IMG/VR virus record: IMGVR_UViG_3300030117_001628
Coordinates: 1-32,475 of that record
DNA length: 32,475 nt
From: a virus
Reading direction: 5' to 3' (one strand)
Shown: positions 1 to 32,475 of the stretch, one piece after another
Layout of the letters: each line of letters starts with the position of its first letter
How positions within the stretch are numbered: position 1 is the first letter of the stretch
Made by a program: the position numbers and the translations under genes
The notes under the pieces: generated by a model
The model's input: the letters and a program-made list of their open reading frames with translations, nothing else
The model's database searches: none
Told to the model about the DNA's origin: nothing

Positions 1-386
1 AACATGTCAAATCTTATAGGTGCAGAATCCTCATCTGCATATGCATAGTAACAAGATGCCCATGTGCAAGGATAGTGAGTATGTCTTATAGTATGATCAC
101 CCTGCTCATACATCAGTGCCCAAAAATCTTGAATCTTGTATGTGCATATCTGTAGTCTACTAAAAAATTCTGGATCAGATATTCTTGCTTTATCTACACC
201 ATCTAATATTTTATCAATATAAGGATCAAATAATTTTGTTTGTTTGTGTGTTTTGTATGAACTTCTCCATGCCTTCACATTAGAAACTTCACCATCAGGG
301 AACTTGCTTCTATGTTTCTGTATGTCTTTGATAAGTTGGTCATTGTCAATATCCAATTGTATAGAATACACAGGCATATTGACCAT
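1..386 (-). CDS. 2OG-Fe(II) oxygenase-like protein, incomplete (C-terminus outside window)
   Basis: An open frame runs from an ATG at 386 to the window edge without a stop, giving about 128 residues. It contains a W-x-x-M...GD...RHTHYPCTW...CYYAY segment that resembles the iron-binding start of the 2OG-Fe(II) oxygenase family PF13759 (a His-x-His followed by W and a YY strand). Such enzymes use 2-oxoglutarate, O2 and Fe(II) to hydroxylate a substrate and are common in cyanophages; the substrate is unknown. The second half, with the last metal ligand and the Arg that binds 2-oxoglutarate, is not in the window. Alternative starts are an in-frame ATG at 410, which would overlap the upstream gene by 13 bases, and one at 377. 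The family call is from motif memory and moderate. Confidence 0.6.
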   Translation of the reverse strand, partial: MVNMPVYSIQLDIDNDQLIKDIQKHRSKFPDGEVSNVKAWRSSYKTHKQTKLFDPYIDKILDGVDKARISDPEFFSRLQICTYKIQDFWALMYEQGDHTIRHTHYPCTWASCYYAYADEDSAPIRFDM

Positions 387-397
387 GCACCTATGCT

Positions 398-901
398 TTA
401 CCACATCCATTCTGGTCTTCTTGATGGGTCACGTAGATAATTATCTCTTGCCCATGGTTTTGAAAAAATGTAATCTTTGTATTTTGTAAAGATGTCTTTG
501 CTGTCATCATGCTTGAACTCATCAGGTCCTGCAAACACAAACTCTGTAGGATCAGAATCTTGTCGTGGGAATATTGTGTCAGCATGTTCGATAGTAGATT
601 GACAACTATGTCTTTTACCATACCTATGTGTGTACTCATCACACAATGCTAGACCGTGTAGAATCAACCATGTAAAATTTTGTTGTGCCCATATTGTACA
701 AGGATGATTACGAAATGCACCTTTGGCAGTTTTGTATGGTGTGCCATCTAGTTTAGGTAAAGTGCCTAAATTGTAACCCCACTCAGGTGATGCTACGATA
801 GATAACATTTGACATGTCTCTAGTGGCATCTTGACAATGTGTTTGTCAGGTAGCACCTGTGCAGAAGCAACAGGATCAGGGTCGGTAACAAATATATTCA
901 T
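398..901 (-). CDS. conserved phage protein of unknown function (167 aa)
   Basis: A 167-residue soluble protein beginning MNIFVTDPDP, with a conserved-looking N-terminal half (DKHIVKMPLETCQML, then NHPC..W and WLILHGLALCDEYTHRYGK). I recognise this pattern as a conserved protein of T4-like cyanophages and some other phages, but I know of no experimental function. The His, Cys and Trp residues could be catalytic or metal-binding, which is inference only. The start at 901 is supported by a good ribosome binding site, GAGGAG, about nine bases upstream inside the preceding 27-residue gene. Its start codon overlaps that gene's stop (ATGA), which suggests translational coupling. Confidence 0.8.
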   Translation of the reverse strand: MNIFVTDPDPVASAQVLPDKHIVKMPLETCQMLSIVASPEWGYNLGTLPKLDGTPYKTAKGAFRNHPCTIWAQQNFTWLILHGLALCDEYTHRYGKRHSCQSTIEHADTIFPRQDSDPTEFVFAGPDEFKHDDSKDIFTKYKDYIFSKPWARDNYLRDPSRRPEWMW

Positions 902-981
902 TTCTTAGACTCCTCATACTGGTATACAAGAAACAAACATAATGTGACCCAGAATAAAATTTCAAGACCGTAGTTGTTCAT
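898..981 (-). CDS. 27-residue single-pass membrane micro-protein
   Basis: A 28-codon frame fills the gap between two larger genes exactly. It starts at an ATG at 981 and stops at 898 in an ATGA overlap with the next gene. The peptide has one hydrophobic stretch, residues 5 to 20 (GLEILFWVTLCLFLVY), then an acidic/basic tail EESKK, so it looks like a membrane-anchored peptide. The Shine-Dalgarno for the next gene lies inside its last codons, so its translation is probably coupled to that gene. I see no family. Support is the perfect fit of start and stop to the gap plus the TM profile. Confidence 0.5.
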   Translation of the reverse strand: MNNYGLEILFWVTLCLFLVYQYEESKK

Positions 982-995
982 AATAAAAAAATAAT

Positions 996-1211
996 TTACC
1001 TGCGAAGATCTCGAAGATGTTCTATAATGTCATCTCGAATCCACATAAGTTCATTATAGCACTTCTGGTTGTGAGCACAACCTCTCAATGCATGGTCTGG
1101 TTTGTGAACACTCTCTATAAAGATATCGAGAGCACGGTTCCATCTCTGGTCTTGGTCTTCTTTCGGGATACTGTTCTGGTCTTTCATAGGTCGGTGGTGT
1201 GTGATGATCAT
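996..1211 (-). CDS. small soluble hypothetical protein, overlapping another frame
   Basis: This frame encodes about 71 residues from an ATG at 1211 (another ATG at 1187; a TTG start at 1259 is also possible). Its C-terminal part looks strongly protein-like: QRWNRALDIFIE, then HKPDH, RGCAHNQKCYNELMWIRDD and a charged end. It overlaps most of the distal half of the 1054 to 1371 frame, whose own distal half looks much less protein-like (Pro/Arg/Cys-rich). No ribosome binding site is evident before any start. Either this is a separate, deeply overlapping gene, or it is the real C-terminus of the upstream gene reached by a +1 frameshift. Function unknown. Confidence 0.55.
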   Translation of the reverse strand: MIITHHRPMKDQNSIPKEDQDQRWNRALDIFIESVHKPDHALRGCAHNQKCYNELMWIRDDIIEHLRDLRR

Positions 1212-1371
1212 TCCAATGTCGAACGTTACCGGCAATGATGAATGAGTTTGTAATAACAAGTTGTAAAAAAATCATAGATCTGATGACGCATATTATATTA
1301 TCATAGTTTTTTGTAGTCTCATCTTGGAAAGATCCTAGAGAGTATTTCCAGATCTTCCAAAATTCAGTCAT
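1054..1371 (-). CDS. small membrane protein, distal half doubtful
   Basis: The frame encodes 105 residues. Residues 1 to about 55 contain FWKIWKYSLGSF and a hydrophobic segment (ICVIRSMIFLQLVITNSFI) followed by HWND. I recall this arrangement from small conserved cyanophage membrane proteins. Start 1371 overlaps the previous gene's stop by eight bases, which favours translational coupling. After about residue 60 the frame turns Pro/Arg/Cys-rich and shares its DNA with the better-looking 996 to 1211 frame. The true product may end differently, or continue by frameshift into that frame. Function unknown. Confidence 0.55.
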   Translation of the reverse strand: MTEFWKIWKYSLGSFQDETTKNYDNIICVIRSMIFLQLVITNSFIIAGNVRHWNDHHTPPTYERPEQYPERRPRPEMEPCSRYLYRECSQTRPCIERLCSQPEVL

Positions 1372-1552
1372 TGAACTCGTTGTATACTCCTTCTAACATA
1401 TCACCCTGTCCTGCTAGTTTTTGTACAAGCAATGGTACGTCTACTTGATATGCTGTAGCAGTGTGTGCTAATTGATTTGTTCTATCTGTCATAAGAACAT
1501 CGATTAGAAAATCACACTCTCTAATATTCAATTTGTTTTTGAGTTCAGTCAT
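1364..1552 (-). CDS. small hypothetical protein (62 aa)
   Basis: A 62-residue soluble protein starting MTELKNKLN at 1552, with an equally possible ATG one codon earlier at 1555. It is mostly helical in character, with RECDFLIDVL and a central HTATAYQVDVPLLVQKL segment. A longer frame reaching back to 1612 exists, but its first 20 residues only repeat the DNA of the 48-residue upstream gene in another frame, so I reject that start. The chosen start overlaps the upstream stop by eight bases, and its stop overlaps the next start by eight bases. No family is recognised. Confidence 0.6.
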   Translation of the reverse strand: MTELKNKLNIRECDFLIDVLMTDRTNQLAHTATAYQVDVPLLVQKLAGQGDMLEGVYNEFND

Positions 1553-1691
1553 CATGATCGTCCCATGGGTCATCAAGATTTTCATTTGCAAAAAATCCTT
1601 TATATACTCCAAACCCTGCTAACAATACAGTAATAACTGCTATTGAAATAGGAAATGTAATATTAGGATTGAGTGTATAATGTGGAATCAT
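1545..1691 (-). CDS. 48-residue membrane micro-protein
   Basis: Forty-eight residues: a short N-terminus, one transmembrane segment at about residues 13 to 32 (FPISIAVITVLLAGFGVYKG), and an acidic tail ending DDPWDDHDD. It starts with an ATGA overlap on the stop of the cytidylyltransferase-like gene (start 1691, that stop at 1688) and its stop overlaps the next gene. I recall similar short 'TM plus acidic tail' proteins in T4-like cyanophages, with no known function. The hydrophobic/acidic layout and both overlaps support a real gene. Confidence 0.7.
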   Translation of the reverse strand: MIPHYTLNPNITFPISIAVITVLLAGFGVYKGFFANENLDDPWDDHDD

Positions 1692-2146
1692 ATACCTAAG
1701 AGTTTACGTTGACGTTCAAAATATCCATGGAGAATCCATGAACTACTATTCATTTTATCTGTACCACCGATACCAAATTCAAATGATACTCTTGGGTTGT
1801 CTTTATACTTTTCATACTCTGGTGTATTTGTTTTACCTCTGTCACCACCATTACAGAATATAACCTCTGTGGATATATCTAAGCATTTTGCAATAGCACC
1901 ACAGGCAGAGTCATCAGCATCGTCCCATGATATTACAGCATCAACCATGTCAAGATGACGTACAATATCTGCACGTTCAGTCCAACATTGAAAGTATTGT
2001 CCCTTCTTTCTCTTCAACCAAGGATCTCCATTTAGTCCTACAACAAGATAGTTTGAAAGGTCTTTTGCTCTTTTGAAATACTGAAGGTGACCACTATGAA
2101 TAGGATCAAAACCTCCAGTAACTAAACTTAGACGATCACAAAACAT
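1688..2146 (-). CDS. cytidylyltransferase-fold nucleotidyltransferase
   Basis: A 152-residue protein with the nucleotidyltransferase signature GGFDPIHSGHLQYF at residues 12 to 25. It contains the nucleotide-binding HxGH (HSGH) followed by a typical basic region (LKRKK). This is the fold of TagD (glycerol-3-phosphate cytidylyltransferase) and the RfaE/HldE C-terminal domain, which transfer CMP or AMP from CTP or ATP onto a phosphorylated substrate. The usual late ISST motif is replaced by NSSS, so the substrate cannot be named. Length matches single-domain family members. The start overlaps the gp45 stop by one base (TAATG), so it is co-transcribed with the sliding clamp. A role in nucleotide-sugar or surface-glycan supply is inference. 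Confidence 0.85.
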   Translation of the reverse strand: MFCDRLSLVTGGFDPIHSGHLQYFKRAKDLSNYLVVGLNGDPWLKRKKGQYFQCWTERADIVRHLDMVDAVISWDDADDSACGAIAKCLDISTEVIFCNGGDRGKTNTPEYEKYKDNPRVSFEFGIGGTDKMNSSSWILHGYFERQRKLLGI

Positions 2147-2820
2147 TAGTTGTAAGTAGAATCAGGTTCTAGTGCTACGAAGTATGTGAGATTATATGCT
2201 ACGTTGTGGAATCTAGCGAGGTTTGCCTTAGATATACTGACTTGATATGATCCTTTGATAAGTTTGATGTTCTCCATCTTGAAGTTGAATGAGAACTCAT
2301 GCTCTGTTGATCCTACTACAATTGTATAGTCATTAGATGTATCGTTTCTACGATCACTTGTAACAACCTTCACAACTCCTGCTTCACCTACAACTGATAG
2401 ATCAGGAAGACCTAATATGTTTGCAGAGTGGATAAGTTTCTTTACCTGATTCTCATCAAGATTGAAAGATACCTCTTCACTAGGAAGTGCCATCTCTTTT
2501 TCTGGTGGTGAGATAATCACATCAGGGTCTGAGAAGAAATATTTTGAACGAGTTGCTTTACCTTCCTTGATAGAAGCATACTGTTCTGATGTAATGTCTA
2601 TATCCGGATCTTTATACAGGACATCGATAGTTGTGATGAACTGAGGTAGATCATAGATTGCAAAGTCTGAAGGTATCTCTTCTTCAATCGTTGCTTCAGC
2701 AAGGATGTTCTGCATCGGCGAGATAGTTCTTATCTTCTTTCCTTTCTTGAACGATAGAGATTGATTTATCTCCGTGAAGTTCTTTAGGATTGCCTTCGTT
2801 TTATCGGATAACTTCATCAT
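2146..2820 (-). CDS. gp45: DNA polymerase sliding clamp gp45
   Basis: A 224-residue homologue of T4 gp45 (228 residues in T4), the trimeric ring that tethers DNA polymerase to DNA. In T4 it also acts as the mobile enhancer of late transcription by contacting gp55 and gp33 on RNA polymerase. The N-terminal KLSDKTKAILKNFTEIN and C-terminal AYNLTYFVALEPDS segments are characteristic. The start has two consecutive ATGs (2820, 2817) without a clear Shine-Dalgarno. A near-consensus sigma70-type promoter lies directly upstream, partly inside the terminator of the hli operon. The clamp loader (gp44/gp62) and polymerase are not in this window. Confidence 0.93.
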   Translation of the reverse strand: MMKLSDKTKAILKNFTEINQSLSFKKGKKIRTISPMQNILAEATIEEEIPSDFAIYDLPQFITTIDVLYKDPDIDITSEQYASIKEGKATRSKYFFSDPDVIISPPEKEMALPSEEVSFNLDENQVKKLIHSANILGLPDLSVVGEAGVVKVVTSDRRNDTSNDYTIVVGSTEHEFSFNFKMENIKLIKGSYQVSISKANLARFHNVAYNLTYFVALEPDSTYN

Positions 2821-2839
2821 AAGTTTATTGTTTCACTTT

Positions 2840-2868
2840 ATTATAGTACAAAAAAAGCAGACCGTCAA
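2840..2868 (-). promoter_or_regulatory. sigma70-like promoter for gp45
   Basis: On the minus strand TTGACG (2863 to 2868) is followed by exactly 17 bases and TATAAT (2840 to 2845), about 20 bases before the gp45 start. The -35 box lies in the loop and downstream arm of the hli-operon terminator and the terminator T-run forms the spacer, so termination and initiation share DNA. Confidence 0.75.
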
Positions 2869-2882
2869 GATCTGCTTTTTTT
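2850..2882 (-). terminator. intrinsic terminator of the hli operon
   Basis: Minus-strand GCAGATC, a five-base loop, GGTCTGC (seven pairs, one G-T) flanked by A-run and T-run, giving a U-rich tail. The A/T symmetry means it could also work on the plus strand. It follows the 28-residue gene by about 20 bases. Confidence 0.8.
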
Positions 2883-2901
2883 ATTATTCAGTTTTTTACT
2901 G

Positions 2902-2988
2902 TTAGACCAGTACACCTGTAAGAGTACTGATACTTGCTGCCACCATGAAAATATATGGTACAACTTTGAGGGGTACTGGATGTCTCAT
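2902..2988 (-). CDS. 28-residue hydrophobic peptide, last gene of the hli operon
   Basis: A 29-codon frame starts with a one-base TAATG overlap on the preceding hli gene and ends just before the terminator. The peptide (MRHPVPLKV then VPYIFMVAASISTLTGV) has a basic N-terminus and a single hydrophobic span. It does not carry the hli chlorophyll-binding motif, so it is not simply another hli copy. The gap-filling fit and translational coupling suggest it is made, perhaps as a membrane partner of the HLI proteins, which is inference. Confidence 0.45.
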   Translation of the reverse strand: MRHPVPLKVVPYIFMVAASISTLTGVLV

Positions 2989-3110
2989 TACACGTAACCG
3001 GGAATGATTTGACCTGTTGTTAGGTATGCACCTAGTCCTGCGATGATGCCGAGCATGGCAAGTCTGCCATTAAATTTCTCAGCAATAGTTTTCTGATCTT
3101 TATCAGACAT
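2988..3110 (-). CDS. hli: high-light-inducible protein (40 aa)
   Basis: A 40-residue HLIP with the chlorophyll-binding helix pattern AEKFNGRLAMLGIIAGLGAY then TTGQIIPG. The ExxNGRxAM core supplies the Glu and Asn/Arg that bind chlorophyll in the LHC superfamily. HLIPs protect photosystems from excess light, and cyanophages carry them to keep host photosynthesis running during infection. A longer frame to 3188 exists, but its first 26 residues are read out of frame through the preceding hli gene. I therefore use the ATG at 3110, which overlaps the upstream stop by one base. It is the third hli gene in the operon. Confidence 0.9.
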   Translation of the reverse strand: MSDKDQKTIAEKFNGRLAMLGIIAGLGAYLTTGQIIPGYV

Positions 3111-3217
3111 TAGAAAATACCGGGGATGATGTTTCCTGTTGTTACGTAAGCACCTACTGCTGCTACGAAACCGAGCATTGCTGCCCAACCATTGAATCTT
3201 TCTGCTTCTGGAGTCAT
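3110..3217 (-). CDS. hli: high-light-inducible protein, minimal (35 aa)
   Basis: A 35-residue protein, MTPEAERFNGWAAML and on to GAYVTTGNIIPGIF, is almost only the HLIP transmembrane helix. The core reads AERFNGWAAM: the Glu and Asn are kept, but the usual Arg of NGR is Trp, as in some short phage HLIPs. It is preceded by AAGG about eight bases before the ATG in a CA-rich leader, and is coupled to the next hli by TAATG. It is too short for most automated gene calls. Role as for the other HLIPs: a thylakoid membrane photoprotective protein binding chlorophyll as a dimer. Confidence 0.85.
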   Translation of the reverse strand: MTPEAERFNGWAAMLGFVAAVGAYVTTGNIIPGIF

Positions 3218-3258
3218 TTGTTGTTACCTTTGTGTTTGTGTGAATTTGTTGACAATCG

Positions 3259-3465
3259 TTAGAATCCTAAGATTCCACCGAAGAAAAAGTTGCCTGTAGT
3301 TACATAGGATAAGAACCCTGCAACCAATCCGACCATCGCCCATCTTCCGTTGATCTTCTCTGCATTCTTTGCATAGGACTCATACGAAATACTTTCGTCA
3401 ATATAAGGTTTTACCTCAGTTGGGAATGCATTTTGGCGTCCGCCTGATTCTGTTGTAACAGTCAT
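3259..3465 (-). CDS. hli: high-light-inducible protein (68 aa)
   Basis: A 68-residue HLIP and the first gene of the operon. Residues 1 to 30 form a soluble N-terminal extension (ESGGRQNAFPTEVKPYID). This is followed by the conserved helix AEKINGRWAMVGLVAGF, then YVTTGNFFFGG. It keeps the full ExxNGRxAM chlorophyll-binding motif. Its length and N-terminal extension match the longer phage HLIPs that resemble the single-helix multi-copy Prochlorococcus family. The leader is A-rich (ACAACAAAAAAG) without a clear Shine-Dalgarno. A TTGACA promoter lies about 30 bases upstream. Confidence 0.92.
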   Translation of the reverse strand: MTVTTESGGRQNAFPTEVKPYIDESISYESYAKNAEKINGRWAMVGLVAGFLSYVTTGNFFFGGILGF

Positions 3466-3492
3466 AAACTTTTTTGTTGTATATTAATATAT

Positions 3493-3521
3493 AGCGTAAC
3501 AAAACTTTACACTTTTGTCAA
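3493..3521 (-). promoter_or_regulatory. candidate sigma70-like promoter of the hli operon
   Basis: TTGACA (3516 to 3521), 17 bases, TACGCT (3493 to 3498; weak, keeping TAnnnT). An AT-rich TATATATTAATATA run follows and could instead be a degenerate late box. The 3466 to 3557 gap holds nothing else evident. Confidence 0.5.
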
Positions 3522-3557
3522 GTAAGGAAAAATAATGTTATATATAAACTTTTCTTA

Positions 3558-3701
3558 TCACCAATCCTCTTCCATTTCTGTTTGTTCTACAGGGCAAGGT
3601 GGTGTCGTTCTGTGATAATTGACATGCATCAACTCTATGAATATAAGAGAACAAACCAATATCATATTGATTTGAAACAGAGGATGCTTGAGTAGATTCA
3701 T
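3558..3701 (-). CDS. 47-residue membrane micro-protein
   Basis: Forty-seven residues beginning MNLLKHPLFQ, a hydrophobic span (INMILVCSLIFIELM), then HVNYHRTTPPCPVEQTEMEEDW. This is the 'TM plus acidic tail' layout of the other micro-proteins here. The frame fills the space between the terminator at 3707 and the hli promoter. A GGAGG lies 12 bases before the ATG, inside the 3' arm of that terminator. A TTPPCP motif may give a lipid-exposed or disulfide cysteine. No family recognised. Confidence 0.55.
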   Translation of the reverse strand: MNLLKHPLFQINMILVCSLIFIELMHVNYHRTTPPCPVEQTEMEEDW

Positions 3702-3706
3702 AAATG

Positions 3707-3729
3707 AAAAAACCCTCCGAAGAGGGTTT
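3707..3729 (-). terminator. intrinsic terminator with TTCG loop
   Basis: Minus-strand AAACCCTC-TTCG-GAGGGTTT followed by T residues: an eight-pair perfect stem with a UUCG loop and a U-tract. It closes the secreted beta-protein/51-residue unit. Its 3' arm contains the only Shine-Dalgarno-like sequence of the next small gene. Confidence 0.85.
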
Positions 3730-3737
3730 GTATTTTT

Positions 3738-3893
3738 TTATATAGGGTTATAAACTGGGGTCATGACCCCACCCTCCGGGTCATCATCGTCATCATCAGA
3801 AGCACGTAGAAACAATTCTACAAAAACAAGAACACCAATAGGATAGAAACACCAAAGAACTGCCTTGAATGCAGAAATGTCTACTGTTTCCAT
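3738..3893 (-). CDS. 51-residue membrane micro-protein with Asp run
   Basis: Fifty-one residues: a short N-terminus (METVDISAFK), one transmembrane segment at about residues 11 to 29 (AVLWCFYPIGVLVFVELFL), then six consecutive Asp residues and a Gly-rich end EGGVMTPVY. The start lies three bases after the stop of the secreted beta-rich gene, and the stop is nine bases before a strong terminator, so the two form one transcription unit. I recall similar TM/poly-acidic proteins in cyanophages but no function. Confidence 0.7.
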   Translation of the reverse strand: METVDISAFKAVLWCFYPIGVLVFVELFLRASDDDDDDPEGGVMTPVYNPI

Positions 3894-3896
3894 AAC

Positions 3897-4271
3897 TTAG
3901 AATGTGTATTTTAGACCTGCTTTACCAGACCAATCAACGTCATCAACGTTAGTAGCACCAGAGATTTCTCCGTATACTCCTACCTTGTCATTGATCGCCT
4001 TTCCACCACCAAGGTATCCAATTAGTTCGACGTCGCCAAACTCATCAGCACTCTCAGTGTGAGTTGTTGTAGGACCACCAGAAACATACCAGTCAATTCC
4101 GTTTGGAGTTGTACCTTCGTATCCAAGTTGGAATTCCCATGTACCTGATGAATATGAACCATCTGGATATGAACCACTTGCTTCTACATTAACGTATGGA
4201 CCTGCAAAAGCAGCACCAGAGAATAGAAGTGGAGATGCAGCAAGTGCTGCGATTGTAGATTTTGTAAACAT
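3897..4271 (-). CDS. secreted beta-rich, outer-membrane-type protein
   Basis: A 124-residue protein with a clear signal peptide: MFTKSTIAALAASPLLFSGAAFAG, probably cut after AFA (about residue 22). The mature part alternates aromatic, Gly and polar residues (YVNVEASGSY, WEFQLGYEG, IGYLGGGKAIN, GVYGEISGA) and ends in KYTF, a C-terminal Phe after beta-strands. That is typical of small outer-membrane beta-barrel proteins. The frame extends upstream to 4358, but that part is the leader, and the signal peptide fixes the start at 4271 (or ATG 4292). Carrying an export signal is unusual for a T4-like phage. Possible roles are altering the host envelope or helping exclusion or lysis, which is inference. 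Confidence 0.75.
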   Translation of the reverse strand: MFTKSTIAALAASPLLFSGAAFAGPYVNVEASGSYPDGSYSSGTWEFQLGYEGTTPNGIDWYVSGGPTTTHTESADEFGDVELIGYLGGGKAINDKVGVYGEISGATNVDDVDWSGKAGLKYTF

Positions 4272-4358
4272 TTGTGTATTAGTTTCTCGCATGGACAAAA
4301 AAAATGCCCTGCGGATGACACCTCCCCCGACATGGGGTGATGATTTACGTAGGGGCAC

Positions 4359-4370
4359 GATCTTTCGATC
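4359..4370 (-). promoter_or_regulatory. 5' leader hairpin with GNRA loop
   Basis: GATC-GAAA-GATC on the minus strand, extended by GG/CC after a small bulge. It lies about seven bases after the expected late start site, so it would sit at the very 5' end of the mRNA for the secreted beta-rich gene and could protect it from decay. Confidence 0.4.
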
Positions 4371-4382
4371 CCTTTGTAATGT

Positions 4383-4389
4383 TATTTAG
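4383..4389 (-). promoter_or_regulatory. late promoter (CTAAATA) of the secreted beta-rich gene
   Basis: CTAAATA on the minus strand, just after the gp46 stop (4394), about 110 bases before the 4271 start. A TTGACA (4411 to 4416), 17 bases, TAGTCT alternative overlaps the gp46 3' end, so early and late use are both possible. Confidence 0.6.
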
Positions 4390-4393
4390 ACTA

Positions 4394-6127
4394 TCACGAT
4401 TGTTCGGTTTTGTCAACCCCCCTTAGAATTGAGAATCCTTTGACCTTTTTGAACTCAAGAATAGCGTTGAACTTCTCTACTAAGTCCTGCTTATGACTGA
4501 TAACAAAGACATTAGCATCCTTTATAACATAACGAATGATCTTTAGGAACTCATCTGTGCCCAGACCATCAAGTGAGGAATCAAACACTTCGTCCATGAT
4601 CAACAGATTTGTGACAACACTGTTCTTCATCCTTGCTATCTCTCTCCATGTGAATAAAAGAGCAAGGTCAATCCTCATCTTCTCTCCTTCAGAGAATGAT
4701 GGGTATGAAAACTTATCATGTATAGGTGACTCTATCTTCTCATTGAACTCTTCATCAAGTGTGAAGTTGATGTAGAAGTCCATCATCTGCAAGTACTTGT
4801 TGACCTGTTGATTGATAAGAGGAATGTATTTCTTGATGATAGAACTCTTGACACCATCATCTTTGAGCAATATGTTTGCTTCTTGGAAGTATTCGTAATT
4901 CTCTTTTAGGTCTCCGTAATCAGCAAGGACTTGTTTTAGTGATGCCTTGTATGTACTTAGTTTCTCATGTTCAGAATTTCTGTTTTCAAGTCTAGTGGTA
5001 ATAGTTTGAATTTCTTGTTCGAGTTTACTAGACTGTTTTCTTGATCCAGTAATCCTAACATTAGTTTGAGAAATTTCATTTGATAGATTGGAGATCTCCT
5101 TTTGTATAGAAATAAATTGCTTCTCTCTAGATTCTGCATCTGAGATAGCATCTTCGATCTCTTGGAGGTTATCCGTGAAACCGGAGATTGTATTTTCTAG
5201 TTGTTCAATTTTATTTACACGAAAGTCTTCCTGTATAGTTTGTGTACATGTAGGGCATGATACATTGTTCGTGAAGAAGTCCCTTTCCTTCGTAGAATTT
5301 GTGTGTTTAGACTGTAACTTTCCTTTATATGTTCCTAGTTTTCTAAGAGTTTTTCCTGTATCTGTATAGTCTTTGATTCTTTCTTCTTTCATCTTGAGAT
5401 CATATAGAAGATTATCTACAAGAGTCTGATACTCTTCCATTTCATCTTCAAGAGTCTCTATCTCCTTTCTCTTTGTGCTTATCTCTTCCTGTCCACTTTC
5501 TTCTATAGACTTGATAAAGTTTTGCTGCATGATAATTTTATCTGCAACACTTTCTTTCTTTAGATCTAAGGTCTGTATACGAGTTCTGACACCCTTTACT
5601 TTCTCTTTTAGGATGTCTGACATGGTAGAGAAAACTCTGATGTCTAGGAGATCTTCTATAACTTCTCTGCGATGCGGAGCACTAAGTTGCATAAAGGGAA
5701 CGAAAGAAGCACTGCCAAGAATAACAATTTGAGTGAAAGATTTGTAGTTGAGTTTGAGTATTTGCTCTTCCAAAGACTTCTGTTGATCTTGTGCATTAGC
5801 ATCTTCGTTGAGTTTGTTTCCATTTCTTTCAATAATAAATTTGTTTGGTTTGATTCCTCTAATAATTTTATACTGTGTGCTATGAACAGAAAATTCTAGT
5901 TCTACAAGACAGTCTTTATCATTAGAAGAGTTTACAATTTGACTTTTAGTTATTTTACGGAAAGGTTTATTGAATAAAGCAAAGCATAAGGCATCTAGTA
6001 TAGTAGACTTACCTGCTCCATTCTTTCCTATGATGACTGATGTTCCACACTCATTGAGTGTAATATTAGTTAATTGATTTCCTGATGATAGAAAATTTTT
6101 GTATCGTATTTCTTTGAACTCAATCAT
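4394..6127 (-). CDS. gp46: recombination endonuclease subunit gp46 (Rad50-like)
   Basis: A 577-residue SMC/Rad50-type ATPase (T4 gp46 is 560). Walker A is GKNGAGKST at residues 34 to 42. Long coiled-coil arms at about 170 to 290 and 300 to 415 flank a zinc hook CPTC at 291 to 294. The ABC signature FSEGEKMR lies at about 479 to 486 and Walker B LLIMDE at 508 to 513. With gp47 it resects double-strand ends, feeding recombination-dependent replication with UvsY and UvsW, which are encoded nearby. The start overlaps the DUF3110-like gene by eight bases. Confidence 0.96.
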   Translation of the reverse strand: MIEFKEIRYKNFLSSGNQLTNITLNECGTSVIIGKNGAGKSTILDALCFALFNKPFRKITKSQIVNSSNDKDCLVELEFSVHSTQYKIIRGIKPNKFIIERNGNKLNEDANAQDQQKSLEEQILKLNYKSFTQIVILGSASFVPFMQLSAPHRREVIEDLLDIRVFSTMSDILKEKVKGVRTRIQTLDLKKESVADKIIMQQNFIKSIEESGQEEISTKRKEIETLEDEMEEYQTLVDNLLYDLKMKEERIKDYTDTGKTLRKLGTYKGKLQSKHTNSTKERDFFTNNVSCPTCTQTIQEDFRVNKIEQLENTISGFTDNLQEIEDAISDAESREKQFISIQKEISNLSNEISQTNVRITGSRKQSSKLEQEIQTITTRLENRNSEHEKLSTYKASLKQVLADYGDLKENYEYFQEANILLKDDGVKSSIIKKYIPLINQQVNKYLQMMDFYINFTLDEEFNEKIESPIHDKFSYPSFSEGEKMRIDLALLFTWREIARMKNSVVTNLLIMDEVFDSSLDGLGTDEFLKIIRYVIKDANVFVISHKQDLVEKFNAILEFKKVKGFSILRGVDKTEQS

Positions 6128-6383
6128 TCTTTTCTACAGGAATCACAATGTCATCTGGTGATATTATAGTATACTTTACCTTTGCTCGCTCACATGCTGT
6201 GATAGCAACAGTATCCTGCACCTCTATAATCTCCATATCAGGATGATCTTTTGCTTCGAGTTGTATGCCATACCGTTCACAGTCATCACGTTCCTCAAAA
6301 AGAAAGACTACTTTCTCTCCTGCATAATCTTTGACTGCATAAGCACCTTCATCTTCATGACCTTTAGGAGCAAGTATCCACAT
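6120..6383 (-). CDS. DUF3110-like protein between gp46 and gp47
   Basis: An 87-residue protein. The middle VKDYAGEKVVFLFEERDDCERYGIQLEAKDHP pattern matches what I recall of DUF3110 (PF11360), a small family common in cyanobacteria (typically VVLMFEDEDDATRYA-like). It then has an acidic C-terminus with TIISPDDIVIPVEKND. It overlaps gp46 by eight bases and gp47 by one base, so it is co-translated with the nuclease subunits. Function is unknown. The position suggests association with the gp46/47 complex or a passenger host gene; neither is shown. Confidence 0.7.
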   Translation of the reverse strand: MWILAPKGHEDEGAYAVKDYAGEKVVFLFEERDDCERYGIQLEAKDHPDMEIIEVQDTVAITACERAKVKYTIISPDDIVIPVEKND

Positions 6384-7426
6384 CAGATGGTCACCTCACA
6401 TGCTTCTTTATACATGTTCTTGAGTAGAGATTTGATTCTGCTTTTATCAAGATCAGTCTCTAGGTCATCCACAAATTTATCTAACAATGTCACGGTATCT
6501 TCAGTCTGTTCTACTATTGTATCATCTAATTCAGATCCGTCAATCTTTTCTACAATCTTGAGATCATAGGGTCCTGCATTAGACAGTGCATCTATGAATC
6601 TTTCATACTCTTTCTTGTTTGACTTTTGAAATACAACAACCTTTACAATTAGGTCTTTATAATCTTGGAATCTAAACAGTTGTCTAGGGGTATCGTTATA
6701 CCTGATGACTTTGTACATCTGGTAAGGGTTGTTGACTGGTTCTAGTTCTAGAGTGTCGGTATCAAATATGTGAAACCCACGAGTATCATTACAATCATTC
6801 CAATACATCTCATATGGATTACCTAGATAGGATATAGTACCATCAGTGGAGCGAGTATGATAATGTCCGGAGAAAGTTTTAGTAAATTTTTTGAAAGGGA
6901 GAACGTCAGCACCATCTTCCATTGTATAACCATGATGTGCAGAGAATCCATTGAGTTCGAGATGACCCATACAGACTTTGGCAGAAGATCTTTTTATAGT
7001 GGCATAAGTCCTTTCACTATCATCTGAGGTTATCCAAGGAACAAATAATACTTTGAGTTTATCAAATGTTCTTTCTTCTGGATTAACGATGACATCTATA
7101 TTACTATACTCTCTGAGTAGTAGATCTATAGTGTTGATATCGTTTGTATTTTTATAGAATGCAGTATGATTACCAACAATAGATGTGAGTTTACATCCCA
7201 TATCCCTCAACCGATCAAAGTAATTTCTTTGTGACCAATCTAATGAGTACATATCAACAGTTTTTCTAGAATCAAAGGTATCACCCATGTCTATGACAGT
7301 ATCAATACCACGTTCCTCTAACGTAGGAAAGAACACATTGTCATAGAACTTTTTGAAGTAACCATGAAAATGCTTTGATCCTTTTTTGAAACCAAAATGC
7401 TGATCAGTTATTATTGCAACTTTCAT
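6383..7426 (-). CDS. gp47: recombination endonuclease subunit gp47 (Mre11-like)
   Basis: A 347-residue calcineurin-type phosphoesterase (T4 gp47 is 339). Metal-binding motifs are in order: DQHFG (Asp8, His10), DMGD at 46 to 49, GNH at 85 to 87, GHLELNG, and GHYHTR near the middle. It is the nuclease partner of gp46, processing DNA ends in recombination and in T4 also host DNA degradation. Start 7426 lies within the end of the 69-residue upstream gene (23-base overlap). The tight order 55-(69 aa)-47-(DUF3110)-46 suggests one middle-mode operon. Confidence 0.96.
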   Translation of the reverse strand: MKVAIITDQHFGFKKGSKHFHGYFKKFYDNVFFPTLEERGIDTVIDMGDTFDSRKTVDMYSLDWSQRNYFDRLRDMGCKLTSIVGNHTAFYKNTNDINTIDLLLREYSNIDVIVNPEERTFDKLKVLFVPWITSDDSERTYATIKRSSAKVCMGHLELNGFSAHHGYTMEDGADVLPFKKFTKTFSGHYHTRSTDGTISYLGNPYEMYWNDCNDTRGFHIFDTDTLELEPVNNPYQMYKVIRYNDTPRQLFRFQDYKDLIVKVVVFQKSNKKEYERFIDALSNAGPYDLKIVEKIDGSELDDTIVEQTEDTVTLLDKFVDDLETDLDKSRIKSLLKNMYKEACEVTI

Positions 7427-7613
7427 GAATTCCGAATTGAGATAAATCGTACTTTGGTTTAGTTAGGGGTTCACCTTTACGAGGTGTTGGTTCTCCTATC
7501 TTCTGTAGGATATCACCCGGTATCTTTTTGAGAGTGATGTCATAAGGTATAGGTGCATTTGATACACAGACACGAACACATTCCCACTCTTCTTCTGTGA
7601 GACTGTAGGTCAT
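7404..7613 (-). CDS. hypothetical protein (69 aa) between gp55 and gp47
   Basis: A 69-residue soluble protein starting MTYSLTEEEWECVRVCV, with a short helical N-terminus, then a Pro/Lys-rich segment (EPTPRKGEPLTKPKYDLSQFG). It begins with an ATGA overlap on the gp55 stop and overlaps the gp47 start by 23 bases. The position beside gp55 made me consider a gp33-type late co-activator, but it lacks a C-terminal clamp-binding LDFLL-type tail, so I do not assign it. Gene reality is well supported by the overlaps. Confidence 0.7.
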   Translation of the reverse strand: MTYSLTEEEWECVRVCVSNAPIPYDITLKKIPGDILQKIGEPTPRKGEPLTKPKYDLSQFGIHESCNNN

Positions 7614-8077
7614 CTATTACCTCTTTGCTGAACATTATCTTTGATAGAGTTATAATCAGACCAACTGCCACCATCATCAGTTGTCATCACTTCTTCAAAT
7701 CCAGACTTATCAATTATCTTTTGTCTAATCTCTAACTGTTTCTTTTCTTTCTGTATTCTTCTGAGAAATGCATAATGTATGATCTGTGTAAAGTAAGCAA
7801 AAGGATTCGAGGATTTCTCAGGATTAAAATTATTAATGTACTGAACGCAATTTTCGATTCCATCAGAGATCATGTCCTCCTTGAACATATAGTTTACAAA
7901 GTTCGGTTTATACGACAAATGTCTTGCTATCTTCATGAAGCATTCGCCAAGGTATCTGGGGATAACCGGTCTAGGTTCACCTTTCGCCTCTGCTTCTTTG
8001 ATATCTGTCTTGTACTGGACAATAGCATAGAGAAACTCTTTGTTATTGACGTAGTGTTCTGAACGTTTTCTGACCAT
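7610..8077 (-). CDS. gp55: late-transcription sigma factor gp55
   Basis: A 155-residue homologue of T4 gp55 (185 residues), the highly diverged sigma factor that directs RNA polymerase to TATAAATA-type late promoters, many of which lie in this window. The central region 2-like part (GIENCVQYINNFNPEKSSNPFAYF, TQIIHYAFLRRIQKEKKQ) is characteristic. The start is the ATG at 8077. A good sigma70-like promoter with an extended -10 precedes it in a 99-base gap, so the late sigma can be made before late transcription begins. Confidence 0.92.
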   Translation of the reverse strand: MVRKRSEHYVNNKEFLYAIVQYKTDIKEAEAKGEPRPVIPRYLGECFMKIARHLSYKPNFVNYMFKEDMISDGIENCVQYINNFNPEKSSNPFAYFTQIIHYAFLRRIQKEKKQLEIRQKIIDKSGFEEVMTTDDGGSWSDYNSIKDNVQQRGNR

Positions 8078-8099
8078 CTTATGTATGCATTATGTTCAA

Positions 8100-8128
8100 A
8101 TTATAGCACAACTTGACAACCCTGTCTA
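8100..8128 (-). promoter_or_regulatory. sigma70-like promoter of gp55
   Basis: TAGACA (8123 to 8128), 17 bases, TATAAT (8100 to 8105), with TGC directly before the -10 (extended -10). It lies about 25 bases before the gp55 ATG, in the only sizeable gap between 4.4 and 11 kb. Confidence 0.78.
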
Positions 8129-8176
8129 TTCTATGTACAATAACTCTGTAAGGGTTCAAGGGATGGATATAGTTAA

Positions 8177-8599
8177 TTAACTCTTAGATCTATAAAGTTT
8201 CTCTAGAATATCTCTTGCTTTAGATACACTGTTGATGTATCCCATATCTTTAGTTAGATCAGGATTAGTTGATTTGAATCCATATTCTACTACGTCTTTA
8301 TAGGTATCTACTATTTCATTACTTGTAATCTGTGATAGAGTGATTACTTTCTCTAGAGGGAGGACGTAGGTATCGTCGTCAGTTAATTTCATCCATGGTT
8401 CAAACTTATACCCCATGGGTATATTCGTTCCAGAGGAACGAATTTCTTGACATACCACTGGATTTGATATAACAATATTTTCTGGTTTACCTGTATTATC
8501 TACAACGACCAACGCTAATATTTCTTCTCCTGAGACAAGTTTTAAAGAAGCATAAAACTCATCATAAGGTTCATCCGATTTTGATTTGGAGAATTTCAT
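8177..8599 (-). CDS. LSm-like conserved phage protein (140 aa)
   Basis: A 140-residue protein. Residues about 14 to 75 (YASLKLVSGEEILALVVVDN, then ENIVISNPVVCQEI) have the 'short helix, V-x-L-x-x-G-x-E-I, five-strand' look of Sm/LSm RNA-binding folds. The C-terminal half is mixed helical (VDTYKDVVEYGF, ISVSKARDILEKLY-like). I recall similar proteins beside uvsW in cyanophages and other T4-like phages, usually annotated hypothetical. An Hfq-like RNA-binding role is inference. The start overlaps the uvsW end by 29 bases, and the region below it carries the gp55 promoter. Confidence 0.65.
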   Translation of the reverse strand: MKFSKSKSDEPYDEFYASLKLVSGEEILALVVVDNTGKPENIVISNPVVCQEIRSSGTNIPMGYKFEPWMKLTDDDTYVLPLEKVITLSQITSNEIVDTYKDVVEYGFKSTNPDLTKDMGYINSVSKARDILEKLYRSKS

Positions 8600-10022
8600 A
8601 ATTGAATTTTTCTTCGTTGTAGTATTTGATCCGTTCGATCAAGTGGTTTAGTGTGTAGTTGTTCCTCGACCCCTTCTTCGTATCATCTGCTATGTCAAAC
8701 AATGTTGCACTGACTTTATTGTTTCCCTTTCTTAGAACTCTACCAATAGATTGAAGTGTTCTGATTCTAGACTTACTAGGAGAAGCAAAGATAATGTTGT
8801 GCAAATTTTTGATGTTGATGCCTGTTGAGAATGTCCCGAATGATGCTACTATTATAGCATCTTTTTCAGTCTCAGTAATCCTTCTGACCTCTTCTCGTTC
8901 CTGTGCATCCACACCACCATGAACAAAAAATACCTTTCGGTTACCAGTATTTATGAGGTCGAACAACACCTGTCCATGGGTGGCAACCCTACTATAAAGT
9001 ATCAAAGTGTTGCCTTTCAAGTCATGGGAAAGGTTCTTGATAAACTTATTTCTCTTTTCATTATTGATAATATACTGAACTTCATCCTCATACGTATCAA
9101 ACTTTTGAGGTTCATGTTTCATCAACAAAACCTTGATGTTCAACTTAGCAAGATACCCTGCATCCTGTAGTTTCTTAGTGCTTATAATCTTATATGATGG
9201 ACCAAATAATCCTTCGAGAACCCACTTGTGAGTTTGTGTTCCATCAAGTGTACCTGTAAATCCATACCTATATTTTGTATCTGCCATCTTGGTCATGATA
9301 TTTACCAGTGATTTAGATTTGAATTGATGTGCTTCATCACCTATCACCACCTCGAAGTTAGCAAACCATTTACGATCTAGTTTGTATATACTCTGCCATG
9401 TAGAAATAATGACTGACTGCTCAGTGTTTCGCGGTGCACCACCATAGATCTTATAGCAATACTTTTCTGCATCCCACCCATAATCTTCAAAGTCCTTATA
9501 CATCTGCTCTACAAGTGATGTGGTAGGGACAATCAAGAGTATCTTTCTACCATTTTCTGCATGATATCTACAGATAGAATAGATCATAAGTGATTTACCA
9601 GATGCAGTTGGTGATATAAGCAATCTTCTATTACGTCTCAGAGCGTCTGTAACACCCTCAACCTGATAATCTCTAGGTTTATACTTAGATATTGTTGTTA
9701 GATAGTCTCTGACACCCTCTTCTGAGAATGAATCGTTCTCTTCATAAGGTAGACCATAGTGTTTATTCTCTTCAAACTCAAATGTATATGAATATCTTTC
9801 GCAAAAAACTTGTAACTTATCAATCAATCCACAATATATCTCCCCTCTATCCATATTGAATAGACGAATTTTGCCATCCCAATACTTGTTACGGTATTGT
9901 GGCATAAATTTAGCACCCGGAACATCAAAAGTAAATTGATCTTGTAACTCGTGCCTTATATGTGGATCACATTCAACTCGTAAGAATACTTCGTTCTTCT
10001 TACGTATAACCAGATCAGCCAT
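8571..10022 (-). CDS. uvsW: UvsW DNA/RNA helicase
   Basis: A 483-residue superfamily 2 helicase (T4 UvsW is 503). It has an N-terminal DNA-binding domain up to about residue 110, a Q-type motif KPRDYQ, Walker A SPTASGKS at 137 to 144, DEAH at 229 to 232, motif III FTGTL near 255, and motif VI QSIGRVLRKG at 424 to 433. UvsW unwinds branched recombination intermediates and R-loops and helps shift the phage from origin-dependent to recombination-dependent replication. It overlaps uvsY by eight bases. Confidence 0.95.
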   Translation of the reverse strand: MADLVIRKKNEVFLRVECDPHIRHELQDQFTFDVPGAKFMPQYRNKYWDGKIRLFNMDRGEIYCGLIDKLQVFCERYSYTFEFEENKHYGLPYEENDSFSEEGVRDYLTTISKYKPRDYQVEGVTDALRRNRRLLISPTASGKSLMIYSICRYHAENGRKILLIVPTTSLVEQMYKDFEDYGWDAEKYCYKIYGGAPRNTEQSVIISTWQSIYKLDRKWFANFEVVIGDEAHQFKSKSLVNIMTKMADTKYRYGFTGTLDGTQTHKWVLEGLFGPSYKIISTKKLQDAGYLAKLNIKVLLMKHEPQKFDTYEDEVQYIINNEKRNKFIKNLSHDLKGNTLILYSRVATHGQVLFDLINTGNRKVFFVHGGVDAQEREEVRRITETEKDAIIVASFGTFSTGINIKNLHNIIFASPSKSRIRTLQSIGRVLRKGNNKVSATLFDIADDTKKGSRNNYTLNHLIERIKYYNEEKFNYEILQIKIG

Positions 10023-10467
10023 AACCAGAAGTAAAACGTCGCCACTCTATTGCATTCTTGATTTGATATGTTCTGTTAGTAACTTGTTTTAGTATCTCTT
10101 CAATGTAGCGAAGCATCATATCATAATACTCTCGTTTTAGAGATAGGTTCTTCAATTTTTCATCAGCATCAAGATAAAGTTTTAGATCATCTTTATCTCT
10201 TACCTTATAGGGGAAGGGTTCCTCTGCATATACAGCAGCAGTCGCTTTGCCTTGGTAATACTGTCTTCTTTCTAATAGAACTTTAGAGTATGCAGTCTCA
10301 GTCTGTTTTCTGAGAGTGAGAGTTACATTATATATGTCGTAATACTTAGCGTGTAATTGAGGTATCTTTAGTGACTCTGCATCAAGTTCGTCCTGATTCA
10401 TTTTAGAATCAGACTCCCACATTTCTTGTATCTTATCTAATGAAAAACTAGACCTTCTTTCCGTCAT
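10015..10467 (-). CDS. uvsY: UvsY recombination mediator
   Basis: A 150-residue homologue of T4 UvsY (137 residues), which loads the UvsX recombinase onto gp32-covered single-stranded DNA. The layout is typical: DKIQEMWESDSKM at the N-terminus, KIPQLHAKYYDIYN, a Lys/Arg/Tyr-rich RRQYYQGKA segment, and a helical C-terminus ending AIEWRRFTSGYG. A TTG two codons earlier extends the frame, but the ATG at 10467 is the likely start. It overlaps the structural gene upstream by 20 bases. Confidence 0.92.
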   Translation of the reverse strand: MTERRSSFSLDKIQEMWESDSKMNQDELDAESLKIPQLHAKYYDIYNVTLTLRKQTETAYSKVLLERRQYYQGKATAAVYAEEPFPYKVRDKDDLKLYLDADEKLKNLSLKREYYDMMLRYIEEILKQVTNRTYQIKNAIEWRRFTSGYG

Positions 10468-11008
10468 TGTCAATCAAGTCGTACATAGTATATTTGAATA
10501 TTGCAGTTGCAGTATAATACTGTTGCTGTTCTATTGTAGCATCAAAAGGTATTCCTGTCAGTTCAGTTGGGAAAAGATCTCTGAACTTGATAGTGCCTGC
10601 TTCTTGATAATTACTGTTGAGTATGATAAGTGTAGCGTCAGATCTTTCTTGGAAAGAACTATTATCATCAGGGAAATATCTACTGTCTTTCTGTAGTCTT
10701 GAAAACTGATCAAAGTTTTCTGGGAACCCTAATGATGTCATCCATTCATATAATTGAATGTAGTTTTCCAACTTTTCATCTACAAGAAAGTCAACTCTAA
10801 GATCCTGATAAGTAAGTTTCTCACCGGGAACTGGTAGATCTCTGAGGTAGTTTGCCTGTACAGCGACACCAAGAGATAGTCCGGGTAGATTTGCTTTATT
10901 GCAAAGGAAGTCTACTTTCGGACACTTATTGATTACTAATTTGAATCCTCCTATCGAGAGTAAGTTCCTATTGGATACTTCGTTCAGAGAACATGGGTTA
11001 TTTGACAT
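10448..11008 (-). CDS. tail-tube-fold structural protein between gp23 and UvsY
   Basis: About 186 residues from ATG 11008 (a TTG at 11026 is possible). The segment from GGFKLVINKCPKVDFLC through LPGLSLG, PVPGEKLTYQDLRVDFLVD and YIQLYEWMTSLGFPE has the pattern of gp19-type tail tube domains (PF06841-like). T4-like cyanophages carry such a gene here. It has been variously labelled a gp3-like tail completion or structural protein, and I cannot decide between tube initiator, terminator-associated and baseplate roles. A late-like AATAAATA lies only five bases before the ATG and is probably fortuitous. Confidence 0.72.
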   Translation of the reverse strand: MSNNPCSLNEVSNRNLLSIGGFKLVINKCPKVDFLCNKANLPGLSLGVAVQANYLRDLPVPGEKLTYQDLRVDFLVDEKLENYIQLYEWMTSLGFPENFDQFSRLQKDSRYFPDDNSSFQERSDATLIILNSNYQEAGTIKFRDLFPTELTGIPFDATIEQQQYYTATAIFKYTMYDLIDNDGKKV

Positions 11009-11016
11009 ATCATTAT

Positions 11017-11181
11017 TTATTGCCAATACTCATCGAGCACATCAAAGACTTTATGCATATACTTATTCGCACCCGTACATTCCCATTGTCCCATCTCTCC
11101 GATTTCACATTTATAATCAAGTTCTCTTTTTAGTTGCATCAACTTATTGGTCATAGCAACTTTATCGAGTCTACCGTTCAT
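11017..11181 (-). CDS. small hypothetical protein (54 aa)
   Basis: Fifty-four residues, MNGRLDKVAMTNKLMQLKRE then LDYKCEIGEMGQWECTGANKY and a helical end FDVLDEYWQ. A strong AGGAG lies eight bases before the ATG at 11181, and the stop overlaps the next gene's start. I recall very similar small helical proteins in T4-like cyanophages just after the capsid gene, with no known role. It lies downstream of the gp23 terminator, so it needs readthrough or its own promoter. A lone TATAAT at 11207 to 11212 has no matching -35. Confidence 0.75.
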   Translation of the reverse strand: MNGRLDKVAMTNKLMQLKRELDYKCEIGEMGQWECTGANKYMHKVFDVLDEYWQ

Positions 11182-11221
11182 ATAAAACTCCTGTTATACA
11201 CTACTAATTATAAGAGAAGAC

Positions 11222-11251
11222 AAAAAAAAGACCCCCTCAAGTGAGGAGGTC
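11222..11251 (-). terminator. intrinsic terminator after gp23
   Basis: Minus-strand GACCTCCTC-ACTT-GAGGGGGTC (nine pairs, one G-T) followed by eight T residues, 24 bases after the gp23 stop. Strong classical terminator ending the capsid transcript. Confidence 0.92.
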
Positions 11252-11274
11252 GGAACGTAATTATACCTATTACC

Positions 11275-12690
11275 TTACATAAGGTTTTGAACCTTAACTC
11301 TTCTGTAGTAACGGTTAGAACCTGCAGTGATTCTTCCAAGACCTTGAGTTGTACCTTCAGCATATGGGTTGGAAACCATACCATATCTGGTCTTGAATCC
11401 AATTTTTGGCTGGAAGGTGTCTTGTCCAACTGCTCTTACCATCTGTAATGGAACGTAAGGACAGTAGAATAATCCTGCGTCATAAGGTGAAGAACCTTTG
11501 TAACCCATAACGTAGTACTGATCAGCAGATAGGTTAGCAGCGAATGGATCGATGTATACCTTGAATCTTCCGTTCAATGTACCTGCGAATGTGTTACCTG
11601 TGTCGTCAACTGTTAAGTTAGCGTTTAGAGCAGGAGTGTAGTCTAGTTGACCTGCAGCAGCAAGTGCAGAAGCAACGTCAGCAGAACATAGGATAATGTT
11701 ACCCTTTCCTCTACGAGTTTCCTGTGCGATTGCGTTTGCATCTCTTTCAAGTTGGAACATCATTCCCTTGAATTTCTCAACCATCCATCTTCCGTTAGAG
11801 TCAACGTCTAAGTCGAAGATACCACCTGTTGCAGTGTTGGTTTGTGCACCGGGTCTTGCAACCTTGTAGATTGTTCTGATGATTTCTCTGTTGATCTCAG
11901 CAAGTATCTCTGTTGAGAGGATATTTGCTAATTCTGCTTCTGCATCTAGACCGTGGATTGCCTTCAAGTCTTGAGCAAGTTCTAAACTGTACTCTGCCTT
12001 TAGTGCTCTTGATCTTGCTGCAACAGTAACCTTCTCGATGCTGAATGACATCTCTCTGAAGTCATTACCTGCTGCATCTCCTAAAGATTCAAGTGCAGTT
12101 GCATCAAAACCTTGTCCAACTGAGTATGCGTTAGCAGAACCACCATTTAGAATGGATGGGTTTGTACCGCCTTGTGCAGTTGTACCGAAACCAACGTCTG
12201 TTCCACCGTCAGTTGTGTTTAGTGCATAGTCACCTTGTGCAAGTGAAGCGTTATCATCCTGTGCAGAGAATGCAGAATCTGGTTCGTTGAAGAATGCTTC
12301 TGTTCCTGACTGGTTGTCGTAACGTGTTCTCATTGCGAAGATCAATCCTGTAGGACCGTTCATTGGTTGAACGCCTGCTAGATCGTATGCCACCAAGTTA
12401 GGCATTGCTCTTCTAATCAATGAGATTAGAACTGGGTCGAAACCTGCAACAGGTCCGGCGTCAGTTGATCCACCACTAAATCCGGGAGTTCCGGCGGAGG
12501 CTCCACCGCCACCTAGTGATGTTGTAGGAGGTGCTTCTGTAAGGAATGCACGTTCCTCTCTTAAAAATCTTTCTTGGTTTTCTAGAAGTTGTGCGGTAAC
12601 CGCTTTCCTATGATTATCAGATATCTTATCAATACCTTCTGCCTCTAGGAGAGGTTGCCACTTCTTCTGTAATTGAGAAGAATTAAACAT
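11275..12690 (-). CDS. gp23: major capsid protein gp23
   Basis: A 471-residue HK97-fold major capsid protein (T4 gp23 is 521). Residues 1 to 52 form a helical, charged propeptide. The motif FLTE at 49 to 52, followed by APPTT and a Gly-rich linker, fits the gp21 protease consensus (L/I-x-E), predicting a mature protein starting at Ala53. Core segments such as SFSIEKVTVAARSRALKAEYSLELAQDLKAIHG are diagnostic and are the basis of g23 marker surveys. Unusually, the leader (AACTAAAACACAACAACA) has no Shine-Dalgarno. No separate vertex protein gp24 follows, as is usual in cyanophages. Confidence 0.97.
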   Translation of the reverse strand: MFNSSQLQKKWQPLLEAEGIDKISDNHRKAVTAQLLENQERFLREERAFLTEAPPTTSLGGGGASAGTPGFSGGSTDAGPVAGFDPVLISLIRRAMPNLVAYDLAGVQPMNGPTGLIFAMRTRYDNQSGTEAFFNEPDSAFSAQDDNASLAQGDYALNTTDGGTDVGFGTTAQGGTNPSILNGGSANAYSVGQGFDATALESLGDAAGNDFREMSFSIEKVTVAARSRALKAEYSLELAQDLKAIHGLDAEAELANILSTEILAEINREIIRTIYKVARPGAQTNTATGGIFDLDVDSNGRWMVEKFKGMMFQLERDANAIAQETRRGKGNIILCSADVASALAAAGQLDYTPALNANLTVDDTGNTFAGTLNGRFKVYIDPFAANLSADQYYVMGYKGSSPYDAGLFYCPYVPLQMVRAVGQDTFQPKIGFKTRYGMVSNPYAEGTTQGLGRITAGSNRYYRRVKVQNLM

Positions 12691-12711
12691 TGTTGTTGTG
12701 TTTTAGTTAAT

Positions 12712-13773
12712 TTACTGGTACTTAGTTAGTGCCTGAATGTATGATTCCATAGCAGGGGTATGTTCCTCTACTGGAGCATCTTCAGAGATAACTTCTTGTG
12801 AACTTGCCTCTGGTTTCTTAGGAGCGAAATATGTCTCTCTAAGAGTAGACAATTTTTCACGATATTGTACTTCACTTTCAAACTCAACGCCTTCTGCTAG
12901 ATTTGCAATCTTCTCTTTTTGAGATAGTGCAAGACCCTCACAGACTTCATCTAGGATGTTGTCGGAAACAGATGTCGCTAAACGCTTTGTTAAAGTAACG
13001 TTGCTCTCAATCTGTTCATTGAGTTTAGTCTCCATATCATCTAATTTTTCGACCATTGCCTCAAGTACATCATATTTTTCATCAGGGATGTTTACATAAT
13101 GTTCTTCAAAAAGGTTCTTGAGACCTGTCATAAAGGACTCAGAGAGTTCTCCTCTGATTCCTGATTCTAATTGAAGTGTGTTCTCAGTGAACCACTCATT
13201 TGATACGTACTCTAGGTACGAATCAATTCTCTCAGTAAGTTCTTTCTTAATAGATTCAACTTCTTCGATAAGGTTTTTATCGTACTGAGCAGACATCGCC
13301 TCTTTTGCTTCGGCGATTCTTGATTTTACAACTGCCTCGAAAACGGTAGTTGCTTTATCTTTGAACTCATCAGAGAGTTCTTCACCTTCAAGAAGTGCTT
13401 GAACGTCTTGTGTAAGATCGATCTCTTCTTCTTGGATAACATCTTCTACCTCTTCCTCAGTCTCTACCTCTTCGTTGGCACCTTTGCCATATCCACTTGA
13501 CTTCATGCCAACTGGACCAAGAGGACCATCTTGTTGAACTGTACCTGCAGTTCCCTTTGTTTGTGGATCGCCTGTTTGAGCGAACTTAGCAGATGGAGTC
13601 TTCAACTTGTTAGAGTTGTCTGTAGACTTGGAGTTTTGAGGAGTAGGACCGCCGAGATCCTCAACTGCACCTGCGTCTGGGACGTAGTTTGGTGCCTTTG
13701 GCATTGGATCGGCAGACTTAGCACCTTTCGTTACCTGATTTTCCATCTCATGTAGTGTTTTTTCTTCAGCCAT
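12712..13773 (-). CDS. gp22: prohead scaffolding core protein gp22
   Basis: A 353-residue protein. The N-terminal 110 residues are low-complexity (Pro, Gly, Ser, Thr), followed by a Glu-rich stretch (EVETEEEVEDVIQEEE) and a long helical, coiled-coil-prone part to about residue 300. T4 gp22 (269 residues) is the internal scaffold cleaved by gp21. LLEGE and similar L-x-E sites are candidate cleavage points. Position between gp21 and gp23 is diagnostic. A late promoter lies 38 bases upstream, inside the gp21 end. The N-terminal low-complexity extension makes it longer than T4's. Confidence 0.88.
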   Translation of the reverse strand: MAEEKTLHEMENQVTKGAKSADPMPKAPNYVPDAGAVEDLGGPTPQNSKSTDNSNKLKTPSAKFAQTGDPQTKGTAGTVQQDGPLGPVGMKSSGYGKGANEEVETEEEVEDVIQEEEIDLTQDVQALLEGEELSDEFKDKATTVFEAVVKSRIAEAKEAMSAQYDKNLIEEVESIKKELTERIDSYLEYVSNEWFTENTLQLESGIRGELSESFMTGLKNLFEEHYVNIPDEKYDVLEAMVEKLDDMETKLNEQIESNVTLTKRLATSVSDNILDEVCEGLALSQKEKIANLAEGVEFESEVQYREKLSTLRETYFAPKKPEASSQEVISEDAPVEEHTPAMESYIQALTKYQ

Positions 13774-13810
13774 TATGGTTCCGAATGTACTTAGAATGTG
13801 TTAATATTAT

Positions 13811-13818
13811 TATTTATA
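13811..13818 (-). promoter_or_regulatory. late promoter before gp22
   Basis: TATAAATA on the minus strand, a perfect T4 late box, overlapping the gp21 stop and leaving a leader of about 30 bases before gp22. Confidence 0.82.
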
Positions 13819-14461
13819 AGTTAGATAAGAAGTCCGCGAAGAGACGCAACTTGTTTGCCTCTAGAATTTCTTTATCTACCATGTTATTTATAGACTTCTT
13901 AACCTCGTTGCATTTCATTTCACGCAAAACGTTTCCTTCCCATACCCATTCCTTACCTTCCATGATGCCATCTACGAAAGCATCTGGGGCAGAAGGGTCT
14001 GCTACTATATCAGCAGCAGTGGCAAGCATGAAGTCTTCACCGACGTGGTTTACACCATCAACGTTCTTGATAGAACCCATACCACGACTGGAAACTCCGA
14101 GTTTCACTCCTTCAGAGAGAAGAGATTCCGCGATTTTTCCCATAGGTGTTGATAAGATCTGTGCCTTACCAATAAAGTTATTTCCCTCTTGTTGAAGAGA
14201 AACAATTTTATGTGATACTCGATCTAAGTTTATATTTGGACCATCTGGATGACCCAACTCTCCTAGAGCACGACCTTTTTCTGTAAAAGACTTGTTATAG
14301 CGAGATACCTCGTTGACCATAGTCTCTAGTGGGTAGAATCGTTTATTACGATTCACCACCTCTGCTTGCAGAAATGGTCCTGAAATATAGAGAGTCTTTT
14401 TACCGTTCTTTTCTTCAGCGATAATTTCAACTGATTCGATTTCTTCTGCTATAAGTTTCAT
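13814..14461 (-). CDS. gp21: prohead core protease gp21
   Basis: A 215-residue homologue of T4 gp21 (212 residues), the serine protease that cleaves scaffold and capsid propeptides during head maturation. Candidate catalytic residues are His71 in GELGHP and Ser124/Ser125 in GVSSRG. The N-terminal ISGPFLQAEVVNRNKRFYP is diagnostic of this herpesvirus-like protease family. The start overlaps the preceding gene's stop (ATGA). L-x-E sites in gp23, gp22 and possibly gp67 are its expected substrates here. Confidence 0.95.
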   Translation of the reverse strand: MKLIAEEIESVEIIAEEKNGKKTLYISGPFLQAEVVNRNKRFYPLETMVNEVSRYNKSFTEKGRALGELGHPDGPNINLDRVSHKIVSLQQEGNNFIGKAQILSTPMGKIAESLLSEGVKLGVSSRGMGSIKNVDGVNHVGEDFMLATAADIVADPSAPDAFVDGIMEGKEWVWEGNVLREMKCNEVKKSINNMVDKEILEANKLRLFADFLSNL

Positions 14462-15021
14462 CCTAGTTGTACCTCATTGATGTATAACTCACACCCACTT
14501 GCAGAAGAAGGTTTTAATATTGGAATTACTGATTTTGCTAGAGTTGCAGTTCCTGTAAAGTCCGCTAATGATCCTGTGTTGGCAGTGACTGTAATTGTAG
14601 TTTTATAATCATTCTTTAGAGTACCACCAGTAACAGCAGTAACAGGTACATGCTTGATAGTAGTGTTGTATCCACCAACTGAAGATCCAGTTAGCGTGAC
14701 AAAATCACCCTCTACAATTTTCGTATCTCTACTGCTAACTTGCAGAACTGATGGATTACCTTTTGTGATCGCTACGATAGTTGCGGAAGCAGGGTGTGTA
14801 TATCTTAGTATCTTATCATCCTGTTTATTCACATGAATTGAAGATACACCAACTGCTGATGTAGTTGTATTACATACCCCAACCAATCCACCGCCTTTTG
14901 CAGCAGTAGCAGAACCATGTAATAGTCCTGTCTTCACAATAAATGAATCACCAGTAACTGCTGTAGCGTTTGCACTACTCAAGATACCGAGGTCTGTCAC
15001 CTGTTTTAATGGTTGAGTCAT
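14458..15021 (-). CDS. unrecognised beta-rich protein between gp67 and gp21
   Basis: A 187-residue protein rich in Thr, Ser, Val and Gly with regular short beta-strands (ASATIVAITKG, VEGDFVTLTGSSVGGY, TTITVTANTG) ending ELYINEVQLG. It sits where T4 has gp68 but shows no resemblance to that acidic core protein. Composition and late-gene position suggest a virion protein, perhaps a capsid decoration or tail-associated part. It is coupled by ATGA overlaps to both gp67 and gp21. I do not recognise a family. Confidence 0.75.
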   Translation of the reverse strand: MTQPLKQVTDLGILSSANATAVTGDSFIVKTGLLHGSATAAKGGGLVGVCNTTTSAVGVSSIHVNKQDDKILRYTHPASATIVAITKGNPSVLQVSSRDTKIVEGDFVTLTGSSVGGYNTTIKHVPVTAVTGGTLKNDYKTTITVTANTGSLADFTGTATLAKSVIPILKPSSASGCELYINEVQLG

Positions 15022-15254
15022 TCTTCTTCTTGTGTTTCTTGTGAAATTTCGGTTTCAGTTTCAGTTTCAAGTTCAGATTCAGTTTCTGGTACTTCCTCTT
15101 GTTCTGGTGTACCAAATAGAGAATTAGCAACTGAGGGTTTGAACTCATCAACTTTATCTGCTGCCTTCACGATCAAAAGATCTTTAACAGCGTCTTGCAT
15201 CTCAGATGGTGTTGCACCATTGATCATCATATCAACTAATTCTGCTGATTCCAT
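15018..15254 (-). CDS. gp67: prohead core protein gp67-like
   Basis: Seventy-eight residues: a helical N-terminal half (LVDMMINGATPSEMQDAVKDLL), then a strongly acidic tail with repeated ETE and EEE (ETESELETETETEISQET). T4 gp67 is an 80-residue internal core protein with the same helical/acidic layout, in the same place between portal and protease. Identity rests on position, size and composition, since sequence alone is too low-complexity. A perfect late promoter precedes it. Confidence 0.75.
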   Translation of the reverse strand: MESAELVDMMINGATPSEMQDAVKDLLIVKAADKVDEFKPSVANSLFGTPEQEEVPETESELETETETEISQETQEEE

Positions 15255-15277
15255 ATTGAATTTTTATATAGTATATC

Positions 15278-15285
15278 TATTTATA
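15278..15285 (-). promoter_or_regulatory. late promoter before gp67
   Basis: TATAAATA on the minus strand, overlapping the end of gp20 and about 24 bases before the gp67 ATG. Confidence 0.85.
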
Positions 15286-15286
15286 C

Positions 15287-16942
15287 TTATATTTTAGCTT
15301 TCTTTATGTCTATACCGGGTGATTCCGTGCTTTTACCGTTTGTATCTGGGTCTTTTCCGTTCTTTCCGAGGTTAGTTGTCGCCCTATCAACTTCCATTTG
15401 ACCTTGTGCTATTGCTTGCTGCGTTTCTAAAGGTACACCAACACCGGTTGCATTTTCCTCTTCCATCTCTTTCTCTAGTTCTATCATTTCTTCCTCTGTT
15501 TGACGTAAAATCTTACGCTTTACAAAGTCACGAGAGTAGTAAGTGCCGATGTATGGTTCTATTTGTACCATTAGATTCAAACGTTCATTCATCAACTCAG
15601 TTTCTTTGAGTTCTGCAAAGTGATTGTCATAGAGATAGTCGAACTGAATATGTTCTGCCATCTTATTCCAATCCTCTGGTGTCACTATGTTCTTGAGGAT
15701 TAGTTGTGTCTTGAGTAGATCTAAGAATACACCACTAAATCTCTTTCTCAAACGACCAACAAACTTACTGAACATAAGTTCATCACGCAAGATCTCAGAT
15801 GATCTACCTAAGTTGAATCCACCATCTGCACCTATTCTTGACTCAGGTACATTGAGTGAACGATATAGTTTCTTCTGGAAATATTCTACGTCTGTAAGTT
15901 CACCTAGATTCTGTCCACCGGGAAGTGTTGTAATCTCTGTCCCACGACCACCTTCTCTTCTTGGTAACCAGAAGTCTTCAAGCATAGACATAAACTTCTT
16001 GTCATCCTTGATCTCACCAGTGTTTGCATCGTATACAAGTTTGTTTCTGTAACGACTCATTACATCACGTAGGTATTGTTCTGCCTTTACCTTTGGTAGA
16101 TTACCAACATCAATGTAGAAAATTCTTCTTTCTGGTGCTCTTGATAGTCTGTATATAACAAGAGAGTCCTCAATCATACGTAATTGATTGAGTGCCTTGA
16201 TTGACTTATGTAAGTATGATAAACCAATATGCTTGTTTCTATCTACTAAACCTGATGAGCAATATGTGATTGCATCCTTTGCAATTTTGATACCTTTACC
16301 TGCAATGCTTCCAAACTTTTGTGCAGTTCCCTGTGGGTAATATGTGTAAAATTCTACTACCTTTGTATCCTCAGTGATAGACTCACCTACAGATCCTGAT
16401 GGTTTGATTTCATACTTCTTTTGCTGATCCTTTGGTCTGATTCTCATCAACTTGATCTTCAGTGGATCGATATATCTTACTTCTTCTAATCCTAATTCTG
16501 GTTTCTTTAGGTCAATAACCTTGTGGTAGTATAGTCTGCCATCTACATACCAGTTTCTGAATATCTCATGTGCCTTCTTATCAAACCCTAGTAGATCTTT
16601 GATATACTTGAACTCATCTCTTATTACATTCTTGAGACTTGCACTTGCAGGTAGATTATCTAAGTCTATCTCCACAGGACTATCGTTCAAGTCAGCGACA
16701 ATCGCTTCATTGACAACATGTTCCACAGCAGTATCACACTCTGGGTGTAATGCCATGTTACGATATTTTCTGATGATGTCGAATTCTGTCCTGAATACGC
16801 CTTCAATATCTACATACTGACCGTAAAATCCTGAACTAAGATAATAGTCAGCACCATCCTCATTGTTTGGGGGGACGGGACTGACTACACCTTTCGACTT
16901 CTTTTCTTCATCGTCTATTGAGAATCCAAAAAGTTTTGCCAT
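15287..16942 (-). CDS. gp20: portal vertex protein gp20
   Basis: A 551-residue homologue of T4 gp20 (524 residues), the twelve-subunit portal through which DNA is packaged and ejected. Diagnostic segments include GFYGQYVDIEG near the N-terminus, LHPECDTAVEHVVNEAI, YLHKSIKALNQLRMIEDSLVIYRLSRAPERRIFYID and SRIGADGGFNLGRSSEI, which I recognise as conserved across cyanophage g20 sequences. The C-terminus is a charged, Gly/Asn-rich tail. No Shine-Dalgarno is evident; a late box lies about 25 bases upstream. Confidence 0.97.
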   Translation of the reverse strand: MAKLFGFSIDDEEKKSKGVVSPVPPNNEDGADYYLSSGFYGQYVDIEGVFRTEFDIIRKYRNMALHPECDTAVEHVVNEAIVADLNDSPVEIDLDNLPASASLKNVIRDEFKYIKDLLGFDKKAHEIFRNWYVDGRLYYHKVIDLKKPELGLEEVRYIDPLKIKLMRIRPKDQQKKYEIKPSGSVGESITEDTKVVEFYTYYPQGTAQKFGSIAGKGIKIAKDAITYCSSGLVDRNKHIGLSYLHKSIKALNQLRMIEDSLVIYRLSRAPERRIFYIDVGNLPKVKAEQYLRDVMSRYRNKLVYDANTGEIKDDKKFMSMLEDFWLPRREGGRGTEITTLPGGQNLGELTDVEYFQKKLYRSLNVPESRIGADGGFNLGRSSEILRDELMFSKFVGRLRKRFSGVFLDLLKTQLILKNIVTPEDWNKMAEHIQFDYLYDNHFAELKETELMNERLNLMVQIEPYIGTYYSRDFVKRKILRQTEEEMIELEKEMEEENATGVGVPLETQQAIAQGQMEVDRATTNLGKNGKDPDTNGKSTESPGIDIKKAKI

Positions 16943-16967
16943 TATTATATTAGACTTATTGTATACC

Positions 16968-16975
16968 TATTTATT
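16968..16975 (-). promoter_or_regulatory. late promoter before gp20
   Basis: AATAAATA on the minus strand, overlapping the end of gp19, about 26 bases before the gp20 start. It differs from the consensus by its first base. Confidence 0.6.
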
Positions 16976-17600
16976 ATACCACAGATGGAGCACCCTGTCC
17001 ATCAGCACCCTTGTACGCTTCCCAGTACTGAACTTGAAGTGTAACTTGGAACTCTTCGATACCTTCGGTATCATAATTGAGTTCTACTGGTGAGACCTGA
17101 CTTGGCCAACAACCTTGCATGTAATATCTTCTAAGAACTGGAAGTTGTGAATCACTATCAACAGCACGACCTTCTGTAAACTTCGCTCTTCCAAGTTGGT
17201 TTACAATCCAGTTTACTTGATAGTCATTAGGATTGATTGTTCCAGATCCATCGGATACTTTAGTGATAAAGTTTGCCCACTTCTCGAATGCTTCGCGAAG
17301 TTTGAAGTCACCGTCATTTATAACTGTGATTGTCCATGGGTCAAATCTTCTATCCCCTGCAACTTTGAGTTGTCTACCTCTGAAAGGAACAACAACTTCA
17401 GCAATATTTGATGCAGGAAGTTGTGCTCCCTTGATCATCATTCTAAAAGTTGTATCACCTATCTCAGGAAAGATTTCCTCTGTAGGAAATGCCATCTCAA
17501 CCTCAAAGAGGTTGGGACGAGCACCACCTTGAATCAATCTTGCCTTGAAGTCATCGATTGTTCTGGTGTTATTAGGTACTGAAAAAATGTTCTTATCCAT
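16974..17600 (-). CDS. gp19: tail tube protein gp19
   Basis: A 208-residue homologue of T4 gp19 (163 residues), which stacks as hexameric rings to form the inner tail tube. Diagnostic pieces are FKARLIQGGARPNLFEVEM, KGAQLPASNI, VPFRGRQLKVAGDRRFDPWT and the C-terminal FQVTLQVQYWEAY. The ribosome binding site is the strongest in the window (TTTAGGAGGT, about nine bases from the ATG), fitting a protein needed in high copy. It lies twelve bases after gp18. Confidence 0.95.
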   Translation of the reverse strand: MDKNIFSVPNNTRTIDDFKARLIQGGARPNLFEVEMAFPTEEIFPEIGDTTFRMMIKGAQLPASNIAEVVVPFRGRQLKVAGDRRFDPWTITVINDGDFKLREAFEKWANFITKVSDGSGTINPNDYQVNWIVNQLGRAKFTEGRAVDSDSQLPVLRRYYMQGCWPSQVSPVELNYDTEGIEEFQVTLQVQYWEAYKGADGQGAPSVV

Positions 17601-17612
17601 TGTTTATACCTC

Positions 17613-19856
17613 CTAAACTGTGCCTACAACTTCACTGAAGGAAACTCCAGTTCTTGTTGCGACGAATGTTAGTCCTATGAAGTTGATCGACCTTGATGGC
17701 TTCAGGAATATGTCTGCCACAAACTCGTTGCGGTCAATGACATCTGGTGTGTTGTTTGTTTCATCACACACAAGTAAGAAGTCTGTAACTCCTCGCTTAG
17801 ATTGAACATCTCTTAGGAATGGTTCAACAATGTTCACAAAGTTTGATCTTGTGCCTGCATCATTGAGTTCAAAGAGTTGAGCATTTGCTGCTGCTTCAAT
17901 CGCTTTTTCTACTGTGATGAACAATCTCCTTACGTTGATGCGGTCGAAGGCACTGCTGTATGCAAGTGCAGTCTTGTCACCAAAGAGAGTGATTCCTGAT
18001 CCGGGTAGTGAGATAATTGGGTTGATTCTTTGTGAATACAACTGATCTCTGTCTTCCTGACCGGGATTGTATGCTAGTTTCACTGCATGTGCTAGTGAAC
18101 CTCTTGATGTTCCTGCAGGTGAGAACCATGGGAACTGATTTACATCTGTTCTAACACAAAGTCCTGCGACGTCACTTGAGAGTGGCATGTAATTGAACTT
18201 CCTGTTGAATCTATCATAGAAGTATTGATATCCACTATCGAATACAGCGTATGATGATGATGCTAATGGTGCGAAGAACGCTAGAACGTTTGCTAGTTTA
18301 GTTGATGAATTAGTAATGTTTACAACTGAATCACGGTTAGGTGAGATAAACGCTACACAATCCTTTCTTACTTCGCAGATTGATATAAGTTTCTGTGCCT
18401 TTGCTTGCTCTTCCGATATTGACTTAGATGCTCCACCTTGTAGTAGGAATCTGATATCAGAATTTACCTTGTCTGCCAACTTATCATAAGCAGTAAGTGT
18501 GTCACCTAGATCAGCGTCATAGACTCCAATGTGTCCACCGTAGTCTTTACCACCTTTCAGTAAGTAACTCTTATTACCTAATACATTGAACTTGACATCT
18601 TTACCATCTTGTCCCCAAGCACCTGCTCCAGAAGCAATTGGTGTAAGTCCACTACTAAATCCACTTGCTAGTGGTTGTGTGTTATGGAAACTATCTGCTG
18701 CATTGACAGGAGATAAACCGGCAAATATGTACTGAGACTCATTAGCAATGACATTCTTGTAATAAATGTCTTTGTTAGGTGATCCATCAGCGTCTTGTGC
18801 CTTTGATAAATTGCCAAATTTTTCTAATAATGATCCTGTGCTTCCTGTAACAGTGCCATCAGAATCAATAACAACGACGTTAATTGCATCATCGCTTCCG
18901 TTTCTTTCCGAGACATATGAGTTTGTCTGTGGTTTTGGTAATACTGATCTCCACTTGATTGTGATAGCGTCAGTTCCACCATCCCCTCTTCCGGTAGTGA
19001 TGTCCTGCTGATTATACCAATCTGTTAGTACAGGTGTTCCGGTAAGTTTCCATGGGTCAGTTGCTGCTACTGATGAGATACCAATATTAGTATGTTGACC
19101 GTCAGATCCTGTCTTGAACTCAAGTTGTGAGTTTTGCTGATATGTTGTTGCAGTTTCAACTCCTGCAATAACTGTTGATGTAACCTTGACATCAATGAAA
19201 CTGTTACCTACACCGGTTATGATTCCCTTCAGGTAATCATGAACTCCGGGTGATCCGGTTGTTCCAATACCAATGTTTACACCACTCAATGTCTGAGTTA
19301 CAGCATAACCTACTGCGATAGGTTTAGAAGTATAAGTATTTGTTCCTGAACCACATACTGCAGTTAGAATACCAGAAATCCTTTGGTCTGCTGCGTTATC
19401 AATAACACATACCTTTAGGTTTTCTCCCCATGATCCGGGGTTCTTCGCTGCCCAATAGAAATTGGTTGCATTGATTTCGTTGTTGTTATAATCATCGTAG
19501 TTTTCGATGACTAATGTTGTGGTCGATGCTATTCCAACTCCTGCGTTGGCATTAACCATTTGTGATCCTGCAACATTTCCACCACCGGCACGAACAACAT
19601 CTAGTTGCCCTCCATATGATAAGAAATTAGATGCAGCATACCAAGTTTCATAGTGATAGTCAGTTAGACCTACACCGGGACCTCCGAACTTGTCTATAAG
19701 TTCTTTTTCATTGTTGATCCTGCAAACTTCATTTACAGGTCCTTTTTTGAATGGTCCGGCAATACCGGCAGCGACGTTAATGCTTGCATTTACGCCACCT
19801 CTGGTAAGGTCAACTTCTCTTACACTGATACCCGGAGATGATAGTCTGAGTGCCAT
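17613..19856 (-). CDS. gp18: contractile tail sheath protein gp18
   Basis: A 747-residue homologue of T4 gp18 (659 residues), the sheath that contracts on infection. The N-terminal SPGISVREVDLTRGGVNA and the C-terminal block with KRGVTDFLLVCDETNN and FIGLTFVATRTGVSF are the conserved interlocking parts. A variable Gly/Thr-rich insertion at about residues 170 to 400 forms the exposed domains, which accounts for the extra length. A late CTAAATA box and an AGGA ribosome binding site precede it. Tube gp19 follows directly, so both are made from one transcript. Confidence 0.97.
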   Translation of the reverse strand: MALRLSSPGISVREVDLTRGGVNASINVAAGIAGPFKKGPVNEVCRINNEKELIDKFGGPGVGLTDYHYETWYAASNFLSYGGQLDVVRAGGGNVAGSQMVNANAGVGIASTTTLVIENYDDYNNNEINATNFYWAAKNPGSWGENLKVCVIDNAADQRISGILTAVCGSGTNTYTSKPIAVGYAVTQTLSGVNIGIGTTGSPGVHDYLKGIITGVGNSFIDVKVTSTVIAGVETATTYQQNSQLEFKTGSDGQHTNIGISSVAATDPWKLTGTPVLTDWYNQQDITTGRGDGGTDAITIKWRSVLPKPQTNSYVSERNGSDDAINVVVIDSDGTVTGSTGSLLEKFGNLSKAQDADGSPNKDIYYKNVIANESQYIFAGLSPVNAADSFHNTQPLASGFSSGLTPIASGAGAWGQDGKDVKFNVLGNKSYLLKGGKDYGGHIGVYDADLGDTLTAYDKLADKVNSDIRFLLQGGASKSISEEQAKAQKLISICEVRKDCVAFISPNRDSVVNITNSSTKLANVLAFFAPLASSSYAVFDSGYQYFYDRFNRKFNYMPLSSDVAGLCVRTDVNQFPWFSPAGTSRGSLAHAVKLAYNPGQEDRDQLYSQRINPIISLPGSGITLFGDKTALAYSSAFDRINVRRLFITVEKAIEAAANAQLFELNDAGTRSNFVNIVEPFLRDVQSKRGVTDFLLVCDETNNTPDVIDRNEFVADIFLKPSRSINFIGLTFVATRTGVSFSEVVGTV

Positions 19857-19893
19857 GTAAAATTCCTGTGATTCCCTACTGTTTGACTACTAA

Positions 19894-19900
19894 TATTTAG
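19894..19900 (-). promoter_or_regulatory. late promoter (CTAAATA) before gp18
   Basis: CTAAATA on the minus strand in the 83-base gap before gp18, preceded by a T-run and followed by an AGGA ribosome binding site. It isolates the tail genes from the radical SAM cassette upstream. Confidence 0.75.
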
Positions 19901-19939
19901 AAAAAAACACGCTTACAGAGGGGAAACAGTGCATGAACC

Positions 19940-20170
19940 CTACCAATCAGGATATAATTCAGGTTTATTCTTTCTTCTTTTTGATTTGACTCTTATCTTT
20001 GTACACTCTTTACACTCATAAGAATATGCAGAAGGTGTGGTTCTTTTATTTCTTGTTCTGTAAAATCCACCCAACAAATCCTTAGTGATACCACAGGTTC
20101 TACACTTCCTTTCTGTAAAGACTAGATGATCTAGTGAAAAGGTATCTTCAAATTCCATTCCTACTGTCAT
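19940..20170 (-). CDS. small zinc-ribbon protein, HNH-endonuclease-like N-terminus without HNH core
   Basis: Seventy-six residues (72 if the second ATG at 20158 is used). Cys pairs CRTC at 23 to 26 and CKEC at 53 to 56, about 26 residues apart, with an aromatic YR..R spacer and a very basic tail (RVKSKRRKNK), form a zinc ribbon. The CxxC...FY.....CKxC pattern is common at the N-terminus of phage HNH or endonuclease-VII-like proteins, but no HNH catalytic motif follows. It may be nucleic-acid-binding. It is the last gene of the radical SAM cassette and overlaps the 33-residue peptide gene. Confidence 0.72.
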   Translation of the reverse strand: MTVGMEFEDTFSLDHLVFTERKCRTCGITKDLLGGFYRTRNKRTTPSAYSYECKECTKIRVKSKRRKNKPELYPDW

Positions 20171-20249
20171 AAGTCATAATCCACCAGATTACAATACCTA
20201 CACATACACATAGTATGAATACCATCCAAATGATTGACCATACTATCAT
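20148..20249 (-). CDS. 33-residue membrane micro-protein in the radical SAM cassette
   Basis: A 34-codon frame starts with an ATGA overlap on the radical SAM stop and runs past the start of the zinc-ribbon gene. The peptide is nearly all hydrophobic (MIVWSIIWMVFILCVCVGIV, then IWWIM) with a short polar end TYDSRNGI and two cysteines in the span. No family. Its exact fit in the cassette suggests it is translated with its neighbours. It could be a membrane anchor or a substrate peptide, neither shown. Confidence 0.5.
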   Translation of the reverse strand: MIVWSIIWMVFILCVCVGIVIWWIMTYDSRNGI

Positions 20250-20872
20250 GAGTACTTGCTCCTTTCAAAAGGTCTAGTGATATAGTTCTCTTCCTTTTTA
20301 GGTTTGTATTTTACCATGTCATCTTCCCACCTTACTGACTTAATTATATCAAGACGAACGTTGATAGAATTTGCTAATCGATATGCCTCCTCAATACTAT
20401 CTTCATTGTAATTGAAGACAATATATTTCCATACTACTTGGCATCCTAATTGTTTACCTACTCTCATGATATCAAATAATTTTTCACCGTCTTGATTGAT
20501 TCTATACTTATGACTATCTTTTGGCAATCCATCAATTGCAAATTCCCATATGACATCTTTATTTCTTGTAAGTAAGAAATGTCTTCTAAACCATCCTAAT
20601 GATCTGTGAGTTGATGCTACTGATATAGATACTCTCTTTGATTTTTTTATACACATTTTGAGAAGTGAATACAAATCAGGATGTGTCGTTGGATCAGAAA
20701 AATTACCACAAAATCCTATGTTATCATAATAATCTGTTATTACATCTAAACTTTTCAGAGATATATCTGTACCCAATATCGGTCTTTTATTTTTTGTATA
20801 GTAATGCTGTCTCACACATGCAGGACACTTTAGTGTGCACCTTGTTGTGGTTTCAATGTTAATACGTTTCAC
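20246..20872 (-). CDS. radical SAM protein (208 aa, core domain only)
   Basis: The N-terminus has the radical SAM cluster motif CxxxCxxC: Cys12, Cys16 and Cys19 in CTLKCPAC, which binds a [4Fe-4S] cluster and S-adenosylmethionine to make a 5'-deoxyadenosyl radical. Later segments (IGFCGNFSDPTTHPDL as the GGEP-like strand, FAIDGLPKDSHKYRI) fit the partial TIM barrel, and the DGL...H.Y.R pattern resembles SPASM/MoaA-like enzymes. At 208 residues it has no auxiliary-cluster domain of its own; that domain appears to be the overlapping upstream gene. Substrate unknown. Confidence 0.88.
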   Translation of the reverse strand: MKRINIETTTRCTLKCPACVRQHYYTKNKRPILGTDISLKSLDVITDYYDNIGFCGNFSDPTTHPDLYSLLKMCIKKSKRVSISVASTHRSLGWFRRHFLLTRNKDVIWEFAIDGLPKDSHKYRINQDGEKLFDIMRVGKQLGCQVVWKYIVFNYNEDSIEEAYRLANSINVRLDIIKSVRWEDDMVKYKPKKEENYITRPFERSKYS

Positions 20873-21146
20873 GAGACTTATGATCGTAAGTTTTTGAACA
20901 ATAGTCTTTACATAGTTCTGGGGGATTAGTGTACAGATTCTTGTAAAACTGATTCCATTCTTCAGATTTAGTTATCTCTTCAATATGATTTACTTCTGAA
21001 ACTTTCTTTACCAATAGAGAGTCAATCTCAGGACTAGGTATATCTTTATTTGCCACAAGCATAGCACACCAACAGCAGGGAAAAAGATAATCCTCTGCAG
21101 AAAAAAATGTAGATTGTTTACCATTCAAACATTTTGGTTCAATCAT
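20859..21146 (-). CDS. separate SPASM-like iron-sulfur protein
   Basis: Ninety-five residues with six cysteines arranged C6, C24, C25, C27, C79, C83: a C-x17-CCxC cluster after an LFP strand and a C-terminal CKDYC pair. The segment from KCLNGKQSTFFSAEDYLFPCC to the final cysteines matches the SPASM/twitch auxiliary-cluster layout normally fused to the C-terminus of radical SAM peptide-modifying enzymes. Here it is its own gene, upstream of the core domain and overlapping it by 14 bases. It also overlaps gp17 by four bases (ATGA). Confidence 0.72.
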   Translation of the reverse strand: MIEPKCLNGKQSTFFSAEDYLFPCCWCAMLVANKDIPSPEIDSLLVKKVSEVNHIEEITKSEEWNQFYKNLYTNPPELCKDYCSKTYDHKSRETY

Positions 21147-22801
21147 CTATAATCCCACATGTAGGATCTGTCACCATACTCATCGACTTTCCAGACATCT
21201 CCTGATGAGTCTACAATCTCGTTCTCTTCATCATTCAATCCATCTGTCATGAATCCGAAAGGTGCCATGTCTTGTTCTATTTGATTCTTTTGTTCTTCAT
21301 AGATCCTTTTTCTGACGTCATTGTCAGTCATCTCCTTGAAGTATTCCTGTGCTACCAACCATGCAAAGATTACTAGACACATAGCAAGGTCATCATTACA
21401 ACCCTCTTCTGCTTCAAAAGACTGTCTCTTCTGAACAAACGTAGTCAACTCTGATATTATATCATAATCCAATATTTGTAGTTTGTCTTCTTCAATCAGT
21501 GTTTTCAGGTTACTGCAACCCACCTTCTTCACAGTCACACTCATCTTCACACCCAGTTGAGTCTTCTTACCACTGAAACCTGTACCGACTATTTGACCAG
21601 ATCTACCCCGCATAGCACACATCAATACATTCTCATACTCTAAGTCATACTGTAATATACTTGCTACTTGATCACCAATATCATTTACTTCACATAATAC
21701 AAACGCTTCTTGATATGCTAATGCCACATCCATAATCACAGATGGGAAAAGCATAGGTTTGATTTCATTATCTCTATACTTTGCCACCACTCTATATGGA
21801 AACTCTGTAATGTCAAACACCACAAAGGCACTGTAGTCCTTTGAAATGCCTCTTGCTACGTCCACAGTGATAATATAATCTCTTCCCTTGACAGGTGTTT
21901 CATACACCATTAGATGCCCATTTGTCTGCACTGGGTCATTATATGCCATCGCTTTCAGTTTGGATGGTGCAATCAATGTATCAACAGATCCTAGGAATTC
22001 GCACTCAAACTCAACCTTGAACTGCTGCTCACTTGTGTTAGCAATAGTTTGTGCTTTCCACTTTGCATCTCTACCCGGAACTTCTGACCAGTGAACCTCA
22101 GTGGGAACATACTCATTTCTACCTTTCTCTGCATCATGCCACATACGGTAGAAGTGATTCATACCTTTGGGAGTAGATACAATTATAATTTTTGTTGACT
22201 TACCAGATGATATTGTAGGATATACTGAACTAAAAAAGTCGTCTGCAATATGATTTGGTACGAAAGCAAATTCGTCCAAGAATATGATGTTGAAGGTCAT
22301 ACCTCGAACAGCAGCAGCAGATGTAGATGCTGCCATAATGCTTGATCCATTATCTAGATCCATAGAACCTTTGTTCCATGCAACAATACCTTGCTGCATC
22401 CACTTCGGTAAGTTCTCGTATGCAGTCTGCAATCTACCAAGTAGATCTCTTGCAGTTGCTGCCTTGTTAGCAAGAATACCGATGTTTATATTGTCATTGA
22501 ATATAGCATAGTGCAACAAATAAGACACCGACGTCGTTGACTTACCAGTCTGACGAGGCATCATACAAATATTGAATCTATTCTTATGAAAGTTTCTTAT
22601 TAATTTTTCTTGAAACGGCCACATATCAAAGGGCACAAGACCCTCATCAACGTTTACGATTTTAATATATTCTCTAGCAAAGTAAACTGGATCGTCTTTA
22701 CACTTTAGAAATTCTTTTACGTTCTCTTCTGTGAACTGAATTTCAGTGTTCGCTTTTTTTAGATTCGGATTACCAAGATAGACGTCACTTTGTTGGGGCA
22801 T
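21143..22801 (-). CDS. gp17: large terminase gp17
   Basis: A 552-residue packaging motor (T4 gp17 is 610). ATPase: Walker A MPRQTGKST at about 81 to 89, Walker B IIFLDEF at about 173 to 179, and coupling motif VSTPKG near 210. Nuclease: Asp in TVDVARG at about 314, Glu in CEVND at about 371, and Asp pair in CNDDLAM near 470. It cuts and pumps DNA into the head through gp20. The start directly abuts the previous stop (TAAATG) and its own stop overlaps the SPASM-like gene. Confidence 0.97.
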   Translation of the reverse strand: MPQQSDVYLGNPNLKKANTEIQFTEENVKEFLKCKDDPVYFAREYIKIVNVDEGLVPFDMWPFQEKLIRNFHKNRFNICMMPRQTGKSTTSVSYLLHYAIFNDNINIGILANKAATARDLLGRLQTAYENLPKWMQQGIVAWNKGSMDLDNGSSIMAASTSAAAVRGMTFNIIFLDEFAFVPNHIADDFFSSVYPTISSGKSTKIIIVSTPKGMNHFYRMWHDAEKGRNEYVPTEVHWSEVPGRDAKWKAQTIANTSEQQFKVEFECEFLGSVDTLIAPSKLKAMAYNDPVQTNGHLMVYETPVKGRDYIITVDVARGISKDYSAFVVFDITEFPYRVVAKYRDNEIKPMLFPSVIMDVALAYQEAFVLCEVNDIGDQVASILQYDLEYENVLMCAMRGRSGQIVGTGFSGKKTQLGVKMSVTVKKVGCSNLKTLIEEDKLQILDYDIISELTTFVQKRQSFEAEEGCNDDLAMCLVIFAWLVAQEYFKEMTDNDVRKRIYEEQKNQIEQDMAPFGFMTDGLNDEENEIVDSSGDVWKVDEYGDRSYMWDYR

Positions 22802-25321
22802 TTAGCAGTTCCACTTACGTAGTGATTTAGACAACCTATCATCCCCTGTGTTATTGGATGGTTTCTGTCTCTTTCTCATACCCTTCATTCTAGCACAGAA
22901 AGATGCTCTTCTAGGATTTCCAACTTTTTTGGTAGGTGCTTTGAGGTCAGATCCGGGATTTTCTCTTTCGTAAGACTTTCTTCCCTTTTCATTGAGTCCA
23001 CCTTCTTTATTCTTTCCTGACTTTTTTGTCCATGCTGCTCCCTCAACTGCTACCTCTTCATTCTTAGGACGACAATCATTCACAAGTTTGCCATTTTTCA
23101 TCTTCATACCCACTTTTTTGTGAGTCTTCCAACATTCTTGAGTGAACTGAGAATATGACTTTGACTCTTTATTCATAGAGATCAATTCATTTCTTGCTTC
23201 TCTTTTACTTTGTCTGCGGTAACGACCTACCTCTGTGACCTTACCATCTTTACCGTAATGAGTTCCTCTTTTTCTGTTGACATGATCTGTCATTGCAGTG
23301 TCAACTTCCTTTGTACTTCTAGCATACTGAGAAGACTTATCTTTTAGATTTACTTTCTCTTCAATCTTTTTTTCTTTCTTTTTCTTCTCCCCAAACTTTG
23401 CCATAGGACCTTTGGGTTTACCATCTCCTTTATATAAACCGTAAGATGTTCCTTCTTTCTTCATCTTCTCCTTTGCTGCCTTGAGTCTAGCAAGAAACTC
23501 CTTTCCACCCTTCTCTTTCTTGATCTCATCATCACTCATCTTCTTACCAGACTTGTTCTTATCAGCATACATTTTACTCTGCATGTCATTAGAACTTGTC
23601 AATCTACTATCTTCTAACTGAGTTTCCTCCTTACTAACACCCGCCTTTCTTCTTGCAGGTTCAGCAATTGATTTTATAATCATCTTTGCAATCGCTCTTT
23701 TTCCATATGGATTACTCTTTCGTCCAAGAGGAACCTTCTTATCCTTTTTCATTGTGAGTTCATTAATCATATCTTTGTAACTGATTAACTCTTCTTTCTT
23801 ACTCTTACCATAATTAGCAGCACCCTTCTTACGACACTGTACTAATCTACCTGATGCATATGCAGATGGCCATACACTTGCACTTGCCTTTACCTTATGA
23901 TAACAAGCATCTTTCTTACCACTACCCTTACCTTTCTTATCTTTTGCTTCATACTGTACCTCATCATTTAATTTATTTCCAACCATTGTTCCTCTTTTTA
24001 TTGGTTCAAACGGTTTTCTTTTAGGATTATTTTTTGCATGTTCAGCATCTGCTTTCTTTCTTGCAGGTGTATTCAGATACCCTCCAGCTTTTTTATATCT
24101 CTGTACATAACTTTTGTCTTTCATGAAGTTTTCTTTCATTTTCTTTTTAGGTTTGTCAGTTGAAACGTAAGTTGGTTTTGCAGCACCAGATTTGGACTGC
24201 TGATTAGGGTCTGCTGCCTTTTTTCTTCTTGATGCAGATTCTCTTTCTGCCTTAGACATACTTGCTCTCTTAGAAGATGACACACACTTAGGTGTACCTT
24301 CTCCGGGTTCGTCACTAGCACAGGTACCACCTGTCTTGACATTTACCCAACCGGGTTTTCCATCTTTAGATTTAGATCCCTTAAACCATTTATGTAATGA
24401 CCCCTCTGTCTGCACTTCAGGATTCACCGCTACTTTTTTAGGGTAGTTTAAAAGTTGCTTCAGTTTACGATAATCTCTTGAATTAGTAGGATTTAAGTTT
24501 GGATATTTTTTTAGAAATCCATCTGGAAATGTTCTTTCCTCATCATATGTCTTGACTCCATCCTTTACATATCCTTTTCCTTTAGTATCATAAAATTTTA
24601 TCCCTTTTTTTATTCTTTCTTTTTTATTTGCTGCCCACTGTTTATCTTTTTCTTTCTGATCTTCCCTTCTCTTTTTCTTTTTATCTCTTGCTTCCTGTGC
24701 TTTTGCTGCGAATGTTCTATAGTCAGTTAGTTCATCCATAGTTGACACTTTAATGTCAACCACAGGTATTTCAGTATGTGCACGAAGAATATTATAGGGA
24801 ACACCCTTCAGTGGTTTATCTTTTTTACCACCGGGAATGCTTTTCAAACCTTTTGGTAATCCAGTACTAGAATCTCTATCCTGTCCAGAATAGTATCCTA
24901 CTTCATCGAGTTTTCCTAAATTTGATTCCATTGCTTGTTTTCGTATCGTAGCATAATAAACTTTTTCACCCTCTTCCTTACCATACTGTTTCTTCATGTT
25001 CTTTTTCATGTCAGAGTCATCATATTTTTTCTTCAGCATTGTGTCCTTTCTCTTCTGAGATGAGGTCATTGTCGCTTCAGACACGCCACCACTACCACCA
25101 TTACCACCAGAGTTACCGTTACCATTTCCACTACCATTCCGACCACTCCCATTTGACTTAGAGTGTCCGTTACCGTTCCCATTACCATTCTTTTTAGAAT
25201 CATCCTCTTGTGGTTCTTGTCGCAAGTAACCGCGAGCACCAATCATGTACCCTTTTGGTATTTTTTTACACTTCTTATCAGTGTAGCAATAATATTGTCC
25301 TTTCGGGCAAGATTCGGTCAT
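22802..25321 (-). CDS. large Lys-rich multi-module phage protein (839 aa), probable virion component
   Basis: An 839-residue, very basic, low-hydrophobicity protein. The N-terminus CPKGQYYCYTDKKCKKIPKGY is followed by an Asn/Gly/Ser linker at about 45 to 85. It then has several basic modules: one with PGWVNVKTGGTCASDEPG and KYVSSS-like Cys/Lys elements at about 320 to 400 (DUF5872-like), a CYHKVKASASVWPSAYASG module near 480, and a C-terminal SFCARMKGMRKRQ ... LRKWNC module. I recognise all three as recurrent phage modules, but their function is unknown. It lies between gp16 and gp17 under its own late promoter. A DNA-binding internal head or packaging-associated protein is an inference from charge and position. 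Confidence 0.85.
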   Translation of the reverse strand: MTESCPKGQYYCYTDKKCKKIPKGYMIGARGYLRQEPQEDDSKKNGNGNGNGHSKSNGSGRNGSGNGNGNSGGNGGSGGVSEATMTSSQKRKDTMLKKKYDDSDMKKNMKKQYGKEEGEKVYYATIRKQAMESNLGKLDEVGYYSGQDRDSSTGLPKGLKSIPGGKKDKPLKGVPYNILRAHTEIPVVDIKVSTMDELTDYRTFAAKAQEARDKKKKRREDQKEKDKQWAANKKERIKKGIKFYDTKGKGYVKDGVKTYDEERTFPDGFLKKYPNLNPTNSRDYRKLKQLLNYPKKVAVNPEVQTEGSLHKWFKGSKSKDGKPGWVNVKTGGTCASDEPGEGTPKCVSSSKRASMSKAERESASRRKKAADPNQQSKSGAAKPTYVSTDKPKKKMKENFMKDKSYVQRYKKAGGYLNTPARKKADAEHAKNNPKRKPFEPIKRGTMVGNKLNDEVQYEAKDKKGKGSGKKDACYHKVKASASVWPSAYASGRLVQCRKKGAANYGKSKKEELISYKDMINELTMKKDKKVPLGRKSNPYGKRAIAKMIIKSIAEPARRKAGVSKEETQLEDSRLTSSNDMQSKMYADKNKSGKKMSDDEIKKEKGGKEFLARLKAAKEKMKKEGTSYGLYKGDGKPKGPMAKFGEKKKKEKKIEEKVNLKDKSSQYARSTKEVDTAMTDHVNRKRGTHYGKDGKVTEVGRYRRQSKREARNELISMNKESKSYSQFTQECWKTHKKVGMKMKNGKLVNDCRPKNEEVAVEGAAWTKKSGKNKEGGLNEKGRKSYERENPGSDLKAPTKKVGNPRRASFCARMKGMRKRQKPSNNTGDDRLSKSLRKWNC

Positions 25322-25334
25322 CGTGTATCGATTA

Positions 25335-25745
25335 CTATTTCTTATTTATATTTCCTTGCTTGATAATCTTTTGGAGATCTGCAGTGCTACCAATGAATAC
25401 TGAATTATTTACAGTCTTTGGACCATTTCCAGTTGGTTGCTCTAAGTCAACCATTTTTTTCTGCAAGTCAATTAGTTTGTCAGTGGTATCTGCTACACTC
25501 TTGATCAATTGACCTGCGACCTCATATGCTCTTGGGTGCTGTGAGTCTTGACATACATCCAATATACCATTGATTGCCTCTTGACCCTTCTCTACAAGAT
25601 TATATAATTGTGCTCTACTATACTCGTAATCTTTTTGAGGATCATCTCCCTCATTTTTAACAGGTTTGACTTTGACAGATTTAGTCTCCTTGACTATCTC
25701 TGTCTTTACGTTCATTGCCTTTTCTAACTCATCAAAGTTTTCCAT
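25335..25745 (-). CDS. gp16: small terminase gp16
   Basis: A 136-residue homologue of T4 gp16 (164 residues), the DNA-recognition subunit that regulates gp17. The conserved central helices KDYEYSRAQLYNLVEKGQ, EAINGILDVCQDSQHPRAYE and AGQLIKSVADTTDKLIDLQKK are diagnostic. It sits directly before the Lys-rich gene and gp17, and its start overlaps the gp15 stop by one base (TAATG). Its distal codons contain the late promoter of the next gene. Confidence 0.93.
   Translation of the reverse strand: MENFDELEKAMNVKTEIVKETKSVKVKPVKNEGDDPQKDYEYSRAQLYNLVEKGQEAINGILDVCQDSQHPRAYEVAGQLIKSVADTTDKLIDLQKKMVDLEQPTGNGPKTVNNSVFIGSTADLQKIIKQGNINKK
25343..25350 (-). promoter_or_regulatory. late promoter before the Lys-rich gene
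   Basis: TATAAATA on the minus strand, inside the last codons of gp16, about 22 bases before the ATG at 25321. Confidence 0.75.
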
Positions 25746-26794
25746 TATTGGTCAGTGCCCTGACTAGGACTAAAGAATTTAGAATCTTGGAAGAAGTCAA
25801 TATCACTATTGAATCCAAAATCATCACCGACTTCGATCAATGCATGATCGGCAGCGTTAATAAGATTTATAACATCACCATTACTATGCTTCATTTCTGA
25901 AGTTCTATACTGCCCTCTAGCAACTATGATTGACACACCATCTTTTTCCTCAACTCTCATAACTTCGTTGTTGATTTGAATAAACTGACCAACAACTAAA
26001 CTTGCTCCACTTGTTACCGTCATTAGAGTCTTACCAACTTCTAATGTTGCAGCAAGAGAGAGGGTTGAGTCTTGATTATAATCTTTCGTAGCAGTAGGTG
26101 TGACAACATATCTGACTTCTCTTGGTGCTTTGATAGCAGATGAGTAATCGATCTGAACCTTCTTGATGATTCCACCAGTCTCGTCTGTAGGAATCTCATT
26201 GTAGAAGTATGTCTTTGCCATAAATTCTAAATCATATACAATCGCTCTTCTTGTATTGAAATCATCCTCATATTCATCTTTGAATGAGATATCACTGATT
26301 GTAAATGGTATATCTCTTGTCTCATCATGACCTTCTATCATATTGAGAGTAACGTTATATGATGGTTGAAAAAATGGTAATATTTGCTCTAATATCTGCA
26401 AAGCATCATCTTGCAATTTTGCAGCAAAACTAAGTCTGAATCCTATGTTATAGGGAACAGGCATAAAGACTTTTTTGATTTTATTTTTACTACTATTAGG
26501 AACTAAACAAAATTTTGTTATAGGTGCAATCTTTCTTGTTGGGTCATATTGATATGATACAATCTCAAATGATAATCTTGGTAAGGTTATTGCTACATTC
26601 TTATTAAAGTTTGGTTGTTGTTCGATTCTCGCCAAGAACTTCTGCATAGGTCCATATGCAATAGGAACCTTGACTGTTGATATCACTGCATCTGTAGCAT
26701 CATTTTTATGCTTTATTGTGATGTCATTGAAGAGAGTTCCGAAAGCGATTACAGTCTTTCTAATTGTCTCATTGTAAAAATACTTTCCAAACAT
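25745..26794 (-). CDS. gp15: tail completion protein gp15, with extra C-terminal module
   Basis: A 349-residue homologue of T4 gp15 (272 residues), which caps the tail at the neck. Its conserved core is residues 1 to about 220: MFGKYFYNETIRK, PIAYGPMQKFLARI, QILEQILPFFQPSYN and the FNTRRAIVYDLEFMAKTYFY block. Residues about 235 to 330 form an extra module (LMTVTSGASLVVGQFIQINN then EVMRVEEKDG and VARGQYRTSEMKHSNGDVI). This is a small beta-module I recognise from other cyanophage virion proteins. It explains the extra length. Confidence 0.93.
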   Translation of the reverse strand: MFGKYFYNETIRKTVIAFGTLFNDITIKHKNDATDAVISTVKVPIAYGPMQKFLARIEQQPNFNKNVAITLPRLSFEIVSYQYDPTRKIAPITKFCLVPNSSKNKIKKVFMPVPYNIGFRLSFAAKLQDDALQILEQILPFFQPSYNVTLNMIEGHDETRDIPFTISDISFKDEYEDDFNTRRAIVYDLEFMAKTYFYNEIPTDETGGIIKKVQIDYSSAIKAPREVRYVVTPTATKDYNQDSTLSLAATLEVGKTLMTVTSGASLVVGQFIQINNEVMRVEEKDGVSIIVARGQYRTSEMKHSNGDVINLINAADHALIEVGDDFGFNSDIDFFQDSKFFSPSQGTDQ

Positions 26795-28200
26795 TATGCT
26801 TCACCAAATGGGTTTTTCTCTGTAAAATCAAGGATAGCGTCACCTTCTGATTGGAAGCTAACATTGTCTGCATATGAATCGACATTTGTCTCATCATCAT
26901 TGTAGTCGATGCTATTTAGACGGTATGCGATAGTCTCACCGGTTGTCTTTGCTGTACCCACAATCAATTCACCAATTGAGAATTTACCTGTAAGATCTTT
27001 AGCAAGTAGTGTGCCATTTGTAGCGTCCCAACTTGTAGCGTATGCAGTTGTTGAAGATGCCTTACCAGTTAGAATCATTCCATATTTGAATGTTCCTACT
27101 CCAACTGTGCCTGCTGCACCAACAGTAACAGTAGGTGCTAGTGTATAACCATATCCTGCATTTGTTGTGATAATTCTATCTACCTGACCGTCCACAAGTA
27201 TTGCAGTTCCTATAGCAGTTACACCACCATAAGGTGCTGCTGTAAATGTAATTGTAGGAGGCACAACGTAGTCAGATCCTTTCGATGTAACTGTAATTAT
27301 TCCAACTGCACCTGTTGTTGCAATACCAACTCCTAGTGATACTCCACCACCTTGACCGTCCACAGGTGTGATTGAAATACTTGGAGCAGTGGTATATCCA
27401 TATCCGGGATCTGTCAGTCTAAACTCCTGCAGTGATCTAGATCCTTGTGCATTTGCAGTGGTAATAGCAACTGCTGTTGCTCTTCTACCAGTGCCATTAG
27501 GTTTAGATATGAGGACTGTAGGATCTGCTGTAAATCCTGTTCCCTCGTTGAATATTTTTATCTTATGAATACCACCATTTACCAATGATGTCTGTGCTGT
27601 TGCAGTCGTACCAACACCTGCCACTCTCATTGTGACATTATATCCTAGTGTGGCAAAGTCATCGTCAATAGAACCAATGCCTGTTTCAATCTTCTCATCA
27701 CCAAGTTCAAACATTTCACACTCTAAGACATAGCAATAGTTTTTACCTAAAGCATAGAATGTTGGTGCAGTGTGTTTAACATGCTTGACTTCAAATAGTA
27801 TGTCTCCAAGTGGAAAGTATATTAGGTCTCCTTCTAAAGGTCTTACAGGAGTTTCAATTCCAAGTCCACCTTCTCTTCTCAAAACAGGAGTAACCAATTC
27901 ACCAAATCTTGCTTGAGAAATAGTGATCTGCATTTCTGCTGTAGATCTAACTCCAAATTTTGTTAGTAAGTTATATTGATCTCCAAATCCTTCATAATTT
28001 TCGATATACCCTTCAAGAGGAAATGACTTCTCAAACTTTGATGAGGTAACTTCTCTCATCACAGTTTTAGTATTCACAAAGGTACGTGGCATATAAACGA
28101 ATTCAATGCCATGCATTTTGATATGTTCATCTACTAAAGACTGAGCAAGATCTTGCTCATTCCTCGCACCTGTAGGTCGAAAATAATTATTGAGTGCCAT
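26794..28200 (-). CDS. gp14: neck protein gp14 with four inserted beta-repeats
   Basis: A 468-residue neck protein, much longer than T4 gp14 (256 residues). The N-terminal 175 residues (MALNNYFRPTGARNEQDLAQ, GIEFVYMPRTFVNTKTVMRE) and the C-terminal 70 (ATNGTLLAKDLTG, ILDFTEKNPFGEA) are the gp14 core. Between them, residues about 209 to 370 hold four repeats of about 40 residues with the pattern ...I...G.GYT..P...I..., such as DPGYGYTTAPSISITP and NAGYGYTLAPTVTV. With gp13 it completes the neck and joins head to tail. It overlaps gp13 and gp15 by one base. Confidence 0.93.
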   Translation of the reverse strand: MALNNYFRPTGARNEQDLAQSLVDEHIKMHGIEFVYMPRTFVNTKTVMREVTSSKFEKSFPLEGYIENYEGFGDQYNLLTKFGVRSTAEMQITISQARFGELVTPVLRREGGLGIETPVRPLEGDLIYFPLGDILFEVKHVKHTAPTFYALGKNYCYVLECEMFELGDEKIETGIGSIDDDFATLGYNVTMRVAGVGTTATAQTSLVNGGIHKIKIFNEGTGFTADPTVLISKPNGTGRRATAVAITTANAQGSRSLQEFRLTDPGYGYTTAPSISITPVDGQGGGVSLGVGIATTGAVGIITVTSKGSDYVVPPTITFTAAPYGGVTAIGTAILVDGQVDRIITTNAGYGYTLAPTVTVGAAGTVGVGTFKYGMILTGKASSTTAYATSWDATNGTLLAKDLTGKFSIGELIVGTAKTTGETIAYRLNSIDYNDDETNVDSYADNVSFQSEGDAILDFTEKNPFGEA

Positions 28201-29108
28201 TATCCAATAAAGTCAAGTGGAGGTAATTCGTAATCCATATTCATACGAGACTCCAACTTCTCTAATTCTGCTGTACCATCTTCCCATATCTGTCTACCAT
28301 TTAGTTCCATACCACCCGGCATTTTGACACCTTGGAATTTCATGAGGTTTTGTCCCCACTGTCTTTTCATCAATGCAGTAAAGTATCTTCTAAAGAAAAG
28401 GTCACCATATACTCTGTTACCTACTTCACTGGGATCTAATGCTCTATAACATTCTATAATAAGAAAATCATCTTTCTTCAAACTGTTTCTATCAGTATCA
28501 AGATATATTCTATTACGTCTTCTATTATATCTTATTTGTTTATCTGGATGCAATATAAAATTCAAATCTTCTAGATATCTTTTAGTCATTGTGTAGTTCA
28601 ATACTTCAGTGCTACTGAAATAATATATTTCATTCAAGAATAATTGATAGTTCACACTAAACATGTTTGTGCTGATTGCACGACTATCGATTTTCCATAT
28701 TTTTTCTACACCAATAATGTGGTCGGGCACATGTATCCAGTTTGAATCTTCTTCAAACTCATGTCTGACAGTTGTTCCAATACCTACGATAGTTTGATCT
28801 CTTGAGGTTCTTGTTGTAACAATACCAATAGTATTATCTTCATCTCTTCCACCAACTCTTTTAATCAAATCATCTGTAATTTTATGTTTTAGATATACTT
28901 TCTCAACACCATCCATATGTCTGTTTTGGAAGTAAGATGTAGTATCCATCAAACATTCTTCTATCTGCTCATCTGCAATATTAACTTCCACAACGGGATG
29001 ACCTAACTTCCTCAACCCATAGAGAATAAATTCTTCCCTATAGTTGAGCATCGTATCATCAACTTCTTCAGTGGTTAGATGGTCGCGACGAACTGGGTGT
29101 CCTGACAT
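28200..29108 (-). CDS. gp13: neck protein gp13
   Basis: A 302-residue homologue of T4 gp13 (309 residues), part of the head-to-tail neck. Recognisable segments are REEFILYGLRKLGHPVVEV, ADEQIEECLMDTTSYFQNRH, VPDHIIGVEKIWKI and the C-terminal RRYFTALMKRQWGQNLMKF. A late CATAAATA box lies about 18 bases before the start, so neck genes 13-14-15-16 form a late transcription unit. The start is the ATG at 29108. Confidence 0.95.
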   Translation of the reverse strand: MSGHPVRRDHLTTEEVDDTMLNYREEFILYGLRKLGHPVVEVNIADEQIEECLMDTTSYFQNRHMDGVEKVYLKHKITDDLIKRVGGRDEDNTIGIVTTRTSRDQTIVGIGTTVRHEFEEDSNWIHVPDHIIGVEKIWKIDSRAISTNMFSVNYQLFLNEIYYFSSTEVLNYTMTKRYLEDLNFILHPDKQIRYNRRRNRIYLDTDRNSLKKDDFLIIECYRALDPSEVGNRVYGDLFFRRYFTALMKRQWGQNLMKFQGVKMPGGMELNGRQIWEDGTAELEKLESRMNMDYELPPLDFIG

Positions 29109-29125
29109 ATTATTACTTTTTTAGT

Positions 29126-29133
29126 TATTTATG
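29126..29133 (-). promoter_or_regulatory. late promoter before gp13
   Basis: CATAAATA on the minus strand, overlapping the stop of the tail fibre gene (29129), about 18 bases before the gp13 ATG. Confidence 0.7.
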
Positions 29134-30895
29134 ATCGTCTTACGACAACATCCAGATGATCACCGGCGGTAAGACCGTCTGCATCTAGGATTGTGACAGA
29201 GGGACTTCCTATAGACCAGTCTTCAGTTTGTCTCAAGAGAACACCATTCATATACACTTGCATATTATCTGATGTTGTTCCTGAATCTGATGGAGCAAAG
29301 GAAGTTTGATTCTCAACAGCAGTCAATCTATCTTCTGCCTGATCAGATACAATATCAACTTGTTCTCCTGCTCTTGCTGCCTGTGTGAGAACAACTGCAG
29401 CACTCGCTGAATAGTCTACAGTATTTCTGAGTCTGACTCCATTCAAAAATACTTTATAATTTTTTGCTGCTGCTAGATTACCTGATAGGGTAAAATCTTT
29501 CTGACCTTGTGTTGCTGTAAAGAATTCTTCTTCTAATGTATGCCCAAAGTATACGACGATAGTAACATCATCTCCGACGTTGACTCCAGATGTGAAGTTT
29601 ACAGTCTGAGGTGCTGATAATTGATAATCATTAGATGCACCTAGTCTTTGTTTTATACCATTTAGAAATACTTGTGTAGAAAATGCTGTTGCCTGTGAAC
29701 CATCATCAAATACATTTGGTGCAGTGAAGGATGTCTGTCCTTGTGTTGCTGTAGTAACACCTGTACTTATAGTAGTACCAGCACCTGACGAAGCACTACC
29801 ACCTGATAGTGTTTTGAATGAGAGCGAACCTGATCCGTCTGTAACAAGTGCTTGATCTTCCGTCCCGTCGGTTGACGGAAAGGTAAATCCTGAGATTGTT
29901 GATATACCTGCAGAGTTTATATTACCAGTAACACCATGATTTGCAATAACTCTACCAGTATGTGTAGAGTCTCCTGCAACAGTTAAGGATGTGCCATTTA
30001 GTAATTGTAAACTATCACTTCTTAGTCTTGCTGTGATGACATTTGAACCTGCTTTCTTGTTAGAAAATTCGAGAAGACCATCTTCAGTTCCATCTGATGC
30101 ATCCTGTATTTTACCTGTTATCTTAGCATATACAATCTTCTGATCTGCATCATTCTCACCTTGGAACTTTATCTGTCCCATATAGTCAGCATCAGCAGCA
30201 GAAGAACTGTTCCTGTATAAGTCAATTATAGGTCCTGCACTACTGTCAGTGCCAGTATCAGTAAGGTATAAGTCACCAGTTCCAGTGATATCTCCTGTAA
30301 ATGTAGAATCGCCGGTAAAATTACCTGAAACTGCAAGGTCACCCGTAACTGTAATACCTGCTGAAGCGGTTTGTAATCGTATATTTGCTCCATGTCTTAA
30401 CGAACAAGCACCGCCATTTTGAAACTGTGCCATTGCAACACCATTTGTGCTATCCCAGAAATTTATGTAATCTCCATTACTTTGTATGCTTAATGAACCA
30501 CCACCAGTTTCTCTTATAATTGAATTGCCATTTGATGTTTGATGAAATATTTCAAGATCATTACTAGCACCAAATAATATTTTTTTATTATCTGCTATAT
30601 GTACATTATTTCCAAAGGTTGAGATACCAGATGAATTTACACTACCTGTTATATTACCATCAAACTGTTGTGCACTAGCAATACCTGCATATGCTATCTT
30701 ATTTCCTATCGTATACTCATCCCATGGATTGAGAGTATGAGTTGTTGTGCCAATACCTGTACTGAATTGGTCTCTTACAATATAAACTTTTCCGTCATAT
30801 GAGTTTACTGCTAACTCACCACGTTCTAATTGTGTGGGTTGTGGAACTTTTCCTGCAACGGAGGAACGTTTGACTTTTATTACTGGATTTGCCAT
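29129..30895 (-). CDS. tail fibre-like protein with three C-terminal beta-repeats
   Basis: A 588-residue protein from ATG 30895; a GTG at 30946 lies upstream of the late promoter start site and is rejected. The N-terminal KVKRSSVAGKVPQPTQLERGELAVN is the typical attachment start of T4-like cyanophage fibre proteins. It is followed by a Ser/Thr/Gly-rich shaft (GSVNSSGISTFGNNVHIADN), a region recurring as ISTFGN/ITG elements. The end holds three repeats of about 60 residues (ATQGQTSFT..., VFLNGIKQR, V..GDDVTIVV; then VFLNGVRLR; then VYMNGVLLR), a beta-module I recognise from many phage fibres. It probably contacts the host surface. Confidence 0.85.
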   Translation of the reverse strand: MANPVIKVKRSSVAGKVPQPTQLERGELAVNSYDGKVYIVRDQFSTGIGTTTHTLNPWDEYTIGNKIAYAGIASAQQFDGNITGSVNSSGISTFGNNVHIADNKKILFGASNDLEIFHQTSNGNSIIRETGGGSLSIQSNGDYINFWDSTNGVAMAQFQNGGACSLRHGANIRLQTASAGITVTGDLAVSGNFTGDSTFTGDITGTGDLYLTDTGTDSSAGPIIDLYRNSSSAADADYMGQIKFQGENDADQKIVYAKITGKIQDASDGTEDGLLEFSNKKAGSNVITARLRSDSLQLLNGTSLTVAGDSTHTGRVIANHGVTGNINSAGISTISGFTFPSTDGTEDQALVTDGSGSLSFKTLSGGSASSGAGTTISTGVTTATQGQTSFTAPNVFDDGSQATAFSTQVFLNGIKQRLGASNDYQLSAPQTVNFTSGVNVGDDVTIVVYFGHTLEEEFFTATQGQKDFTLSGNLAAAKNYKVFLNGVRLRNTVDYSASAAVVLTQAARAGEQVDIVSDQAEDRLTAVENQTSFAPSDSGTTSDNMQVYMNGVLLRQTEDWSIGSPSVTILDADGLTAGDHLDVVVRRS

Positions 30896-30934
30896 TATGT
30901 ACGCTAAAGAGCACTCAGTGTGTAAGGACACACG

Positions 30935-30963
30935 TTGTTGTGCCACTATTTATGTGTTATAAT
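30935..30963 (+). promoter_or_regulatory. plus-strand extended -10 promoter of the P-loop pair
   Basis: TTGTTG (30935 to 30940), 17 bases, then TG-T-TATAAT (-10 at 30958 to 30963). It is about 20 bases before the ATG at 30983, giving a very short leader. Confidence 0.65.
30946..30954 (-). promoter_or_regulatory. late promoter before the tail fibre gene
   Basis: CATAAATAG on the minus strand, 51 bases before the ATG at 30895. It lies within the spacer of the divergent plus-strand promoter, so late and early-type initiation share the same DNA. Confidence 0.72.
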
Positions 30964-30982
30964 TAGTTGTAACTGATATTAT

Positions 30983-31705
30983 ATGATGAAAACTCTTGCC
31001 ATACTAACGGGTCCACAAGGATCAGGCAATCATCTGTGGTCTAAAATATTCTCTTTACATGAAGATGTATTTGGTTGGAAGTCCTTATTAGACAACTACT
31101 GGGAAGCACACAGATATTCCGAACCATTTGCTGCATGTTGGAGAGATCCAGAATTACTATCTCAATTTGACTTTAGTTCACACGATCATTACTTTACTAG
31201 CATCAGTGTGCCACTAGGCATAGAGAGCAAAGGAACCAAGTGGTGTCCTGATATCAAAGAGTTTGGATTGAAGGCACAGAGTTTAGGGATGAAGGTAAAG
31301 ATATGTGTGATAGGTAGAGATCAAACAATACTAGAAAACCAACAGAAAAGAATAAGAGAGGAATCCACTATCAGACATTTTTATGATGCTCTGAAAGGAA
31401 TACAAGAGGCATTTCCATGTCCATCATTTCTAAGTTACGAATTATTATATCTTTATAAACAAGAATATTTGAAATCACTTGATCTTGGTTTCCCTATCGC
31501 TTGGTATGATAAAAGAGTAAATGAGATATTAGAAAGAGATGCTAATGCAAAGTATATCAATTATGTAAAAGAGAATCCATTAGATGATGGTAACAAGACT
31601 GGAGTTCCTTTCTTATGGGATCCAAATCATCCTGATGCAAATAAACCACTAACAAAAGATACTGATCATGCATATGATGAAGGTTCAAACGGGAAGTGCT
31701 GCTAA
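30983..31705 (+). CDS. P-loop/sulfotransferase-like protein, copy 1
   Basis: A 240-residue protein on the plus strand, starting at tandem ATGs (30983 or 30986). The N-terminal GPQGSGNHLWSKIFSLH is a P-loop of the sulfotransferase/kinase type (GxxGSGNHL), with a following W...L..YW. The family is frequent in cyanophages and has been annotated as sulfotransferase-like or hypothetical. The donor (PAPS or ATP) cannot be told. Its C-terminus is longer than copy 2's and ends in a charged, Cys-containing tail (NGKCC). No clear Shine-Dalgarno precedes it. Confidence 0.8.
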   Translation: MMKTLAILTGPQGSGNHLWSKIFSLHEDVFGWKSLLDNYWEAHRYSEPFAACWRDPELLSQFDFSSHDHYFTSISVPLGIESKGTKWCPDIKEFGLKAQSLGMKVKICVIGRDQTILENQQKRIREESTIRHFYDALKGIQEAFPCPSFLSYELLYLYKQEYLKSLDLGFPIAWYDKRVNEILERDANAKYINYVKENPLDDGNKTGVPFLWDPNHPDANKPLTKDTDHAYDEGSNGKCC

Positions 31706-32331
31706 TGAAAAAACTACTAATCGTAACAGGTCCACAAGGATCAGGAAACCATCTTTTTGCACGTTTATTCTCACTCCACGAAAACGTGGTTGGATGGGAA
31801 AGTCTTCATGATAAGTACTGGGTTCCTAGTGATGAAGAACCATTCGCAGAATATTGGGTACACCCAGAAAAGATGACTAAGGAAACATTTGCAGATGGGG
31901 ATTACTTCTGTGCCAATGTCAGTGTACCTTTCTTTTACAATGGTGTAAGACAAACCCCAAAGGTAAAAGAAGTTGCTATGAGAGCATTTGAATTAGGTGT
32001 AATGCCAATCATAGCAGTGATTGTAAGAGATAGAAATATAAACGAACTACAACAAGTAAGAGTTGGTGGTGAGTGTACTATGGATGTTGCTCTTGATTAC
32101 TATAAAGATATGGCAGTGCACTTCATAGATCATGAAGCATTCTTCTTATACAAAGAAAAGTATATTGAATATCTTGGTCGTATGCTAGAATTTCCAGTCA
32201 CAAAAAAAGGCATCGACAACTTTATAAGCGTCGATGCCAATCATAAGTATGTCTTTCCATGCAAAGAGCATTGGTTAGACAAAGAAATCCGAAGAGGTAG
32301 AGAACCCTTTACACAACGGCAAGAGGAGTAG
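31705..32331 (+). CDS. P-loop/sulfotransferase-like protein, copy 2
   Basis: A paralogue of the preceding gene, 208 residues from ATG 31705, one base overlapping its stop (TAATG). A GTG nine bases earlier is unlikely to be the start. It begins MKKLLIVTGPQGSGNHLFAR, and the two proteins align along their length (VRD, YELLYLY/HEAFFLY, Y.KYV). An old tandem duplication is likely. Its 3' end runs 23 bases into the end of the convergent minus-strand gene. Substrate unknown; candidate roles include modifying host surface or phage glycans. Confidence 0.82.
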   Translation: MKKLLIVTGPQGSGNHLFARLFSLHENVVGWESLHDKYWVPSDEEPFAEYWVHPEKMTKETFADGDYFCANVSVPFFYNGVRQTPKVKEVAMRAFELGVMPIIAVIVRDRNINELQQVRVGGECTMDVALDYYKDMAVHFIDHEAFFLYKEKYIEYLGRMLEFPVTKKGIDNFISVDANHKYVFPCKEHWLDKEIRRGREPFTQRQEE

Positions 32332-32475
32332 CAGTATTCTGATTACTGATCTCAAGAAGATCTTCTCTCATTCTTTCTACTAATGCAAGTACATGAGACT
32401 GAAGTGCTTCGCTACCTTCTACAATTTTAGAAAGTGTACGTCCACCTAAGTTTGAGTGGAATCCTTCGTCTTTTG
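32309..32475 (-). CDS. incomplete gene, C-terminus of an unrecognised protein
   Basis: An open frame from the right edge to a TAA at 32309, encoding 54 residues: DEGFHSNLGGRTLSKIVEGS, then helical LQSHVLALVERMREDLLEIS and a loose tail NTATPLAVV. Only the end is visible, and it gives no family. Its stop lies inside the 3' end of the convergent P-loop gene. Minus-strand orientation continues the virion gene direction, so it may be a baseplate or structural gene. Confidence 0.6.
   Translation of the reverse strand, partial: KDEGFHSNLGGRTLSKIVEGSEALQSHVLALVERMREDLLEISNQNTATPLAVV

Follow-up and report, generated by a model that had tools for sequence, protein, structure and literature searches.

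The window, by which we mean the whole 32,475-nucleotide stretch of DNA that was analysed, derives from a marine T4-like phage. Between its large terminase and tail sheath genes lie four overlapping open reading frames, all on the minus strand as first described, and the cysteine positions given for them in an earlier note were confirmed. The features of the locus are as follows:

21143-22801, minus strand: large terminase gp17 (terL), upstream neighbour (family search)
20859-21146, minus strand: putative stand-alone Twitch-type auxiliary Fe-S domain protein, 95 aa (open reading frame; C6, C24-C25-x-C27, C79-xxx-C83)
20859-20872, minus strand: overlap of the Twitch and core genes, 14 nt (open reading frame coordinates)
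20246-20872, minus strand: predicted radical SAM core protein, 208 aa, GTG start (open reading frame; C12xxxC16xxC19, residues 12-19)
20250-21146, minus strand: inserted unit of 897 bp, beginning at the Twitch start codon (ATG) and finishing where the radical SAM gene ends (empty site in locus L249)
20148-20249, minus strand: gene for a hydrophobic 33-aa membrane-helix peptide, outside the unit (phrog_25423, E 1.2e-9; present at the empty site L249)
19940-20170, minus strand: 76-aa zinc-ribbon gene of phrog_4723 ('endonuclease VII' family), outside the unit (E 4e-32)
17613-19856, minus strand: tail sheath gp18, downstream neighbour (open reading frame and locus comparison)

The overlaps are 4 nt between terL and the 95-aa gene, 14 nt between the 95-aa and 208-aa genes, 4 nt between the 208-aa and 33-aa genes, and 23 nt between the 33-aa and 76-aa genes, with ATGA stop/start overlaps bordering the 897-bp unit at both ends. 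Both the 95-aa and the 208-aa gene are under strong purifying selection (dN/dS of 0.075 and 0.074, respectively, against the related locus L009). As these values are low and the layout is kept in 46 distinct related cassettes, the two reading frames are not products of chance. A promoter-like CTAAATA is present at 19894-19900 on the minus strand, just upstream of gp18, the gene from which a late promoter of its own had been said to isolate the cassette. This claim is weak, because the number of CTAAATA words (3 found, 7 expected) is not above chance. Two further genes were noted elsewhere in the window: one at 22802-25321, between the terminase small and large subunit genes, for an 839-aa protein rich in lysine and glycine that carries DUF6321 at its C-terminus, and one at 1688-2146, adjoining the sliding clamp gene, for a 152-aa phrog_7878 protein (heptose 7-phosphate kinase/adenylyltransferase-like).

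The 208-aa protein is a predicted radical SAM core, in agreement with the earlier note. Pfam PF04055 (Radical_SAM) matched it with E 5.1e-6 and 27.2 bits, just under the cut-off of 29.5, and the cluster cysteines C12, C16 and C19, which form the CxxxCxxC of the radical SAM superfamily, were invariant in 74 distinct sequences. Two more specific assignments were rejected. Sequence matches between the core and viperin, an antiviral enzyme, were weak (E 0.002), and SPASM/Twitch enzymes suited the model of a fused relative better; the tungsten-cofactor maturase family TIGR04317 was matched at E 3e-10, but the score of 39.7 bits falls short of its cut-off of 380.

A search of about 50,000 phage records yielded a single phage that matched both proteins, Pelagibacter phage Mosig EXVC030M. 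Mosig carries them as separate genes in the canonical order (core, then Twitch), and its Twitch protein was 38% identical to the 95-aa protein of the window. After searches of IMG/VR the set comprised 227 loci. A survey of fused and split forms, which the earlier note had proposed, recovered three architectures in this set: by distinct cores, 33 were fused core-Twitch proteins, 94 were split with the core first, and 59 were split with the Twitch first, as in the window. The fused relatives are mostly 270-320 aa long and end in the same domain as the window Twitch. The pattern C..PCC..CxxxC is common to the 95-aa protein and the C-terminal domain of these relatives, as can be seen by setting fused L109 ('...FEPKCLKDFPIGHSTSGHLLPCCWSDYYKNEIPELVQ...SKEWKSFYKKLETNPPEYCKKNC') beside the window Twitch ('IEPKCLNGKQSTFFSAEDYLFPCCWCAMLV...SEEWNQFYKNLYTNPPELCKDYC'). 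The model of this fused relative (L109:318-1160; pLDDT 87.6, pTM 0.86) had a partial TIM-barrel fold and aligned over its full length with SuiB, BlsE, MoaA, SkfB, anSME, PqqE, and BtrN (Z 15-19).

The 95-residue protein had been described as a SPASM domain encoded separately upstream of the core. The separate, upstream position and the auxiliary Fe-S role, in partnership with the radical SAM core, largely hold; the domain appears to be of the one-cluster Twitch type with four cysteines, and not a seven-cysteine SPASM. The full SPASM motif, CX9-15GX4C..CX2CX5CX3C..C, has seven cysteines and holds two clusters (PMC6231123), and the second-cluster cysteines are absent from the 95-aa protein, for which a full SPASM domain was therefore rejected. 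In an alignment of 94 members of its family sharing <80% identity, C6, P23, C24, C79, and C83 were invariant, and the cysteine spacing was mostly C-X16-18-C and always C-X3-C (C-X17-C and C-X3-C in the window). The auxiliary ligands of BtrN are also spaced C-X17-C. The auxiliary cluster of that enzyme is ligated by four cysteines (PMC9012708).

In an AF2 model of the 95-aa protein, built from the family alignment (pLDDT 86, pTM 0.72), the two strands of a hairpin (14-15 and 21-22) are followed by one helix past the CC pair and by a long helix at 62-73, with C79 and C83 after it. In the Twitch topology, as described for SkfB, cysteines flank a beta-hairpin on both sides and also follow helix 2 (PMC6231123); the order of elements and the one-cluster cysteine set of the 95-aa protein agree with this in both the sequence alignment and the model. 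In a check against SPASM/Twitch models, likewise proposed earlier, Pfam SPASM remained under its cut-off (E 0.067), and structural likeness to the Twitch domains of BtrN and SpeY was weak (Z 2.1-2.6). In a second-look alignment these two were the only PDB chains with Z>=2, both at their Twitch residues and with low Z (BtrN, 2.6 with rmsd 4.2 over 77 aligned residues, and 2.1; SpeY, 2.5 with rmsd 4.0 over 85). With this small model Foldseek alone gave only chance matches and no significant E, and a Twitch profile run against PDB sequences reached BtrN and YydG at E 2-3 only, which we did not count as evidence. Since neither window protein reaches its Pfam cut-off, the identification of both rests on their relatives.

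Co-occurrence was counted only in loci found with the core as query, which held 118 distinct cores. These comprised 51 split core-Twitch pairs, 46 split Twitch-core pairs, 13 fused proteins, and 8 cores without a Twitch HMM match, 4 of which reach a contig end while the other 4 have a divergent Twitch visible by eye. Among the 118, no core demonstrably without a Twitch partner was found; related phages with the radical SAM gene but lacking the cysteine protein had been named earlier as evidence that would speak against the pairing. Pairwise distances of core and Twitch were correlated in reversed-order pairs (r 0.72), canonical-order pairs (0.66), and fused proteins (0.84), with 0 of 500 permutations as high. 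Over all split pairs the correlation was 0.55, and because this is lower than the 0.84 of fused proteins, partners in split pairs may sometimes have been exchanged.

Locus L249, whose terminase is 98% identical to that of the window, provides an exact empty site. Window positions 20250-21146 are absent from it as one block, and the flanks are 89-90% identical to the window on both sides. The missing 897 bp correspond exactly to the Twitch and core genes, which therefore move as one unit, bearing out the earlier view that the 95-residue and 208-residue genes belong together. An ATGA stop/start overlap links the adjacent genes in both the window phage and L249, so gain or loss of the unit left translational coupling intact. 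The pair is an accessory cassette. In L021, a different cassette (core 52% identical) occupies the following gene start, that of the zinc ribbon.

The same comparison removes the other two genes from the cassette, which had been drawn as four genes and is limited by the empty site to the first two (20250-21146). In L249 the 33-aa gene and the zinc ribbon are both kept although the pair is missing; conversely, the pair occurs in L009 without a 33-aa gene, and L010 carries the pair but lacks both of these genes. The zinc ribbon, previously counted in the cassette, was accordingly rejected as a member. Among the 80 loci with the nearest terminases, the junction held the ribbon without the pair in 55, the ribbon with the 33-aa gene in 1, none of these genes in 15, and a core in 2. 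In cyanophage Sf-CH5 the zinc-ribbon gene is the sole gene between terL and gp18, and in many cyanophages it is an ordinary gene of this junction. The 33-residue micro-protein, whose conservation with the pair had been raised as a question and which had been suggested as a target, is independent of the pair in these three loci and was ruled out as a likely substrate. RiPP maturases have a dedicated precursor peptide next to the enzyme; in the cassette, no candidate for one was found besides this independent gene.

The order of the two genes was followed on trees of the cores. In a tree of 198 cores, the window fell in a clade of 48 (SH-aLRT 96), consisting of 46 reversed-order loci and 2 cut at a contig start. 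Nearly all members of this clade have neighbours that place them between terL and the sheath gene, and none was placed elsewhere. With 73 representatives the clade had support of 98/84, the reversed order formed a single group in 0 of 200 bootstrap trees, and the architectures required at least 10 changes. In more distant T4-like phages, the fused and canonical split forms are located across the terminase from this position, between gp15 and gp17, often as tandem arrays. It is plausible but unproven that the reversed order arose when a core-Twitch-core-Twitch array lost its first core and last Twitch. The overlap of the Twitch and core frames might instead suggest a decaying, fragmented fused gene or an assembly frameshift. 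However, a frameshift in a canonical fusion cannot yield the reversed order, 46 distinct copies are conserved with varying relative frames, dN/dS is 0.07 in both genes, and an isolate phage, Mosig, likewise has a split pair, which together make this explanation extremely improbable. Read-through into one polypeptide is also unlikely, since the relative frame of the two genes varies among relatives. Translated as a +1 read-through fusion, the pair had its Twitch rows misaligned to the core, and only a few loci had a usable shift word.

We conclude, with a probability of about 0.78, that the two genes of the cassette specify the two polypeptides of a single radical SAM enzyme, with an auxiliary [4Fe-4S] cluster supplied in trans. 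Homology to fused forms, conservation of the cysteines, near-universal co-occurrence, purifying selection, and insertion as a unit all support this reading. Genes for A-type Fe-S carriers were found near related pairs in 11 loci, which supports an Fe-S role; in L103, such an IscA-like gene (L103:6157-6471) is close to the pair, downstream of the core and Twitch genes and between those for the terminase small and large subunits. The 95-aa and 208-aa proteins would form a heteromer. In the 208-aa core, SAM bound on the CxxxCxxC [4Fe-4S] cluster would give rise to a 5'-deoxyadenosyl radical. The 95-aa Twitch, with a single auxiliary [4Fe-4S] cluster ligated by C6, C24, C79, and C83, would dock near the substrate, in the place taken by the fused Twitch in relatives. 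On the model of BtrN, an electron would then pass from the substrate radical to the auxiliary cluster, giving a net two-electron oxidation. We hold with fair confidence that the chemistry would combine radical C-H abstraction with one-electron transfer to the auxiliary cluster; in MoaA, a Twitch cluster can serve another role.

The two proteins might also act separately, the core as a minimal radical SAM enzyme of the QueE or activase kind and the Twitch as an Fe-S or zinc protein in its own right, such as an electron carrier for several enzymes. Stand-alone radical SAM cores are known elsewhere in the superfamily, and split pairs correlate less tightly than fused ones. We nevertheless consider separate action improbable, given the near-universal adjacency in two gene orders, the presence of both domains in fused orthologues, and the insertion of both genes as one exact unit. 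A variant of the two-polypeptide enzyme, which we consider doubtful, is that the Twitch would be an exchangeable subunit acting in trans: it would dock reversibly, accept the electron of the substrate radical and carry it off, and where a phage has several pairs, a single Twitch could work with two or more cores. If true, this would be a kind of auxiliary-cluster subunit of radical SAM enzymes that is not described in the searchable literature.

As for the substrate of the two-polypeptide enzyme, one tentative reading is an aminosugar or aminocyclitol-type dehydrogenase, similar to BtrN or SpeY and working with a DegT aminotransferase, with the window clade still acting on a sugar. The Twitch has its structural matches in BtrN and SpeY, and outside the terminase region DegT genes occur in 26 of 64 canonical-order and 5 of 13 reversed-order loci, which also hold carbamoyltransferase, epimerase, and other radical SAM genes; the Mosig operon, for instance, runs radical SAM, Twitch, 246-aa protein, DegT, radical SAM. 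This context resembles the setting of BtrN, in which an alcohol is first oxidised and then transaminated. On the other hand, none of the 42 loci with the arrangement of the window has a DegT gene, nor does the window itself, and among the matches of the fused model RiPP maturases stand no lower than sugar enzymes.

Because the pair of the window clade stands by itself in a region of late virion genes, a virion molecule or a late host molecule may be the target instead. It is possible, if far from assured, that the enzyme post-translationally modifies a late or virion protein whose gene lies nearby (sheath, tube, portal, or packaging). The window clade lies between terL and the sheath gene and distant fused and split relatives between gp15 and terL, and the structures that best match the fused relative include SuiB, SkfB, and anSME. 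However, no recognition domain or precursor peptide was found, and most near relatives by terminase are without the pair yet have the same structural genes, so that the position is perhaps only a tolerant insertion site.

The operon seen in Mosig (L002:11105-15692) is conserved, for example in L190:5090-10815, L194, L150, L100, and L136. Operons of this type comprise genes for an unknown protein, a split core, a Twitch, a weakly GDSL-like protein of about 250 aa, a DegT, and a second radical SAM protein, sometimes with a carbamoyltransferase. They appear to encode an aminosugar or aminocyclitol-type pathway, so far undescribed, of marine myophages.

Like BtrN and SpeY, which are Twitch-type radical SAM dehydrogenases, the window pair combines a radical SAM core with one auxiliary cluster domain. 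Those enzymes are single polypeptides with a C-terminal Twitch, whereas the window has two polypeptides in the reverse order, and the C-terminal auxiliary fusion typical of SPASM/Twitch enzymes is replaced by a separate upstream gene. The full-length fold of the fused relative also aligns with SkfB, SuiB, anSME, and PqqE (Z 16-19); these enzymes are fused as well, several with a peptide-binding RRE, whereas the window cassette has no precursor peptide tied to it. The reversed order has a fused precedent in NF033640 (N_Twi_rSAM, NCBIfam), in which the Twitch precedes the core. The C-terminal Twitch of fused L131 matched the N-terminal Twitch of that family with E 3e-7, but NF033640 is a single fused protein in contrast to the two genes of the window, and its model matched neither window protein.

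Radical SAM genes have been reported in general for pelagimyophages and other marine T4-like phages (PMC7029224, PMC5332604), the phage group to which the window belongs and in which Mosig EXVC030M has its canonical-order split pair. In these two papers we found neither a separate Twitch subunit nor the reversed order described, and no report of a split or stand-alone SPASM or Twitch subunit was found in the open-licence literature; all SPASM/Twitch enzymes discussed in the open-licence papers examined have core and auxiliary cluster in one fused protein. A split, reversed Twitch radical SAM enzyme therefore appears to be undescribed in the searchable literature, whereas radical SAM genes in marine T4-like phages and the fused N-terminal-Twitch family were already known. 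Because the cluster is fused to the core in described enzymes, its role is difficult to tell apart from an effect on folding. With a naturally detached Twitch, one could supply, omit, or mutate the cluster in trans and so test auxiliary-cluster function directly. Its signature could also help to recognise many viral 'hypothetical proteins' as Fe-S subunits. Marine phages have repeatedly split, fused, and reversed the core and Twitch domains.

The family is rare in cellular genomes, with 13 loci in about 85,000 species, most of them on short marine contigs. In two Hyphomicrobiales MAGs, a canonical-order pair lies amid ordinary chromosomal genes such as guaA. These split pairs (L230:7905-8902 and L231:7917-8902) have cores about 89% identical but differ in context, one being next to an SDR gene and the other between guaA and an SbmA/BacA gene. 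Unusual arrangements were also observed: one viral contig carries four radical SAM cores alternating with four Twitch genes (L151:3523-8441), and at L228:7788-8840, downstream of a split core and an N_Twi_rSAM protein, a Twitch is fused N-terminally to a domain of about 250 aa that is glycosyltransferase-like by eye.
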